From: Lentzea guizhouensis
GTDB lineage: Bacteria; Actinomycetota; Actinomycetes; Mycobacteriales; Pseudonocardiaceae
Length of the DNA stretch: 64,000 bases
Assembly: GCF_001701025.1 (NCBI RefSeq)
Contig: NZ_CP016793.1
Coordinates: 4,526,001 to 4,590,000 of the forward strand
Direction: 5' to 3'
Position 1 is the first letter of the stretch, and each line of letters begins with the position of its first letter. The notes under the pieces are model-generated. The model worked only from the letters and a program-made list of their open reading frames with translations. It had not been told where the DNA came from and made no database searches. The translations under genes were made by a program, and so were the position numbers. Of the stretch, positions 1 through 64,000 are shown piece by piece.

Positions 1-683
1 GGGGCGCCGCCGGAGGAGTAGTACTGGGTGGCGACGGCCTTGGTGAACTCCGTGGCGACCGCGTTGATGTCGCCCTTCTCCAGCAACGCGCCACCGTTGG
101 TGCCCTTGGTGTACGACTTGGTCTCGCAGGTGTAGTCGCCGTACGAGGTCACGCCGGTCAGCGCCACGCCCTGGAACCCGGTGATCGGGATGCGGTCGTC
201 GACCTGCGCCCAGTCCTTCGGCACCTGGTAGGTGTAGCCGAGAGTGGTCTCGACGCACTGCCAGGCCTCGTCCTTGCACGTGGCGGCGCCGCTGGGCTCC
301 TGGGAGGTGCTGGTCGTCGGGTTCGACGACGATGTGGCGGGACCCGCGTTCTGGTCGTCGCCCTTGTTCATCAGCATGAAGGTGGCGACGCCGCCGCCGC
401 CGAACAGCACGAGCACGACCGCGCCCAGCACCAGCCAGAGGGTCTTGTTGCTCTTCTTCGGCGGCTCCTGGTCGAAGCCTCCGTACACGCCCAGGCCGCC
501 GTAGCCGCTGCCGCCGTAGCCCTGTTGCTGCTGCTGGGGGAAGCCGCCGGTCTGCGGGTGACCGCCGGACTGCGGATAGGCGCCAGTGCCCTGGTAACCA
601 CCGGTCGGGTAGTCACCCTGCTGCTGACCCCAACCGGGCTGGTCGTTCCAGCCGCCCTGTCCGCCGCCACCTGGGTACGTCAC
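1..683 (-). CDS. membrane-anchored protein with Gly/Gln/Tyr-rich N-terminus (3' end off window)
   Basis: Reading the minus strand from a GTG at 683 gives an open frame that runs off the window edge. The first ~85 residues are rich in Gly, Gln, Tyr and Pro (TYPGGGGQGGWN, then a QQQQQ run), followed by a Lys pair, a single transmembrane segment (LWLVLGAVVLVLFGGGGVA, about residues 95-113) and a Ser/Thr linker leading to an extracytoplasmic domain with several Cys. This is the usual plan of actinobacterial 'DUF4190/DUF4352-like' anchored proteins, but I do not recognise the outer domain. The start is supported by TACCGT at 691-696 (minus strand), 7 bases before the GTG, fitting a leaderless transcript. 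Function unknown; probably exported surface domain. Confidence 0.7.
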   Translation of the reverse strand, partial: MTYPGGGGQGGWNDQPGWGQQQGDYPTGGYQGTGAYPQSGGHPQTGGFPQQQQQGYGGSGYGGLGVYGGFDQEPPKKSNKTLWLVLGAVVLVLFGGGGVATFMLMNKGDDQNAGPATSSSNPTTSTSQEPSGAATCKDEAWQCVETTLGYTYQVPKDWAQVDDRIPITGFQGVALTGVTSYGDYTCETKSYTKGTNGGALLEKGDINAVATEFTKAVATQYYSSGGA

Positions 684-720
684 GCGGCAAACGGTACCTG
701 GTGACCCTGACAGTTCTTAA

Positions 721-790
721 TTCATCAAGCGTTGACTTGCGTGACGGGCCGGGCGTACCGTCCTGCCCATCAAATTCAACGATTGATGAA
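721..790 (+). promoter_or_regulatory. promoter flanked by two TCAA-N3-TTGA dyads
   Basis: TTGACT (732-737) and TACCGT (756-761) with an 18-base spacer form a plausible promoter for the membrane protein at 808. TTCATCAAGCGTTGA (721-735) and TCAACGATTGATGAA (776-790) are inverted copies of each other (14 of 15 positions). Each also contains its own dyad, TCAA-GCG-TTGA and TCAA-CGA-TTGA. One dyad overlaps the -35 box and the other lies just after the predicted transcription start, which is where a repressor pair would sit. The cognate regulator (TetR or MarR type by analogy) is not in the window. Confidence 0.55.
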
Positions 791-807
791 CTTCGAGGAG
801 GTCCGTG

Positions 808-1767
808 ATGCGCACCGCGCTGGTCACCGCCGTCGCAGGCGCGGTCGTGGCGTTCCTGTTGGGACTGCTGACGTTCGGCGTGCAGGCGACCGTCCACCCG
901 CACGACGTTCCGCTCGCCGTCGTGGCACCGCCGCCGATCGCGGAACGGGTGCGGGCGGCCGACTCGCCCGAGGTCGACATCCGCGTGGTCGGCGCGGACG
1001 AGGCGCGAATCCTGTTGGCGGACAGGGAGGTCTACGGGGTGCTGGAGATCGCGGCCAGTGGGGCCACCATCCGGCTGAACCCCGCGGTCAACCCGTCCGG
1101 CACGCAGGTCGCGCAGCAGGTGCTGACCGGGGTCGCCCAGGGTGCCGGGCTGCCGGTGCGGGCCGAGGCACCTGCCGTGTCCGCAGCGGACCGCACGGCA
1201 CCGCTGGCCGCCTCGGCGTTGCTCTGGATCGGAGGGATGGTCGCCGGGGTGCTGTTCGTGGTGCTCAAGGGCGGCCGGTTCCGGCTCGTGTCGTCGCTGG
1301 GCGCCGCGGTGCTGACGGTCGGCTCGGTGGTCGGGCTGCTCGCGTGGTGGGGCGTCTCGTTCACCGGCGCGGCGGTCGCGTTCCTGTTCGCCGTCGCCGG
1401 GGCGTTCGCGTTGCTGCAGGCCGGGTTGTTCAAGCACCTCGGCATCCGCGCGATGGGGATCCTCGGCCTGCTCTACCTGATGGCGCCCGCGGTGGCCGGC
1501 CAGGTCCCGGAGCTGCTGAACCCGGCGTACAAGGTCGCGTTGTGGTCGTGGACGCCGTTCCGGTTCTCCACCGAGGGCCTGCGTGCACTCCTCCACGACG
1601 GTGCGATCAGCACGGAGTGGTGGGTGTTCGCCGGGATCGCCGTGGTCGGGCTCGTGCTGGTGCTAGCCGGCCAGAAAACTCAGCCGGACCGTCCGGACGG
1701 GGTTGTCGACGTTGGTGTCGACCAGGCAGACGGACTGCCAGGTGCCGAGCGCCAGCACACCGCCTAG
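808..1767 (+). CDS. multi-pass membrane protein, ABC-2/YhgE-permease-like
   Basis: About 319 residues from ATG 808 with a good GAGGAGGT ribosome site at 795-802. One N-terminal transmembrane helix (about residues 5-27) is followed by an extracytoplasmic stretch of ~110 residues, then about five further hydrophobic helices (LLWIGGMVAGVLFVVL, VLTVGSVVGLLAWWGV, VAFLFAVAGAFALLQ and others). This 1+5 plan resembles YhgE/Pip and DUF3533 ABC-2-type permeases, which often export drugs or lipids; the family call is inference. The last 35 codons (hydrophilic, after VLVLAGQ) overlap the convergent yjbQ-like gene, so the true C-terminus may be unusual. Expression probably answers to the paired dyads at 721-790. 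Confidence 0.6.
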   Translation: MRTALVTAVAGAVVAFLLGLLTFGVQATVHPHDVPLAVVAPPPIAERVRAADSPEVDIRVVGADEARILLADREVYGVLEIAASGATIRLNPAVNPSGTQVAQQVLTGVAQGAGLPVRAEAPAVSAADRTAPLAASALLWIGGMVAGVLFVVLKGGRFRLVSSLGAAVLTVGSVVGLLAWWGVSFTGAAVAFLFAVAGAFALLQAGLFKHLGIRAMGILGLLYLMAPAVAGQVPELLNPAYKVALWSWTPFRFSTEGLRALLHDGAISTEWWVFAGIAVVGLVLVLAGQKTQPDRPDGVVDVGVDQADGLPGAERQHTA

Positions 1768-2070
1768 GACCGGGATCGTCGCGTAGGGCGGCACCAGCGC
1801 GGGCATCACGTGGTCACGGCCGTGACCGGGGGTGCCGTGCCGGTGCCGCCACCTCACGTCGCGGGGCAGGATGCGTTCGAGCGCGGTGAGCAGGTCGTCG
1901 TCGCTGCCCGCGCCCGTCTCGATGATGGCGACGCCCGCCGTCGCGTGGGGGACCCACACGTGCAGCAGGCCGTCGCCGTTCTCGTCCTGGAGGAACCGCT
2001 CGCAGTCGCGGGTGAGGTCGTGCACGACCTCCTCGGCACCGGTGCGGATCTGGATCTCCTCGCTGCGCAT
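1663..2070 (-). CDS. YjbQ/UPF0047 family protein
   Basis: A 135-residue protein matching the usual size of the YjbQ family (secondary thiamine-phosphate synthase activity reported for members). Diagnostic stretches are LLHVWVPHATAGVAIIE and HGTPGHGRDHVMPALV, with the conserved His and Asp residues of the trimeric jelly-roll core, and a C-terminal LGTWQSVCLVD. The start MRSEEIQIRTG is chosen at 2070 because upstream residues are poor and TAAGAT (2079-2084, minus strand) lies 8 bases before it. Its start lies about 5 bases past the stop of the acetyltransferase gene, so the two may also be co-transcribed. It overlaps the end of the convergent permease-like gene by 105 bases. Confidence 0.85.
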   Translation of the reverse strand: MRSEEIQIRTGAEEVVHDLTRDCERFLQDENGDGLLHVWVPHATAGVAIIETGAGSDDDLLTALERILPRDVRWRHRHGTPGHGRDHVMPALVPPYATIPVLGGVLALGTWQSVCLVDTNVDNPVRTVRLSFLAG

Positions 2071-2074
2071 GACC

Positions 2075-2632
2075 TCAGATCTTACGAACCACCCGTGCGG
2101 GGTTGCCGACCGCGAGCACGTGAGCAGGCAAATCACGCGTCACGACACTGCCGGCGCCCACGACCGTGTTGTTGCCGATGGTCACTCCGGGGCACACGAT
2201 CACACCGCCGCCGAACCACACCTCGTCGCCGATGACGATCGGTGCCGTGGTCTCCCAGCCCGCGATGCGCGCGTCGTGGTCCTCGATCGGGTGCAACGCG
2301 GTCAGCAGCTGCACGTTCGGGCCCATCATCACGTGGTCGCCGATGGTCACCGGGCCGCAGTCGAGGATGATGCCGCCGTAGTTCATGAAGCTGTTCGCGC
2401 CGACGCGGGTGTTGTAGCCGTACTCGATCTGCAGGCGCTGCATGAACGTCGTGCCCTCGCCGATCTCCGCCACGAAGCCCTTGAGGATCTCGTACATCCC
2501 GTCGAGGTCCTCCGGGTCGTGCGCGTTGAACCGCGCCATCTCCCGCCAGCCGCGCCGCCGGTCCGCGTCCAGCTCGGGGTCGGCCGGCAGGTACGGCTCA
2601 CCGTTGATCATCTTCTCGCGGTTCGTTCCCAT
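2075..2632 (-). CDS. hexapeptide-repeat O-acetyltransferase (maltose/galactoside acetyltransferase type)
   Basis: 185 residues, typical for LacA/Maa. The N-terminal mac domain (REKMINGEPYLPADPEL) precedes left-handed beta-helix hexapeptide repeats with NYGGIILDCGPVTIGD, the LLTALHPIED loop with the catalytic His, and GGGVIVCPGVTIG-NNTVVGAGSVVTRDLPA near the end. Members acetylate sugar hydroxyls with acetyl-CoA; the sugar is unknown. ATG at 2632 is the natural start; it lies only 9 bases after the stop of the GlxA-type regulator gene, so both are probably one transcript. Confidence 0.9.
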   Translation of the reverse strand: MGTNREKMINGEPYLPADPELDADRRRGWREMARFNAHDPEDLDGMYEILKGFVAEIGEGTTFMQRLQIEYGYNTRVGANSFMNYGGIILDCGPVTIGDHVMMGPNVQLLTALHPIEDHDARIAGWETTAPIVIGDEVWFGGGVIVCPGVTIGNNTVVGAGSVVTRDLPAHVLAVGNPARVVRKI

Positions 2633-2640
2633 GCGGACAT

Positions 2641-3612
2641 TCAACCCGCGTAGGCGCGGCGGTACTCCGTGGGCGTGACGCCGACGTGCGCGGTGAAGTG
2701 GCGGCGCAGGTTCGTGCCGGTGCCCAGGCCGCAGCGCTGCGCGACCTGCTCCACCGGCAGCGCGGTCGCCTCCAGCAGGGACTGGGCGTGGGCGATGCGC
2801 TGGGCGAGCAGCCACCGCAACGGCGTGCTGCCGGTGGCTTCGCGCAGACGGCGGAAGAAGGTCCGTTCGCTCATGCCCGCCCTGCGCGCGAGGTCCGCCA
2901 CGGTCAGCGGACGGTCCAGGTGCTTCGCCGCCCACTCCAGCACCGGTGCGACGCTGTCGTCGTCGGTGTCCGGCACGTGCCGTGTGACGAACTGCGCTTG
3001 TCCGCCGGTGCGGTGCGCGGGCACGCACAGCCGGCGGGCGAGCTGGTTGGCCACGTGCGCACCGAGGTCTTGGCGCACGAGGTGCAGGCACAGGTCCAGC
3101 CCCGCAGCCGCGCCCGCGCTGGTGAGGACGTCACTGTCGTCGACGTAGAGCACCCCGGCGTCGACCTCGACCCGCGGGTATCTGGCGGCCAGGCGGTCGG
3201 TGTAGGACCAGTGCGCGGTGGCCCTCCTGCCGTCGAGCAGACCTGCCTCGGCGAGCACGAACGCGCCGTTGCACAACGCGGCGATGCGCACACCGTTGGC
3301 CGCCGCGTCCTGGAGTTCCTTGACCAGCAACGGGTCCAGCGCCGCCCTGCCGTCCAGAACGGCCTGGGGCACGGACGGGACGATGATCGTGTCCGCGCCG
3401 TGCAGACCCTCCAGGCCGTGTTCCGGTCGGAGCGTCCAGCCGTGCTCCGCCCGTGGCGCAGCGGGGTTGAGGCCGCACAGCCGCATCTCGTACCAGGGGT
3501 CGGCGAGGTCGCCGTGGTCGACGCCGAACACCACGCAGGCCAGGCCGGCCTCGTAGACGTCCCACGTGGAGGGTGCGTCGTCCTCGGTCACCAGGATCGC
3601 CACCGTGCGCAT
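2641..3612 (-). CDS. GlxA-family AraC-type transcriptional regulator
   Basis: 323 residues. Residues ~1-170 form a DJ-1/PfpI-like amidotransferase fold (VAILVTEDDAPSTWDVYE, AALCNGAFVLAEAGLLDGRRATAHW) that usually senses a ligand rather than catalysing; residues ~220-320 carry the two AraC helix-turn-helix motifs (TVADLARRAGMSERTFFRRL and the VEQVAQRCGLGTGTNLRRHF region). The start MRTVAIL at 3612 is supported by TAGCCT (3620-3625, minus strand) 7 bases upstream. It is divergent from the imine-reductase-like gene at 3727 and is the obvious candidate to control it through the dyads in the shared 114-base gap. Confidence 0.88.
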   Translation of the reverse strand: MRTVAILVTEDDAPSTWDVYEAGLACVVFGVDHGDLADPWYEMRLCGLNPAAPRAEHGWTLRPEHGLEGLHGADTIIVPSVPQAVLDGRAALDPLLVKELQDAAANGVRIAALCNGAFVLAEAGLLDGRRATAHWSYTDRLAARYPRVEVDAGVLYVDDSDVLTSAGAAAGLDLCLHLVRQDLGAHVANQLARRLCVPAHRTGGQAQFVTRHVPDTDDDSVAPVLEWAAKHLDRPLTVADLARRAGMSERTFFRRLREATGSTPLRWLLAQRIAHAQSLLEATALPVEQVAQRCGLGTGTNLRRHFTAHVGVTPTEYRRAYAG

Positions 3613-3624
3613 GCCGTCGAGGCT

Positions 3625-3663
3625 AGTGGCAGCAATGGTTCGAATGTCGGCATTCCTGCCACT
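3625..3663. promoter_or_regulatory. candidate operator in the GlxA / imine-reductase divergent promoter
   Basis: AGTGGCAG (3625-3632) and CTGCCACT (3656-3663) are a perfect 8-bp inverted pair, and GAATG-TCGG-CATTC (3642-3655) is a second dyad inside it. The left arm overlaps the predicted -10 of the regulator gene, consistent with autorepression plus control of the divergent oxidoreductase. Confidence 0.4.
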
Positions 3664-3726
3664 GTCGGCGGTGGTCCTGTCCTGCGAGGGTGATGCCAGT
3701 CCACAAACCATTGGGAGACAACGACA

Positions 3727-4574
3727 ATGCACTCCGACGTTGCCGTGCTCGGACTCGGGCAGATGGGCTCGGCGCTCGCTTCCGCGTTCCTGCGCGCCGG
3801 TCACCGCGTCACGGTCTGGAACCGCTCGGCCGCCAGGACAGCGCCGCTGGTGGCCCAGGGGCGCTCGCCGCCGCAACCGCGGCCGAGGCCCAGCGCTGCG
3901 CACCCGTGGTGGTCGCCTGCGTGCTCGACTACCCGGCGCTGACCGGGATCCTCGACCCCGTGCCCGGCTCGACCCTGGTCAACCTCACCTCGGGCTCGCC
4001 GGAACAGGCCCGCGCGCTCGCCGGAGAACTGACCGGCGTGCGTTACGTCGACGGCGGCATCATGACCACGCCACCCGGCATCGGCGACCCGCGCTCGATG
4101 ATCCTCTACAGCGGCGACCAGGACGCTCTCGCCGAGGCTTCCGGCCTGCTGTCCGCACTGGCCGAGCCGATCGACCTCGGCACCGACCCCGGCCGCGCCG
4201 CCCTCTACGACACCGCCCTGCTCGGCATCATGTGGGCCACCCTCACCGCCTGGCTGCACGCCACCGCACTCGTCACCGCCGACGGCGCCACCGCCACCCA
4301 CTTCACCCCGCTGGCCACCCGCTGGCTCGGCCCGGTCGCCGGCTTCCTGACGACCTACGCCGGCCAGGTCGACGCCGGTGCCTACCCCGGCTCGGACGCC
4401 ACGCTGGACGTGCACCTCGCCACGCTGGACCACCTCGTGCACGCCAGCGAGGTCCGCGAGGTCGACGCGACGCTGCCGCACCTGTTGCGGGAGTACGCGC
4501 GGCGGTCGGTCTCGGCGGGACACGGTAGGGACGGGTGGGCGCGGGTCGTGGAGCTGTTGCGTGCCAAGGGGTGA
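3727..4574 (+). pseudogene. imine-reductase-like NAD(P)-dependent oxidoreductase, one frameshift
   Basis: Two frames together make one ~282-residue protein of the 6-phosphogluconate-dehydrogenase/imine reductase superfamily. Frame 1 from ATG 3727 gives the Rossmann start (VAVLGLGQMGSALASAFLRA); after PLVAQG the match continues in another frame (LAAATAAEAQRCAPVVVACV, VNLTSGSPEQARALAGEL, LYDTALLGIMW), ending at 4574. The switch is at the GGGG run 3858-3861, where one added G would restore the frame. The catalytic Asp region (DPGRAALYDTALLG) is present. Either a recent single-base deletion or a homopolymer sequencing error; the rest is intact, and other frameshifts in this window favour error. 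RBS GGGAGA lies at 3714-3719. Confidence 0.75.
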
Positions 4575-4616
4575 GGACCGGGCCGAGCTGCTCGGCAACT
4601 GGCTTCGTACCGGCAA

Positions 4617-4714
4617 CTAGTGGCGCGACTCGTAACGTGGGCGGGTAATTCACGCTCAGCAGGTGGCCGTCTGACCGCGAATCACCACGGCAACGTTCCG
4701 AGCCGCGCCACTAG
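4617..4714. repeat. 98-bp MITE-like inverted-repeat element with CTAG ends
   Basis: The first 22 bases (4617-4638, beginning CTAGTGGCGCG) and the last 22 (4693-4714, ending CGCGCCACTAG) are inverted copies with 20 of 22 matches, around a 54-base centre without an ORF. This is the plan of a non-autonomous miniature element. Its right end supplies part of TAGATT (4712-4717), the apparent -10 box of the glycosyltransferase gene that starts 6 bases later. A hairpin terminator/operator is an alternative. Confidence 0.5.
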
Positions 4715-4723
4715 ATTCGTGGC

Positions 4724-5677
4724 ATGCGTGTGCTTTTCGCCAGCATGGCCACGGTCGGCCACACCTACCCGTTGATCCCGTTGGCGGTGGCCGCGCGCGC
4801 CGCCGGGCACGAGGTGCACTTCGCCGTCGGCGAGGAGATGCACCCGGTGCTGGGCAAGCTCGGGCTGCGGCCGTTCCGGCCCGGCCTGGTGTTCGGGGAG
4901 ATCTACGCCGAGGACATCGCCCAGGACCTCGAACGGCTGCTGCCCGACCTCGTGGTCGGCGGGTGGGCGGTGCCCGAGGTGGTGTCGGAGGCCCGCCGGC
5001 GCGGGTTCCCCGCGGTGTGGCACGGGTTCGGGCGGATGTTCCCGGACGGCGTCGGGCTGGTGCGGCCGGAGGGCGGGCGGCACGTCGACATCTGCCCGCC
5101 CTCGTTGCAGGACCCGGCCTTCCTGGCGCAGGACCGGATTCCGCTGCGGCCCGTGCCGTTCTCGCCGCCCGGCGAGGTGCCGGTGCGCACGGCCGGGAAG
5201 ATGGTCTACCTGACGCTCGGCACCGCGTTCGGCACGCGCGAGCTGCTCGCCGAGGCGGTCGTGGGGCTCGGCAAGCTCTCCGACGTCCAGGTGGTGGTGG
5301 CGGCGCCACGGGTCGTGCTCACCGACCTGCCGCCGAACGTGACGGTGCATCCGTGGCTGCCTCAGGCCGAGGTGCTCCGGTACGCGGACGTCGTCGTCCA
5401 CCACGGTGGCAGCGGCACGATGCTGGGCGCACTGACCGCAGGGGTCCCTCAGGTCGTGCTGCCCCAGGGAGCCGATCAGTTCGCCAACGCCGACGCGCTC
5501 GTGGCGGCCGGTGCGGCGGTACGGCCGCATGCGTTCAGCGCGGGGCCGATCGCGGACTGCGCGCGGCTGTTGCTCGTAACTGGTCAGTACCGGGAAGCCG
5601 CAGGTCACCTCGCCCGGGAGATACGTCACATGCCGTCGCCCGAAGAAGTTGCGGACAGGTTGGCGGACGTTGTGTAA
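4724..5677 (+). CDS. GT1-family (macrolide/EryCIII-like) glycosyltransferase, short form
   Basis: 317 residues, about 70-90 shorter than typical MGT/EryCIII-type enzymes. The N-terminal domain begins normally (MRVLFASMATVGHTYPLIPL, acceptor site) but its second half is compressed. The C-terminal nucleotide-sugar domain is complete: VYLTLGTAFG, VHPWLPQAEVLRYADVVVHH, then the donor signature HHGGSGTMLGALTAGVPQVV and LPQGADQFANA. It should transfer a sugar from an NDP donor to a small hydrophobic acceptor; acceptor unknown. No Shine-Dalgarno; TAGATT (4712-4717) six bases before the ATG suggests a leaderless mRNA. No biosynthetic cluster surrounds it, so it may modify a lipid or inactivate a drug. 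Confidence 0.8.
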   Translation: MRVLFASMATVGHTYPLIPLAVAARAAGHEVHFAVGEEMHPVLGKLGLRPFRPGLVFGEIYAEDIAQDLERLLPDLVVGGWAVPEVVSEARRRGFPAVWHGFGRMFPDGVGLVRPEGGRHVDICPPSLQDPAFLAQDRIPLRPVPFSPPGEVPVRTAGKMVYLTLGTAFGTRELLAEAVVGLGKLSDVQVVVAAPRVVLTDLPPNVTVHPWLPQAEVLRYADVVVHHGGSGTMLGALTAGVPQVVLPQGADQFANADALVAAGAAVRPHAFSAGPIADCARLLLVTGQYREAAGHLAREIRHMPSPEEVADRLADVV

Positions 5678-5688
5678 CACTGTTTTTT

Positions 5689-6153
5689 ATGAAGGCAAGC
5701 CGCCTGCGCCTCGGCATGAACCTGTGGCCGCCGTTCCTGTTCGCCGGGATCCGCGTCGAGGAGATCTCGCCGGACTACCGGTACGCCCGCGTGCGCATGC
5801 GCCTGCGTCCGTGGAACCGCAACTTCTTCGGCACGCACTTCGGCGGCTCGCTGTTCGCGATGACCGACCCGTTCTGGGTGCTGCTGCTGTTCAACCAGCT
5901 CAAGGGCGAGCACGTGGTGTGGGACCGGGCCGGTGAGATCGAGTTCGTCGCGCCCGGCCGCGGCACCGTGCACGCGGAGTTCCGGCTGACCGACTCCCAC
6001 GTCGAGCAGGTCCTGGAGCAGACGGCGTCCGGGGCGAAGGCGCTGGTCTGGTTCGACACCGACGTCGTCGGGCAGGATGGGACCGTGATCGCGAAGGTGC
6101 GGAAGCAGGTCTACGCGCGGCGCAAGCGCGACAAGCAGCTCGCGCATGCGTGA
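5689..6153 (+). CDS. hotdog-fold thioesterase-like protein (DUF4442)
   Basis: 154 residues from ATG 5689. The sequence NFFGTHFGGSLFAMTDPFW and the alternating strands that follow (EIEFVAPGRGTVHAEFRLT, KALVWFDTDVVGQDGTVIAKV) match the DUF4442/PaaI-like hotdog family, whose members hydrolyse acyl-CoA thioesters or bind them. It follows the glycosyltransferase by 11 bases and its end overlaps the next gene by 8 bases, so these three genes are likely one operon. Confidence 0.75.
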   Translation: MKASRLRLGMNLWPPFLFAGIRVEEISPDYRYARVRMRLRPWNRNFFGTHFGGSLFAMTDPFWVLLLFNQLKGEHVVWDRAGEIEFVAPGRGTVHAEFRLTDSHVEQVLEQTASGAKALVWFDTDVVGQDGTVIAKVRKQVYARRKRDKQLAHA

Positions 6154-7099
6154 GGCGTTCGGTGCGGTCTTCGACGTCGAGCCGGGTTACCTGAACACGG
6201 CGTCCATCGGGGTGCCGCCGCGGCACGTCGCCGACGCGGTGGCGGCCGCGCACGAACGGTGGCGGCGCGGGCAGGACACCTCGTCGTCGTTCACCGAGGT
6301 GGTCGAGACGTCCAGGGCGGCGTTCGGGCAGCTGGTCGGGGTGCCCGCGACGTCGGTCGCGTGCGGCGCCACGGTCTCGCAGTTCGTCTCACTGGTCGCC
6401 CAGTCGTTGCCGGCCGGGTCGAAGGTCTTCGTCGAACCCGGCGAGTTCACCAGCGTCTCGCTGCCGTTCGTCGCGGCCGGGCACCAGATGGTGTCCACAG
6501 TGGACGAGTGCGACCTCGTGGCGGTCAGCGTGGTGCAGTCGGCCGACGGGGCCGTCGCGGACCTCGACGCGCTGCGGGCGTCGGGCAAACCGGTGCTGCT
6601 CGACGTGTCCCAGGCGGCCGGGTGGATGCCGTTGTCGCTGGCGTGGGCGGACTTCGTCGTCGGCGTGGCCTACAAGTGGCTGATGGCGCCGCGCGGTGCG
6701 GCGTGGCTCGCGGTGCGGCCCGACCGGTTCGAGTCGCTGCGGCCCGTGGCGGCGAACTGGTACAGCACGGGGGAGAACTACGGCACCGAGCTGCTGCTGC
6801 GTTCGGACGCACGGCGGTTCGACCTGTCGCCCACGTGGTTCGCACACGTCGGTGCGGCCGTCGCGTTGCCCTGGGTGGCCTCGTTGGATCTCACGGCCGT
6901 GCGTGCGCACTGTGTCGATCTGACGGATCGCCTTCTCACCGGATTGGGTCTCCCGCCCAACGGCTCGGCGATCGTCTCGGTCGGCCGGCCGGCCGCCGAC
7001 GGCGTCGTTTCCTCTGTTCGCGCAGGTCGGACGCGCTACGCCTGTCACCTCTACAACACGCCCGAGGACGTCGAACGGGTGCTCGCAGCGCTGAGGTGA
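6146..7099 (+). CDS. class V aminotransferase / cysteine-desulfurase-like PLP enzyme
   Basis: 317 residues, somewhat short for the family. PLP-enzyme landmarks are YLNTASIGVPPRHVADAV at the start, VLLDVSQAAGWMPLSLAWAD (conserved Asp and Gln contacting PLP) and the Schiff-base lysine in VGVAYKWLMAPRGAAWL (about Lys177). The C-terminal domain is abbreviated but ends with the normal ACHLYNTPEDVERVLAAL. It may act as aminotransferase, lyase or desulfurase; no Fe-S genes are nearby, and the active Cys loop of SufS/IscS is not evident. ATG start overlaps the DUF4442 gene (GCATGCG at its end). Confidence 0.8.
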   Translation: MREAFGAVFDVEPGYLNTASIGVPPRHVADAVAAAHERWRRGQDTSSSFTEVVETSRAAFGQLVGVPATSVACGATVSQFVSLVAQSLPAGSKVFVEPGEFTSVSLPFVAAGHQMVSTVDECDLVAVSVVQSADGAVADLDALRASGKPVLLDVSQAAGWMPLSLAWADFVVGVAYKWLMAPRGAAWLAVRPDRFESLRPVAANWYSTGENYGTELLLRSDARRFDLSPTWFAHVGAAVALPWVASLDLTAVRAHCVDLTDRLLTGLGLPPNGSAIVSVGRPAADGVVSSVRAGRTRYACHLYNTPEDVERVLAALR

Positions 7100-7124
7100 G
7101 AGCCGTCCGTTACCGTGGGTCCTT

Positions 7125-7886
7125 GTGTCGGAACCACGCGAATCACCCGAAGAGGTGACCCAGAACCTGCCTCGCTTTCCGCCGAGGCCGACCGACACCG
7201 CTCCGCTCTACCCGGCCGACGAGCTCGTCAAGCTCCAGTCGATCATGGACAACCGCGGTCAGCAGCCGCCGCGGCCGCCCCAGCCGCCGCAGACGCCGAA
7301 GCGGATCTGGCTCGGCAGGGCGCTGGCCCTGGTGGGGGTGGCGGTGGTGTCCGGGTTCGTGTGGTGGGTGCTCCAGCCGACCGACCCGGTGGACAAGCCG
7401 GCCGCGGTACCGCAGAAGACCGCGGGGGAGTTCGAGTTCACCACCTCGACCCAGCTGCCGGAGCCGGTGAAGGACAGCGACTGCGCGGCGCACGCCACCA
7501 GCAAGACGCAGGCGTTCCTGAAGACCACCCCGTGTCTGCAGCTGACCCGGATGCTCTACACGGCCAAGCTGCCCGACGGCCGCACCGTGTACTCGTCGGT
7601 GTCCGTCGTGCGGATGAAGACCGCGGAAGAGGCCAGGCAGCTCGAGGCGCTGACCGAGCAGAACGACACCGGCAACATCAAGGACCTGGTGCTCGACAAG
7701 GCCGTGAGCATCCCGCCGCTCACCACGCTCGCCAACGGCGGGTACGCCTCCGAGGTGCGCGACCGCGAGGTCGTGATCGTCGAGTCGGACTCGCCGTCGA
7801 AGGGTGACGACGCGCTCGCGCACAACACGCAGATGAAGAAGGTCTCCCAGGACGCGATCCGCCTCGCCTCCTCGATCGGCAGCTGA
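7125..7886 (+). CDS. single-pass membrane protein with extracytoplasmic domain
   Basis: 253 residues from GTG 7125. Cytoplasmic Pro-rich head (PPRPPQPPQTPKR), one transmembrane helix (about residues 63-85, ALALVGVAVVSGFVWWVL) and an outer ~165-residue domain with a Cys pair (DCAAHATSKTQAFLKTTPCL). Looks like an actinobacterial anchored protein of unknown role. TACCGT at 7111-7116, 8 bases before the GTG, supports the start. A strong terminator follows directly. Confidence 0.75.
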   Translation: MSEPRESPEEVTQNLPRFPPRPTDTAPLYPADELVKLQSIMDNRGQQPPRPPQPPQTPKRIWLGRALALVGVAVVSGFVWWVLQPTDPVDKPAAVPQKTAGEFEFTTSTQLPEPVKDSDCAAHATSKTQAFLKTTPCLQLTRMLYTAKLPDGRTVYSSVSVVRMKTAEEARQLEALTEQNDTGNIKDLVLDKAVSIPPLTTLANGGYASEVRDREVVIVESDSPSKGDDALAHNTQMKKVSQDAIRLASSIGS

Positions 7887-7941
7887 ACGCACGCGGGGAG
7901 CTTTCGCACTCTCAGACAGTGCGAAAGCTCCCCGCGTGCGT
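7887..7941. terminator. perfect 24-bp stem terminator
   Basis: Arms 7887-7910 (ACGCACGCGGGGAGC...) and 7918-7941 are a perfect 24-bp inverted repeat around a 7-base loop (CTCAGAC), starting immediately after the TGA of the preceding gene. No U-tract is needed in actinobacterial terminators of this kind. It separates that gene from the convergent, broken DUF4439-like gene and can serve both. Confidence 0.85.
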
Positions 7942-7944
7942 TCC

Positions 7945-8325
7945 GCACAGCGGAAGAGGGTCAGCGAGGCCTGCCGGATCGTGATGGACCGGCTGGTCGC
8001 GACTTGCCCACCGGTCGCCCCACCGCCGCCGTCACGCGTCGAGAGCTCCCGCAGCGCCGTCGGGTCCGCTCCAGCACCCGCCACGCCGCGCACGTGTCCT
8101 CCACCGCGAGCGCGCGAGCGCCGAGGCCGTCCGACACCGGTGCGGCAGATAGCGGCGGCGCGGTTCGGCGTCGCGCCGTGGTCCTTCAGCCATCGCTCCG
8201 TGGTGTCCCGGCGCGCGCGGTGCGCGTTCGCACCCTCGTTCACCGCCGGGGTGTTCAAGAACGCCGACACGAGCCCGTAGTCCAACGCGGGTCTTGCCCA
8301 GCGGTCTGCACGCGTCGTTGCTCAC
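7945..8325 (-). pseudogene. DUF4439 (ferritin-like) gene broken by several frameshifts
   Basis: Reading minus from the GTG at 8325 (overlapping the TGA of the upstream gene), fragments of one DUF4439-type helical protein appear in different frames: ALDYGLVSAFLNTP...GANAHRARRDTTERWLKDHG in one, then RYLPHR in a second, then VSDGLGARALAVEDTCAAW in a third, then DPTALREL. At least three indels are needed. The homologous position next to rimP in related genomes often holds a DUF4439 protein, from memory. The 3' limit is approximate. Genuine decay and base-calling error cannot be told apart from one sequence. Confidence 0.55.
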
Positions 8326-8741
8326 GCCAGCACCCCCCGCAGCGACGCGCACCCGGCCGCCACCGAACCGACCAGACCCGCGCGGTAGGACGGCAGCTTC
8401 GCCACGGCCTCCGACGCGGCGCACCGACTCGTCCAGTGCCGTGCGCAGGCCCGCGGTGGCGCGGTGGCCGGCACCGAGGGGAGGGCGCGTGAGACAGCGG
8501 GGCCTGCTCGACCTCGGCCTGCAACAGCGGCGTGCGTCTCCCTGGCCGTGGCGATCTCCGCGGCGGCCGGCACCGACGTCAGCGACTTCGCCAGCGCCGC
8601 GTCCGAACGGGCCTGCGCGGCCAACGCCGACAACGGGTCCGGCGGCGGTGGCGCGGACGGTTCTGTGGTGCACGCAACGGCCAGAGGTGCGGCGGCCACC
8701 GCGAGCAGCACACGGCGGCGGCTGACCGATTCGGAGATCAC
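8322..8741 (-). pseudogene. Tat/lipoprotein-type exported protein, frameshifted
   Basis: From GTG 8741 the protein starts with a twin-arginine-like SRRRVLLAVAAAPLAVACTT ending in a lipobox (LAVAC), then a Pro-rich linker and helices (LSALAAQARSDAALAKSL). After ARETHAA the continuation LQAEVEQAPLSHA is in another frame, GLRTALDESVRR in a third, and ASEAVAKLPSYRAGLVGSVA back in the first, ending at 8322. So two or more indels are present in ~420 bases. Exported lipoprotein of unknown role, paired with the DUF4439 gene and divergent from rimP. Confidence 0.55.
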
Positions 8742-8809
8742 GCGGACCAATCTTGCCAGCGGACGGCGAGGCGGTGACAGGCGGGCGAAAGAGATAGTCT
8801 GGGCCCCCA

Positions 8810-8840
8810 CGGCCGCCGAAACACCGTCGGCCGGGGTTTT
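8810..8840 (+). promoter_or_regulatory. terminator-like hairpin in the rimP-nusA leader
   Basis: CGGCCGCCG (8810-8818), loop AAACAC, CGTCGGCCG (8825-8833) form a 9-bp stem with one mismatch, followed by GGGTTTT (8834-8840). It lies 28 bases before rimP and after a possible -10 (TAGTCT, 8795-8800). In E. coli the rimP-nusA-infB leader has a terminator through which NusA limits its own operon; a comparable attenuator here is inference. Confidence 0.45.
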
Positions 8841-8868
8841 CATGCGTTCGAACTGAAGGAGACACCAC

Positions 8869-9393
8869 GTGTCCAGCCCGCCGCGCGGAGAGCTTGCCGC
8901 GCAGCTAGCACCCGTTGTGCGGGAAGCGCTCGAAGCGATCGGCTTCGACCTCGACGCACTCGACGTGAATCAGGCTGGGCGCCGCCGTCTGGTCAAGGTC
9001 GTGGTCGACGCGGAGGACGGCATCGGCCTCGACGAGGTCGCCGAGGCGAGTCGCGTGGTGTCCGCCGCGCTCGACGCGCACGACCACCTGATCAACGGGC
9101 CGTACACCCTCGAGGTCACCTCGCCGGGTGTCGACCGGCCGCTGACCCGTCCCCGCCACTGGAAGCGCGCGCACCTGCGTCTCGTGAAGGTCAAGCAGCC
9201 CGAGCAGGCCGAGTGGTTCGGCCGGGTCGGGCAGTGCGACGAGACCGGGGTCGAGCTGCTGCACCAGGGCGAGCTGCGGCGCGTGGAGTACCGCCACATC
9301 GAACGCGCGGTCATGGAGATCGAGTTCAAGCAGCCGCCGGTCGAAGAACTGGCTCGGCTCACTCGCAAAGCACCGGAGGAGGAGCCGAGGTGA
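8869..9393 (+). CDS. rimP: ribosome maturation factor RimP
   Basis: 174 residues. RimP binds the free 30S subunit during assembly of its head. The N-terminal alpha/beta domain has [21 protein letters not shown] and [19 protein letters not shown]; the signature [20 protein letters not shown] sits near residues 80-100, followed by the Sm-like C-terminal domain ([18 protein letters not shown]). GTG start with an AAGGAGA site at 8855-8861. It overlaps nusA by 4 bases (GTGA) and heads the nusA-infB operon. Confidence 0.95.
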
Positions 9394-10403
9394 ACGTCGA
9401 CATCGCCGCCCTGAGGGCGATCGAACGTGAAAAGGACATCCCCTTCGAGACGGTCCTGGAGGCGATCGAGTCAGCACTGCTGACCGCCTACAAGCACACC
9501 GAAGGACACGCCGCGCACTCGCGCGTGGAGATCGACCGCAAGACCGGCGTCGTGCGCGTGCTCGCGCAGGACATCGGTCCCGACGGCGTGGTGCAGGAGG
9601 AGTGGGACGACACCCCCGAGGGCTTCGGCCGCATCGCCGCCACCACCGCCCGCCAGGTCATCCTGCAGCGCCTGCGCGACGCCGAGCACGAGCGCACGTT
9701 CGGCGAGTTCGCGGCCAAGGAGGGCGAGATCATCGCCGGCGTCGTGCAGCGCGACGCCCGCGCGAACGCCCGCGGCATGGTCGTCGTCCAGGTGGGTGAC
9801 ACCGAGGGGGTGCTGCCGCCGGCCGAGCAGGTGCCGGGCGAGCAGTACAACCACGGCGAGCGCATCAAGTGCTACGTCGTGAGCGTCTCCCGAGGCGCCC
9901 GCGGCCCGCAGATCGCCCTGTCGCGCACGCACCCGAACCTCGTCCGGCGGCTGTTCGCCCTCGAGGTCCCGGAGATCGCGGACGGCACCGTGGAGATCGC
10001 CGCGGTGGCACGTGAGGCAGGTCACCGTTCGAAGATCGCCGTGAAGTCGACGGTCTCCGGAGTGAACCCGAAGGGCGCCTGCATCGGCCCGATGGGGGCC
10101 CGTGTGCGCAACGTCATGCACGAGCTCGGTGGCGAGAAGATCGACATCATCGACCACTCGGACGACGCGGCCACCTTCGTCGGGAATGCTTTGTCACCAG
10201 CGAAGGTTGTGTCCGTGCGGGTGCTCGACGAGAGGGCCAAGACGGCCCGTGTCGTGGTGCCCGACTTCCAGCTGTCGCTGGCGATCGGCAAGGAGGGGCA
10301 GAACGCCCGTCTGGCCGCCCGCCTGACCGGCTGGCGCATCGACATCCGCAGCGATGCGGAGTCTCCGGCTGCCGGAGCGGTCACATCCAGTTCGGCTGAA
10401 TGA
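9390..10403 (+). CDS. nusA: transcription termination/antitermination factor NusA
   Basis: 337 residues, the usual length for actinobacterial NusA, which lacks the C-terminal acidic repeats of E. coli. The N-terminal RNA-polymerase-binding domain ([20 protein letters not shown]) is followed by an S1 domain (~110-175; [20 protein letters not shown]) and two KH domains ([55 protein letters not shown]). It modulates pausing, termination and rRNA antitermination. GTG start inside the rimP stop. Confidence 0.96.
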
Positions 10404-10418
10404 GCTCCAGGGGATAGA

Positions 10419-10769
10419 ATTATCAACGGATCAACGTCGGGATCGGTTTCCCAGCACATCGGCCCTGTTCGGACGTGCATCGGATGCCGTGCCCGGACGT
10501 TGCCGTCTGAGCTGCTGCGTGTGGTCGCGGTGGACGGTTCGGTGCTCCCGGACGTCCGCAGGCGGCTTCCTGGTCGGGGTGCTTGGTTGCATTTCGATCT
10601 CGAATGTCTGCGCAACGCCGAGCGGCGACGGGCGTTTCCGCGGGCCCTCCGGGTCCAGGGAGCACTCGACGTCGCTTTGTTGCGCGAACACCTGCAGCAG
10701 CACGGGAACCAGGCCACGGGACAGCCCCGCGGCCGGCAGGAAACAAGGAAGCAGGTCGACCCGTCATGA
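10419..10769 (+). CDS. ylxR: YlxR/RnpM-type RNA-binding protein (start uncertain)
   Basis: The frame [20 protein letters not shown]...[21 protein letters not shown] is clearly YlxR (DUF448), with the GRGAW motif and helical tail; in Firmicutes this protein (RnpM) modulates RNase P. The family hallmark RTCIGCR begins at 10470, but no ATG, GTG or TTG precedes it in frame after the stop at 10398-10400. I place the start at ATT 10419, which follows AGGGG (10410-10413 region) at normal spacing and is a known rare start in infC; TTG 10500 would delete the hallmark. A base-calling error before 10470 is equally possible. It lies between nusA and infB as in most bacteria. Confidence 0.75.
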
Positions 10770-10856
10770 GTCAGCCGTGAAGCTGAAGACATGAACGCGC
10801 GACGTTAAGACGAGGTCGATGGGACTTGCCCGCCGGCCTCACGACTTAGGAGAGCA

Positions 10857-13800
10857 GTGGCAGGCAAGGCCCGCGTGCATGAGCTCGCGAAAGAGCTCGG
10901 TGTTACGAGCAAGGAAGTTCTGAACAAGCTCGCCGAACAGGGCGAGTACGTGAAGTCGGCGTCGTCCACCGTCGAGGCCCCCGTGGCCCGGCGGCTCCGT
11001 GACGCCTACGAAGCCAAGTCTTCGAAGCCGGCCCCCAAGCCGTCCGCTCCGAAGCCGAAGGCACCCGCAGCCGCACCCTCCGCTCCGGCGGAGTCGAAGC
11101 CGGCGTCCGACGACAACAAGCCAGCGGCGCCCAAGGCCATGCCCGGCCCGCGCCCGGCTGCCCCGCCGGCGCCCAAGCCCGCTAGCAGCTCCTGCGCAGG
11201 CTCCGGCGCCGCAGCGCCCGCACCTCAGCAGTCCCCGGCCCGCCGCACCGGCTGCCCAGGCAGCTCCGCCGCGTCGGCTCCGGCCGCTCCCAAGGCTGCC
11301 CGGCCCGGCACCAAGCCGGTGGCCCGCGTCCGGGTCCGCCCGGCTCCGCAGCAGCAGCAGCAGCCCAGGCCCAGCAGCCCGCCCGGCCCGTCTGGTCAGT
11401 CCCTCCGTGGTGCCCGCCCCAGTCTCCAAGCCTGCCCCGCGTGCCCCGTCCGGGCAACAACCCGTTCGGGTGTGGTGGCAACCCTCGCCGCGTCCGGGCC
11501 CGTCCCGGCCCGCGCCAAGCAGGGCGACCGCCCTCGGCCGAAGCCGGCGACCCGTCCGGCTCGCCCCGGTGCGCGCCCGGTCAGGGTGGTCAGGTCCGGC
11601 CGCCGCACGGTGGTCAGGGCGGTCCCCGTCCTGGTGGTCCCCGTCCCGGTGGCCCCGGTCAGGGCGGTCCTCGCCCCAACCGGGCAACATGCCCCGGCCG
11701 AACCCCATGATGCCGGGCAACCGTCCGGCCGGTAACCGTCCTGGCCTGGTGGCGGTGGCCGTCCGTGGTGGCGTGGCGGCGGTCGCCGGTGGGCGGCGGG
11801 CGGCGCTTCCGCGGAGCGGTGGCGGTGGCGGCGGCTTCCGTCCCGGTGGCGGTGTGGCGGTGGCTTCCGTCCCGGTGGCGGCGCGGAGCGGTGGCTTCCG
11901 TCCGGTGGTGGTCGGCGCAGGTGGCGGTGCCCTGCCGGTGGCGGCGGTTTCCGCGGCCGTCCCGGTGGCGGTGGCGGCGCCGGTCGCGGCGGTACCGCTG
12001 GTGCCTTCGGTCGTCCGGGTGGTCCGGCGCGTCGTGGACGCAAGTCCAAGCGGCAGAAGCGCCAGGAGTACATGGACAACATGCAGGCGCCTTCGGTCGG
12101 TGGCGTCCGCCTGCCCAAGGGCAGTGGCGAGACGATCCGCCTGCCGCGCGGTGCCTCGCTGACCGACTTCGCCGACAAGATCAACGCCAACCCGGCGTCG
12201 CTCGTGCAGGTGCTCTTCCACCTGGGCGAGATGGTCACGGCGACCCAGTCGGTGTCCGACGAGATCCTGGAGCTGCTCGGCTCCGAGATGAACTACGTCG
12301 TGCAGGTCGTGTCCCCCGAGGAGGAGGACCGCGAGCTGCTCGAGACGTTCGACATCACCTACGGCGAGGACGCCGGTGACGAGGACGACCTGCAGATCCG
12401 TCCGCCGGTCGTGACCGTCATGGGTCACGTCGACCACGGTAAGACGCGACTCCTCGACACCATCCGCAAGGCGAAGGTGCACGAGGGCGAGGCCGGTGGC
12501 ATCACCCAGCACATCGGTGCCTACCAGGTCCAGACGGAGCTCGAGGGCAACCCGCGTCTGATCACCTTCATCGACACCCCGGGTCACGAGGCGTTCACCG
12601 CCATGCGTGCCCGTGGTGCGAACGCGACCGACATCGCGGTCATCGTCGTCGCCGCTGACGACGGCGTGATGCCGCAGACGGTCGAGGCGATCAACCACGC
12701 CCAGGCCGCTGAGGCCCCGATCGTGGTCGCGGTCAACAAGATCGACAAGGAGGGTGCGAACCCCTCCAAGATCCGTCAGCAGCTGACCGAGTACGGGCTG
12801 GTCGCCGAGGAGTACGGCGGCGACACGATGTTCGTCGACATCTCGGCCAAGCAGGGCATCAACATCGACAGCCTGCTCGACGCGATCCTGCTCACCGCGG
12901 ACGCTTCGCTGGACCTCCGGGCCAACCCGGACATGGAGGCCCAGGGTGTCGCGATCGAGGCGCACCTCGACCGCGGCCGCGGTCCGGTCGCCACGGTGCT
13001 CGTCCAGCGCGGATCGCTCCGCGTGGGTGACTCGATCGTCGCGGGTGACGCGTACGGTCGCGTCCGCCGCATGGTCGACGAGCACGGCGATGACGTCACC
13101 GTCGCGACCCCGTCGCGTCCGGTGCAGGTCATCGGTCTGACCTCGGTGCCGCGCGCCGGTGACTCGTTCCTCGTCGTCGACGAGGACCGGGTGGCCCGCC
13201 AGATCGCCGAGCGTCGTCAGGCCCGCACCCGCAACGCCGCCAACGCGGCGAGGCGCAAGCGCGTCAGCCTGGAAGACCTGGATGCGGCGCTGAAGGAGAC
13301 CAGCGCACTCACCTTGATCATCAAGGGTGACAACTCGGGTACCGTCGAGGCCCTCGAGGACGCGCTCATGAAGATCGAGGTCGGCGACGACGTCGAGCTG
13401 CGCGTGATCCACCGCGGTGTCGGTGGCATCACCGAAGGCGACATCAACCTCGCCGTGGCCGGTTCCGCCATCGTCCTGGGCTTCAACGTCCGGGCCGAGG
13501 GCAAGGCGACCGAGCTCGCGAACCGCGAAGGTGTGGACGTCCGGTACTACACGGTCATCTACCAGGCGATCGACGAGATCGAGGCGGCCCTCAAGGGTCT
13601 TCTCAAGCCGGAGTACGAAGAGGTCCAGCTCGGCCGCGCCGAGGTCCGCGACGTCTTCAAGTCCTCCAAGGTCGGCACGATCGCGGGTTGCATGGTCCTG
13701 TCGGGCGAGATCCGCCGCAACGCGCGTGCTCGCCTGCTCCGTGACGGCAAGGTGATCGCGGAGAACCTCCCGATCAGCTCGCTCAAGCGGTTCAAGGACG

Positions 13801-13916
13801 ACGCCACCGAGGTCCGCGAAGGTTTCGAGTGTGGTCTCACGCTCGGCAACTACAGCGACCTCAAGCTGGAAGACATCATCGAGACCTTCGAGATGCGCGA
13901 GAAGCCGCGCGCCTAG
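10857..13916 (+). CDS. infB: translation initiation factor IF-2 (frameshifted in the linker)
   Basis: GTG 10857 with AGGAGA upstream gives the IF-2 N-terminal domain ([20 protein letters not shown]). From about 11175 to 11945 the Ala/Pro then Gly/Arg-rich linker jumps between frames; the frame is regained at [19 protein letters not shown] and stays open to 13916. The G domain begins near 12422 ([12 protein letters not shown]), with DTPGHEAF and NKID motifs, then domains II-IV including the fMet-tRNA-binding end. Overall span is ~1020 codons, normal for actinobacteria. IF-2 is essential, so the linker indels are almost surely sequencing errors in GC-rich repeats. Confidence 0.93.
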
Positions 13917-13928
13917 TCGGCCGATGAG

Positions 13929-13966
13929 GGGGTGCGGAGCCGCTTTAACCGGTGGCTCCGCACCCC
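13929..13966 (+). terminator. hairpin between infB and the DUF503 gene
   Basis: GGGGTGCGGAGCC (13929-13941) and GGCTCCGCACCCC (13954-13966) form a perfect 13-bp stem with a 12-base loop, followed by TTTC. It ends 22 bases before the next start, so it is a terminator or attenuator that would lower expression of DUF503 and rbfA relative to infB. Confidence 0.75.
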
Positions 13967-13988
13967 TTTCTTCTGGAGGATCTTGCCC

Positions 13989-14282
13989 ATGTACGTGGGG
14001 GCTTTGGAACTGGACGTGCTCCTGGGAGACGTCCACTCGTTGAAGGAGAAGCGCTCGCTGGTCCGCCCGGTCGTGGCGGAGCTGCGCAAGCGCTTCGAGG
14101 TGGCCGCCGCCGAGGCGGGCCACCAGGACCTGCATCGGCGTGCGTTGATCGGCGTGGCAGTGGTCGCTGCCGATGCTGCGCATGTCAGGGACGTGCTCGA
14201 CAGCTGTGAAAGGCTCGCCGGACGTCCCGAACTGGAACTGCTCTCCTCCCGCACGCGTCTCGTCGGGCCGGAGGACGACTAG
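13989..14282 (+). CDS. DUF503 (YlxP-like) protein
   Basis: 97 residues beginning [21 protein letters not shown], the signature of DUF503/YlxP, a small ferredoxin-like-fold protein almost always encoded between infB and rbfA and thought to take part in ribosome maturation. The preceding TTCTGGAGGATC gives a clear ribosome site (GGAGG), which fixes ATG 13989 against an upstream in-frame ATG. It is followed 13 bases later by rbfA. Confidence 0.9.
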
Positions 14283-14295
14283 GAAGGGGAGGCTC

Positions 14296-14745
14296 GTGGC
14301 CGACACGGCACGTGCCCGCAAGCTCGCCAAGCGGATCTCGCAGATCGTCGCCTCCGCGCTGGAGCACGAGGTCAAGGACCCGCGTCTGGCCCGCGTCACC
14401 ATCACCGACACGAAGGTGACCGGTGACCTGCACGACGCGACCGTCTACTACACGGTGCTCGGCGAGCGTCTCGACTCCGAGCCCGACTACGCCGGCGCGG
14501 CGGCGGCACTGGAGAAGGCCAAGGGCGTGCTGCGCTCGATGGTCGGACAGCAGACGGGCGTCCGGTTCACGCCGACGCTCACGTTCATGACCGACACCGT
14601 GCCCGACACGGCGCGGAAGATGGACGAGCTGCTGGCCCAGGCGCAGGCCGCCGACGCCGAGGTCGCCCGTCTCGCCGCGGGCGCCGCGCCCGCGGGTGAG
14701 GCCGACCCGTACAAGGCGCCTCGGGTCGACGACGACGAGGACTGA
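14296..14745 (+). CDS. rbfA: 30S ribosome-binding factor RbfA
   Basis: 149 residues. RbfA is a KH-fold factor that binds immature 30S near helix 1 of 16S rRNA. Conserved parts are [20 protein letters not shown] at the start, [20 protein letters not shown], and the C-terminal [20 protein letters not shown]. An Ala/Asp-rich tail of ~30 residues follows. GTG 14296 after AGGAAGGGGAGG. A terminator lies 8 bases after the stop. Confidence 0.95.
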
Positions 14746-14752
14746 CACAACC

Positions 14753-14783
14753 GGACGGTCCCCGGTCGCACCGGGGACCGTCC
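14753..14783 (+). terminator. terminator after rbfA
   Basis: GGACGGTCCCCGGT (14753-14766) and ACCGGGGACCGTCC (14770-14783) are a perfect 14-bp stem with a CGC loop, directly after the rbfA stop. It closes the rimP-rbfA operon. Confidence 0.85.
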
Positions 14784-14878
14784 ACTTCGCACCTCCTCTG
14801 CCAGGTCCGTCACCGGAAACCTGCACGGGAGTGGGTGCCTTTCCACACGGCGAGACTGTGAACGGCTAACGTCTTCCT

Positions 14879-15865
14879 GTGGCAGACGACCTGAGCACCA
14901 CCATCGCCGAGGCGGCGCGGCTACTGGCAGAGGCCCGTGATGTGACGCTGCTGTCGCACATCAACCCCGACGCGGACACCCTCGGCAGTGCGCTGGCCGT
15001 GGGCCTGGCGTTGCACCGGCGTGGAGTGCGGGTGCGGGTGGCGTTCGGTGATCCCGAGGTCGTGCCGGAGTCGTTGCGCGCGTTGGACACCGCCGGACTG
15101 CTGGTGCACCGCGACGAGGTGCCGGCCGACCCCGAGCTGCTGGTCGTGCTGGACACGGCGAGCCTGCAGCGGTTGGGCCCCTTGGCAGACCGCGTGGCCG
15201 GCGCCCGCGGTCCCGTGATCGTGCTGGACCACCACGTGTCGAACACGCGCTACGGCACCGTCCACTGCATCGACGAGCACGCGGAGGCGACCGCGCTGGT
15301 CGCGTTGAAGCTCCTGGACGAGATGGACGTCGAGCTCGACGAACCGATCGCGCGCTGCATCTACGCCGGCCTGGTCACCGACACCGGCGGCTTCCGCAAC
15401 GCGGGCCCAGCGGCACACCTGACGGCCGCGCGTCTGCTGCAGACCGGAGTGGACGCCTATCAGGTGACACGGCCGTTGATGGACGCGCATCCGTTCGCGT
15501 ACCTCGGCATGCTGTCGCGCGTGCTCGGCCGCGCCGAGCTGGACGCGTCGGCGGCAGGCGGCCTCGGCCTGGTGCACGCGGTGGTGGGCCTGGACGACGC
15601 GGCGGGCGTGCGCAGCGAGGAGGTGGAGAGCGTGATCGACGTGGTGCGCTCCACCGCCGAGGCCGAGGTGGCCGCCGTGCTGAAGGAGCTCCGGCCGCGC
15701 CGCTGGTCGGTCTCGCTGCGCGCGGTGAGCCGGGTGGACGTGCGCGAGGTGGCCCAGTACCTCGGCGGCGGCGGCCACCGCCTCGCCGCCGGTTTCACGT
15801 TCGAGGGCGACTCCGCGGACGTCGTCGCCGCGCTGAAGGGCGCGCTGGAGCGGGTGGAGTCATGA
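14879..15865 (+). CDS. DHH/DHHA1 phosphoesterase, NrnA-like (nanoRNase / pAp phosphatase)
   Basis: 328 residues. The DHH domain shows LLSHINPDADTLGSALA (motif I-II), VVLDTASLQRLGPL, and the family motif VLDHHVSNTRYG; the DHHA1 part ends with YLGGGGHRLAAGFTF. NrnA-type enzymes degrade 2-4 nt RNA and dephosphorylate pAp; the M. tuberculosis homologue next to rbfA also cleaves c-di-AMP products. GTG start is supported by TAACGT (14867-14872) 6 bases upstream (leaderless). Its stop overlaps the ROK gene by 4 bases. Confidence 0.92.
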   Translation: MADDLSTTIAEAARLLAEARDVTLLSHINPDADTLGSALAVGLALHRRGVRVRVAFGDPEVVPESLRALDTAGLLVHRDEVPADPELLVVLDTASLQRLGPLADRVAGARGPVIVLDHHVSNTRYGTVHCIDEHAEATALVALKLLDEMDVELDEPIARCIYAGLVTDTGGFRNAGPAAHLTAARLLQTGVDAYQVTRPLMDAHPFAYLGMLSRVLGRAELDASAAGGLGLVHAVVGLDDAAGVRSEEVESVIDVVRSTAEAEVAAVLKELRPRRWSVSLRAVSRVDVREVAQYLGGGGHRLAAGFTFEGDSADVVAALKGALERVES

Positions 15866-16995
15866 CGAGAACCGGAAGTCCCCGCCTGCTGCGGGAGATC
15901 AACGACCGCGCGGCCATCGAGACCCTGCTGCGCAGCGGCGCCATGACCCGCGCCGAACTCGAAGAGGTCATCGGCCTCTCCAAGCCCGCGACCGCCCAGC
16001 TCCTCGCCCGCCTCGAAGAGGACGGCATGGTCGTCCGCACGGGCCTGCGCGGCGGCGGCCGGGGCCCCCGAGCCCAGATGTGGGCGGTCAACGGCAGCGT
16101 CGGCCACGTGGCGGCCGTCGCCCTGACCCCCGACCTGATCGACGTGGTCATCGCCGACATCACCGGCGCCCTGCTGGCCGAACACAGCGTCCCGATGCCC
16201 GCCTCCGACACCCTCGACGCCTTCCGCTCGGCAGTCCAGAAAGCCGCCGCGCTGGCCGGCCTGCGCCTCGACGCCCTGTCCCACGTGGTCGTCGGCACCC
16301 CCGGCGCCGTCGACCCGGCGACCGGCTTCCTGGGTTTCGCACCGCACCTGCCCGGCCTGGTCGACGTCGACCTCCCGTCGACCTTCCGCACCCTCCTCGG
16401 CACCTCGGTGTCGATCGAGAACGACATCAACCTCGCCGCCCTGGAGGAGATGAGCTCCGGCAAGGCCGTCGGCGTCCGCAACTTCGTCCTGTTCTGGCCG
16501 GCCGACGAGATCGGCTCGGCCGTCGTCATCAACGGCACCCTCCTGCGCGGCGTCACCGGCGGCGCCGGCGAGGTCGACTCGATGCAGATCCCCGGCGGCC
16601 GTTACGGCGACCAGGTGGACAACGAGGCGATCATCGCGCTGGCCGCTTCGCACGGGATCGTCGCTTCCTCCGGCCTGGAAGCCGTCTCCGGTGCTCTCGC
16701 GGCCGGCGCTGACGGACGCGCGTTCTTGTCAGACCTCGCTCGTAGGATTGCTCTCGGGTTGGCGAACGTGGTGTGCGTGCTCGACCCGGAACTGGTGCTG
16801 CTGTCCGGCGGAGTCGCGCAGGCAGGCGGCGAGACGCTGTGTGAGCTCGTGTCGGTGGAGCTGCTGAAGCTGGTGGTGCCCCGGACACCGGTGCAACTAG
16901 CGCAGATCACGGCGAACCCTGTGCGGTCGGGCGCGCTGCACTCGGCGTTGGCGGTGGCGCGCGAGCAGGTGTTCGGGTTGCCGCAACGGGCGTAG
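15862..16995 (+). CDS. ROK-family protein with N-terminal winged helix
   Basis: 377 residues. Residues ~1-70 form a winged helix-turn-helix (MTRAELEEVIGLSKPATAQL) and the rest a ROK sugar-kinase fold with VVVGTPGAVDPATGFLGF, ENDINLAALEEMSSG (catalytic Asp) and LRGVTGGAGEVDSM. The zinc-binding CxCGxxGC motif of classical ROK repressors is absent: after AGEVDSM comes QIPGGRYGD, with no Cys. So sugar binding is possible but the zinc loop that orders the DNA-binding helix is missing. ATGA overlap with the DHH gene means co-transcription. Target unknown. Confidence 0.85.
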   Translation: MTRTGSPRLLREINDRAAIETLLRSGAMTRAELEEVIGLSKPATAQLLARLEEDGMVVRTGLRGGGRGPRAQMWAVNGSVGHVAAVALTPDLIDVVIADITGALLAEHSVPMPASDTLDAFRSAVQKAAALAGLRLDALSHVVVGTPGAVDPATGFLGFAPHLPGLVDVDLPSTFRTLLGTSVSIENDINLAALEEMSSGKAVGVRNFVLFWPADEIGSAVVINGTLLRGVTGGAGEVDSMQIPGGRYGDQVDNEAIIALAASHGIVASSGLEAVSGALAAGADGRAFLSDLARRIALGLANVVCVLDPELVLLSGGVAQAGGETLCELVSVELLKLVVPRTPVQLAQITANPVRSGALHSALAVAREQVFGLPQRA

Positions 16996-17254
16996 GCCGG
17001 CTCCCGGCTCCTGCGGCGGGCTTGGCTTCGGCTCACTCGATCGGGTGGATGCGGGCTCGTGGATGTCCTGATCCCCCGACCCCCGCGTCTTGCTTGTCCG
17101 AGATGGTGAGTCGCCGACTCGTCCTGATCCGTCTGCTCGACCGCCACGCAGATGAGGAAGCGCGGGGGCGGGTTCGGGTCTGGATCGGCCGGCGGCGAGT
17201 GCTTTCCATCGCTAAGCAGATGGATCGGGCGGGCCGAACGCCTAGGTTCGGGGT
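16996..17254. repeat. intergenic region with two inverted copies of a dispersed GATCAGGAC motif
   Basis: No gene seen. TGTCCTGATCC (17065-17075 region) and GTCCTGATCCGTC (17121-17133) are, on the minus strand, the core GG(A/T)TCAGGAC found also at 33536-33548, 48134-48146 and 48218-48230. CACTCGATCGGGTG next to the first copy also recurs (CACTCGATCGAGTG at 48238-48251). At the right end TAGGTT (17243-17248) stands 6 bases before GTG 17255 and probably is the MATE promoter -10. Confidence 0.45.
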
Positions 17255-19082
17255 GTGGAGGAACAGGTCGGGGTAGCGACGGTCGGCTCAGGACGTGAGG
17301 GCGAGCACGCGGGACGGGACGCAACGGCGCAGGACTGGCCAGGCCGGGTGCCGCGGACGCCGGACGGCTGTGCCGCCGGGGAGGCGGACCAGGGCCGGGG
17401 TGCCGTGGGTGCGCCGGTCGGCGCGGGAAGTGCGACCGGCGTCGGACGGGACGGTGCGAGCTCGAACCTCCACGCTGACCGGCGGTCCGGCTCGCACCCG
17501 AGCTCCGGTTCACAGCCGCACTCCGGCTCGCGCTCGGATTCGAACCCCCAGCCGGATGGCCGTTCGGGCTCGGACTCCCGCTCGGCTCCTGACCTCGCGG
17601 CCGCCGGTGCTGGCAACCCCGCGGGCAGTGCTGGCAACCCCGCAGGCGGTGTCGGCAACCCCGGCCGTTGGCAACCCGCAGGCGTGTGGCAACCCTGCGG
17701 GCGATCCCGGCAACCTCGCGGCTGCCGGTGCCGGCAACCCCGCGGGCAGTGCTGGCAACCCTGCGGGCGATGCCGGCGACGTGGCCGACGGGGTGCCTGC
17801 CCGCCGTGTGATCGGGCTCGCCGTGCCCGCGCTCGGGGTGCTGGCCGCCGAGCCGTTGTACGTCCTGGTCGACACCGCGGTCGTGGGGCACCTGGGCGCT
17901 CTGCCGCTGGCGGGGCTCGCGCTGGGCGGTGTGTTGCTGACGCAGGTGTCGACGCAGCTGACGTTCCTGTCGTACGGGACGACGGCGCGGACGGCGCGGT
18001 TGCACGGGGCCGGGCGGCGTGGGGAGGCCGTGGCCGAGGGGGTGCAGGCGACCTGGTTGGCGTTGGCCGCGGGTGTGTTGGTGGTGGTGCTGGGGCAGTT
18101 GTTCGCGCGGCCGTTGGCGGAGTTGCTCGCCGGGGGTGGGGCGGTGGCGGATGCGGCGGTCGACTGGGTGCGGATCGCGTTGTTCGGGGCGCCGTTCATC
18201 TTGGTGACCATGGCCGGCAACGGGTGGATGCGCGGGGTGCAGGACACGCGGCGGCCGTTGAAGTACATCTTGATCGGCAACGGGATCAGTGCCGTGCTGT
18301 GTCCGGCGCTGGTGTACGGGGCGGGGTGGGGGTTGGAGGGGTCGGCGGTCGCCAACGTTGTCGCGCAGGTGTTGTCGGCCGGGTTGTTCTTCAAAGCGCT
18401 CGTTGCGGAGCGGGTGCCGTTGAGGCCGCATTGGGCGGCTATGCGCGCGCAGCTCGGCATGGGGCGTGATCTGGTGTTGCGGAGTTTGGCGTTCCAGGCT
18501 TGTTTCATCAGCGCGGCGTCTGTGGCGGCGAGAACGTCTGTTGCGGCTTTGGGGGCGCATCAGGTCGTGTTGCAGTTGTGGACGTTCTTGGCGCTTGTGC
18601 TGGACTCGCTGGCGATTGCGGCGCAGTCGTTGGTGGGGGCGGCGTTGGGGGCGTCGAGGCGGCGGCAGGCTGAGCGGCTGGCTTGGCAGGTGACGCGGTA
18701 CGGGTTGGTGTTCGGGGTTGGGCTCGGCTTGGTGTTCGCGGCGCTGGTGGTGGTCCTGCCCAGGGCGTTCACGTCGGACGCCGGGGTGCTTGCGGAGATT
18801 CCGAACGCGTGGTGGTTCTTCGTTGCGCTGCAACCGATCGCGGGTGTGGTGTTCGCGCTCGACGGGGTGTTGCTGGGCGCGGGGGACGTGAAGTTCATGC
18901 GGACGGCGACGCTCGGGTCGGCGGTGGTCGGGTTCTTGCCGCTCGTGTGGGCGTCGTACGCGTTCGAGTGGGGGCTGGCCGGGATCTGGACGGGGTTGTC
19001 TGCGTTCATGGTGCTGCGGTTGTTCGCGGTGGTGTGGCGGACCAGGTCGGGGGAGTGGGCCGTCGAGGGCGCCGTGCGGTGA
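17255..19082 (+). CDS. DinF-like MATE transporter with repetitive N-terminal extension (one frameshift)
   Basis: The core from about 17781 (VPARRVIGLAVPALGVLAAE) to 19082 is a complete ~430-residue, 12-helix MATE protein of the DinF type, a cation-coupled exporter; the syntenic M. tuberculosis gene is dinF. Upstream, GTG 17255 with TAGGTT 6 bases before it opens a Ser/Gly/Asp-rich disordered head of ~130 residues (SHPSSGSQPHSGSRSDSNPQ) running into eight GNPAG-type repeats. The frame changes between the third and fourth repeat units (17654-17670). If the extension is not real, the next in-frame start is GTG 17781. Frames 17295-17660 in the core's own phase are Arg-rich and unlikely. Confidence 0.82.
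17612..17770 (+). repeat. GNPAG coding tandem repeat
   Basis: Eight GGCAACCC units start at 17612, 17633, 17654, 17670, 17688, 17709, 17733 and 17754: mostly a 21-base (7-residue) period coding xGNPAGx. The 16-base step between 17654 and 17670 breaks the reading frame. Repeat slippage or base-calling in the repeat can explain it. Confidence 0.8.
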
Positions 19083-19208
19083 CGGCGCACACGGCTTGAT
19101 CACCCGCACGGGCGCTGTGGCGGACTTCACGGCATGAAATCGTTGCCAAGAAGGTTGTTTAGGCGATGTAACTAATGTCTGCCCATCTCCGACCTGGGGA
19201 GTGTCGCC

Positions 19209-20549
19209 TTGCCGGTCGTCCGCCAAGATCGAGGTGGTCCTGCCACCCGTGCCGCGTGGCTGATCTGGACCACCGCCGTTCTCGTCTACTTCGCCGCCGT
19301 CTTCCACCGCACCACGCTCGGCGTGGCGGGGCTGGAGGCGAGTGAGCGGTTCGGGCTCGGGCCCGCGCAGCTCGGTGTGTTCACCGTGTTGCAGGTGGGG
19401 GTGTACGCCCTCATGCAGATTCCCACCGGTCTGCTCGTGGACCGCTACGGGCCGAGGAAGGTCCTCACCGCCGCCGCGCTGCTCATGGGCACGGGGCAGC
19501 TCCTCTTCGCGATAGCCGAGTCGTACCCCCTTGGGCTTGCTGCGCGCGCGGTGCTCGGCATGGGTGACGCGATGACGTTCATCAGCGTGATCCGGCTCGT
19601 CGCCACGCACTTCCCGCCGAAGCAGTACTCGTTGGTCGTCGCGGTCACGGCCGCGCTCGGGGGCGTGGGGAACCTCGTGGCGACGGTCCCCCTCACGCTG
19701 ATGCTCGGCAGCATCGGCTGGACGTGGGCGTTCCTCATCGCCAGCGGAGCGACCGCTCTCTACTCGGTCATCGCGTTCCTCAAAGTCCGCGACGTGCCGC
19801 ACGGAGGCACCGCGCCGAAGCCGGATGTCGTGCCGTTCAAGAAGATCTGGCCGAAGGTCCGGCAGGCGTGGAGCGTCCCCGGCACCCGGCTCGGGTTCTG
19901 GGCGCACTTCAGCACCATGTCGACGCCGGCCGTGCTCGGCCTGCTGTGGGGCTATCCGTACCTCGTGCAGGCGCAGGGCATGTCGCCGAAGGCGGCGTCG
20001 TCGACACTCGGCGTGCTGGTCATCGGCGCGATCGTGGCGAGTCCGGTCATCGGCGCGTTGTTCTCGCGCAACCCCGAGTGGCGCATGCCGATCGCGGTGT
20101 GGTTCCTGGCGTTCGCGTTCACGGGGTGGGGCGTGCTGTTGTTGTGGCCGGGCGGTCACGTGCCGTCGGTGGTCATCGGGATCGTGTTCGTCGTACTCAC
20201 GATCGGTGGCCCCATCTCGGGCGTGGCGTTCGCGTTGGCGCGTGACTACAACCCGTCGCACCGGCAGTCCACGGCGAGCGGGCTCGTCAACGTCGGCGGC
20301 TTCCTCGCCGTCACGGTCGCGGCGCTCGGCGTGGGTGTCCTGCTCGACCTCTTCGAGAACGTCCTGACGCCGCAGAGCGCGTTCCGGGTGGCGTTCAGCT
20401 TCCTCGTCGCCGTGCTCGCCTTCGGTGCCTGGCGGATGCTGGTCTGGTGGCGGCGCGCGCGGGCCGCGGTGTTCGCCGCCGAGGAGCGCGGTGAGACGGT
20501 GCCTGTGCAGTTGCGGCGTCGGCGCTGGGACGCTCTGCGCGTCGCTTAG
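19209..20549 (+). CDS. major facilitator superfamily transporter
   Basis: 446 residues, 12 predicted helices. The loop-2 motif is clear (DRYGPRKVL, about residues 80-88), as are FHRTTLGVAGLEASERFGLG after helix 1 and a hydrophilic central loop (DVPHGGTAPKPDVVPFKKIW). Resembles nitrate/oxalate-formate-type or general MFS permeases; substrate not predictable. TTG 19209 after CTGGGGAGTG is used as start; the next in-frame starts would cut the first helix. Lies between the MATE gene and truB, 11 bases before truB. Confidence 0.88.
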   Translation: MPVVRQDRGGPATRAAWLIWTTAVLVYFAAVFHRTTLGVAGLEASERFGLGPAQLGVFTVLQVGVYALMQIPTGLLVDRYGPRKVLTAAALLMGTGQLLFAIAESYPLGLAARAVLGMGDAMTFISVIRLVATHFPPKQYSLVVAVTAALGGVGNLVATVPLTLMLGSIGWTWAFLIASGATALYSVIAFLKVRDVPHGGTAPKPDVVPFKKIWPKVRQAWSVPGTRLGFWAHFSTMSTPAVLGLLWGYPYLVQAQGMSPKAASSTLGVLVIGAIVASPVIGALFSRNPEWRMPIAVWFLAFAFTGWGVLLLWPGGHVPSVVIGIVFVVLTIGGPISGVAFALARDYNPSHRQSTASGLVNVGGFLAVTVAALGVGVLLDLFENVLTPQSAFRVAFSFLVAVLAFGAWRMLVWWRRARAAVFAAEERGETVPVQLRRRRWDALRVA

Positions 20550-20560
20550 GATCTCCCGCC

Positions 20561-21448
20561 GTGAAACCTTCTGTTGCACCGGGCCTGGTCGTCGTCGACA
20601 AGCCGGACGGCATGACCTCGCACGACGTGGTGGCACGGGTGCGCAGGATCCTCGGCACCCGCAAGGTCGGGCACGCCGGCACGCTGGACCCGATGGCGAC
20701 CGGCGTGCTCGTGCTCGGCATCGAGCGCGCGACCAAGCTGCTCGGCCACCTCGCGCTCGACAGCAAGGCCTACCTCGCCACGATCGTGCTCGGTGCGGCC
20801 ACCACGACCGACGACGCCGAGGGCGAGGTGCTGTCCACGGTGGACGCGAGCCACGTCGAGGACACCGCCGTCGCGGCCGAGATCACCAAGCTCACCGGCC
20901 CGATCCAGCAGGTGCCGTCCGCGGTCAGCGCGGTCAAGATCGACGGCAAGCGCGCCTACGCACGGGTGCGCGCCGGCGAGCAGGTCGAGATCCCGGCCCG
21001 CCCGGTCACCGTGCACCGGTTCGACGTGCTGTTCAGCCGCCGCGAGGACGAGAAGGTGCTCCTCGACGTGATGGTCGAGTGCTCGTCCGGCACGTACGTC
21101 CGCGCGCTGGCCCGCGACCTCGGCGCCGCGCTGGGCGTCGGCGGCCACCTGGGTGCGTTGCGCCGCACCAGGGTCGGCCCGTTCGACCTGCGCGTCGCCC
21201 GCACCCTCCAGCAGCTCGAAGAAAGCCCCGGCCTGTCGCTCGACCTCGACGCCGCGGTCGCCACGGCGTTCCCGCGCCGCGAGATCGACCCGATGGAGGC
21301 CGCCGCGCTGTCCCACGGCCAACGGCTGCGCGCAGGCGGTTTCGACGGCACCTACGGCGTCTTCGGCCCGGACGGCCACGTCATCGCGCTCGCCAAGGAC
21401 GAGGACGGCCAGGCCAAGCCCGTCGTGGTGCTCAGCCCGGCCGGCTGA
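20561..21448 (+). CDS. truB: tRNA pseudouridine-55 synthase TruB
   Basis: 295 residues. TruB converts U55 of the T-arm to pseudouridine. Seen are GLVVVDKPDGMTSHDVVARV, the catalytic motif VGHAGTLDPMATGVLVLG (Asp at about residue 47), GPIQQVPSAVSAVKIDGKRA, CSSGTYVRALARDLG, and a C-terminal PUA-like tail. GTG start with TAGGAT (20547-20552) 8 bases upstream, fitting a leaderless mRNA. Confidence 0.96.
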   Translation: MKPSVAPGLVVVDKPDGMTSHDVVARVRRILGTRKVGHAGTLDPMATGVLVLGIERATKLLGHLALDSKAYLATIVLGAATTTDDAEGEVLSTVDASHVEDTAVAAEITKLTGPIQQVPSAVSAVKIDGKRAYARVRAGEQVEIPARPVTVHRFDVLFSRREDEKVLLDVMVECSSGTYVRALARDLGAALGVGGHLGALRRTRVGPFDLRVARTLQQLEESPGLSLDLDAAVATAFPRREIDPMEAAALSHGQRLRAGGFDGTYGVFGPDGHVIALAKDEDGQAKPVVVLSPAG

Positions 21449-21655
21449 GGCGCGGCTGCGGAGGTCGGTGCCCACCGCAGCACGCGGGCACACCATCAGG
21501 GGACAAGACCGGTGGCGACAAGCGTGAAAGCCGGGTCATCGGCGCGATCTTCACGAGGCTGATCGAGTTCACCGGGTCGAACAGGCTGGTGTTCTGCGGA
21601 CAGGTACCAGGACGTCACCTGCGGCGGCCCTGGGCGTGGTCGTAGGCTGATCACC

Positions 21656-22588
21656 GTGCAACGCTGGCGCGGACTAGATCACCTCCCCGGCGGCTGGGGC
21701 CGCTGCGTCGTCACCATCGGTGTGTTCGACGGTGTCCACAAAGGGCACCAGGCGCTCATCGGCCGTGCCGTCGAGCTCGGGCGGGAGCGGGGTCTGCCGT
21801 CGGTGCTCATGACGTTCGACCCGCACCCGTCCGAGGTGGTGCGACCGGGGAGTCATCCGGCGCAGCTGACGACGTTGCGGCGGCGGGCGCAGTTGGTGGA
21901 GGAGCTCGGGGTCGACCACTTCGTGGTGGTGCCGTTCAGCCTCGAGACGAGCCGGATGCCGGCTGACGAGTTCGTGCACGAGGTGCTGGTCGAGAAGTTG
22001 CACGCGGCGGCTGTCGTAGTAGGTGAGAACTTCACCTTCGGGCACAAGGCGGCGGGTAACGTCACGATGCTGCGCCAGCTCGGGCAGCGGTTCGGCTTTG
22101 TGACCGAGGGGGCTGATCTGGTGTCCGCTGACGACGTGACCTATTCGTCGACGTACATCCGCGCGTGCATCGACGCCGGCGACGTGAAGGCGGCGGCCGA
22201 GGCGTTGGGGAAGCCGCACCGGCTGGAGGGCATCGTCGTCAAGGGCGACGGGCGGGGCAAGGACCTGGGGTTCCCGACGGCGAACCTGTCGACGCCCAAG
22301 TTCGCCGCGGTGCCGGCGGACGGGATCTACGCCTGCTGGTTCACCGACGCCAAGGGCAAGACGCTCAAGGCCGCGGTCAGCGTGGGGACGAACCCGACCT
22401 TCTCCGGGCGGGAGCGGCGGGTCGAGGCGTTCGTGCTGGACGTGGACGAGGACTACTACGGGCAGCGGGTGGCCGTGGACTTCGTGGAACGGCTCCGCGA
22501 GATGGAGAAGTACGACTCGGTCGAGGCGCTCCTGGAGCAGATGCACCGGGACGTAGACCGAACGAGGGAACTGCTGACCGACTCGTGA
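21656..22588 (+). CDS. ribF: bifunctional riboflavin kinase / FAD synthetase
   Basis: 310 residues. The N-terminal nucleotidyltransferase has VVTIGVFDGVHKGHQALI (HxGH-type motif), VGENFTFGHKAAGN and SSTYIRACIDAGDV; the C-terminal kinase has GRGKDLGFPTANL and the VSVGTNPTF and VEAFVLDVDEDYYGQRVAV motifs. Makes FMN and FAD from riboflavin. GTG 21656 is preceded by TAGGCT (21643-21648) with 7 bases between. Gene order truB-ribF is common. Confidence 0.96.
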   Translation: MQRWRGLDHLPGGWGRCVVTIGVFDGVHKGHQALIGRAVELGRERGLPSVLMTFDPHPSEVVRPGSHPAQLTTLRRRAQLVEELGVDHFVVVPFSLETSRMPADEFVHEVLVEKLHAAAVVVGENFTFGHKAAGNVTMLRQLGQRFGFVTEGADLVSADDVTYSSTYIRACIDAGDVKAAAEALGKPHRLEGIVVKGDGRGKDLGFPTANLSTPKFAAVPADGIYACWFTDAKGKTLKAAVSVGTNPTFSGRERRVEAFVLDVDEDYYGQRVAVDFVERLREMEKYDSVEALLEQMHRDVDRTRELLTDS

Positions 22589-22670
22589 CCGTCAGATCGA
22601 GCGAAGCACCCATGTGCGAGCGCTCGTGCTGGCAGGATGCGGGTCGGAGCAGGCTACGGGAGAGGCTGAG

Positions 22671-23153
22671 GTGGAGGACCACAAGATCGTTCAGAGGAAC
22701 CTCGCCCTCCAGCGGGAGTGGTACGGGGAGCCCCTGGGGGACCGGGTGCGCCGGTTGGTCGTGGCCTTCAACGTGTCCCAGGCCCAGCTCGCGGACGTGC
22801 TGGGGATCAGCGCGCCGATGCTCAGCCAGGTCATGAGCGGCCGCCGGGCCAAGATCGGCAACCCGGCCGTGCTCGCACGGATGATCATGCTCGAACGCAA
22901 GGTGCTCACGCCCGACGTGGCGACCGGGGCGCCGGAGGCGTTGCAGCGCGCGCTCGACGACGTGCGCGAGTCGAAGCCGACCGTGTCGCGTGACTCGCTG
23001 CCGGTGAACGGGGACGAGAGCGTCGCGTACCCGGTGCTGCGCAGGGTCGCCGACCGCGTCGAGCTCCAGCAGGCCGCCGACCTGCTGCACGAGGAGTTCC
23101 CGGCGATCGCCGAGCTGTTCCGCCGCGCCATCAGGGCGGCCGGCCAGCGGTGA
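22671..23153 (+). CDS. XRE-type helix-turn-helix protein
   Basis: 160 residues from GTG 22671 (AGAGG upstream). A helix-turn-helix sits at about residues 40-70 (VSQAQLADVLGISAPMLSQV-MSGRRAKIGNP), which is unusual in being followed by NPAVLARMIMLER, a helix typical of phage-type repressors. The C-terminal half (residues 85-160) is helical and without a known domain. The stop overlaps the GTG of the RNA-ligase-like gene by 4 bases, so the two proteins are made together. Role unknown. Confidence 0.75.
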   Translation: MEDHKIVQRNLALQREWYGEPLGDRVRRLVVAFNVSQAQLADVLGISAPMLSQVMSGRRAKIGNPAVLARMIMLERKVLTPDVATGAPEALQRALDDVRESKPTVSRDSLPVNGDESVAYPVLRRVADRVELQQAADLLHEEFPAIAELFRRAIRAAGQR

Positions 23154-23596
23154 AGTTGTTCACCGCGCTGTTCCCGCCGCGACACGTGGTCGACGAGCTC
23201 GCCGCCGTGCTGGACCGTTCAGCGAACATCGAGTGGACCAAGCCGGACAAATGGCACGTCACGTTGTGCTTCCACGGCGACACCGCTGACGAGGGGCGCT
23301 TCAAAGCGCTCGAAGGGTTACCGGCACCCGAACTCCGGCTGAAGAACTTCGGTCACTTCCGCGGCACGGTCCTGTGGGCGGGAATCGACGGCGACTTAAA
23401 TGGGTTGGCACGGGCGGCGGGTGCGGACGACAATTGGAAAGCGCACCTGACGGTGGCCTACGGGTACCGGGGCCAGCCGATGCCGGCTTTCGAGAGCAGC
23501 CCGTGGACGCCGGCCGAGGCGGTGCTCGTGAGCAGCGCCGACGGCGTGTACACACCCGTCGCACGGGTGGGGTTGCGCACGTCAGCGCGCCGCTGA
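23150..23596 (+). CDS. thpR: RNA 2',3'-cyclic phosphodiesterase (2'-5' RNA ligase-like, ThpR)
   Basis: 148 residues, slightly short for LigT/ThpR (about 175-185). Both catalytic HxT motifs are present, KWHVTLCFHG (His at ~36) and KAHLTVAYG (His at ~99). The enzyme opens 2',3'-cyclic phosphate ends of RNA and in vitro can join tRNA halves. GTGA overlap with the HTH gene and 128 bases upstream of rpsO. Confidence 0.88.
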   Translation: MKLFTALFPPRHVVDELAAVLDRSANIEWTKPDKWHVTLCFHGDTADEGRFKALEGLPAPELRLKNFGHFRGTVLWAGIDGDLNGLARAAGADDNWKAHLTVAYGYRGQPMPAFESSPWTPAEAVLVSSADGVYTPVARVGLRTSARR

Positions 23597-23635
23597 ACGC
23601 CGTGCCTGATAACCTCCGGAGTTGGGTCTGGCTGC

Positions 23636-23701
23636 GGTCCGTGGCGGCCAGTACCGGCTACCCCCGGCCAGCAATTCGGCGGGCGTGGGGCCGCACGGAC
23701 C
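23636..23701 (+). promoter_or_regulatory. structured rpsO leader
   Basis: GGTCCGTGGCGGCC (23636-23649) pairs with GGCCGCACGGACC (23689-23701), a 13-bp stem with one bulged base closing a 39-base internal segment. The stem ends 23 bases before the rpsO GTG. In several phyla S15 binds a structure in its own leader; this could be such a site, but I see no match to a named motif. Confidence 0.4.
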
Positions 23702-23724
23702 TGAACAAGTAGGAGAACCACCCA

Positions 23725-23994
23725 GTGGCACTGTCCACGGAACAGAAGAAGTCGATCCTCGGCGAGTACGGTCTGCACGACAGCGACACGGGCTCGACCG
23801 AGGCGCAGGTCGCTCTGCTGAGCAAGCGCATCGCCGACCTCACCGAGCACCTCAAGCAGCACAAGCACGACCACCACTCCCGCCGTGGTCTTCTGCTGAT
23901 GGTCGGCCGTCGCCGCCGTCTGCTGAACTACCTGACCAAGGTGGACATCAACCGCTACCGCTCGCTGATCCAGCGACTCGGTCTGCGCAGGTGA
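23725..23994 (+). CDS. rpsO: 30S ribosomal protein S15
   Basis: 89 residues, full length. S15 binds 16S rRNA helices 20-22 and helps form bridge B4. Conserved [40 protein letters not shown] and [12 protein letters not shown] start after AGTAGGAGAACC. The rpsO-pnp order is near universal. Confidence 0.97.
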
Positions 23995-23999
23995 CACTT

Positions 24000-24068
24000 G
24001 CCGAGGGGGAGTGACCGGCCGGTCACTCCCCCTCGGCGCACAACCAGGTGTATACAGATCCCTGGTTG
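24000..24068 (+). terminator. rpsO-pnp intergenic hairpins
   Basis: Bases 24000-24037 are a perfect 38-base palindrome (arm GCCGAGGGGGAGTGACCGG), placed 6 bases after the rpsO stop. CAACCAGG (24041-24048) and CCTGGTTG (24061-24068) make a second stem with a 12-base loop. The first is a terminator/processing hairpin for rpsO; the second may belong to the pnp leader, where other bacteria have the RNase III-dependent autoregulation site. The ~160 bases on to pnp contain a CTTCGATCGAAG palindrome (24160-24171) and no gene. Confidence 0.7.
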
Positions 24069-24227
24069 CGAAGAGGAACAAAAAACAGGACCCGCATCGC
24101 GCGAAGCAGTTATCGCGCCGGTCCTCGGTAGTGGTCGCCTGGCAATGACAACCAGGGGACTTCGATCGAAGACCGGCCTCGTCGAAAAGCGTGCTGCGGT
24201 GTCCAAAAGACGAGGAGAAACAAGTAT

Positions 24228-26467
24228 ATGACGGACATCGAGGTCCACGAGGCGTCTGCCGTTATCGACAACGGCAAGTTCGGCTCGCGCACGATCCGCT
24301 TCGAGACCGGGCGGCTCGCTCGCCAGGCCGCCGGCAGCGTTGTCGCGTACCTGGACGACGACACGATGCTGCTGAGCGCCACGACGGCGTCGAAGCACCC
24401 CAAGGAGCACTTCGACTTCTTCCCCCTCACGGTGGACGTCGAGGAGCGCATGTACGCCGCGGGCCGCATCCCCGGCTCGTTCTTCCGGCGTGAGGGCCGT
24501 CCGAGCACGGACGCCATCCTCACCTGCCGCCTGATCGACCGTCCGCTGCGCCCGTCCTTCGTGGACGGTCTGCGCAACGAGATCCAGGTCGTCATCACGG
24601 TCATGAGCCTCAACCCGGCCGACCTGTACGACGTCGTGGCGATCAACGCCGCGTCCGCGTCCACGCAGCTCGCCGGTCTGCCGTTCTCCGGCCCGATCGG
24701 TGGCGTCCGCGTGGCGCTCATCGAGGGCCAGTGGGTGGCGTTCCCGACGCACTCGCAGCTCGAGAAGGCCGTGTTCGACATGGTCGTCGCGGGTCGTGTG
24801 GTCGAGTCCGGCGACGTCGCGATCATGATGGTCGAGGCCGAGGCCACCGAGAACGTGATCGACCTGATCGGCGAGGGCGCCGTCGCCCCCACCGAGGAGG
24901 TCGTGGCCGCAGGGCTCGAGGCCGCGAAGCCGTTCATCAAGGTCCTCTGCGAGGCGCAGGCGCAGCTCGCGCAGGTCGCCGCCAAGGAGACCGGCGAGTA
25001 CCCGACGTACCCGGCCTACCAGCCGGACGCGTTCGAGGCCGTCGAGGGCGCTGCCTCCGGTGAGCTCGCGCAGGCGCTGACCATCGCGGGCAAGGCCGAG
25101 CGCGAGGGCAAGCTCGACGAGATCAAGGCCGCCACGCTGGACAAGCTGGCCGAGCAGTTCGAGGGCCGCGAGAAGGAGATCGGCGCGGCGTTCCGCTCGC
25201 TCACCAAGAAGCTGGTCCGCCAGCGGATCCTGCGCGACCAGGTGCGCATCGACGGCCGCGGGGTCACCGACATCCGCGACCTGGGTGCCGAGGTCGCCGT
25301 GATCCCGAGGACGCACGGCTCGGCGCTGTTCGAGCGCGGCGAGACCCAGATCCTGGGTGTCACCACGCTGAACATGCTGCGCATGGAGCAGCAGATCGAC
25401 TCGCTGTCGCCCGAGACGCACAAGCGCTACCTGCACCACTACAACTTCCCGCCCTACTCGACCGGTGAGACCGGCCGCGTGGGTTCGCCGAAGCGCCGCG
25501 AGATCGGCCACGGCGCACTGGCCGAGCGCGCGCTCATGCCCGTGCTGCCGAAGCGCGACGAGTTCCCCTACGCGATCCGCCAGGTGTCCGAGGCTCTCGG
25601 CTCCAACGGCTCGACGTCGATGGGCTCGGTCTGCGCGTCGACCCTGTCGCTGCTGAACGCGGGTGTCCCGCTGAAGGCGCCGGTCTCCGGCATCGCGATG
25701 GGTCTCGTCTCCGACGAGGTCGACGGTGAGACCCGCTACGTGGCGCTGACCGACATCCTCGGTGCCGAGGACGCGTTCGGCGACATGGACTTCAAGGTCG
25801 CGGGCACCAAGGAGTTCGTGACGGCGCTGCAGCTCGACACGAAGCTCGACGGCATCCCGTCCGAGGTGCTGGCGGCGGCGCTGGGCCAGGCCCGCGACGC
25901 GCGCTACACCATCCTGGAGGTCATGGCCGAGGCCATCTCCGACCCGGACGAGATGAGCGCCTTCGCTCCGCGCGTGACGTCGGTCAAGATCCCGACCGAC
26001 AAGATCGGCGAGGTCATCGGCCCGAAGGGCAAGATGATCAACTCGATCACCGAGCAGACCGGTGCCGACATCTCCATCGAAGACGACGGCACGATCTACG
26101 TCGGTGCGGCGGACGGCCCGTCGGCCGAGGCCGCGATCGACATGATCAACGCGATCGCGAACCCGCAGCTGCCGAAGGTCGGCGAGCGCTTCCTGGGCAC
26201 CGTGGTGAAGACCGCGGCGTTCGGCGCGTTCGTCTCGCTGCTGCCCGGCAAGGACGGTCTCGTCCACATCTCGAAGCTGGGCAACGGCAAGCGCATCGCG
26301 AAGGTGGAGGACGTCGTCAAGGTCGGCGACAAGCTCCGCGTCGAGATCGCCGACATCGACCAGCGCGGCAAGATCAGCCTGGTCGTCGTGAACGAGGACG
26401 CCGCCGAGGCGCCCGCGTCCGACGAGGCGCCCGCTGCCACCGAGGCCGTTGAGGCGGCTCCCGCGCA

Positions 26468-26471
<4 letters not shown>
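24228..26471 (+). CDS. pnp: polynucleotide phosphorylase / guanosine pentaphosphate synthetase I
   Basis: 747 residues. Two RNase PH domains (residues ~15-230 with [31 protein letters not shown], and ~330-560 with [20 protein letters not shown]), a helical linker, a KH domain ([20 protein letters not shown]) and an S1 domain ([20 protein letters not shown]). Degrades RNA 3' to 5' with phosphate; the actinobacterial form also has pppGpp synthetase activity by family knowledge. ATG after GAGGAGAAACAAG. Ends in a GTGA overlap with the M16 peptidase gene. Confidence 0.97.
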
Positions 26472-29039
<2,568 letters not shown>

Positions 29040-29059
29040 CGCCTCCCGCGCAGGTGACG

Positions 29060-29090
29060 GCCCCCGGTGGGACTACCCGCCGGGGGCTTT
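29060..29090 (+). terminator. terminator after the pnp-dapB operon
   Basis: GCCCCCGGTGGG (29060-29071), loop ACTA, CCCGCCGGGGGC (29076-29087), then TTT. A 12-bp stem with one G-U type mismatch. Confidence 0.8.
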
Positions 29091-29108
29091 GTCGTGCTGG
29101 CCGAACCA

Positions 29109-29134
29109 TTGACAAAAAAGGTTTGAACGTTCAA
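29109..29134 (+). promoter_or_regulatory. promoter element and TTGAACGTTCAA operator
   Basis: TTGACA (29109-29114) is followed by the perfect 12-bp palindrome TTGAACGTTCAA (29123-29134), 13 bases before the ATG of the ArsR-type gene. The local A/T-rich run (ACAAAAAAGG) contrasts with surrounding DNA. A palindrome at this place is the expected autoregulatory site; a good -10 box is not obvious. Confidence 0.5.
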
Positions 29135-29147
29135 GGTTGTTTTTGCG

Positions 29148-29690
29148 ATGAGAGACGTCATCTACCTGGACCGGATGGAGCAGGCCGAGGTCCTGCTCAA
29201 GCCGCAGCGCGTTGAGGTGCTGCGGCAGTTGGCTGCGCCGCGTTCGTGCACCGAGGTGGCCGAGGTGCTCGAGCAGACGCCGCAGCGGGTGCATTACCAC
29301 GTGAAGCAGCTGGTCAAGGTCGGGTTGGTGGACCAGGTGGCCGAGCGCAAGGTGCGTGGGGTGCACGAGGGGCTCTACCAGGCGGTGGCGCGGTCGTACT
29401 GGCTGTCGCCCCGGTTGGTGGGGCGGATCGGGGCCAAGGACGAGCTGGTGTTGGGGCACCTCGTGGATCTGGCCGAGCAGGTGCAGGCGGACATCGCGGA
29501 GCTGGACCGGGATGTGGAGCTGCCGTCGGTCGGGGTGTCCGGGGAGATTCGGGTGCGGCCGGAGGAGCGGCAGCGGTTCCTGGCCGAGTTGCAGACGACG
29601 TTGCAGGACCTGTTCACCCGTTACGGCGGGGCGGAGGGTGATGCGTTTCGGGTTGCCCTGGCCTGCTATCCGAAGGGAGACATGCGATGA
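29148..29690 (+). CDS. ArsR-type winged-helix regulator
   Basis: 180 residues. Winged helix in the first ~85 residues: EVLRQLAAPRSCTEVAEVLE, TPQRVHYHVKQLVKVGLVDQ, and the wing VAERKVRGVHEGLYQ; then a helical domain. No Cys cluster for metal binding. Its last four bases overlap the SRPBCC gene, the common ArsR-SRPBCC pairing in actinobacteria, where the regulator probably controls the pair. Confidence 0.88.
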   Translation: MRDVIYLDRMEQAEVLLKPQRVEVLRQLAAPRSCTEVAEVLEQTPQRVHYHVKQLVKVGLVDQVAERKVRGVHEGLYQAVARSYWLSPRLVGRIGAKDELVLGHLVDLAEQVQADIAELDRDVELPSVGVSGEIRVRPEERQRFLAELQTTLQDLFTRYGGAEGDAFRVALACYPKGDMR

Positions 29691-30562
29691 GCACGGGAGT
29701 TGTGCGCGTTCGGGCGCGGGCGTCGGTCGAGCGGGTGTGGGAGGCGCTGACCAACGCGGACGAGTTGCGCGTGTGGTTGGCGGAGCTCGCGGAAGTTGAT
29801 GTGCGGCAGGGGGTTTTCGAGTTCTGGGGGCGGTTCACGCCGGAGGGGGAGCGTGGGCGGCAGAAGTTGCTGGAGGTCGGCGAGCGCTCGGTGAAGTTCT
29901 CGTGGTTCTTGCACGGCAAGGACTACACGGTTGAGCTGAGCGTGGGGACCAGGGACGGGGAGACCGTTGTCGCTGCCTCCCAGTCGCCGTACCCGGCGTG
30001 GGGTGAGGGGATCGAGGACGAGACGCACGCGGGGGTCGTGCAGACGTTCTGGCCGTTGGTGCTGGGGAACCTGGTCGAGCACGTCGAAGGGCGGCCCGTG
30101 TTCGGGCTGTGTGACTTCTCGACGCCGGAGCAGCGGTTCGAGGTGGACATCGCGGCGCCGGCTGCCGCGGTGATCGACGCGTTGACCGACGTGGAGAAGT
30201 TCCAGCGGTGGTTCGGGGCGCGGGCGTCGATCGAGCCGTTCGTCGGTGGGCGGTGGGCGATGGGGAGCTTCGAGGAGGAGCCGAACCCCGGGAAGGTCGT
30301 CGCGCTCGACGAGAGCCGGTTCGCGATCGAGTTCCCGGACGGGATGGTGTCGTCGTGGGAGCTCGCGGAGTCGGGTGGGAGGACGCACCTGACGTTCGTG
30401 CAGAGCGGGTTCGACCTGGGGACGCCGCCGTACGGGTCGTGGATGGGATGGCTCAGCGGGTTCGTCGACATGCGCAGGATGCTGGAGATCGCCGACTGGA
30501 AGCCGATGTGGCACTCGATGGAGATGCCCGGGCTGCCTGAAGGTGCCCTCGTCCTCGAATGA
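29687..30562 (+). CDS. tandem SRPBCC (AHSA1/START-like) domain protein
   Basis: 291 residues with two SRPBCC domains: residues ~1-140 (VRVRARASVERVWEALTNAD-ELRVWLA) and ~147-285 (FEVDIAAPAAAVIDALTDVE-KFQRWFG). Such domains bind hydrophobic ligands in a deep cavity. Translationally coupled to the ArsR gene by ATGA, so the pair may sense or handle the same small molecule. A hairpin follows. Confidence 0.88.
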   Translation: MSTGVVRVRARASVERVWEALTNADELRVWLAELAEVDVRQGVFEFWGRFTPEGERGRQKLLEVGERSVKFSWFLHGKDYTVELSVGTRDGETVVAASQSPYPAWGEGIEDETHAGVVQTFWPLVLGNLVEHVEGRPVFGLCDFSTPEQRFEVDIAAPAAAVIDALTDVEKFQRWFGARASIEPFVGGRWAMGSFEEEPNPGKVVALDESRFAIEFPDGMVSSWELAESGGRTHLTFVQSGFDLGTPPYGSWMGWLSGFVDMRRMLEIADWKPMWHSMEMPGLPEGALVLE

Positions 30563-30577
30563 TCGGGTGTGAAACGG

Positions 30578-30613
30578 CGGGTGAGAGCTAGATCATCCGG
30601 CTCTCACCCGTTT
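30578..30613 (+). terminator. terminator after the SRPBCC gene
   Basis: CGGGTGAGAGC (30578-30588) and GCTCTCACCCG (30600-30610), perfect 11-bp stem, 11-base loop, then TTT. Confidence 0.8.
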
Positions 30614-30655
30614 GCGCATGGCTTTGTCCGGTGGGACATCGATAGTTTGACGCAC

Positions 30656-30733
30656 GTGCTGCAGGAGACCCGTGTTGCGTTCGCCGCGCTCGTGATCGCG
30701 TTCTCGGTGGCGGTGTCGATCGTGTTCGGCTAG
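30656..30733 (+). CDS. possible 25-residue membrane peptide
   Basis: GTG 30656 opens a short frame, LQETRVAFAALVIAFSVAV-SIVFG, ending at the TAG 30731-30733. A charged head and one hydrophobic helix are typical of small membrane proteins, and third positions are G/C-rich. There is no strong ribosome site, and its stop codon lies inside the left arm of the inverted-repeat element that starts at 30730, so the original end may have been lost. Could be chance. Confidence 0.3.
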   Translation: MLQETRVAFAALVIAFSVAVSIVFG

Positions 30734-30836
30734 GGCCTGTGTCGAGGTCCATGTTCGCGATAGCCGGGTCTGAGGCGCCTCCAGGAACCACCTCAGGCCC
30801 GACTCTCATCGAACGGGACCTCGACACAGGCCCTAG
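30730..30836. repeat. 107-bp MITE-like element with perfect 21-bp inverted ends
   Basis: Bases 30730-30750 (CTAGGGCCTGTGTCGAGG...) and 30816-30836 are perfect inverted copies over 21 bp, with CTAG at both tips. Inside, GGGTCTGAGG and CCTCAGGCCC form a second, nearly perfect stem. No ORF. The two ends supply the TAG stop codons of both flanking reading frames (30731-30733 plus strand; 30833-30835 minus strand), so insertion seems to have trimmed them. A bidirectional terminator between convergent genes is the alternative. Confidence 0.6.
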
Positions 30837-31345
30837 AGCCACGCCGTGATCAGGCCGGGTGAGGCGCACAGGAAGCTGAACCTGGCGAACCGGCCGACCA
30901 GGCCGGTGGCCACGAACATCACCGTGGACATCCCGGCCAGGCCGGCGAGGATGCTCGTCGCCATGAACGGCGGCAGGCCGACCAGTGCGCTCACCGCGTG
31001 GGTGCCCGCCATCCAGTTCGGGTGCGCCTTGCACTTCACGTGGATCCAGTCGCCCCAGCGGTGCATGCGCGTGCCCTCGCCGAACCAGCGCTGCGTGAGC
31101 GACGGCTTGGCGCGTTCCTTCTTCTTGCGGTGCAACCACTTCGGCAGCTGGATGTCGCCGCGCGCCGCGTAGAAGTACAGCAGCTTGCCCAGCACCTGGC
31201 CGACCGCCACGACCAGGCCTACGACCCAGAACGGGACCCCCGGCCAGCGCGCGCCGAGGCCCACCACCCACGCTTCGACACTGATGAAGGGGAGGATCGC
31301 GGAGCCGAGCGCGACCCCGAAGGTGAGGCCAACCAAGCCGAACAC
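30833..31345 (-). CDS. DedA/VTT-type membrane protein
   Basis: 170 residues. Hydrophobic helices at about 4-25, 35-60, 120-150, with a polar middle (KWLHRKKKERAKPSLTQRW). GxxxG-rich segments and MAGTHAVSALVGLPPFMATS resemble the VTT/SNARE-associated fold of DedA proteins, thought to move lipids, but it is short. GTG start is supported by TAGCCT (31353-31358, minus strand) 7 bases upstream. Its stop lies in the right arm of the adjacent inverted-repeat element. Confidence 0.65.
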   Translation of the reverse strand: MFGLVGLTFGVALGSAILPFISVEAWVVGLGARWPGVPFWVVGLVVAVGQVLGKLLYFYAARGDIQLPKWLHRKKKERAKPSLTQRWFGEGTRMHRWGDWIHVKCKAHPNWMAGTHAVSALVGLPPFMATSILAGLAGMSTVMFVATGLVGRFARFSFLCASPGLITAWL

Positions 31346-31366
31346 CCGGCCGAGGCTACACAGTTC

Positions 31367-31909
31367 TCAGGCGTCGAGTCGGACAGCGAGGGGACCGGAC
31401 ATCCTGACCTCGCGCAACGGCCGCCCCCCGGCGTCCAGGGTGCGTACCATGCCGTCACCCGTCCAGCCCAGTCGCTCGTAGAAGTTCCGCGAGGCCTTGT
31501 CGGCTTCCGGGACCCAGGCGATTCCCCTTGTGGCACCGGCGTTCACCAGCTCACGGCAGGCTTGCGCGACGAGCCGGGTGCCGTGGCCCCGGCGGCCCCA
31601 GCGGGGTTCGGTCAAGACGCTGATGAGCGCGGTGGTGGCGGCGTCTTCCGGCAGGGAGCCGTCCGCGTTGGCCACCTCCTCGTCCGGCGCTTTGCTCGCG
31701 ACAACGAACCCAACCGTCCACTCGCCCTCGGTCGCCACGAGCACGGCGCCACTGTGGACCGCGAGCGACCACGCCTCATCCGTGTCGAGGGTGCTCAGCA
31801 CTTCCTCTGGCAACAGTTGCGCGTACGCGAGGCGCCAGGTTTCGCGGTGGATGCGGATGATCTCCGGAACGTCGTTCGCGGTGGCGGTGTGCACGCCGGC
31901 GTCGGCCAT
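31367..31909 (-). CDS. GNAT-family N-acetyltransferase
   Basis: 180 residues. GNAT motif A is LTEPRWGRRGHGTRLVAQACRE (R/Q-x-x-G-x-G/A), motif B NFYERLGWTGDGMVRTLD. Acetyl-CoA acceptor unknown. TAAGGT (31916-31921, minus strand) six bases before the ATG suggests a leaderless message. Separated from the DedA-like gene by 21 bases, which contain that gene's own -10. Confidence 0.9.
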   Translation of the reverse strand: MADAGVHTATANDVPEIIRIHRETWRLAYAQLLPEEVLSTLDTDEAWSLAVHSGAVLVATEGEWTVGFVVASKAPDEEVANADGSLPEDAATTALISVLTEPRWGRRGHGTRLVAQACRELVNAGATRGIAWVPEADKASRNFYERLGWTGDGMVRTLDAGGRPLREVRMSGPLAVRLDA

Positions 31910-31979
31910 TGCCGCACCTTATCGGCCGTTGCTCCGGGAATTGTCAGGGGTGCGTGGCAGCATCGGTGGGGTGCAGAGG

Positions 31980-33191
31980 ATGAGTGCGGACGTCGCCCGC
32001 AGGATCGCCCTGGGTGCGCAGGGCTTCACCGACGTGCGGCCGGCGGTGGCCACGCGCAGGCACCTGCAACGGGTGCTGTCGCGGGTGCAGCTGTTGCAGA
32101 TCGACTCGGTGAACGTGGCGGTGCGCGCCCACTACATGCCCCTGTTCTCGCGCTTGGGGGCGTATGAGTCCGTGCTGCTCGACGACGCGGCGTGGACGCA
32201 CTCGTCGCGCAAGCCGCGGATGCTGGTGGAGACGTGGGCGCACGAGGCGTCGCTGGTGCCGGTCGCGGACTGGCCGCTGTTCCACTCCGGCGCGAAGAAA
32301 CGCGGTTGGTGGCAGAACTACCAGACGTTGGTGGAGCGCTCGCCCCAGCTCGTCGACGAGGTGCTGGCGGCGGTCAAGGAGCTCGGCCCGATCGGTGCGG
32401 GCGCGCTGGAGAAGGCGCTGATGGGCGAGCGGGGCCGGGCGAAGGGCCCGTGGTGGGACTGGTCGGAGGTCAAGCGGATCTGCGAGGTGCTGTTCGGCGT
32501 CGGCGTGCTGACGACGGGCACGCGCCGCGGCTTCGAACGCCTCTACGACCTCACCGAGCGCGTCATCCCGGCGGACGTGCTGGCCCAGCGGTGGACACCG
32601 GACGAGGGCGCGCGCGAACTGGTCACGCGAGCGGCCGTGGCGCTGGGCGTCGCCACCGAGCCGGACCTGCGCGACTACTACCGCCTCGACCCGCGCCGCT
32701 CGCAGGCGGCGGTGGCGTCGCTGGCGCAGGACGGCGTGCTGGAACCGGTGTCGGTCGACGGCTGGCGCGGCCCCGCCTACCGGCACGTCGACGCGAAGGC
32801 CCCGCGCCGGGTCACCGGGCGGGCGCTGCTGTGCCCGTTCGACCCGCTGATCTGGGAGCGGGCCAGGACCGAGCGGATCTTCGGCTTCCGGTACCGCATC
32901 GAGATCTACGTGCCGGAGCCGCGGCGGGTGCACGGCTACTACGTGTTCCCGTTCCTGCTGGACGGCGAGCTGGTGGCACGCGTGGACATCAAGGCGGACC
33001 GGGCGGCGGGGGTGCTGCGGGTGCAGTCGGCGTTCGCGGAGGCCGGGGTGGACCGGCCGCGGGTGGCGGTGGAGCTGGCGGCGGAGCTGGCGCACATGGC
33101 GGAGTGGCTGGGGCTGGAGGACGTGCTGGTGGTGCCGAAGGGGGATCTGGCGGGAGAGCTGGCGGCGGCGCACGCGTCGGGTGGTGGGTGA
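31980..33191 (+). CDS. winged-helix YcaQ/AlkX-like DNA glycosylase family protein
   Basis: 403 residues from ATG 31980 (GGTGGGG 9 bases upstream; GTG 31971 is an alternative). The HTH_42 family stretch LLQIDSVNVAVRAHYMPLF-SRLG carries the QxD catalytic-type motif reported for YcaQ, an interstrand-crosslink and alkylated-base glycosylase; AlkX/AlkZ relatives protect against crosslinkers and genotoxic natural products. Further conserved parts are WTHSSRKPRMLVETWAHEAS and LLCPFDPLIWERARTERIFG near the end. Substrate in this organism unknown. Confidence 0.87.
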   Translation: MSADVARRIALGAQGFTDVRPAVATRRHLQRVLSRVQLLQIDSVNVAVRAHYMPLFSRLGAYESVLLDDAAWTHSSRKPRMLVETWAHEASLVPVADWPLFHSGAKKRGWWQNYQTLVERSPQLVDEVLAAVKELGPIGAGALEKALMGERGRAKGPWWDWSEVKRICEVLFGVGVLTTGTRRGFERLYDLTERVIPADVLAQRWTPDEGARELVTRAAVALGVATEPDLRDYYRLDPRRSQAAVASLAQDGVLEPVSVDGWRGPAYRHVDAKAPRRVTGRALLCPFDPLIWERARTERIFGFRYRIEIYVPEPRRVHGYYVFPFLLDGELVARVDIKADRAAGVLRVQSAFAEAGVDRPRVAVELAAELAHMAEWLGLEDVLVVPKGDLAGELAAAHASGGG

Positions 33192-33425
33192 GGCAGGGCG
33201 GTAGCGGTGGCGTGTGTGTTGGGTAGTGGGTGAGGCGGGGCTGGCGGTGGGCGTGTGCGTCGGGTGAGGCGGGCGAGCAGGCGGCGGCGGCGTGTGCGTG
33301 GAGTGGCGGGAGGCGGGCTGGAGCGGGGCGTGCGTCGAGTGGCCGGTGAGGCGGGGAGCTGGTGGCGGGACGTGCGTCGGAGTGGCCGGTGAGGTGGGAG
33401 GAGCGAAACGTGCGGGTCGTGGGCG
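33185..33425 (+). repeat. G-rich degenerate repeat tract
   Basis: After the YcaQ-like gene the plus strand is extremely G-rich with loosely repeated GTGAGGCGGG-type units (near 33188, 33230, 33266, 33346, 33388) separated by GGTGGCG/GCGTGTGCG stretches. Several runs of three or more G could fold as G-quadruplexes. No convincing gene. Confidence 0.5.
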
Positions 33426-33470
33426 GTGTGCTCGGTTGCGGCGTTGTAGCGGTAGCGGGTGTGCGTGGCC

Positions 33471-33600
33471 CGCGTTTCCTCATTCACGGGCGTCCAGTGG
33501 TGGGTGATCCGGCCGTGAATGAGACGACTGCGGGGGACGGATCAGGACACGGTTCACCTGACTGGGTGAAAGCCAGGCGTCCGGGCGATGCGGACGGGAA
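33471..33600. repeat. dispersed intergenic repeat, copy near 33.5 kb
   Basis: CGCGTTTCCTCATTC (33471-33485) and GACGGATCAGGAC (33536-33548) with TTCACCTGACTGGGTGAAAG and CCAGGCG after it. The same ordered blocks occur at 48103-48270, and the GGATCAGGAC core occurs inverted at 17065-17133. CTCATTCACGG (33479-33489 region) and CCGTGAATGAG also form an 11-bp inverted pair here. No coding potential seen. Confidence 0.5.
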
Positions 33601-33648
33601 GGAGTGATCGCGGCCACGGCGGGAGACGCGCCTCGGACAAGTATTGGA

Positions 33649-33686
33649 TGACAGATGTTGAAATCTGTCAGTCCAAGGTGCATAGT
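33649..33686 (+). promoter_or_regulatory. TetR-type operator and promoter of the aldo-keto reductase operon
   Basis: TGACAGAT-N6-ATCTGTCA (33649-33670) is a perfect 8-bp inverted repeat. It covers TTGAAA (33658-33663), which with CATAGT (33681-33686) at 17 bases forms a good promoter. The operon's second gene encodes a TetR protein, so autoregulation through this site is likely. A small hairpin (CTCATC-CACA-GATGAG, 33691-33706) in the leader touches the ribosome site. Confidence 0.6.
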
Positions 33687-33715
33687 CGAACTCATCCACA
33701 GATGAGGAGTTCGTC

Positions 33716-34699
33716 ATGCAGAAGCGTCAGCTCGGCAACACCGGCCCGGTCGTGTCCGCCATCGGGTTGGGCTGCATGGGCATGTCCAACGCGTACGGCC
33801 CGGCCGACCGGGACGAGAGCATCGCGACGATCCACGCCGCGATGGACGCCGAGGTCACGTTGCTCGACACCGGTGACTTCTACGGTCAGGGCCACAACGA
33901 GCTGCTGATCCGCGAGGCGATCAAGGGGCGGCGGGACGAGGTGCAGCTCAGCGTGAAGTTCGGGGGCATGCGGGACCGGGCCGGCGCGTTCATCGGGTTC
34001 GACACGCGTCCGGCGGCGGTGGCCAACTTCCTGGCGTACTCGCTGGAGCGGCTGGGCACGGACTACGTCGACGTCTACCGGCCGGCGCGGCTCGACCCGA
34101 GCGTGCCGATCGAGGAGACGGTCGGTGCGATCGCCGAGCAGGTCGAGAAGGGCTGGGTGCGGCACATCGGGCTGTCGGAGGTGGGGGCGGAGACGCTCAG
34201 GAGGGCGCACGCGGTGCACCCGATCGTCGACCTGCAGATCGAGTACGGCCTGCTCAGCAGGGGCATCGAGGCGGAGATCCTGCCGACCGCGCAGGAGCTC
34301 GGCGTCGGCATCACGGCGTACGGCGTGCTGTCGCGCGGGCTCATCTCGGCCACGCCCGCGAGGGAGTTCCCGGCCGACGACTACCGCAGCCACACCCCGC
34401 GGTTCCAGGGCGACAACCTGGCCCACAACCTCGGGCTGGTCGAGACGCTCAACGGCATCGCCGCGAGCAAGGGCGTCACCGTCGCGCAGCTCGCGATCGC
34501 GTGGGCCGGGCGCGTGGAGAACGTGGTGCCGCTCGTCGGCACGACCAAGCGTGCGAGGCTGAGCGAGGCGATCGGTGCGCTCGACGTCGAGTTCACCGAG
34601 CAGGAACTGCGGGAGATCGACGCCGTTGTTCCGGTGGGGGCCGCGGCGGGCACGCGGTACGCCGCCGAGCAGATGGCGATGCTGGACAGCGAGAGGTGA
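33716..34699 (+). CDS. aldo-keto reductase
   Basis: 327 residues. Signature start MQKRQLGNTGPVVSAIGLGC-MGM, then LLDTGDFYGQGHNE (catalytic Asp, Tyr), the catalytic Lys in VQLSVKFGG and the NADPH-binding C-terminal part (VAQLAIAWAGRVENVVPLVG-TTK). In the usual YDxxDLYxxH position the sequence is DYVDVYRPAR: the catalytic His of most AKRs is replaced by Pro, as in some related reductases. NADPH-dependent carbonyl reduction expected. ATG after GAGGAG; GTGA overlap with the TetR gene. Confidence 0.92.
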   Translation: MQKRQLGNTGPVVSAIGLGCMGMSNAYGPADRDESIATIHAAMDAEVTLLDTGDFYGQGHNELLIREAIKGRRDEVQLSVKFGGMRDRAGAFIGFDTRPAAVANFLAYSLERLGTDYVDVYRPARLDPSVPIEETVGAIAEQVEKGWVRHIGLSEVGAETLRRAHAVHPIVDLQIEYGLLSRGIEAEILPTAQELGVGITAYGVLSRGLISATPAREFPADDYRSHTPRFQGDNLAHNLGLVETLNGIAASKGVTVAQLAIAWAGRVENVVPLVGTTKRARLSEAIGALDVEFTEQELREIDAVVPVGAAAGTRYAAEQMAMLDSER

Positions 34700-35313
34700 G
34701 CGAAGTGGCGGAGGTGTTGACCGGGGAGGCGATCCTCGTGGCGACCGAAGAGGTCCTGCGCAGGTACGGGCCGGCCAAGGCGACGGTGGTCGACGTCGCC
34801 AAGGCGCTCGGGGTCAGCCACGGCAGCGTCTACCGCCACTTCCCGACCAAGGCCGCGTTGCGCGAGGCCGTGACGCGGCGCTGGCTCGACGTGGTGCACG
34901 CCGAGTTCGAGGCCATCGTCGAGCAGGAGGGCACCGCGGCGGAGCGGTTGCGGGTGTGGCTGCAGGCGTTGTTCGACAAGAAGCGCCGCTCGCACCTCGA
35001 GGAACCGGAGCTGTTCGAGAACTTCCAGGTGCTGGTCAAGGAAAGCGCGAGCATTCCCGAGTACCACGTCCGGCACATGGTGGGGATCCTCACGCGCATC
35101 ATCCGCGCGGGAGTGGAAACCCAGGAGTTCGTGACGGACGACGTCGACGTGACGGCGCAGGCGGTGTGGGACGCGACGGACAAGTTCCACCACCCGTCGC
35201 ACGCCCGGGAGTGGGGGAATCCTCACATCCAGGCCGAGTTCGACGCGGTCGTCTCCCTGGTCGTCGCTGGACTGCGGTACAACCGAAGTCCAAGTGCCAC
35301 AGGCGATGCTTGA
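34696..35313 (+). CDS. TetR-family repressor
   Basis: 205 residues. N-terminal helix-turn-helix: ATEEVLRRYGPAKATVVDVA-KALGVSHGSVYRHFPTKAAL, the standard TetR recognition motif. The C-terminal ligand domain is helical and variable. Overlaps the aldo-keto reductase by 4 bases; the two are one operon with a matching dyad at the promoter, suggesting that the reductase substrate or a related electrophile is the inducer. Confidence 0.92.
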   Translation: MSEVAEVLTGEAILVATEEVLRRYGPAKATVVDVAKALGVSHGSVYRHFPTKAALREAVTRRWLDVVHAEFEAIVEQEGTAAERLRVWLQALFDKKRRSHLEEPELFENFQVLVKESASIPEYHVRHMVGILTRIIRAGVETQEFVTDDVDVTAQAVWDATDKFHHPSHAREWGNPHIQAEFDAVVSLVVAGLRYNRSPSATGDA

Positions 35314-35331
35314 GGGTCACGGAGGTGAACG

Positions 35332-35826
35332 GTGCCGCCTGACGAGTGGATCGACCTGCTGGGAGCGCCCGAGCGGCGTCCTGACCCGGTTGACTGGGAC
35401 GCGGTCAAAGCACGCCTGGGCACACCGTTGCCGACCGACTACGTGCACCTGGCGGAGGCGTATCCCCCGCTCATCGTCGGCGGGTACGTCCGCATCCTGC
35501 ACCCCACGGCGCGCGCCGGGTTCATGAACTGGATGTCGCAGGCGCCCAAGGCTCTGCGGGCGGTGCGGCGCCAGCCGGGCCTGCGCGCGCACCCGGAACG
35601 GCCGGGGCTGCTGCCCTGGGGCACGACGCTGGGCGGCGACCACTGCCTCTGGTACACCGGCGGCGAACCGGACGAGTGGACCGTCGTGATCACCGACCTG
35701 CGCCAGAGCTGGTCCTACGACGGCAACTTCTCCACGTTCATCAGGAAGTTCCTGACCGCGGAGCTGCGGTGCCCGATCTTCCCGGACGACGTCCCCGGCG
35801 GCTCCAAACCGTTCCAGGAGCCGTAG
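35332..35826 (+). CDS. SMI1/KNR4 (SUKH) family protein
   Basis: 164 residues. Pattern VDWDAVKARLGTPLPTDYVHLAEAYPP followed by GGYVRILHP and LPWGTTLGGDHCLWYTGG is that of SUKH-1 proteins, which serve as immunity proteins to polymorphic toxins in many bacteria but also occur alone. No toxin gene is adjacent, so the role is open. GTG start with GGAGG; 18 bases after the TetR gene. Confidence 0.78.
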   Translation: MPPDEWIDLLGAPERRPDPVDWDAVKARLGTPLPTDYVHLAEAYPPLIVGGYVRILHPTARAGFMNWMSQAPKALRAVRRQPGLRAHPERPGLLPWGTTLGGDHCLWYTGGEPDEWTVVITDLRQSWSYDGNFSTFIRKFLTAELRCPIFPDDVPGGSKPFQEP

Positions 35827-35856
35827 GGACGCCGTCCGGGCTCATCCGACCCCCGG

Positions 35857-36762
35857 TCAGCTGGTGGCGGCGGTGACGAGAGCGGAGCCGCTGCCGGTGC
35901 GGCCGGTGATCGTCAGCGCGGCGTCGCCCAGAGGCACGTCGGAGACGTCGAGGTCGCTGCGGGCACCGCCGGACGTGGACACGAGGTCGATCTTGGCGAG
36001 GGTGCCGGAACGGATGCCGACGCGGATGTTGCCGGAGCCGGTGCCGAGCTGGATCTCGCCGGCGGCGGCGTCGGCCACGGTCAGGTCGCCGCTGCCGGTG
36101 CGCACCATGACGTCACCCTGCACCGCGCCCAGCCACACGTCGCCGGTGCCGGTGATGAGGACGGCGTTGTCGCCCACCGACGACACCTCCACGTCACCGC
36201 TGCCGGTCTTGGCCTTGAGCCGCGCGAGCATCGTGCCGAGGCGGACCGTGCCGGAGCCCGAGTTCACCTTGGCCTCGCCGGTCGCGCGGTCCACGTTGAC
36301 GTTGCCGGTGCCCGTGTTCAGGTCCACCCGGCCTGCCTCGCCCGTCACCGACACGTCGGCGGCACCGGTCTTGGACTGCACGTGAGACCCCGCCGGCGCC
36401 GTCACGACGACCGACAACGGCACCGCGCGCAACGGCAGCGCCTTCGACGACTCGATGCGCAGGCGGTTGCCCAGCAGCTCCACGCGGGCCTCCCGCACGG
36501 CGTCCTCCGGCCCGGCCGGCGCGGCGCCGCCCTTGTCGGGACCGAACTGGCCGCTGACCCAGCTCAGCACGCTGGACAGGCCCTCGGTCCAGGTGTTGCC
36601 GGCGGCCGGGTCGTGCCGCACCTCGACGTGCACACCCGGCTCGTTGACCAGCTGCACCTGCACCCGGCCGCTGAGCAGCGAGATGTCGATCTCCGCGACT
36701 CCCGCGAACTCGAAGCTCTGGTGGCGCACCACGCCTGACGGTTCACTCGACGGTTCGGTCAT
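35857..36762 (-). CDS. DUF4097-type beta-strand-repeat protein
   Basis: 301 residues. After residue ~110 the sequence is a regular run of short repeats (TGTGNVNVDRATGEAKVNSG, SGTVRLGTMLARLKAKTGSG, DVEVSSVGDNAVLITGTGDV) typical of right-handed beta-helix DUF4097/DUF2807 proteins, often adhesin-like or scaffolding. No signal peptide, so it seems cytoplasmic. It starts 5 bases after the stop of the ribbon-helix-helix gene and must be co-transcribed with it. Confidence 0.85.
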   Translation of the reverse strand: MTEPSSEPSGVVRHQSFEFAGVAEIDISLLSGRVQVQLVNEPGVHVEVRHDPAAGNTWTEGLSSVLSWVSGQFGPDKGGAAPAGPEDAVREARVELLGNRLRIESSKALPLRAVPLSVVVTAPAGSHVQSKTGAADVSVTGEAGRVDLNTGTGNVNVDRATGEAKVNSGSGTVRLGTMLARLKAKTGSGDVEVSSVGDNAVLITGTGDVWLGAVQGDVMVRTGSGDLTVADAAAGEIQLGTGSGNIRVGIRSGTLAKIDLVSTSGGARSDLDVSDVPLGDAALTITGRTGSGSALVTAATS

Positions 36763-36767
36763 CCCGC

Positions 36768-37298
36768 TCACCCCTGCACCCATCCGCGGACGCGTGACCC
36801 GGCCTGGGCACCGCTCGATCCGCTCCACCCCTTGTGCTGCTGCTTCCAGTGCTCCCGGTGCTTGCCGTGGACGGCCCCGCCGACGGCCTGCTGGATGAAC
36901 GAGTTCAGCGACACGCCCTGAGCGGCTGCCGCCTGCTCGGCCTTCGCCTTGAGCTCGTTGATCATCCGCAGGGTGATGCGGCTGATGTCACCGGTGGCGT
37001 CACCGGTGCCCCAGCTCGGCGGCGCGTCCTGCTGCGGGCCGGACTCCTGCTCGGGAGCCGAGCCGGTGACGACCACCTGGACGTCCCGGCCGGCCAGCCG
37101 GACCTCGACCACCTGGCCTTCCAGCGAGGCGGTGACCTCGGCGGCCAGGTCGGACAGTGCGTTCATGATTGCCAGTCGCGCGGCTGGTTCGAGCGCTGCG
37201 GACAACGCGGCGGCCGTTCGACGGGTGTTCTCGTCCCCCGCAGATGCGGCCGTCGCCAGGTCCTCGCGCAGTGACGCGATGTACGGCGACAGATCCAT
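36768..37298 (-). CDS. ribbon-helix-helix (HicB/Arc-like) protein
   Basis: 176 residues. The N-terminal ~100 residues are helical plus a short beta region (VEVRLAGRDVQVVVTGSAP); residues ~104-145 are a ribbon-helix-helix (DISRITLRMINELKAKAEQA-AAAQGVSLNSFIQQAV). The tail is basic and Gln/His-rich (GKHREHWKQQHKG). Similar fused proteins are annotated as HicB-type antitoxins in actinobacteria, but the partner here is a DUF4097 protein, not HicA. CATAGT six bases before the ATG (minus strand, 37305-37310) indicates a leaderless message. Confidence 0.8.
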   Translation of the reverse strand: MDLSPYIASLREDLATAASAGDENTRRTAAALSAALEPAARLAIMNALSDLAAEVTASLEGQVVEVRLAGRDVQVVVTGSAPEQESGPQQDAPPSWGTGDATGDISRITLRMINELKAKAEQAAAAQGVSLNSFIQQAVGGAVHGKHREHWKQQHKGWSGSSGAQAGSRVRGWVQG

Positions 37299-37366
37299 GA
37301 CACCACTATGACGTCACCCGCGACATCGTGCAACCACCACCTGATGTCAGGGCTAGTGTCGGAGTC

Positions 37367-38071
37367 ATGCCGAGAGTGCGTTTGGTGGCGAAAACCGAGT
37401 TCATCCCGCCGGACGACGTGCCGTGGTCGACCGACGCGGACGGCGGCGCGGCGCTCGTCGAGTTCGCCGGCCGGGCCTGTTACCAGTCCTGGGACCGCTC
37501 CAACCCCATGACGAACACGAACGCGACGTTCCTGCACCACCTGCTCGACGTCGGGCACCTGGCGGCGTTCGAGCACGGCAGCGCCTCGCTCTACCTCACC
37601 GAACTGCCGCGCTCGCTCACCCACGAGCTCATCCGGCACCGGCACTTCTCGTACTCGCAGCTCTCCCAGCGCACCGACCCGACCGACGTCGTCGAGCCGT
37701 CGCTGATCGCCGAGGACCCCGAGCTGCACGCGCGGTTCGTCGCGGCCACCGAGGCGAGCCTGAAGGCCTACGAGGACCTGGTGGCCAGCCTGGAGCAGAG
37801 GGTCAACGGCCGGCGCGCCCGGCAGATCGCCAGGTCGGTGCTGCCGAACGCGACCGGCACCGAGATCGTCGTGACGGGCAACTACCGCTCGTGGCGGCAC
37901 TTCATCGCGATGCGCGCGACCGAGCACATCAACGTCGAACTGCGCGAACTGGCCGTGGCGTGCCTGCGCGAGCTGACGAAGGCGGCGCCCAACGCGTTCG
38001 CGGACTTCGTCATCTCGACACTCCCGGACGGCACAGAAGTTGCTTCGAGCCCGCTGGTGGTTGAAGGCTGA
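37367..38071 (+). CDS. thyX: flavin-dependent thymidylate synthase
   Basis: 234 residues. The ThyX motif RHRxxSxxxxSxR is [13 protein letters not shown] (from Arg90), with [18 protein letters not shown] before it and [21 protein letters not shown] near the end. Makes dTMP from dUMP using methylene-tetrahydrofolate, NADPH and FAD. ATG is preceded by TAGTGT (37354-37359) at 7 bases. Divergent from the RHH gene; the two predicted -10 boxes lie within 50 bases of one another. Confidence 0.96.
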
Positions 38072-38076
38072 CGCCC

Positions 38077-38478
38077 ATGAAGCGGCTCATCGTGGACGTC
38101 CGGCCGGGCGAGTACACCGTCACCCGCCTGGCGTCCGACGCACAGCTCCCCGCCGGGCTGCTCGACCTGACCGACGTCCTGGTGTCCGTGACCAGGACGC
38201 CCGCCGAGGTGTCGGTCATCGCGCCGTCGTCGTTCGCGGTGCCCGCGGACACCGCCGAGACGGGCTGGCGGCTGCTCACCGTGCGCGGTCCGCTGGAGTT
38301 CACGCTCACCGGCATCATGGCCGCGCTCGCGGGTGAACTGGCCGCGGCGGGCGTCTCGCTGTTCGCGTTGTCCACCTACGACACCGACCACCTGCTGGTG
38401 AAGCACACCGACCTGGAACGGGCCGTGGCGGCGTTGCGTGCCGCAGGTCACGAACTGGTGGTAGCACCGGAAGCCTAG
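38077..38478 (+). CDS. ACT-domain protein
   Basis: 133 residues, two ACT-like halves: residues ~5-60 (EYTVTRLASDAQLPAGLLDL) and ~65-130 with LLTVRGPLEFTLTGIMAALAG-ELAAAGVSLFALSTYDTDHLL, the canonical ACT_7 pattern. Probably an amino-acid-binding regulatory protein; starts 5 bases after thyX. Confidence 0.82.
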   Translation: MKRLIVDVRPGEYTVTRLASDAQLPAGLLDLTDVLVSVTRTPAEVSVIAPSSFAVPADTAETGWRLLTVRGPLEFTLTGIMAALAGELAAAGVSLFALSTYDTDHLLVKHTDLERAVAALRAAGHELVVAPEA

Positions 38479-38550
38479 GAACCGATCACCTGTTCGGCGG
38501 GTCTGAAGTACCGTCAACGCCCCCCGGCTCCGTTCCCTAGGAGATGCACG

Positions 38551-39993
38551 TTGCACGGACAGGCTGTGGAACCGCGGATCATCGCGGGCAGATACGCCCT
38601 GATGGCCGAGCTCGGCCGCGGTGGCATGGGCATCGTGTGGCGCGCACAGGACCGTCACATCGGGCGTTTCGTCGCCATCAAGGAACTGCACCTGCCGGAC
38701 GGCATCGCGCACGAGGAACGCCGTGTGCTCGAAGAGCGCGCTCTGCGTGAGGCACGCACGGCCGGGAAGTTGAACGACCCCGGCATCGTGACCGTCTACG
38801 ACGCGATCAACGAGAACGGCACGACGTACATCATCATGGAGCTGGTCGAGGCGGCCACGCTCTCGACGTTGATCAGCGCGCACGGCCCGATGCCGCCGAA
38901 CCAGGTCGTGTCGATCGCGCTGCAGGCGTTGACGGCGCTGGAGACCGCGCACCAGGCGAAGATCGTGCACCGTGACGTCAAGCCCGGCAACCTGATGGTC
39001 CGCCCGGACGGCAAGCTCAAGCTCACCGACTTCGGCATCGCCCAGGCCGTCGACGACCCGCGCCTCACGACCAGCGGCAGCCTCATCGGCTCGCCCGCCT
39101 ACATGGCGCCGGAACGCATCCACGGCCACGAGGCCGGCCCCGCGTCCGACCTGTGGGCGCTCGGCGCGACCCTCTGCTACGCCGTCGAGGGCTGGAGCCC
39201 GTTCGAGCGCTCCTCCACCGCCTCGACGCTGCACGCGATCATGAGCGAGACCCCGCGGCTGACCCGCGCCACCGGCGTGCTGAGCGCCGTGATCACCGGT
39301 CTGCTGATCGCCGACCCGAACGCCCGGCTGTCCGGCCCGCAGGCCCGCGCGATGCTCTCCAGCATCGGCAACCAGCCCACGCCGCCCACCGGCATCCCGC
39401 CGGCCGCGACCCAGCAGTACCAGCAGAACACGGTCGCCGTCGACCCCGCGAAGAAGAAGCGCACGCGCATCATCGCGTTGGTCGCCGCCGCGGCCATCGC
39501 CGTCGCGGCGTTCGTCGGCGGTATCTACGCACACAGCTGGTTCACCTCTCCCACGGGCGGCAGCACCAGCGCGATGACCTACGGCGAGGGCGGCGAGGTG
39601 CCGGTCTTCGCCCTGTACGAGAACTACTGCGGCGTCGGCGAGGTCGCGCCCACCAAGCAGCTCGACTCCGACGCCCGCGAGGAGTGCGACAAGCCGCACG
39701 ACTTCGAGGTGTTCGACGCGATCGACCTGCTCCCGCCCTCGTCGAACCTGCCCGACGCCGCATATCCGGGCGTGGAGACGCTGAAGAACGTCGGCGTCCC
39801 GCGCTGCCAGCTCATGCTCGACTCGCAGTGGATCAAGGACGGCTCGAAGCTGAAGATGTCCGTGCTGGTGCCCTCCCAGTCGGCCTGGGAGAAGGACAAG
39901 AGCGGCAGCGCCCAGCGCAAGATCTTCTGCGTCGCCGGCAACAAGGACGGCAGCAAGCTCGACGGCACCATCAGCGCGAAGAAGGACAACTAA
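38551..39993 (+). CDS. membrane Ser/Thr protein kinase with extracytoplasmic septum-formation-like domain
   Basis: 480 residues. Kinase domain ~10-275: glycine loop LGRGGMGIVWRA, FVAIKELHL (ATP Lys), VHRDVKPGNLM (Asp ~142), DFGIAQ, GSPAYMAPERI. Juxtamembrane linker, one transmembrane helix (~310-332, IIALVAAAAIAVAAFVGGIY) and an outer domain with four Cys (YCGVGEVAPTKQLDSD, CDKPHDFEVFD) resembling the septum formation/DUF4190 group. TTG start after TAGGAGATG. Followed with no gap by a lipoprotein gene, so the pair may act at one surface site. Confidence 0.9.
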   Translation: MHGQAVEPRIIAGRYALMAELGRGGMGIVWRAQDRHIGRFVAIKELHLPDGIAHEERRVLEERALREARTAGKLNDPGIVTVYDAINENGTTYIIMELVEAATLSTLISAHGPMPPNQVVSIALQALTALETAHQAKIVHRDVKPGNLMVRPDGKLKLTDFGIAQAVDDPRLTTSGSLIGSPAYMAPERIHGHEAGPASDLWALGATLCYAVEGWSPFERSSTASTLHAIMSETPRLTRATGVLSAVITGLLIADPNARLSGPQARAMLSSIGNQPTPPTGIPPAATQQYQQNTVAVDPAKKKRTRIIALVAAAAIAVAAFVGGIYAHSWFTSPTGGSTSAMTYGEGGEVPVFALYENYCGVGEVAPTKQLDSDAREECDKPHDFEVFDAIDLLPPSSNLPDAAYPGVETLKNVGVPRCQLMLDSQWIKDGSKLKMSVLVPSQSAWEKDKSGSAQRKIFCVAGNKDGSKLDGTISAKKDN

Positions 39994-40407
39994 GTGAAAC
40001 GACGGGTCATCTCGCTCCTGCTCGCACTCGGCTGCACGGCCGGTCTGACCGCGTGCACGAACAACGAGGACAAGTTCGTCTCCGAGCTCAAGGCCGCCGG
40101 GTTCACCAACCCCGGCGAGCCCAGCACGGAGAAGGAGAAGAAGTCCAAGAAGGTCGGCAAGCGCACGGTCAAGTCCTCCGAGAAGACCATCGAGGTCGTG
40201 GTCAGGGTCAAGGGCTGCGACCTGGAGTTCGCGAAGATCTCCGGCCAGTCCGGCTACTGGCTCGACGAGCTGCACGTCAACGGCCAGGAACCGGAGTGGC
40301 CGAACTACCCGGAGAACCTCAACCGCGAGCAGACGATCGCCCTGCTGGCCGGCAGCTCCACCAAGCCGGACGGGTTCACCAGCTGCTACAAGCCGAACGA
40401 GGCGTGA
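39994..40407 (+). CDS. small secreted lipoprotein
   Basis: 137 residues. Signal peptide RRVISLLLALGCTAGLTACT with lipobox LTAC (Cys at ~21). The mature part is charged (Lys-rich centre) with a Cys pair (KGCDLEF, SCYKPNEA) that may form a disulfide. GTG start adjoins the kinase stop. Unknown function; possibly partner of the kinase outer domain. Confidence 0.85.
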   Translation: MKRRVISLLLALGCTAGLTACTNNEDKFVSELKAAGFTNPGEPSTEKEKKSKKVGKRTVKSSEKTIEVVVRVKGCDLEFAKISGQSGYWLDELHVNGQEPEWPNYPENLNREQTIALLAGSSTKPDGFTSCYKPNEA

Positions 40408-40408
40408 G

Positions 40409-43613
<3,205 letters not shown>

Positions 43614-43650
43614 TCCGCTGACCGGGTCGTTCGTGACCCCACTGTGATCT

Positions 43651-43704
43651 GCGTCCCTCTCGTCCGCTAAGGTCTGATCCCAAGACCTTGGACGAGGGGG
43701 ACGC
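43651..43704 (+). promoter_or_regulatory. long stem-loop covering the ribosome site of the atpB-like gene
   Basis: GCGTCCC-T-CTCGTCC (43651-43665) pairs with GGACGAG-G-GGGACGC (43690-43704), including one U-G pair, for 15 continuous base pairs; after a 3-base bulge (GCT) AAGGTCT (43669-43675) pairs with AGACCTT (43683-43689) around the loop GATCCCA. The 3' strand contains the only ribosome-binding site (GAGGGGGA, 43694-43701) and ends 2 bases before the ATG at 43707. As RNA this would block translation. No U-tract follows, so a plain terminator of rnj is unlikely; a DNA operator is possible. Confidence 0.65.
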
Positions 43705-43706
43705 CC

Positions 43707-44510
43707 ATGGCCGACAGTCCTGTGTTCAACCCACCCGGCAAAGCCGACATCTACCTGCCGCCGATCTTCACCTGGCGGGACCCGTTCGGACTGCCGTACA
43801 CCCTCGAGATCACCAAGCCGATGGTCCTGCTGGTGCTCTCGGTCATGATCATCATGGTGTTCTTCCTGGCCACCACGAAGAACCTCAAGCTCGTGCCGTC
43901 GCGCTGGCAGTTCGCCGCCGAGTCCGTCTACGACTTCGGGCGCAACAACATCGCCCGGGAGCAGATCGGCGCGAAGGAGTTCGCGCCGTACGTGCCGCTG
44001 ATCGTCAGCATCTTCTGCTTCGTGCTGGTGAACAACCTCTACGGGCTGGTGCCGCTGGTCCAGTTCCCGACCATGACCCACTTCGGGTTCCCGGTGGCGG
44101 TGGCGTTGCTCATCGTCTTCCCGCTCTACCACTTCGTGGGCATCAGGAAGTTCGGGCTGCGCGGCTACCTGCGCAACCAGTTCGTCATCCCGGGCGTGCC
44201 GAAGCCGGTGCTGTGGGGCCTGCTGATCCCGACCGAGGTCATCCTCAAGTTCTTCTTCGACCCGGTGAACCTCGCGATCCGGGTGTTCGCGGCGATGTTC
44301 GCGGGCCACCTGCTGCTGCTCGTGTTCACGCTCGGCGGCGAGTTCCTGTTGCTGCAGAGCAACATCTGGCTCAAGCCGGTGTCGGTGCTCGGGTTCGGGA
44401 TCGCCATCGCGATCTTCTTCCTGGAGGCGTTGATCCAGGTGCTGCAGGCCTACATCTTCGCGACGCTGTCAGCGCACTACATCGGCCGCGCGCTCGCCGA
44501 GCACCACTGA
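43707..44510 (+). CDS. solitary F0F1 ATP-synthase subunit-a-like protein
   Basis: 267 residues, 5-6 membrane helices. The C-terminal half is clearly subunit a: FVIPGVPKPVLWGLLIPTEV, LAIRVFAAMFAGHLLLLVF (the essential Arg, E. coli aR210) and LEALIQVLQAYIFATLSAHYIG (the Q252 position). The Asn four residues after the Arg (N214) is Ala here. No other atp gene is nearby: rnj precedes and a convergent methyltransferase follows. So it is either a second, divergent copy or a membrane protein derived from subunit a. Its ribosome site is inside a strong hairpin. Confidence 0.8.
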   Translation: MADSPVFNPPGKADIYLPPIFTWRDPFGLPYTLEITKPMVLLVLSVMIIMVFFLATTKNLKLVPSRWQFAAESVYDFGRNNIAREQIGAKEFAPYVPLIVSIFCFVLVNNLYGLVPLVQFPTMTHFGFPVAVALLIVFPLYHFVGIRKFGLRGYLRNQFVIPGVPKPVLWGLLIPTEVILKFFFDPVNLAIRVFAAMFAGHLLLLVFTLGGEFLLLQSNIWLKPVSVLGFGIAIAIFFLEALIQVLQAYIFATLSAHYIGRALAEHH

Positions 44511-44513
44511 GCG

Positions 44514-45128
44514 TCAGGGGCGCTGGCACACCAGGTGCAGCGACTCCTCGGGCATGGCGCCGGGGTAGGACGGGGTGAACACCGGCCGGCTCCGGCGCAC
44601 GACGCGCAGGCCGACGTTGCCGAGGTGCTCCTCGAACTTCTCCTCGGAGAACGAGGACACCTCGATCTCCTGGCCCATCCAGGGCAGCGTCACCTTCTCG
44701 ACGTCGATCGACACGGTGGCCAGGAAGAAGTGACCGCCGGGCCGCAGCCACGTCGAAACGCGGCCGAGGGTGTCGATGATCTCGGCCTGCGACATCTGCA
44801 GCAACGAGAAGACGGCGCAGATCACGTCCCAGGAACCGGCGGGGGACTCGAAGTCCCGGATGTCGATCTTGTGGAACGTGGCGTCGGGGACCTGCTCGGT
44901 GGCGAGGTCGACCATGACGGGGGAGACGTCGATGCCCGTGACCCTCATGCCGGCCTTGGCGAGCGTGCGGGCGACCGGCACACCGGTGCCGCAGCCGATG
45001 TCGAGCACGCGCGACCCGGCGGGCTGGGTCGCGGCGAACCAGGCGAGGGTGCCGTGCAGTGCCGGTTGGTGCGACCAGGCCCGTTGGTACTCCAGGCCCA
45101 GCGTGTCGAAAACCTCAGCCGCGTTCAT
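44514..45128 (-). CDS. SAM-dependent class I methyltransferase
   Basis: 204 residues. SAM motif I VLDIGCGTGVPVARTLAKAG, motif II VTGIDVSPVMVDLA, motif post-I DIRDFESPAGSWDVICAVFS and LRPGGHFFLATV. Substrate unknown. Convergent with the atpB-like gene (3-base gap) and divergent from the SARP gene, whose operator region it shares. Confidence 0.9.
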   Translation of the reverse strand: MNAAEVFDTLGLEYQRAWSHQPALHGTLAWFAATQPAGSRVLDIGCGTGVPVARTLAKAGMRVTGIDVSPVMVDLATEQVPDATFHKIDIRDFESPAGSWDVICAVFSLLQMSQAEIIDTLGRVSTWLRPGGHFFLATVSIDVEKVTLPWMGQEIEVSSFSEEKFEEHLGNVGLRVVRRSRPVFTPSYPGAMPEESLHLVCQRP

Positions 45129-45180
45129 TGCCGCCCCCTCATTTCGGCCCAATCCACCTGATGTGAAGTGTGGAGAAGCC

Positions 45181-45228
45181 CTCTGCACGGACTCTGGATG
45201 GCCTCTGGACGAAATCTGACGGTAGGTT
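45181..45228 (+). promoter_or_regulatory. four 11-bp direct repeats and -10 box: SARP operator/promoter
   Basis: CTCTGCACGGA, CTCTGGATGGC, CTCTGGACGAA and ATCTGACGGTA follow one another without gaps from 45181 to 45224. The conserved part is a CTCTGgA heptad every 11 bases. TAGGTT (45223-45228) lies 5 bases before the GTG of the SARP gene. SARPs bind heptad direct repeats with 11-bp (or 22-bp) spacing next to the -10, so this is probably an autoregulatory site. Confidence 0.65.
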
Positions 45229-45233
45229 GCTAG

Positions 45234-48038
45234 GTGACTGCGGACAGCGATGAAGTGAGACACAGGGTGCAGAACGAGTTGCGCGTCAGCCTGCTGGGCG
45301 CGCTCGCGGCAACGGTGGACGGCCAGGAGCTCACCCTCGGACCACCGAGGCAGCGTGCGGTGCTGGCGGTGCTCGCGTTGCGCGCCAACCACGTCGTGTC
45401 CCGCAGCGAGCTGATCGACGCGGTCTGGGGCGACGAGCCGCCGGCCAGTGCGGACAACGGCATCCACACCTACGTGGCCGGGCTGCGACGCCTGTTCGAG
45501 CCGGACCGGGCCTCGCGCGCGCCGAGCTCGGTGCTGCTCTCCACCGACGCCGGCTACCTGCTGCGGCTGCCGCCCGAGGCGAGCGACGTGGCGATGTTCC
45601 GCACCCATCTGGACGAGGCCGGTCGATTACGCCGAGAGCCCGCGGCCGCCATCAGTGCGTTCGACGCCGCTTTGGGGCTCTGGCACGGCATCGCACTCGA
45701 GGGCGTGCCAGGTCCGTTCGCCGCGGTGGAGCGCGCGCGCCTGGCCGAACTGCGGCTCACGGCCGTGGAACAGCGTGCGGCACTGATGCTGTCCGTCGGA
45801 CGTGAGGCGGAGGTGGCGGCGGAGCTGACGACGTTGGTCAGCGCGCATCCGCTGCGCGAAAGGCTGCACGGCCTGCTGATGTCCGCGTTGTACCGCAGCG
45901 GCAGGCAAGCCGAGGCGCTCGCGGTCTACACGGACCTGCGCCGGCTGCTGATCGAGGAGCTCGGCATCGAGCCCGGCCCTGAACTGCGCCAGCTGCACGA
46001 AGAACTGCTCGTCGGCCGGCACGAGCCGCACCCGGAGCCCGCCGCGCCCGTGCTGGTGCCGGTCCAGCTGCCGCACGAGATCCGCGACTTCACCGGCCGC
46101 GCCAAGGAGCTCGCGAAGCTCGCCGAGGTCGTGCCGCACGACCACTCCCCGGCGCTCGTCGCGATCACCGGCACCGGCGGCGTCGGCAAGACCGCGCTGG
46201 CCGTCCGGTTCGCCCACCAGGTCGCCGCGCGCTTCCCCGACGGCCAGCTGCACGTAGACCTGCGCGGTTTCGACGCCTCCGCGCCGCCCCTGCAACCCGC
46301 CGCCGCGCTGCACCAGCTGCTGCAAAGCCTCGGCGTGCCGGCCGAACGCATCCCCGAAGACCTGCCCGCGAAGTCCGCGCTGTACCGCAGCGTGCTGGCG
46401 GGCAAGCGAGTCCTGGTGCTGCTCGACAACGCGCGCCTGGCCGAACAGGTCCGCCCGCTGCTGCCCGGCCGTTCCTCGTCGATGGTGCTCGTGACCTCGC
46501 GCAACCACCTCGGCGGCCTCGTGGCCCGCGACGGCGCCCACTCGGTGACCCTCTCCACCCTGACCCGCGACGAGGCCCTGTCCCTGCTGACCTCCGCCGT
46601 CGGCTCCGACCGCGTCGCCGCCGAACCCGCCGCGGCCGCCCGCCTCGTCGAGCTCTGCGGCCACCTGCCACTCGCCGTGCGCATCGCCGCCGAACGCGTG
46701 GTCATGCGCCCCCACCTCACCCTCGCCGACCTGGCCGGCGACCTCGCCGACGAACGCGACCGCCTGAACGTCCTCGCGACCGGCGACGACGAGGACACCG
46801 CCGTCCGCGCCGCGTTCTCGTGGTCCTACCTGTCCCTGAAACCCGACGCCGCCCGGATGTTCCGCCTCATCGGCCTGCACCCCGGCGCCGAGATCAGCCT
46901 GGGCGCCGCCGCGGCACTGGCCGGCCTGCCCGCCTCCCGCGCACGCGCGCTGCTGGACGTGCTGGCAGGCGGCCACATGCTGGAGGAGATCGCCCGCGGC
47001 CGCTTCCGCCTGCACGACCTGCTCCGCCTGTACGCCACCGAGCTCAGCGCCACCGAGGAGTCAGCCGACGGCCGCTCCGACGCCGTGACCCGCCTGCTGC
47101 AGTGGTACTGCGACACCGCGAACGCCGCCGGCCTCGTCATCGCCCCACCCGACCACCCGGCGTTCCTGCTCCCCCCTCTGTCCACACAGGACTTCACCTC
47201 GCACGACGACGCCTTCGGCTGGTGCCGCACGGAGTCCGCGAACCTCCTCGCCATCACCCGGCTCGCCGAGGACGCGCACTCCTCCACCGCCTGGCAGATC
47301 CCCGTCGCACTCTGGAACTACTTCATCGTCTCCAGCGCACTCGACGAGTGGACCCGCGCCTACCGCGTGGCCGAACGCGCCGCCGCCATCGACGGCAACC
47401 AGGCCGCCCGCGCGTGGGCGGTCCACGGCCAGGGCCTCGCCGCCTACCGCGGCCAGCGCTTCGCCGACGCCCTCGAGCTCTTCGACCGCGCCCTCGCGAT
47501 CCGCCGCGCCATCGACGACCACGTGGGTGCCGCGTGGAGCCTCACCGGTCTCGGCATGGCGTACGGCGGCCTGCGCCAGTTCGACCTGGCCGTCGACCGG
47601 TTCAGCGAGGCACTCGACCAGCACGCCGCGGTGGGTTCGTGGTTCGGGGAGGGAGGCACCCGGCTGTTCCTGAGCGACATCCTCCGGTCGGCGGGCCAGT
47701 TCGAGTCGTCGCTCGCCTCGGCCCGGATCGCGTTCGAGCTGATGGACTCGCACGGAGCCGTGCACGCCAAGGCGATGGCGTTGGTGAGCATCGGCTGGGC
47801 GCAGCTGAAGCTCGGTTCGCGGCTGGAGTCGCGTGACTCGTTCCGGGACGCGCTGGCTTTCCTGCGGGTGTTGGGGGATCGCAAGAGTCTCGCGGAGGCG
47901 TTGCACGGGTTGGGGGAGGCGAGCTTCGGGCAGCCCGAGGTCGCGCGCACGCACCTGTTGGAAGCGTTGACGATCTATGAGGACTACGACCATCCGTTGA
48001 CGGCGGAGGTTCGGGCTCGGTTGCACGAGTTGGCCTAG
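45234..48038 (+). CDS. AfsR/SARP-family regulator with NB-ARC and TPR domains
   Basis: 934 residues. N-terminal OmpR-like winged helix (~15-95; LGPPRQRAVLAVLALRANHV, SELIDAVWG), bacterial transcriptional activator domain BTAD (~115-260), STAND/NB-ARC ATPase with P-loop ITGTGGVGKTALAV (~304-312), LVLLDN-type Walker B and LVTSRNHLGG, then tetratricopeptide repeats to the C-terminus (HVGAAWSLTGLGMAYGGL and similar). Large SARPs of this type activate secondary-metabolite or developmental genes. GTG start is probably leaderless. No biosynthetic cluster is adjacent, so it may be pleiotropic. Confidence 0.93.
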   Translation: MTADSDEVRHRVQNELRVSLLGALAATVDGQELTLGPPRQRAVLAVLALRANHVVSRSELIDAVWGDEPPASADNGIHTYVAGLRRLFEPDRASRAPSSVLLSTDAGYLLRLPPEASDVAMFRTHLDEAGRLRREPAAAISAFDAALGLWHGIALEGVPGPFAAVERARLAELRLTAVEQRAALMLSVGREAEVAAELTTLVSAHPLRERLHGLLMSALYRSGRQAEALAVYTDLRRLLIEELGIEPGPELRQLHEELLVGRHEPHPEPAAPVLVPVQLPHEIRDFTGRAKELAKLAEVVPHDHSPALVAITGTGGVGKTALAVRFAHQVAARFPDGQLHVDLRGFDASAPPLQPAAALHQLLQSLGVPAERIPEDLPAKSALYRSVLAGKRVLVLLDNARLAEQVRPLLPGRSSSMVLVTSRNHLGGLVARDGAHSVTLSTLTRDEALSLLTSAVGSDRVAAEPAAAARLVELCGHLPLAVRIAAERVVMRPHLTLADLAGDLADERDRLNVLATGDDEDTAVRAAFSWSYLSLKPDAARMFRLIGLHPGAEISLGAAAALAGLPASRARALLDVLAGGHMLEEIARGRFRLHDLLRLYATELSATEESADGRSDAVTRLLQWYCDTANAAGLVIAPPDHPAFLLPPLSTQDFTSHDDAFGWCRTESANLLAITRLAEDAHSSTAWQIPVALWNYFIVSSALDEWTRAYRVAERAAAIDGNQAARAWAVHGQGLAAYRGQRFADALELFDRALAIRRAIDDHVGAAWSLTGLGMAYGGLRQFDLAVDRFSEALDQHAAVGSWFGEGGTRLFLSDILRSAGQFESSLASARIAFELMDSHGAVHAKAMALVSIGWAQLKLGSRLESRDSFRDALAFLRVLGDRKSLAEALHGLGEASFGQPEVARTHLLEALTIYEDYDHPLTAEVRARLHELA

Positions 48039-48102
48039 GGCTGGGTTGCGGTGCCGGGGGTGTCGGCACCGGCGGTCGTGGGGTGAAGAGGTGGCTGGTC
48101 CG

Positions 48103-48270
48103 CGCGTTTCCTCATTCGCAGGCGGGTGGGAGTCGGGATCAGGACGGTTCGAGGCGACCCGGTGGTGGGCGAGCGGGGCGGAAGAGGTGCTGTCACGCCC
48201 AACCAGACGCGGGGCGGGACGGTTCAGGACAAGAGTCACTCGATCGAGTGAGCGCCCAGGCGCGGGGGCG
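48103..48270. repeat. dispersed intergenic repeat, copy near 48.2 kb
   Basis: CGCGTTTCCTCATTC (48103-48117), GGGATCAGGACGG (48134-48146), GACGGTTCAGGAC (48218-48230) and CACTCGATCGAGTG (48238-48251) with GCCCAGGCGCGGG after it. Same blocks and order as at 33471-33600. The 48039-48324 gap holds no other gene. Confidence 0.5.
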
Positions 48271-48324
48271 GGTCGGGGAGATCCCTGATGCGTAGCGCGG
48301 CAACATGTAGGCAAGCTACCTGTC

Positions 48325-49005
48325 ATGGCGAAGCGCGCGAGGACGTTGGTGGTGTGGCTGCACGTCGTGACGTCGGTCGGCTGGCTCAGCCAGGCCGTGG
48401 CGTTGCTGGCGTTGATCCTGTACGGGCTGAACACCGGGGATGACAGCGCCTTCAGGATGGCGCGGGTGCTGGACCACCAGGTGCTGGCCTTCATGGGGGC
48501 GGCCAGTGCGTTCACCGGCATGATGCTCAGCGCCACGACGCCGTGGGGGTACTTCCGGCACTGGTGGGTGGCGGCGAAGTTCATGATCACGACCGGGCAG
48601 CTCTACGTGGGGATCTTCATCCTCAGCGACAACCTGGAGGCGGCGGCGCACGGGCACGTCACGCCGTGGTTGCCCGTGGGGACGGCGTGCATGATCAGTG
48701 CGTTCGCGTTACAGACGTGGCTCAGCGTCGCGAAGCCCTGGGGGCGCACGCCGTGGGCGGATCCGAAGATCAAGCTGCCCACGGCGAGCACCAAGGCGTT
48801 CGTGCTGGCGTTGGTCGTGCCGGCGGCCGATCTTGTGATCGGGATCTGCACGAGCAGTCCGGCGCCGTTCCTGATGCTGGTGACCGTGGTCGCCTACGCG
48901 ATCAGGCGGGCCGCCAAGGGGAGACGCCTGTGGTCGGGCGGGTCGGGTCGTGGAAGCGGGGGACGTCCGGCTCGTCGAGGCGCAGCGGCACCAAGCCCTC
49001 GGTGA
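48325..49005 (+). CDS. four-helix integral membrane protein (DUF2269-like)
   Basis: 226 residues, ATG 48325. Four hydrophobic segments: LVVWLHVVTSVGWLSQAVAL, LAFMGAASAFTGMMLS, the WWVAAKFMITTGQLYVGIFI region and AFVLALVVPAADLVIGICTS. The His in WLHVVTS and the general shape recall DUF2269/heme-type membrane proteins; function unknown. The basic tail (RRLWSGGSGRGSGGRPARRG) overlaps the convergent acyltransferase gene by 104 bases, so the real end may be earlier. Confidence 0.7.
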   Translation: MAKRARTLVVWLHVVTSVGWLSQAVALLALILYGLNTGDDSAFRMARVLDHQVLAFMGAASAFTGMMLSATTPWGYFRHWWVAAKFMITTGQLYVGIFILSDNLEAAAHGHVTPWLPVGTACMISAFALQTWLSVAKPWGRTPWADPKIKLPTASTKAFVLALVVPAADLVIGICTSSPAPFLMLVTVVAYAIRRAAKGRRLWSGGSGRGSGGRPARRGAAAPSPR

Positions 49006-49729
49006 TCGCGCGCATGATGCGTTCGTGGGCGCGGCGGGCGTCGCCCATCGTGTCGGCGGACAGGTCGCCGAGCTCGACGGGCTTGCCGAAGTGGACCTTG
49101 AAGGTCGGGCGCTTGCGGACGGCGGAGAACCACGACGTCAGGTACGGGAGGAGGTCCCTCCAGCCGCCCACGCGGAGGTTGCCCCAGTACACGGCCTCGT
49201 GCGCGCCCCACTGGCTGATGGGGATCACCGGGATGTCGCCGCCCAACGCCATGCGCGCCACGCCGGTCTTGCCGCGCTCCGGCCACATGCCGGGGTCCAG
49301 GGTGATCTTGCCCTCGGGGTAGACGGCGATCGGGTCGCCGCCCTTCTGCAACGCCTCCACCGCGCGGTGCATGGCCTCACCGGCGTTCGCCGAGGCGCGG
49401 TCGACGCGCAGGTGGCCGCACGCCTTCAGGGCCGGGCCCATGACCGGGGCGTCGAGCAGGCCGCCGGCGAGCATGAAGCGCGGGTTGACGCCGACCTTGC
49501 GGCACGCGGCGATCAGCACCATCGGGTCGAGGTTGCCGATGTGGTTGGACGCGAGCAGCAACGGCTTGCCGAGCAGCTCGGGTGGAATGTCGCCGGAGAC
49601 CTCGAGCTTCCCGGTCAGCGCGATGAGGCCCTGGTCGATCGCCATGAGCACGCGCCAGAAAAGCGGTGTGGACACGCCGGGCAGCGTACGGCGTGTCGGG
49701 ACGTCTTCGTGCCCGATCAGGTGAACCAT
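48902..49729 (-). CDS. lysophospholipid acyltransferase (PlsC-like)
   Basis: 275 residues. The NHxxxxD motif is SNHIGNLDPMVLIAACRKVG, with PRFMLAGGLLDAPVMGPALK and the substrate motif YPEGKITLDPG. It transfers an acyl group to lysophosphatidate or a related acceptor at the inner membrane face. ATG 49729 chosen; GTG 49741 is four codons upstream. Divergent from ftsK. Confidence 0.9.
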   Translation of the reverse strand: MVHLIGHEDVPTRRTLPGVSTPLFWRVLMAIDQGLIALTGKLEVSGDIPPELLGKPLLLASNHIGNLDPMVLIAACRKVGVNPRFMLAGGLLDAPVMGPALKACGHLRVDRASANAGEAMHRAVEALQKGGDPIAVYPEGKITLDPGMWPERGKTGVARMALGGDIPVIPISQWGAHEAVYWGNLRVGGWRDLLPYLTSWFSAVRKRPTFKVHFGKPVELGDLSADTMGDARRAHERIMRAITEGLVPLRLDEPDVPRFHDPTRPTTGVSPWRPA

Positions 49730-49793
49730 GGGGTTTCGCACGCGTCCCAGTTGCGAACGAGGCTGGTGAGACGCAAGGGACTACCTTATACAC

Positions 49794-52181
49794 ATGGCCG
49801 GGCGTACAGGGACTTCGAGAAAGACCACGTCACGCGGCAAAGCACCAGCGAAGCCGCGGGCGCGATCCACCGCGTCCAGAAAGCCCGCTCCACGCAAGAG
49901 CGGTGGCGCTGTCAGTGCCGTGTGGGGCGGGGTCGGGCGTGGCGTCGGCAGTGTCGTGCGCACGGTGAGCCGCACCAAGGACCTCGATCCCGAACATCGT
50001 CGTGATGGTCTCGGGCTGCTGCTGATCGCGCTCGCGTTCGTGACGGGTGCCGGTGTGTGGTGGCAGGCCGGCGGGCCCGTCGGCAAGTGGGTGGACGTCG
50101 CGGTGCGCAGCTCCGTCGGGTTCCCGGCGGTGATCGTGCCGGTCGTGCTGCTGACCATCGGCGTGACGTTGATGCGCACGGACCCCCAGCCCGACGCACG
50201 GCCGCGGCACATCATCGGCTCGTTGCTGATGATGATCGGCGTGCTCGGCATGTTCCACCTCATCGGCGGCCTGCCGATGGAGCCGGTCGAACGCCGTGAC
50301 GCCGGTGGTGCCCTCGGATACCTGGCCGGCGGGTTCCTGGCGCAGGGCCTGACGTCGTGGGTCGCGGGGCCGCTGCTGTTCCTGATCTTCGCCTACGGCC
50401 TGCTGGTCGTCACGCACACGCCGATCCGCCAGGCGCCGGAACGCATCAGGTCGCTGCTGCACCCCCGGCAGAAGACCGACGTGTTCGCCGACGGCGAGGA
50501 AGAGCTCGAGGAGGAGCCGAAGCCGGTCAAGCTGCGGCGGCCCTCGCGGCGACGCCAGGCCGCCGCGCCCGTGGAGGAGGAGCCGCAGGCCGAGCTGCCG
50601 CTGGAGGAACCGGAACCGGAACCGGCGCCGAAGCCCGCGCCGAGGGAGAAGAAGGCCGCTGCCGCCGCTCCCGAGATGGCGGTGCGCGCCGTCGAGGGCG
50701 ACTACCAGCTGCCGCCGCCGAACATCCTCAAGGATGGCGACGCGCCCAAGGCCCGCAGCAAGGCCAACGACCAGATGATCGAGGCCATCACCGGGGTGCT
50801 GGACCAGTTCTCGATCGACGCCCAGGTCACCGGCTTCACCCGCGGCCCGACGGTCACGCGCTACGAGGTCGAGCTCGGCCCCGGTGTGAAGGTCGAGAAG
50901 ATCACCGCGCTGACCAAGAACATCGCCTACGCGGTCGCCACCGACAACGTCCGGCTGCTCGCACCGATCCCCGGCAAGTCCGCGGTCGGCATCGAGGTGC
51001 CGAACAGCGACCGCGAGATGGTGCGCCTCGGTGACGTGCTGCGCGCGTCGTCGACGGTGAAGGACACGCACCCGATGGTGATCGGCCTCGGCAAGGACAT
51101 CGAGGGCCACATGGTCACCGCGAACCTGACGAAGATGCCGCACCTGCTCGTCGCGGGCTCCACGGGTTCCGGCAAGTCGTCGTTCGTCAACTCGATGCTG
51201 GTCTCGCTGCTGGCACGCGCGACGCCCGACGAGGTCAGGATGATCCTGATCGACCCGAAGATGGTCGAGCTGACGCCGTACGAGGGCATCCCGCACCTGA
51301 TCACCCCGATCATCACGCAGCCGAAGAAGGCGGCGGCGGCGCTCGCGTGGCTGGTCGAGGAGATGGAGCAGCGCTACCAGGACATGCAGGTCAACCGGGT
51401 GCGCCACATCGACGACTTCAACCGCAAGGTGAAGTCCGGCGAGATCGCCGCGCCGCCCGGATCGGAACGGGTGTACCGCCCGTACCCGTACATCATGGCG
51501 ATCGTCGACGAGCTCGCCGACCTGATGATGACGGCGCCGCGCGACGTGGAAGACGCCATCGTGCGCATCACGCAGAAGGCGCGTGCGGCGGGCATCCACC
51601 TGGTGCTGGCGACGCAGCGCCCGTCGGTCGACGTCGTGACCGGCCTGATCAAGACGAACGTGCCGTCGCGGCTGGCGTTCGCCACGTCGTCGCTGACGGA
51701 CTCGCGGGTCATCCTGGACCAGCCCGGCGCCGAGAAGCTGATCGGCATGGGCGACGGGCTCTACCTGCCGATGGGCGCGGGCAAGCCGGTGCGCATCCAG
51801 GGCGCGTTCGTGGGCGACGAAGAGATCTCCCAGATCGTCGACTTCACGAAGAACCAGGCGCAGCCCGAGTACACCGACGGCGTCACGGCGGCCAAGGCGG
51901 GCGAGAAGAAGGAGATCGACGCCGACATCGGCGACGACCTGGAGCTGCTCGTCCAGGCCACGGAGCTGATCGTGACGTCGCAGTTCGGCTCGACGTCGAT
52001 GCTGCAGCGCAAGCTGCGCGTCGGGTTCGCCAAGGCGGGCCGGCTCATGGACCTCCTGGAGACTCGCGGGGTGGTCGGGCCGTCCGAGGGGTCGAAGGCG
52101 CGTGAGGTGCTGATCAAGCCGGACGAGCTGGAGTCGGTGATCTACCTGATGCGCGGCGGCGGGCCGGTCGAGGACGAGTAG
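49794..52181 (+). CDS. ftsK: DNA translocase FtsK
   Basis: 795 residues. Basic N-terminus, four membrane helices (~60-205), a Glu/Pro-rich linker (~210-310), then the RecA-like motor with Walker A GSTGSGKSSFVNS (Lys ~461) and Walker B IMAIVDELADLMMTAP, and the gamma winged helix (~725-790; VTSQFGSTSMLQRKLRVGFA) that reads polar KOPS sites. It pumps chromosome DNA through the septum. TACCTT (49782-49787) lies 6 bases before the ATG, so probably leaderless. Confidence 0.96.
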   Translation: MAGRTGTSRKTTSRGKAPAKPRARSTASRKPAPRKSGGAVSAVWGGVGRGVGSVVRTVSRTKDLDPEHRRDGLGLLLIALAFVTGAGVWWQAGGPVGKWVDVAVRSSVGFPAVIVPVVLLTIGVTLMRTDPQPDARPRHIIGSLLMMIGVLGMFHLIGGLPMEPVERRDAGGALGYLAGGFLAQGLTSWVAGPLLFLIFAYGLLVVTHTPIRQAPERIRSLLHPRQKTDVFADGEEELEEEPKPVKLRRPSRRRQAAAPVEEEPQAELPLEEPEPEPAPKPAPREKKAAAAAPEMAVRAVEGDYQLPPPNILKDGDAPKARSKANDQMIEAITGVLDQFSIDAQVTGFTRGPTVTRYEVELGPGVKVEKITALTKNIAYAVATDNVRLLAPIPGKSAVGIEVPNSDREMVRLGDVLRASSTVKDTHPMVIGLGKDIEGHMVTANLTKMPHLLVAGSTGSGKSSFVNSMLVSLLARATPDEVRMILIDPKMVELTPYEGIPHLITPIITQPKKAAAALAWLVEEMEQRYQDMQVNRVRHIDDFNRKVKSGEIAAPPGSERVYRPYPYIMAIVDELADLMMTAPRDVEDAIVRITQKARAAGIHLVLATQRPSVDVVTGLIKTNVPSRLAFATSSLTDSRVILDQPGAEKLIGMGDGLYLPMGAGKPVRIQGAFVGDEEISQIVDFTKNQAQPEYTDGVTAAKAGEKKEIDADIGDDLELLVQATELIVTSQFGSTSMLQRKLRVGFAKAGRLMDLLETRGVVGPSEGSKAREVLIKPDELESVIYLMRGGGPVEDE

Positions 52182-52329
52182 CGGGATCGGCGGGCTGGTC
52201 GAGCGGCGTGCGGGGCGCGGCTCGGTGGTCTGGCACGACATGGTTCCCCCCGGAAACGGATCGACGCAGGGCGCCCGGTCTGGGCACCTGCGTCGAACGT
52301 ACTCAGGGGGTCTGACAGTTCTGAGCGAC

Positions 52330-52797
52330 CTACTTCAGGCCCGCCTGCTGCAGCGTCGCGGCCGTCGACGAGCCGCTGCCACCGAACTGGCGGACGGCGG
52401 CGTAGTACACGTCGGCGGTGCGGTTGCAGGCCCAGTTGCCGGCGCAGATGCCGTACATGTCGGACTTGAAGCGGTCGTCGATGCGCAGCCGGTTCGCATC
52501 GCTGAAGCGCGACTGCCGCTTGAAGTTGCGGTAGCCGAAGTCGTGACGGTGGCAGGCGGGCAGGAACCTGAAGCCGAAGGGGTTGTCCGGCGAGTAGGAG
52601 CAGCCGTCGGAGGACCAGTCGAGCTGGGCCGCGTAGGGCTGTTCCGCGCGCAGTGTTGTGAACTGGCCGACTGTCTTCGTGAAGACGTAGTCGTCGGTCA
52701 CCGCGACGATGTCCACGGCCTGGGCCGGGGCGCCGGTGAAGACCAGGGCGACGGATGCGGCGGCACCCACGAATGCCGAGCGCAGGGTGTTCGACAT
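52330..52797 (-). CDS. secreted prokaryotic phospholipase A2
   Basis: 155 residues. Signal peptide of ~27 residues (FVGAAASVALVFTGAPAQA). Active-site motif PACHRHDFGYRNF with the His-Asp pair, and four Cys in the positions of two disulfides (DGCSYSPDNP, ACHRHD, ICAGNWACNR). Hydrolyses the sn-2 ester of phospholipids, usually with calcium. RBS AGAGGAGC before the ATG. Confidence 0.92.
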   Translation of the reverse strand: MSNTLRSAFVGAAASVALVFTGAPAQAVDIVAVTDDYVFTKTVGQFTTLRAEQPYAAQLDWSSDGCSYSPDNPFGFRFLPACHRHDFGYRNFKRQSRFSDANRLRIDDRFKSDMYGICAGNWACNRTADVYYAAVRQFGGSGSSTAATLQQAGLK

Positions 52798-53021
52798 GGC
52801 GAGCTCCTCTGATTGTGATCAGGGTCTCGCCCAGTTGTAGCGGGTGGTCGAGTGTCCTCGGTAGACACGATCTGATGAACGTCAGGTGATCATGTGCCCG
52901 CAGGCGAGGTGTCGCAGGCGGTCGGACGGCCTCGGCAACAGCTGCGGCGCTGCCGTCCCGCCTTTATGTCCACATCGGACAGATTGGGTGGCGCGGGATG
53001 CAGCTGTGCCGCCACGCCGGG

Positions 53022-53873
53022 TCAGCGACCAGGTTCATCGTCGTCCCCCCTGCGCAGGAAGTTCTCGATCTCCTGCTCGCTCGGCAGGTCGCCGGCCGGG
53101 TCGACGATGTTCTCGGCGATCGGCGGCAACGGCTGCTCGGCCCACGCGGGCTGGAAGTCGTCGCTGGGCAGCAGCCCGTGCCGGGACGCGAACTCCTCCG
53201 CCGCGTCCCTGATCGACTCCCGCAGCGTGCCGACGACCGCGGTCTCGGCCGTGAACGTCAGCTCGACCAGCAGCGAGCGGACGTTCTCCAGCTGGTTGTC
53301 GTCACCGGCCTTGCGGGCCAGCTCCGGCCAGAACCGCTGCTCGAACAACCGCACGAAGTCCGCCGCGATCGCGTCCGTGGCCGTGCGCAACCGCGTGAAG
53401 CTGTCCATCACGTCGTCGCTGGGCACCCTCAGCCCGGCGAGCCTGCCACCGGCTTCGAGGGCCCACCTACGCGCGTGCGGCCAGCCGTACTTCCAGCGGA
53501 CGAGACCCAGCCGCATTGCCCGGAGGAGGAGACGCGGCTGGACCTCACCCATGGGCACGAGGTGCTTGATGTCGCGCACCTTGATCCGCACCCAGTCGTC
53601 CGGTCCTTCGGTTTCACCCATGCCGAGGACCGTCGCGACGCTTTCGCCCTTCTCGCGCGCGGTGATGAGCTCAGCGATCGCGGGCAGCGAGAACCCCCGC
53701 TGCTGCAACCGCTGCACCAACGTCAGCCGTTCGACGTGCGAGGCGTCGTAGTACGCCACGCGCCCCTGCCGTCTCGGCGCGTGCAGCACACCCTTCGTCT
53801 GGTACATCCGAATGGTGCTGCTGGGCAGCGCGACACGGGCGGCGAGTTCGTCGATGGTGAGCGATTCGGGCAC
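53022..53873 (-). CDS. MerR-family regulator
   Basis: 283 residues. Winged helix SLTIDELAARVALPSSTIRM-YQTKGVL and the second MerR motif GRVAYYDASHVERLTLVQRL-QQRGFSL, then a long helical effector region of ~200 residues instead of the short coiled coil of metal sensors. Ligand unknown. GTG start; a perfect 11-bp dyad lies 39-64 bases upstream (53912-53937). Confidence 0.88.
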   Translation of the reverse strand: MPESLTIDELAARVALPSSTIRMYQTKGVLHAPRRQGRVAYYDASHVERLTLVQRLQQRGFSLPAIAELITAREKGESVATVLGMGETEGPDDWVRIKVRDIKHLVPMGEVQPRLLLRAMRLGLVRWKYGWPHARRWALEAGGRLAGLRVPSDDVMDSFTRLRTATDAIAADFVRLFEQRFWPELARKAGDDNQLENVRSLLVELTFTAETAVVGTLRESIRDAAEEFASRHGLLPSDDFQPAWAEQPLPPIAENIVDPAGDLPSEQEIENFLRRGDDDEPGR

Positions 53874-53911
53874 GGGTCCGATCCTCGCGCCAGCGCGTTC
53901 GTCGAGTCAAC

Positions 53912-53937
53912 ACTGTTCGAGTGATAACTCGAACAGT
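53912..53937. promoter_or_regulatory. dyad upstream of the MerR gene
   Basis: ACTGTTCGAGT-GATA-ACTCGAACAGT is a perfect 11-bp inverted repeat. On the minus strand it is followed by TTGACT (53904-53909 region), a possible -35 of the MerR gene. It also abuts the stop of the argA-type gene, so a terminator is possible, though no U-run follows. Confidence 0.5.
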
Positions 53938-54437
53938 TACAACTCCAAGAGCATCCGGCTGTTGCCGAGCGTGTTCGGCTTCACGTAGCTCAGGTCGAGG
54001 AACTCGGCGACGCCCTCGTCCACCGACCGCATGATCTCCTCGTAGACCTCGGGGCTCACCGGGGTGCCCTCGATCTCCACGAAGCCGTGCTTGCCGAAGA
54101 ACCGCGTCTCGAAGGTGAGCACGAAGATCCGGGTGAGCTGCAGCTCCTTCGCGGTGGCGATCAGCTGGGCCACGATCCGGTGCCCGACGCCGCGGCCGAG
54201 CGCCATGGGGGAGACGGCGACCGAGCGGATCTCGGCCAGGTCCTCCCACATCACGTGCAGGGCGCCACACCCGAGGAGCTCGCCGTCCTCCTCGGCGACC
54301 CAGAACTCCTGGACGGCCTCGTACAGCGTCACCAGGGGTTTGGTGAGCAGGACCTTGCCGGCATACCCGTCGATCAACGCCTTCATGGCGCGCACGTCGC
54401 TGGTGCGGGCGCGCCGCACGACTACCCCACTGGTCAC
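53937..54437 (-). CDS. argA: amino-acid N-acetyltransferase (actinobacterial ArgA type)
   Basis: 166 residues, the short stand-alone GNAT form that makes N-acetylglutamate in actinobacteria (M. tuberculosis Rv2747). RRARTSDVRAMKALIDGYAG-KVLLTKPL at the start, acetyl-CoA motif IRSVAVSPMALGRGVGHRIV, and FVLTFETRFFGKHGFVEIEG. First step of arginine synthesis. GTG 54437 lies 5 bases after the stop of the upstream gene, so they are co-transcribed. Confidence 0.9.
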   Translation of the reverse strand: MTSGVVVRRARTSDVRAMKALIDGYAGKVLLTKPLVTLYEAVQEFWVAEEDGELLGCGALHVMWEDLAEIRSVAVSPMALGRGVGHRIVAQLIATAKELQLTRIFVLTFETRFFGKHGFVEIEGTPVSPEVYEEIMRSVDEGVAEFLDLSYVKPNTLGNSRMLLEL

Positions 54438-54442
54438 AACCG

Positions 54443-55126
54443 TCAAGTATGAGCCGCGCCCCTCGCGTCCCAACGGCGGGCAAGCACCTCGCGTTCCGCG
54501 GCGGAGCACTGCTCGGGGGCGGCGACCGCCCGCAGCGCCGCGTGCACGGCCTGCCGCGCCCGCAGCCACGCCGGGTCGGACAGCACGAGGCTCCCCAGGT
54601 CGGCGTCCCACGTGCGCAGGTGGTCACCGGCGCGGTCGGCGGCCTCGTGGAACGCGGCGTTCACGTGGACCGCGCAGTTCCCCAGGTCCGCGGGCGCACC
54701 CCGCCGCACCGGCTCGCCTTCCGCCACGGCGACGACCGCGACCTGCCGGGGTGTCAGCGCCCGCACCTGCTCCACGAACTCGGCGACCCGCTCCCCGTGC
54801 GGGCCGAGCACCCACCACGACGGCACCTCGTCCACCACGGTCAGCTCGCGGCAGGTGGAGAACCAGCGCTCGTCCTCCTGCCGGCGCTCGTCCGCGACGT
54901 CCCGGACCCGCCACAACCGGCACGGCCACGTCAGCACGTCACGGGCGTGCCGGTACACGTGGAACCCGGCTCGCCAGCGCACGTCGGACGCCGGTTCGGG
55001 GTGCCCGCCACGGCGGCGGGCCGAGAGCCACAGCTCCTCGGAGAACACGACGCGCGCTCCCGGTGCCGGCTCCGGCGAGCCGCGGAAGTCCGCCAGGTCC
55101 GGCCGGACGGGGAAGAACAGCTCCAC
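54443..55126 (-). CDS. hypothetical protein
   Basis: 227 residues, rich in Arg, Trp and Glu ([40 protein letters not shown]). No signal peptide or membrane helix and no family I recognise. The start at GTG 55126 is supported by TATGTT (55135-55140, minus strand) 8 bases upstream. Precedes argA in a two-gene unit and is divergent from rimO. Confidence 0.7.
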
Positions 55127-55205
55127 GGCCCGGGAACATACGGGCTCGCGGGGGTCAAGTCCGCTGATTGATGATCCGGGACCTGGGGCGGTTACCCTGA
55201 GCGCC

Positions 55206-56618
55206 GTGTCTTCTCCCACCACTCCGCGACGCGTGTCGCTGCTGACCCTGGGCTGCGCCCGCAACGAGGTCGACTCCGAAGAGCTCGCCGGACGGCTCGG
55301 CGAGGGCGGCTGGGAGCTGGTGGACGAGGGCGCTGACGTCGTCGTCGTCAACACGTGCGGCTTCGTCGAGCAGGCCAAGAAGGACTCGGTCGACACGCTG
55401 CTGGCGGCCAGTGACACCGGCGCCAAGGTCGTGGCGGTCGGGTGCATGGCCGAGCGGTACGGCAAGGAGCTCGCGGACAGCCTGCCCGAGGCGGCGGCGG
55501 TGCTCGGGTTCGACCAGTACAACGACCTGGCCGAGCGGTTGCAGGACGTGCTGCACGGCAAGCCGGTCGAGTCGCACGTGCCGGTGGACCGGCGGACGTT
55601 GCTGCCGATCACGCCGGTCAAGCGCCAGGAGGCCAAGGACGCCGTCCAGGTGCCGGGCCACGGCTGGGGGCCGACCAAGACGCCCCGCAAGCGCCTCGAC
55701 GACGCGCCCGTCGCGCCGCTCAAGATCGCGTCCGGTTGTGACCGCAGGTGCTCGTTCTGCGCGATTCCGAGCTTCCGCGGCGCGTTCGTGTCGCGGCACC
55801 CGGACGAGGTCGTGGCCGAGGCGATGTGGCTCGCCGAGAACGGCGTCAAGGAGCTGTTCCTCGTCAGCGAGAACAGCACCAGCTACGGCAAGGACCTGCC
55901 GCGTGAGCAGGGTGCCCTGGAGCAGCTGCTGCCCAGGCTCGCGAGCATCCCCGGCGTCGAACGGGTGCGGGTCAGCTACCTGCAGCCCGCCGAGACCAAG
56001 CCGAGCCTCGTCGCCGCCATCGCGAAGACCGACAAGGTCGCGAACTACTTCGACATGTCGTTCCAGCACTCCAGCGAGAACGTGCTGCGCCGCATGCGCC
56101 GGTTCGGTGACACCGACAGCTTCCTCAAGCTCGTGTGGCAGATCCGCGAGCACGCGCCCGAGGCGGGCATCCGCAGCAACTTCATCGTGGGCTTCCCCGG
56201 CGAGACCGAGGAGGACCTGCAGGAGCTCGAGCGGTTCCTCACCGAGGCGCGCCTGGACGCGGTCGGCATCTTCGGCTACTCCGACGAGGACGGCACCGAG
56301 GCCGAGGACCTCGACGGCAAGCTCGACGCGGACACCATCGCGGAGCGGGTCACCCGGATCGGCAACCTCGTCGAGGAGCTGACCAGCCAGCGCGCCGAGG
56401 ACCGGGTCGGGACCGAGGTCGTGGTGCTGGTCGAGCAGGAAGAGGACGAGGAGAGCGACTGCGTCGGGCGCGCCGAGCACCAGGCGCCCGAGGTCGACGG
56501 CGAGTGCATCGTGCTGGATGCGGAGGACCTCAAGCGCGGTGACCTGGTCCGCTGCCGGGTCGTGGACTCCGAGGGCGTCGACCTCGTCGTCGAGCCAGTG
56601 GAGGTGCTGGCGACATGA
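55206..56618 (+). CDS. rimO: ribosomal protein S12 methylthiotransferase RimO
   Basis: 470 residues. UPF0004 domain ([45 protein letters not shown]), radical-SAM domain with CDRRCSFC (Cys ~178, 182, 185) and a TRAM domain. Adds a methylthio group to Asp88 of S12. GTG 55206 with TACCCT (55193-55198) 7 bases upstream. ATGA overlap with pgsA. Confidence 0.95.
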
Positions 56619-57193
56619 CGGAGGCCAGGAAGGTCCCGCTGCTCAACGTCGCCAACGTCCTCACGATGGCGCGGATGGCACTCGTCCCGGTCTTCCTGAT
56701 CGCCCTGTTCGAAGCCGGTGGGTTCGACACCACCTGGCGGCTCGTCGCGTTCGGCATCTTCGCCGTCGCGAGCTTCACCGACCACATCGACGGCACGCTC
56801 GCCCGCAAGCACGGGCTCATCACCGACTTCGGCAAGATCGCCGACCCGATCGCGGACAAGGCGCTCACCGGGTCGGCGCTGGTGGGCCTGAGCATCCTCG
56901 ACGTGCTGCCGTGGTGGATCACGATCACCATCGCCGTCCGCGAGGTGGGCATCACGCTGCTGCGGTTCTGGGTGATCCGCTACGGCGTCATCCCCGCCAG
57001 CCGCGGCGGCAAGGCCAAGACCGTCGCCCAGGTGTTCGCGATCGGGTTGTTCCTGCTCCCGCAGAACGACGTGCTCTCCGTCGTCGCGTGGGTGATCATG
57101 GCCGCGGCGCTCGTGCTCACGGTCGTCACGGGAATCGACTACGTCGTCCGGGCGTTCAAGATGAAGGCAAGGGCAGGTCGAGCGGTGGCATGA
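56615..57193 (+). CDS. pgsA: CDP-alcohol phosphatidyltransferase (phosphatidylglycerophosphate synthase type)
   Basis: 192 residues, about five membrane helices. The family motif D-x2-DG-x2-AR-x8-G-x3-D-x3-D is seen as [27 protein letters not shown]. Transfers phosphatidyl from CDP-diacylglycerol to glycerol-3-phosphate; corresponds to pgsA3 (Rv2746c) by position. Coupled to rimO and pncC by ATGA overlaps. Confidence 0.93.
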
Positions 57194-57663
57194 ACGTCGT
57201 GGACCTGCTCAAAGCGAACAACCAGACCGTCGCCACGGCCGAGTCGCTCACCGCGGGTCTGCTGTGCGCGACGATCGTCGACACACCGGGGGCGAGTGCC
57301 GTGGTCCGCGGTGGGTTGATCGTCTACGCCACCGAGCTCAAGCACGAGCTCGCCGGCGTGGACCAGCAGTTGCTCGACGAGCACGGAGCCGTGCACCCCG
57401 AGGTGGCTCTCCAGCTGGCCGACGGCGCGCGCGAGCGGTGCCGGGCGGACTGGGGGATCGGGCTCACCGGGGTCGCTGGGCCGGACCCGCAGGACGGAGT
57501 CGCTCCGGGGACGGTCCACATCGGCTTGAGCGGACCTGGAGTGTCCACGGTGCGGACCGTCACTGTGAGTGGCGACCGAAAAGCGGTGCGTCTCACAGCC
57601 GTGGAGAAAGCCCTGGTCCTGCTCTCGGGGTACCTGCTGATGACCGGCGACGGGAACAAATGA
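57190..57663 (+). CDS. pncC: nicotinamide-nucleotide amidase (CinA C-terminal domain)
   Basis: 157 residues, the amidase domain alone. VATAESLTAGLLCATIVDTP-GAS (Ser nucleophile region), VVRGGLIVYATELKHELAGV, DWGIGLTGVAGPDPQDGVAPG. Deamidates NMN in the pyridine nucleotide salvage route. Overlaps pgsA by 4 bases and ends the rimO-pgsA-pncC operon. Confidence 0.94.
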   Translation: MNVVDLLKANNQTVATAESLTAGLLCATIVDTPGASAVVRGGLIVYATELKHELAGVDQQLLDEHGAVHPEVALQLADGARERCRADWGIGLTGVAGPDPQDGVAPGTVHIGLSGPGVSTVRTVTVSGDRKAVRLTAVEKALVLLSGYLLMTGDGNK

Positions 57664-57676
57664 TGACCGGCCGTTC

Positions 57677-57693
57677 GTTCGCCCTTGGCGGAC
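57677..57693. promoter_or_regulatory. ClgR-box-like site upstream of clgR
   Basis: GTTCGCCCTTGGCGGAC holds CGCCCTTGGCG (57680-57690); its complement CGCCAAGGGCG matches CGCYNANRGCG, the core I remember for ClgR boxes in Corynebacterium. It lies 76 bases before the clgR ATG. Autoactivation of clgR is known in relatives. Confidence 0.5.
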
Positions 57694-57768
57694 GTGTTCG
57701 GAAGTCACTGCCCGTTGTCGGTGTCGATCGGTAACGTAGGGACACGGCCGGCCGGAAGGAGGCGCGCG

Positions 57769-58191
57769 ATGACCGTGCTGCTGCGCGAGGCGATCGGTGA
57801 TCGGCTTCGCCATGCCCGCACCAACCAACGCCGCACGCTGCGCGAGGTCTCTCGGACCGCCCGCGTGAGCCTGGGGTACCTGTCCGAGGTGGAGCGCGGC
57901 CGCAAAGAGGCGTCCAGCGAGCTCCTCGCGGCCATCTGCGAGGCGTTAGAGCTGCCTCTGTCCGAACTGCTGCACCACGTCGCCTCCGACATCGGCGCCG
58001 TCCAGCAGACGCCGGACACGGTGCCGGACACCGTTCCCGGTGGTCGCGGCGAGCGCGGCAAGCTGGAGGGTGGCCGGGTGCTGCCGAGCACGCTCTCGGA
58101 CGACCTGTCCGACCTGCGGTTGCAGCCGATGCTCAGCCACCGCCTCACGAGCAAGATCGGCGAGAAACCGAAAGCAGTGGTCGCCGCATAG
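57769..58191 (+). CDS. clgR: Clp-gene regulator ClgR
   Basis: 140 residues. XRE helix-turn-helix [40 protein letters not shown], then [20 protein letters not shown]. The C-terminal PKAVVAA ends in Ala-Ala, the type of tail by which ClgR is degraded by ClpP in relatives. Activates clp protease and psp genes under envelope or proteotoxic stress. ATG after AAGGAGG. Position clgR-pspA-pspM matches M. tuberculosis Rv2745c-Rv2743c. Confidence 0.93.
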
Positions 58192-58211
58192 GGCACCCAT
58201 CTGTCGTTTTC

Positions 58212-58243
58212 GACCCCGTTCACCACTTCCGGTGAACGGGGTC
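58212..58243 (+). terminator. terminator after clgR
   Basis: GACCCCGTTCACC (58212-58224) and GGTGAACGGGGTC (58231-58243): perfect 13-bp stem, 6-base loop. Confidence 0.8.
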
Positions 58244-58330
58244 GCTGGCATCCGGGCGAGCTGAGAGACCGCTGAGAAGGTCTGTGGTCCCCGCCACGTG
58301 ACTCGCTGCAACAACAGCGGCCACCCGCGC

Positions 58331-58362
58331 GTTCAACTGACAACGACCCCGGTCTGTTGAAC
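58331..58362. promoter_or_regulatory. dyad in the pspA upstream region
   Basis: GTTCAACTGAC (58331-58341) and GTCTGTTGAAC (58352-58362) are an 11-bp inverted pair with one mismatch, 205 bases before pspA. The whole 58192-58566 gap holds only this, the clgR terminator and presumably the pspA promoter; no ClgR-box match was found in it. Confidence 0.35.
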
Positions 58363-58566
58363 ACGAGACAACGGCTTGGCCACAGCGGGCGGGGTCACCG
58401 CGTCGAGGGGCGCGGGTGCGGGCAGGATTGCACGTCGTCAGGCGTGTTCTCCTAAGTCCCGGGGTGGGTCAGGGTGTTCCCGGATATCTCCCCGTGTCGG
58501 TGGATACCCCGGCGCACAATTGAGACGATGGATCCAACACCGGCACCGAGAAGGCAGGCGTAGGAG

Positions 58567-59418
58567 ATGGCCAGTCCGTTCGTGAAGTTCTGGAAGTACC
58601 TGATGGCATCGTTCTCGTCCAAGATCGACGAGCACGCTGACCCCAAGGTGCAGATCCAGCAGGCCATCGAGGAGGCGCAGCGTCAGCACCAGGCGCTCTC
58701 TCAGCAGGCCGCGGCCGTGATCGGCAACCAGCGGCAGCTGGAGATGAAGCTGAACCGGCAGCTGGGCGACGTCGAGAAGCTGCAGGCCTCCGCCCGTCAG
58801 GCGCTCGTGCTCGCCGACGAGGCGCGCTCGAAGGGCGACGAGCAGAAGGCCACCCAGTTCGAGAACGCCGCGCAGGGCTTCGCCACCCAGCTCGTCACCG
58901 CTGAGCAGGGCATCGAGGACCTCAAGACGCTGCACGACCAGTCGCTGCAGGCCGCCGCACAGGCCAAGCAGGCCGTCGAGCGCAACTCGATGATGCTGCA
59001 GCAGAAGCTGGCCGAGCGCACGAAGCTGCTGAGCCAGCTGGAGCAGGCGAAGATGCAGGAGCAGGTCTCCGCGTCGCTGAACCAGATGAGCGAGCTCGCC
59101 GCGCCCGGCAACGTGCCGTCCCTCGAAGAGGTCCGCGACAAGATCGAGAAGCGCTACTCGACCGCGCTGGGGTCCGCCGAGCTCGCCCAGAACTCGGTGC
59201 AGGGCCGCATGCTCGAGGTGCAGGCCTCGACCACGCAGATGGCCGGCTCGTCGCGCCTGGAGCAGATCCGCGCGTCCATGCACGGCGGTCAGGCGAACAC
59301 GCCGCAGCAGGTGACGGCGGGCAACAGCGCGGCCGCGCAGATCCAGGCTGAGATCGCGCAGCGCGTCCAGCAGGAGCAGAAGACCACGCAGCAGCAGGTC
59401 CCGCCGGCTCAGAACTGA
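58567..59418 (+). CDS. pspA: phage-shock protein A (PspA/IM30)
   Basis: 283 residues. Almost wholly coiled coil: [20 protein letters not shown] at the start, the [20 protein letters not shown] helix, long Gln/Ala-rich hairpin helices and a ~60-residue Gln/Thr tail. PspA oligomers coat and stabilise damaged membrane and, in mycobacteria, bind ClgR. ATG after GTAGGAG. Confidence 0.95.
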
Positions 59419-59441
59419 GCCACCGGGGGAGGAGTCAGCAG

Positions 59442-60269
59442 GTGATCATGGAGCCCTGGAGAAACCGTCCCAACAACGAGATCGTCCGCAAGGTCGCCGG
59501 CGAGTTGGGTGCGTCGCTCCAGGGCCACCCGCTGGCCGAGCAGGCGCGCTACCGGCTGCAGAAGTGGAACGACCCGGTCGCGAAGCTCGAGCGCAAGCGC
59601 AAGCGCACCAACGCCGTGCTCACGTTCTGGGCGATCCTGATCACGATGCTCGGCACGCTGGCCGTCTTCGGCTTCACCGGCGTGCTGGGCACCTGGGCCG
59701 CCGTGGCCGGCTCGATCGGCGCCGCCGTGCCCTCGGTCCTCGCCGTGCGCAGCGGCTTGAAGCTGCGCGAGCTGAACGTGGCCAGGCAGCGGCTCGCGCT
59801 GAGCCCACCGCCTCCGCCCCGGCCGCCGCTGCCCGCGCACATCTCCGCCGCGCGGGCGCCGATGGAGAAGCTGCACAGCGCCGAGGACACGATGACCGAG
59901 CTGCTCAAGCAGCTCGACTCGCCGACGCTCACCTCGTTGCCGACCGAGTCGATCCAGCACGCCCGCCAGACCGCCCAGGAGGCGTCCGCGGCCATCCGTT
60001 CGGTGTCGGCGCAGCTGCAGGCCGTCGAACGGGCCCGGGACACCGCTCCGCACCTGGAGCGCACGGCGTTGATCGAGGGCGTGCGGGTGCTCAGGGTCCA
60101 ACTGGCGGACGGCGTGGACCGCTACTGTGCGTTGGTGGCCGCCGCGGGGCAGGCGCTCGCGGCGAGCACGGCCTACACGGATCCGCGCACGGTGCTGGAC
60201 GACGCCACCGACCACATGGCCGGCCTCGCCTCGGCGATGCGCGACGTGTCAGGCTATTCAGCGTATTAA
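59442..60269 (+). CDS. pspM: PspM-like membrane partner of PspA
   Basis: 275 residues from GTG 59442. Two adjacent membrane helices (~55-105; AVLTFWAILITMLGTLAVFG and TWAAVAGSIGAAVPSVLAVR), a Pro-rich segment (PPPPPRPPLP) and a C-terminal helical domain. Same place and plan as M. tuberculosis Rv2743c (PspM), which anchors PspA at the membrane. 23 bases after pspA, same operon. No clear pspN follows. Confidence 0.82.
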   Translation: MIMEPWRNRPNNEIVRKVAGELGASLQGHPLAEQARYRLQKWNDPVAKLERKRKRTNAVLTFWAILITMLGTLAVFGFTGVLGTWAAVAGSIGAAVPSVLAVRSGLKLRELNVARQRLALSPPPPPRPPLPAHISAARAPMEKLHSAEDTMTELLKQLDSPTLTSLPTESIQHARQTAQEASAAIRSVSAQLQAVERARDTAPHLERTALIEGVRVLRVQLADGVDRYCALVAAAGQALAASTAYTDPRTVLDDATDHMAGLASAMRDVSGYSAY

Positions 60270-60360
60270 TCGTCACGCTGGGTAATCACATACGTCTATC
60301 GGCGTGGAATGCTGGAGATATTTACGGCAATCGTGTGATTATCAGACCGTTATCTAGCCG
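60270..60360. promoter_or_regulatory. A/T-rich upstream region with an inverted pair
   Basis: Unusually A/T-rich for this window. TAATCACA (60283-60290) and TGTGATTA (60334-60341) are inverted copies 43 bases apart, flanking GAGATATTTACGG. Likely the control region of the uracil permease gene at 60436. Confidence 0.35.
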
Positions 60361-60435
60361 TGGCCACTACCAGGCGTGGCAGGATTCCGGGGCCGGGCAG
60401 CGGGAAGTCCGGGTGGGTTGCCGGGAGGCAGTGCG

Positions 60436-61692
60436 TTGGCGTTGTGGACCGTGCACGGGGACGGTCGGATCACCGACAGTGAGACCGTCGCACCGCAGGA
60501 GCGGGTGAGCTGGCCGCTGACCGTCGGGTTCGGCGTGCAGCACCTGGTCGCCATGTTCGGCGCCACGGTGATCGTGCCCACCGCCACGGGTCTCCCCGTC
60601 GCCACCACGCTGCTCTTCTCCGGCCTCGGCACGCTGCTGTTCCTGCTGATCACCAAGAACCGCGTCCCCAGCTACCTCGGCTCGTCCTTCGCGTTCGTCG
60701 CACCGCTGGTCGCCGCCCGCGAACAGGGCATCGCCGCCCAGCTCGGCGGCGTGGTCGCGGCCGGGCTGCTGGTGATCGTCATCGGCATCGCGGTCAAGGC
60801 GCTCGGCGTGCGGCTGCTGGAGACGGTCATGCCGCCGGTCGTCACCGGCGCCGTCGTGATCATCATCGGCCTCAACCTCTCGCACCAGGCCACCTCGCAC
60901 TTCGCGGAGCAGCCGGCGCTCGCGGCGATCACGACCGGGGTGATCCTGCTGGCCGGGGTGCTCGGCCGCGGGGTGCTGTTCCGGTTCTCGGTGCTGTTCG
61001 GGTTCGTCGCCGTGTGGGTCGGCGGCGTGCTGGCCGGCGCGGTGCCGCCGGCGAAGTTCGCGGCGTTGCGCGACGCGGCCTGGGTGGGCCTGCCGCAGCT
61101 GCACCAGCCGGAGCTGCGCCCGTCCGTCGTGCTGCTGATGCTGCCGGTGGTGATCGTCCTGGTCGCCGAGGTCGTCGGGCACGTCAAGGCGGTGGCCGCG
61201 CTGACCGGCCGCAACCTCGACGGCAGCGCCGGTGACGCGATCATCGCCAACGGCCTGTCCACGGCGTTGTCCGGCCTGGGCGGCGGCGTGGGCACGACGA
61301 CGTACTCCGAGAACATCGGCGTGATGGCCGTGACCCGCATCTACACGACGGCGGCGTTCGCGATCGCCGGGGTGATCTCCGTGCTGCTCGCGTTCTCCCC
61401 GAAGGCCATCGCGCTGTTCGGCACCATCCCGCCCGGAGTCCTGGGCGGGTGCACGCTGGTGCTCTACGGCCTGATCGTGCTCATCGGCGTGCGGATCTGG
61501 ATGGACCGCGGCGTCGACCTCACCAACCCGGTCAACGCCATGGTCGGCGGTGCCGCGCTGGTCGCCGGTGTCGGCGACCTGACCATCGAGATCGGTGAGC
61601 TGAAGATGGGCGGCCTGGTGTGGGGATCGCTGCTCGTGGTGATCCTGCACCCGGTGATGCGCTGGCTACGCGCCGCCCGGCACACCTCGTAG
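60436..61692 (+). CDS. NCS2-family uracil/xanthine permease
   Basis: 418 residues from TTG 60436, chosen because GGGAGG (60423-60428) is well placed; GTG 60376 would add 20 residues. About 12-14 helices. NCS2 landmarks are [56 protein letters not shown] and [14 protein letters not shown]. Proton-coupled uptake of uracil is the best guess. Convergent with pyrD (27-base overlap at the ends), which also serves pyrimidine supply. Confidence 0.92.
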
Positions 61693-62661
61693 CGCCTTGT
61701 TGATCCGGCTGACCAGGCCGGGACCCTCGTAGATGAACCCGGTGTAGAGCTGCACCAGGCTCGCGCCCGCGTCGATCATGCGCTGGGCGTCGTCCGGCGT
61801 CGCGATGCCGCCGACCCCGATCACCGGCAGGTCGCTGTTCTTCGTGATGAACCGGACCACGTCGTTCGCCCGCCGGGTCAGCGGGCGGCCGCTCAGACCG
61901 CCCGTCTCGTCCCTGTGGTGGCTGCTCAGGCCCTCACGGCTCACCGTGGTGTTGGTGGCGATCAGGCCCTTGATGCCGTGGTCCTCGCACACCTGGACGA
62001 CCTCCGCGATGGCGTCCTCGGTGAGGTCGGGCGCGATCTTGACGAGCATCGGCTTGTCGGTGGCCCGCGTCAGCGCCTGCACCAGCTCGGTGAGCGCGCC
62101 CTTGTCCTGCAGGCTGCGCAGGCCAGGCGTGTTCGGCGAGCTGACGTTGATCGCGTAGTAGTCGCCGTGGTCCTGCAAGGCGCTCAGCGAGTTCAGGTAG
62201 TCCTCGACGGCGTGCTCGACCGGCGTGACCTTGGACTTGCCCAGGCTGATGCCCAGCGGGGCGCGCAGCGTGGTCTTGTCGAGCTTCGCCGCGAGCGCGC
62301 GCGCTCCGGCGTTGTTGAAGCCCATCCGGTTGATGATCGCCTCGTCCTCGCGCAGGCGGAACAGCCGCGGCTTGGGGTTGCCCGGCTGCGCGTGCCACGT
62401 GACGGTGCCGACCTCGACGAACCCGAACCCCAGCGCGGCCCACGCCGGCAGCGCGCGCCCGTCCTTGTCCAGCCCGGCGGCGAGACCGACCGGGTTGGGG
62501 AAGCGGACGCCGAACACGGTGCGCGGGTTGTCCTGGCCCCGCGCGAACCTGGCCAGCGGGCTGAGCCGCGCCATGGCGTTGAGCGTGGTCTCGTGGACCC
62601 GCTCCGCGTCGCCGCCGTGCATCGAGAACAACGCCTTGCGAACCACCTGCTTGTAGACCAC
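61666..62661 (-). CDS. pyrD: quinone-dependent dihydroorotate dehydrogenase (class 2)
   Basis: 331 residues. N-terminal membrane-associating helices ([20 protein letters not shown]), FMN site [20 protein letters not shown], catalytic Ser region [19 protein letters not shown], and [29 protein letters not shown]. Oxidises dihydroorotate to orotate with quinone. GTG start; TATAGG (62670-62675, minus strand) may be its -10. Confidence 0.96.
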
Positions 62662-62724
62662 GCGGTCACCCTATAACGGCAGCTCAGGGTGGGCGCGCGC
62701 CGGTCGTCCCGGTCGAGGCGCAGC

Positions 62725-63975
62725 TCAGGACGGCTTGGGCACCTTCACCGTCGCCTGCTCGTCGAGCGGCACGGCCGGCTTGGCCAGGAACCGCACCGGC
62801 AACGACCGCAGGCCGCGGCTGCCCAGCGACACCCGCCAGCCCAGCGGCTGCGCGGTGTCGAGCGCCAGCGTGGTGCAGCGCGAGAGCAACGTCCGGAACG
62901 CCACCTCGCCCTCCAGCCTCGCCATCGGCGCGCCCAGGCAGAAGTGCATGCCGTGCCCGAACGCCAGGTGCTGCCGGTCCGCGCGTTCGATGTTGAGCTG
63001 GTCGGCGCGCGGGTACCGGCTGGTGTCGCGGTCGGCGGAGGCCAGCGACAGCAGCACGACGTCACCGGCGGGGATCTGCACGCCGCCGATCGTCAGGTCC
63101 TGGCTCGCGAACCGCAGCAGGTGCGAGGTGGGGCCGTCGAACCGCAGGAACTCCTCGATCGCGCCGGGCAGCAACGACGACGAGCGCTGCAGCAGCTCCA
63201 GCTGTTCGGGGTGGCGCAGCAACGCCAGCGTGCCGTTGCCGACCAGGTCCACCGCCGTCGTGTAGCCCGCCACGAGCAGCAGGAACGCCAGCGACGCGAG
63301 CTCGCGGTCGGTCAGCGCGGCCTCGCCCGTGGCACGGGCCAGCCCGCCGATCAGGTCGTCGTCGCCGGAGGTCCGCTTGTGCGCCACCAGGTCCTGCAGG
63401 TACCCGGACGCCTCCTCGCGGGCGGAGCCGGCGTCACCGTCGGCGAGCCCGGTGACCACGTCCGCCCAGTACCGGAAGTTCTCCTGGTCGACCGCCGGCA
63501 CGCCGAGCAGCTCCATCAGCAGGGTGATCGGCAGCGGGGCCGCGAAGTCCGCGACCAGGTCGCAGCGGCCGGCGTCGGCGAAGGAGTCCACCAGTGACGC
63601 CGCCAGCTGCTCGGCCCGCGGGCGCAGCGCGGCGATGCGGCGCGGGGTCAGCTCGCTCGACACGGCCCGGCGCAGGCGGGTGTGGTCGGGGGCATCGGCG
63701 TTCATCATGTGGTCGGACAGGTCGCCGAACCACCACGACGCGAAGTGCGGGTGGCCGCGCAGGGGTCCGGCGAGCGCGGTGCCGTGCGAGGACAGCAGCG
63801 GGTGGTCCAACGCGGCCCGCACGTCGCGGTAGCGGGTCACGAGCCACATGGGCACGCCGAAGTTCTCGACCCGGTGCACGGGACCTGCCTCACGCAGGCT
63901 CGTCAGCACCGAGTACGGGTCGTCGGTGAAGCCCGGGCGCAACGCATCCAGATTTACCGCCATGTCGAAGGACAC
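62725..63975 (-). CDS. cytochrome P450 with atypical I-helix
   Basis: 416 residues from GTG 63975 (ATG 63963 and TTG 63999 are alternatives). Heme loop FGHGMHFCLGAPMARLE, ExxR in AIEEFLRFDGP, and APDHTRLRRAVSSELTPRRI. In the I helix the usual AGHETT is AGYTTAVDL: the acidic residue is Thr while the following Thr is kept. Bacterial class I P450 needing ferredoxin; no redox partner is adjacent. Substrate unknown. Same strand as pyrD, 63 bases apart. Confidence 0.9.
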   Translation of the reverse strand: MSFDMAVNLDALRPGFTDDPYSVLTSLREAGPVHRVENFGVPMWLVTRYRDVRAALDHPLLSSHGTALAGPLRGHPHFASWWFGDLSDHMMNADAPDHTRLRRAVSSELTPRRIAALRPRAEQLAASLVDSFADAGRCDLVADFAAPLPITLLMELLGVPAVDQENFRYWADVVTGLADGDAGSAREEASGYLQDLVAHKRTSGDDDLIGGLARATGEAALTDRELASLAFLLLVAGYTTAVDLVGNGTLALLRHPEQLELLQRSSSLLPGAIEEFLRFDGPTSHLLRFASQDLTIGGVQIPAGDVVLLSLASADRDTSRYPRADQLNIERADRQHLAFGHGMHFCLGAPMARLEGEVAFRTLLSRCTTLALDTAQPLGWRVSLGSRGLRSLPVRFLAKPAVPLDEQATVKVPKPS

Positions 63976-64000
63976 GGCCGGGGGAGCGTCTCGGTTCAAC

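Follow-up and report, generated by a model that had tools for sequence, protein, structure and literature searches.

We lean toward the reading that the hairpin directly before atpB2, a second gene for ATP synthase subunit a in Lentzea guizhouensis, is a read-through insulator built into the promoter of that gene. On this reading, which comes from sequence comparisons and computed folds, atpB2 would have its own promoter, made up of TGAT, 19 nt, and TAAGGT, with the 5′ arm of the hairpin lying between the −35 and −10 elements. The native transcript would start in the loop and carry a leader of ~25 nt, in which the Shine-Dalgarno sequence has no partner arm. Polymerase running on from the upstream gene (here, rnj) would copy both arms, and the read-through RNA would fold back and bury the Shine-Dalgarno sequence in a stem of ~22 pairs; the read-through message would thus not be translated into subunit a. 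The cell would presumably benefit from such a block; in E. coli, a surplus of free subunit a does harm.

The hairpin before atpB2

The window (the whole stretch of DNA that was analyzed, 64,000 nt of contig NZ_CP016793.1) contains the following genes and hairpin arms, with positions counted from its first base.

42000..43613, forward strand: rnj (RNase J; Pfam RNase_J_b_CASP, RNase_J_C, and others), the co-directional upstream gene and proposed source of read-through
43651-43665, forward strand: 5′ arm GCGTCCCTCTCGTCC, in the promoter spacer and predicted to be missing from the native transcript
43690-43704, forward strand: 3′ arm GGACGAGGGGGACGC, the leader with the Shine-Dalgarno sequence GAGGGGG (43694-43700)
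43707..44510, forward strand: atpB2, the second, solitary gene for ATP synthase subunit a (PF00119)

The product of atpB2 is AtpB, since it matches PF00119 with an E value of 9e-49 and 166.7 bits against a curated cut-off of 33.9, which bears out the original prediction of a solitary atpB-like gene. Its LAIRVF motif aligns with the yeast chain in a helix of AtpB known for the role of its essential arginine. The gene shares 66% identity with the genome's other atpB, which lies 122 bases before the sole c-subunit match; a search of the genome for a second c-subunit partner for atpB2 returned only that single match. Both atpB copies were present in 24/24 Lentzea genomes searched; that is, a solitary second subunit-a gene is kept genus-wide, and the window's genome has one c-subunit match to go with it. 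A literature search for Lentzea together with atpB found nothing relevant. In Lentzea xinjiangensis (L005, L116), atpB2 is frameshifted near its start, reflecting either gene decay or a sequencing error, and the 5′ arm of this genome has the sole outer-helix mismatch among the 20 arm-bearing Lentzea.

The gap between the end of rnj and the atpB2 ATG is 93 nt long, and the stem geometry in it is as originally described. An outer helix (43651-43665 with 43690-43704) of 15 continuous pairs, one of them U-G, can be read directly from the sequence. It is followed by a 3-base bulge (43666-43668), an inner helix of 7 pairs (AAGGTCT/AGACCTT, 43669-43675 with 43683-43689), and a 7-base loop (43676-43682). 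The stem ends two bases before the ATG at 43707 and has the Shine-Dalgarno sequence in its 3′ strand, also as first described. The computed fold of 117 nt reaches −54 kcal/mol, compared with −39.0 (standard deviation, 3.7) for shuffled sequences (z = −4.0), and 0/200 shuffles were as good. Among 503 gene starts with a Shine-Dalgarno sequence, drawn from the window and sixty 20-kb stretches of the same genome, the atpB2 start ranked first for excess complementarity between its Shine-Dalgarno region and the sequence upstream (z = −5.2).

The hairpin was also compared with recognized classes of element. An Rfam search gave only sub-threshold matches over it and no family at the gathering score, and a known RNA family was therefore rejected; the sole gathering-score match in the window is an Actino-pnp RNA (RF01688) at 24117-24177. 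A repeat and regulon search found no second copy in the genome, so a repeat or regulon element was likewise rejected. Nor does the hairpin have the form of an intrinsic terminator: the terminator scan returned 0 sites, and the stem is followed by CC and the ATG rather than by a T-run.

Candidate promoter elements inside the hairpin

The sequence around the 5′ arm contains candidate promoter elements and, from their spacing, a predicted start.

43645..43648, forward strand: −35-like TGAT, 19 nt before the −10-like element, in a surrounding element that is 0.986 identical in the 20 arm-bearing Lentzea
43668..43673, forward strand: −10-like TAAGGT, within the hairpin, with TAnnnT in 24/24 Lentzea
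43682..43683, forward strand: predicted transcription start at the end of the loop, placed by spacing and a purine

The TAAGGT motif pointed out in the original prediction is present, one base downstream of where it had been placed (43667-43672). TAnnnT occurs inside the hairpin region in all 24 Lentzea leaders, 20 of which bear the 5′ arm, and TAAGGT itself in 22/24. A search by script from −50 to −20, in which the last TAnnnT was kept, was positive at 37/37 atpB2 loci; in 36/37 of these related loci, the motif begins 35 to 40 nt before the ATG. At that distance, the background frequency of TAnnnT was 24/1533 (1.6%) among sites with a Shine-Dalgarno sequence and ATG in ~1.26 Mb, many of these sites not being genes. 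A promoter scan with an E. coli-type consensus found none at atpB2. The combination of TGAT, 19 nt, and TAAGGT fits an actinobacterial promoter; for S. griseus, TGAC and ANNNT are given as promoter elements and 12, then 18 and 19, as the commonest spacers (PMC8914203). With the TAnnnT enclosed by the hairpin, transcription of the native message should begin in the loop, leaving out the 5′ arm. A start inside the hairpin, which the original prediction had counted against itself, is thus indicated by inference from the conserved −10-like element. An upstream ATG (ACCATGGACGAGGGGG) occurs in many Lentzea leaders ~5 nt downstream of the predicted start; it shares the atpB2 reading frame in some of them but not in others. 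The window has TTG at this place (43688-43707).

In any RNA with both arms, the stem does hide the ribosome site, as originally described, whereas the native RNA is predicted to be without the 5′ arm. In 20/20 arm-bearing Lentzea, the Shine-Dalgarno sequence was computed to be more open in the native than in the read-through RNA (medians, 0.67 versus 0.00), with native openness of only 0.28 in the window's own leader and 0.02 in L034. The longer RNA was mostly closed in eight armless divergent loci too (openness, 0.02 to 0.35), so the fold calculation alone is weak and does not single out the arm.

The 5′ arm and the upstream neighbor

Loci with different upstream neighbors provide a natural contrast. 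We compared 37 solitary atpB loci (24 Lentzea, 3 Umezawaea, and 10 Saccharothrix), having excluded L083 (operon-type leader), a broken copy in G179, and additional atpB copies from other genera, namely L024 (unlike leader), G019, and G026. An arm was called where the duplex was ≤ −26 kcal/mol, with p < 0.1 against 500 shuffles and a read-through RNA openness of ≤ 0.25. With these thresholds, which were set after viewing the data, the arm was found in 23/37 loci (Lentzea, 20/24; Umezawaea, 3/3; Saccharothrix, 0/10). Upstream genes were called by codon usage, and genes may be missed. At all 23 arm-bearing loci, a co-directional gene ends 58 to 170 nt before the ATG, and in 18/20 Lentzea this gene is rnj. 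The arm was present in 23/29 loci with a co-directional upstream gene versus 0/8 with a divergent one (L048, L049, L050, L009, L010, L077, L078, and L082). A read-through fold-back insulator would be expected to have its arm only where co-directional transcription enters, and by these gene calls that is where the arm occurs. With L005 left out, the co-directional/divergent counts were 22/0 with the arm and 6/8 without it (Fisher's exact test, 1e-4), and in Lentzea alone they were 19/0 and 1/3 (0.002). On the tree, 2 to 3 of the 4 independent pairs agree and none opposes, which is not significant because the loci are related and independent pairs are too few. Six co-directional loci are without the arm. 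The gaps of L008 and L075 each contain a strong hairpin of another kind (−44 and −49 kcal/mol), the neighbor of L076 is 279 nt away, and the arm of L081 is partial; nothing comparable accounts for its absence in L079 and L080.

Individual relatives vary the neighborhood further. An opposite-strand open reading frame separates rnj from atpB2 in L. aerocolonigenes NRRL B-16140 and L. flava (L048 and L049); these loci lack the arm, and rnj has its own hairpin directly 3′. In L. californiensis and L. pudingi (L006 and L039), the intervening gene is co-directional, and the atpB2 arm is present. This interposed gene starts right after a Shine-Dalgarno hairpin of its own, with 3′ arm GAGGGGGCGAC and a TAnnnT just upstream; the fold of this region beats shuffles in L245 (0/40 as low) but not in L244 (11/40, over 110 nt). 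The gene (L244:3050-3190 and L245:3050-3190, in the rnj orientation) is an unrelated one of unknown family. In the three Umezawaea loci, the upstream gene is TetR-like by eye, and the arm ends 12 nt before the −10 element versus 2 nt in Lentzea, with an extra U-A pair in 2/3 species (by eye). This spacing suggests, without proving it, that the Umezawaea arm arose separately. Since the arm persists behind upstream genes other than rnj in 2/20 arm-bearing Lentzea (L006 and L039) and in 3/3 Umezawaea, a link to rnj in particular was rejected, and the proposal that its position after rnj invites processing by RNase J is left unsupported.

The chief rival explanation, which may hold simultaneously with the insulator, is that the hairpin serves mainly as the 3′-end hairpin of the upstream gene, either as a U-poor terminator or as a barrier shielding rnj mRNA at its 3′ end; the short gap would then account for the overlap of the hairpin with the ribosome site of atpB2. 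We regard this as rather unlikely. The armless L008, L048, and L049 have another strong hairpin directly after rnj, and in 9/15 genomes where rnj has another neighbor, the best hairpin in the 110 nt after it beats shuffles (at most 2/40 as low), although the remaining 6/15 flanks are no better than shuffles. In S. griseus, 441/2,115 RNA 3′ ends are listed as "structured non-motif," that is, structured without a terminator motif (PMC8914203). However, no T-run follows the atpB2 stem, the terminator scan was empty, and the hairpin is retained behind other genes (L006, L039, and Umezawaea). Moreover, a plain terminator need not have a Shine-Dalgarno sequence as one arm or span a promoter.

Conservation within Lentzea bears on the insulator reading and on the other alternatives. 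The 3′ arm core GGACGAGGGGG is found in 24/24 genomes, and the 5′ arm core in 20/24, being missing from L008, L048, L049, and L050. The 3′ arm is thus kept with or without the 5′ arm, which indicates that its conservation reflects its own role as leader and Shine-Dalgarno sequence. Identity of the 5′ arm core across the 20 arm-bearing leaders is 0.965, close to that of the −35-like element and the −10 element (0.983); the 8 nt after the −10 element (0.688) and the flank further up (0.575) are less conserved, and third codon positions of atpB2 are 0.819 identical (L005 left out). Variation in the outer helix (20 leaders, 17 distinct) is one-sided, with three U-G cells, one mismatch, and no double change. 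The compensatory changes that had been proposed as a check on the stem are therefore absent from the outer helix of these leaders, and covariation neither proves nor excludes the helix. The inner helix has one double change in one cell, and 26/500 shuffles reach each measure.

Strong conservation of both arms across the −10 element in 20/24 Lentzea would also be expected of a DNA-level operator, in which the inverted repeat is the binding site of a regulator. We consider this quite improbable. The genome has no second copy, the arm depends on the strand of the neighbor, which is unexpected for an operator, and the arm-to-arm spacing differs in Umezawaea; 3/4 single outer-helix changes keep a U-G pair and break the DNA symmetry, although these are too few to weigh much.

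The stem covers the Shine-Dalgarno sequence, and the original prediction accordingly proposed a translational switch in which a ligand, temperature, or protein (or, as we add, a small RNA) opens it. Such regulation now appears very unlikely: the −10-like element falls within the hairpin, conservation of the loop is low (0.688), and Rfam gave sub-threshold matches only. The 5′ arm is also missing in 4/24 Lentzea that keep the gene, the −10 element, and the 3′ arm, and loss of pairing with the gene retained is an outcome that the original prediction had itself named as refuting it. Chance and shared ancestry, whereby a GC-rich promoter spacer happens to match the leader, gain something from the relatedness of the loci and the small number of independent contrasts, but this origin is most improbable given the folding z of −4.0, an arm more conserved than its flanks, and its different placement in Umezawaea.

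Known systems and a possible wider class

The proposed insulator has a counterpart in the transposase genes of IS10, IS50, and IS200, where transcripts entering from an external promoter include an arm that base-pairs to the ribosome site and those from the element's own promoter do not. Fold-back protection of these mRNAs was reportedly described by Davis et al. in 1985 and Beuzon et al. in 1999. By analogy, atpB2 read-through RNA would have an arm over the ribosome site and native RNA would be without it. Unlike those systems, however, atpB2 is a chromosomal ATP synthase subunit gene without an IS, its neighbor is a host gene, and its arm lies in the spacer between −35 and −10. Because the element is unique in the genome and the gene encodes AtpB, we describe it as working like IS fold-back protection rather than class it as such, and membership of a transposable element was rejected.

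Other known systems share part of the layout. The 5′ terminators of IS elements ("mobile attenuators") block expression when the element sits in a transcribed region (PMC2965389); they act by termination, whereas the atpB2 hairpin has no T-run. Like the U-poor structured 3′ ends of actinobacteria, such as those of S. griseus, the atpB2 hairpin is GC rich and lies in the gap behind a gene, but its 3′ arm is the Shine-Dalgarno sequence of the next gene and its stem contains a −10-like element. Riboswitches and RNA thermometers likewise have the Shine-Dalgarno sequence in the 3′ arm of a stem; in atpB2, however, the native transcript is predicted to lack the 5′ arm, and no Rfam match reached the gathering score. 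A literature search, beyond whose reach most subscription journals lay, turned up no recognized read-through insulator of this form.

We also sampled 973 starts with a Shine-Dalgarno sequence from the window and 120 stretches, leaving out atpB2 and using simple gene and start calls that include some errors. The score was the complementarity of the Shine-Dalgarno region to −80 to −30, with hits at z < −2 against mononucleotide shuffles. Hits made up 22/180 starts lying 50 to 200 nt behind a co-directional gene versus 13/285 divergent starts (p = 0.003); they were fewer at <50 nt behind a co-directional gene (7/372) and numbered 8/115 at >200 nt and 0/21 at short divergent starts. At z < −3, the counts were 9 (50 to 200 nt), 0 (divergent), 2 (<50 nt), 3 (>200 nt), and 0 (short divergent). 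The first half of the sample gave 11/94 versus 8/154 divergent (p = 0.08). With class and cut-off fixed from it, the second half alone gave 11/86 versus 5/131 divergent (p = 0.017) and versus 3/178 at <50 nt co-directional (p = 0.0004). Rank tests against divergent starts were weak (0.053 for both halves and 0.39 for the second half), the shift being in the tail. When the scored position was shifted 42 nt upstream as a control, the counts were 11/180, 25/285 (divergent), 11/372 (<50 nt), and 8/115 (>200 nt), indicating that hairpins as such are not commoner behind co-directional genes and that what differs is pairing to the Shine-Dalgarno sequence. A nearby TAnnnT was found in 4/14 hits, atpB2 included; since most hits lack one, the layout with a promoter inside the hairpin is unsupported for the class as a whole. 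One start, L299:3144 (+), lies 95 nt behind a co-directional gene and has TCCCCCTTCC...GGAAGGGGGA over its Shine-Dalgarno sequence, much like atpB2.

These counts allow a broader suggestion, which we make tentatively and consider doubtful: that tandem genes of Lentzea and its relatives are insulated at translation, with an arm complementary to the Shine-Dalgarno sequence evolving at or outside the edge of the native transcript wherever a gene that has its own promoter closely follows a co-directional one, so that only message from that promoter could be translated, and that atpB2 is the extreme of a genome-wide class that replaces U-tract terminators in a GC-rich genome. If the insulator reading of atpB2 is true, a stem that covers a ribosome site need not be a sensor in a GC-rich genome; it can instead keep message derived from the neighbor from being translated, and such stems would have to be read together with the promoter and the strand of the neighbor. 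Tandem genes would have a simple means of remaining independent where few U-tract terminators exist, and a device familiar from transposons would have been carried over to an ordinary chromosomal gene.
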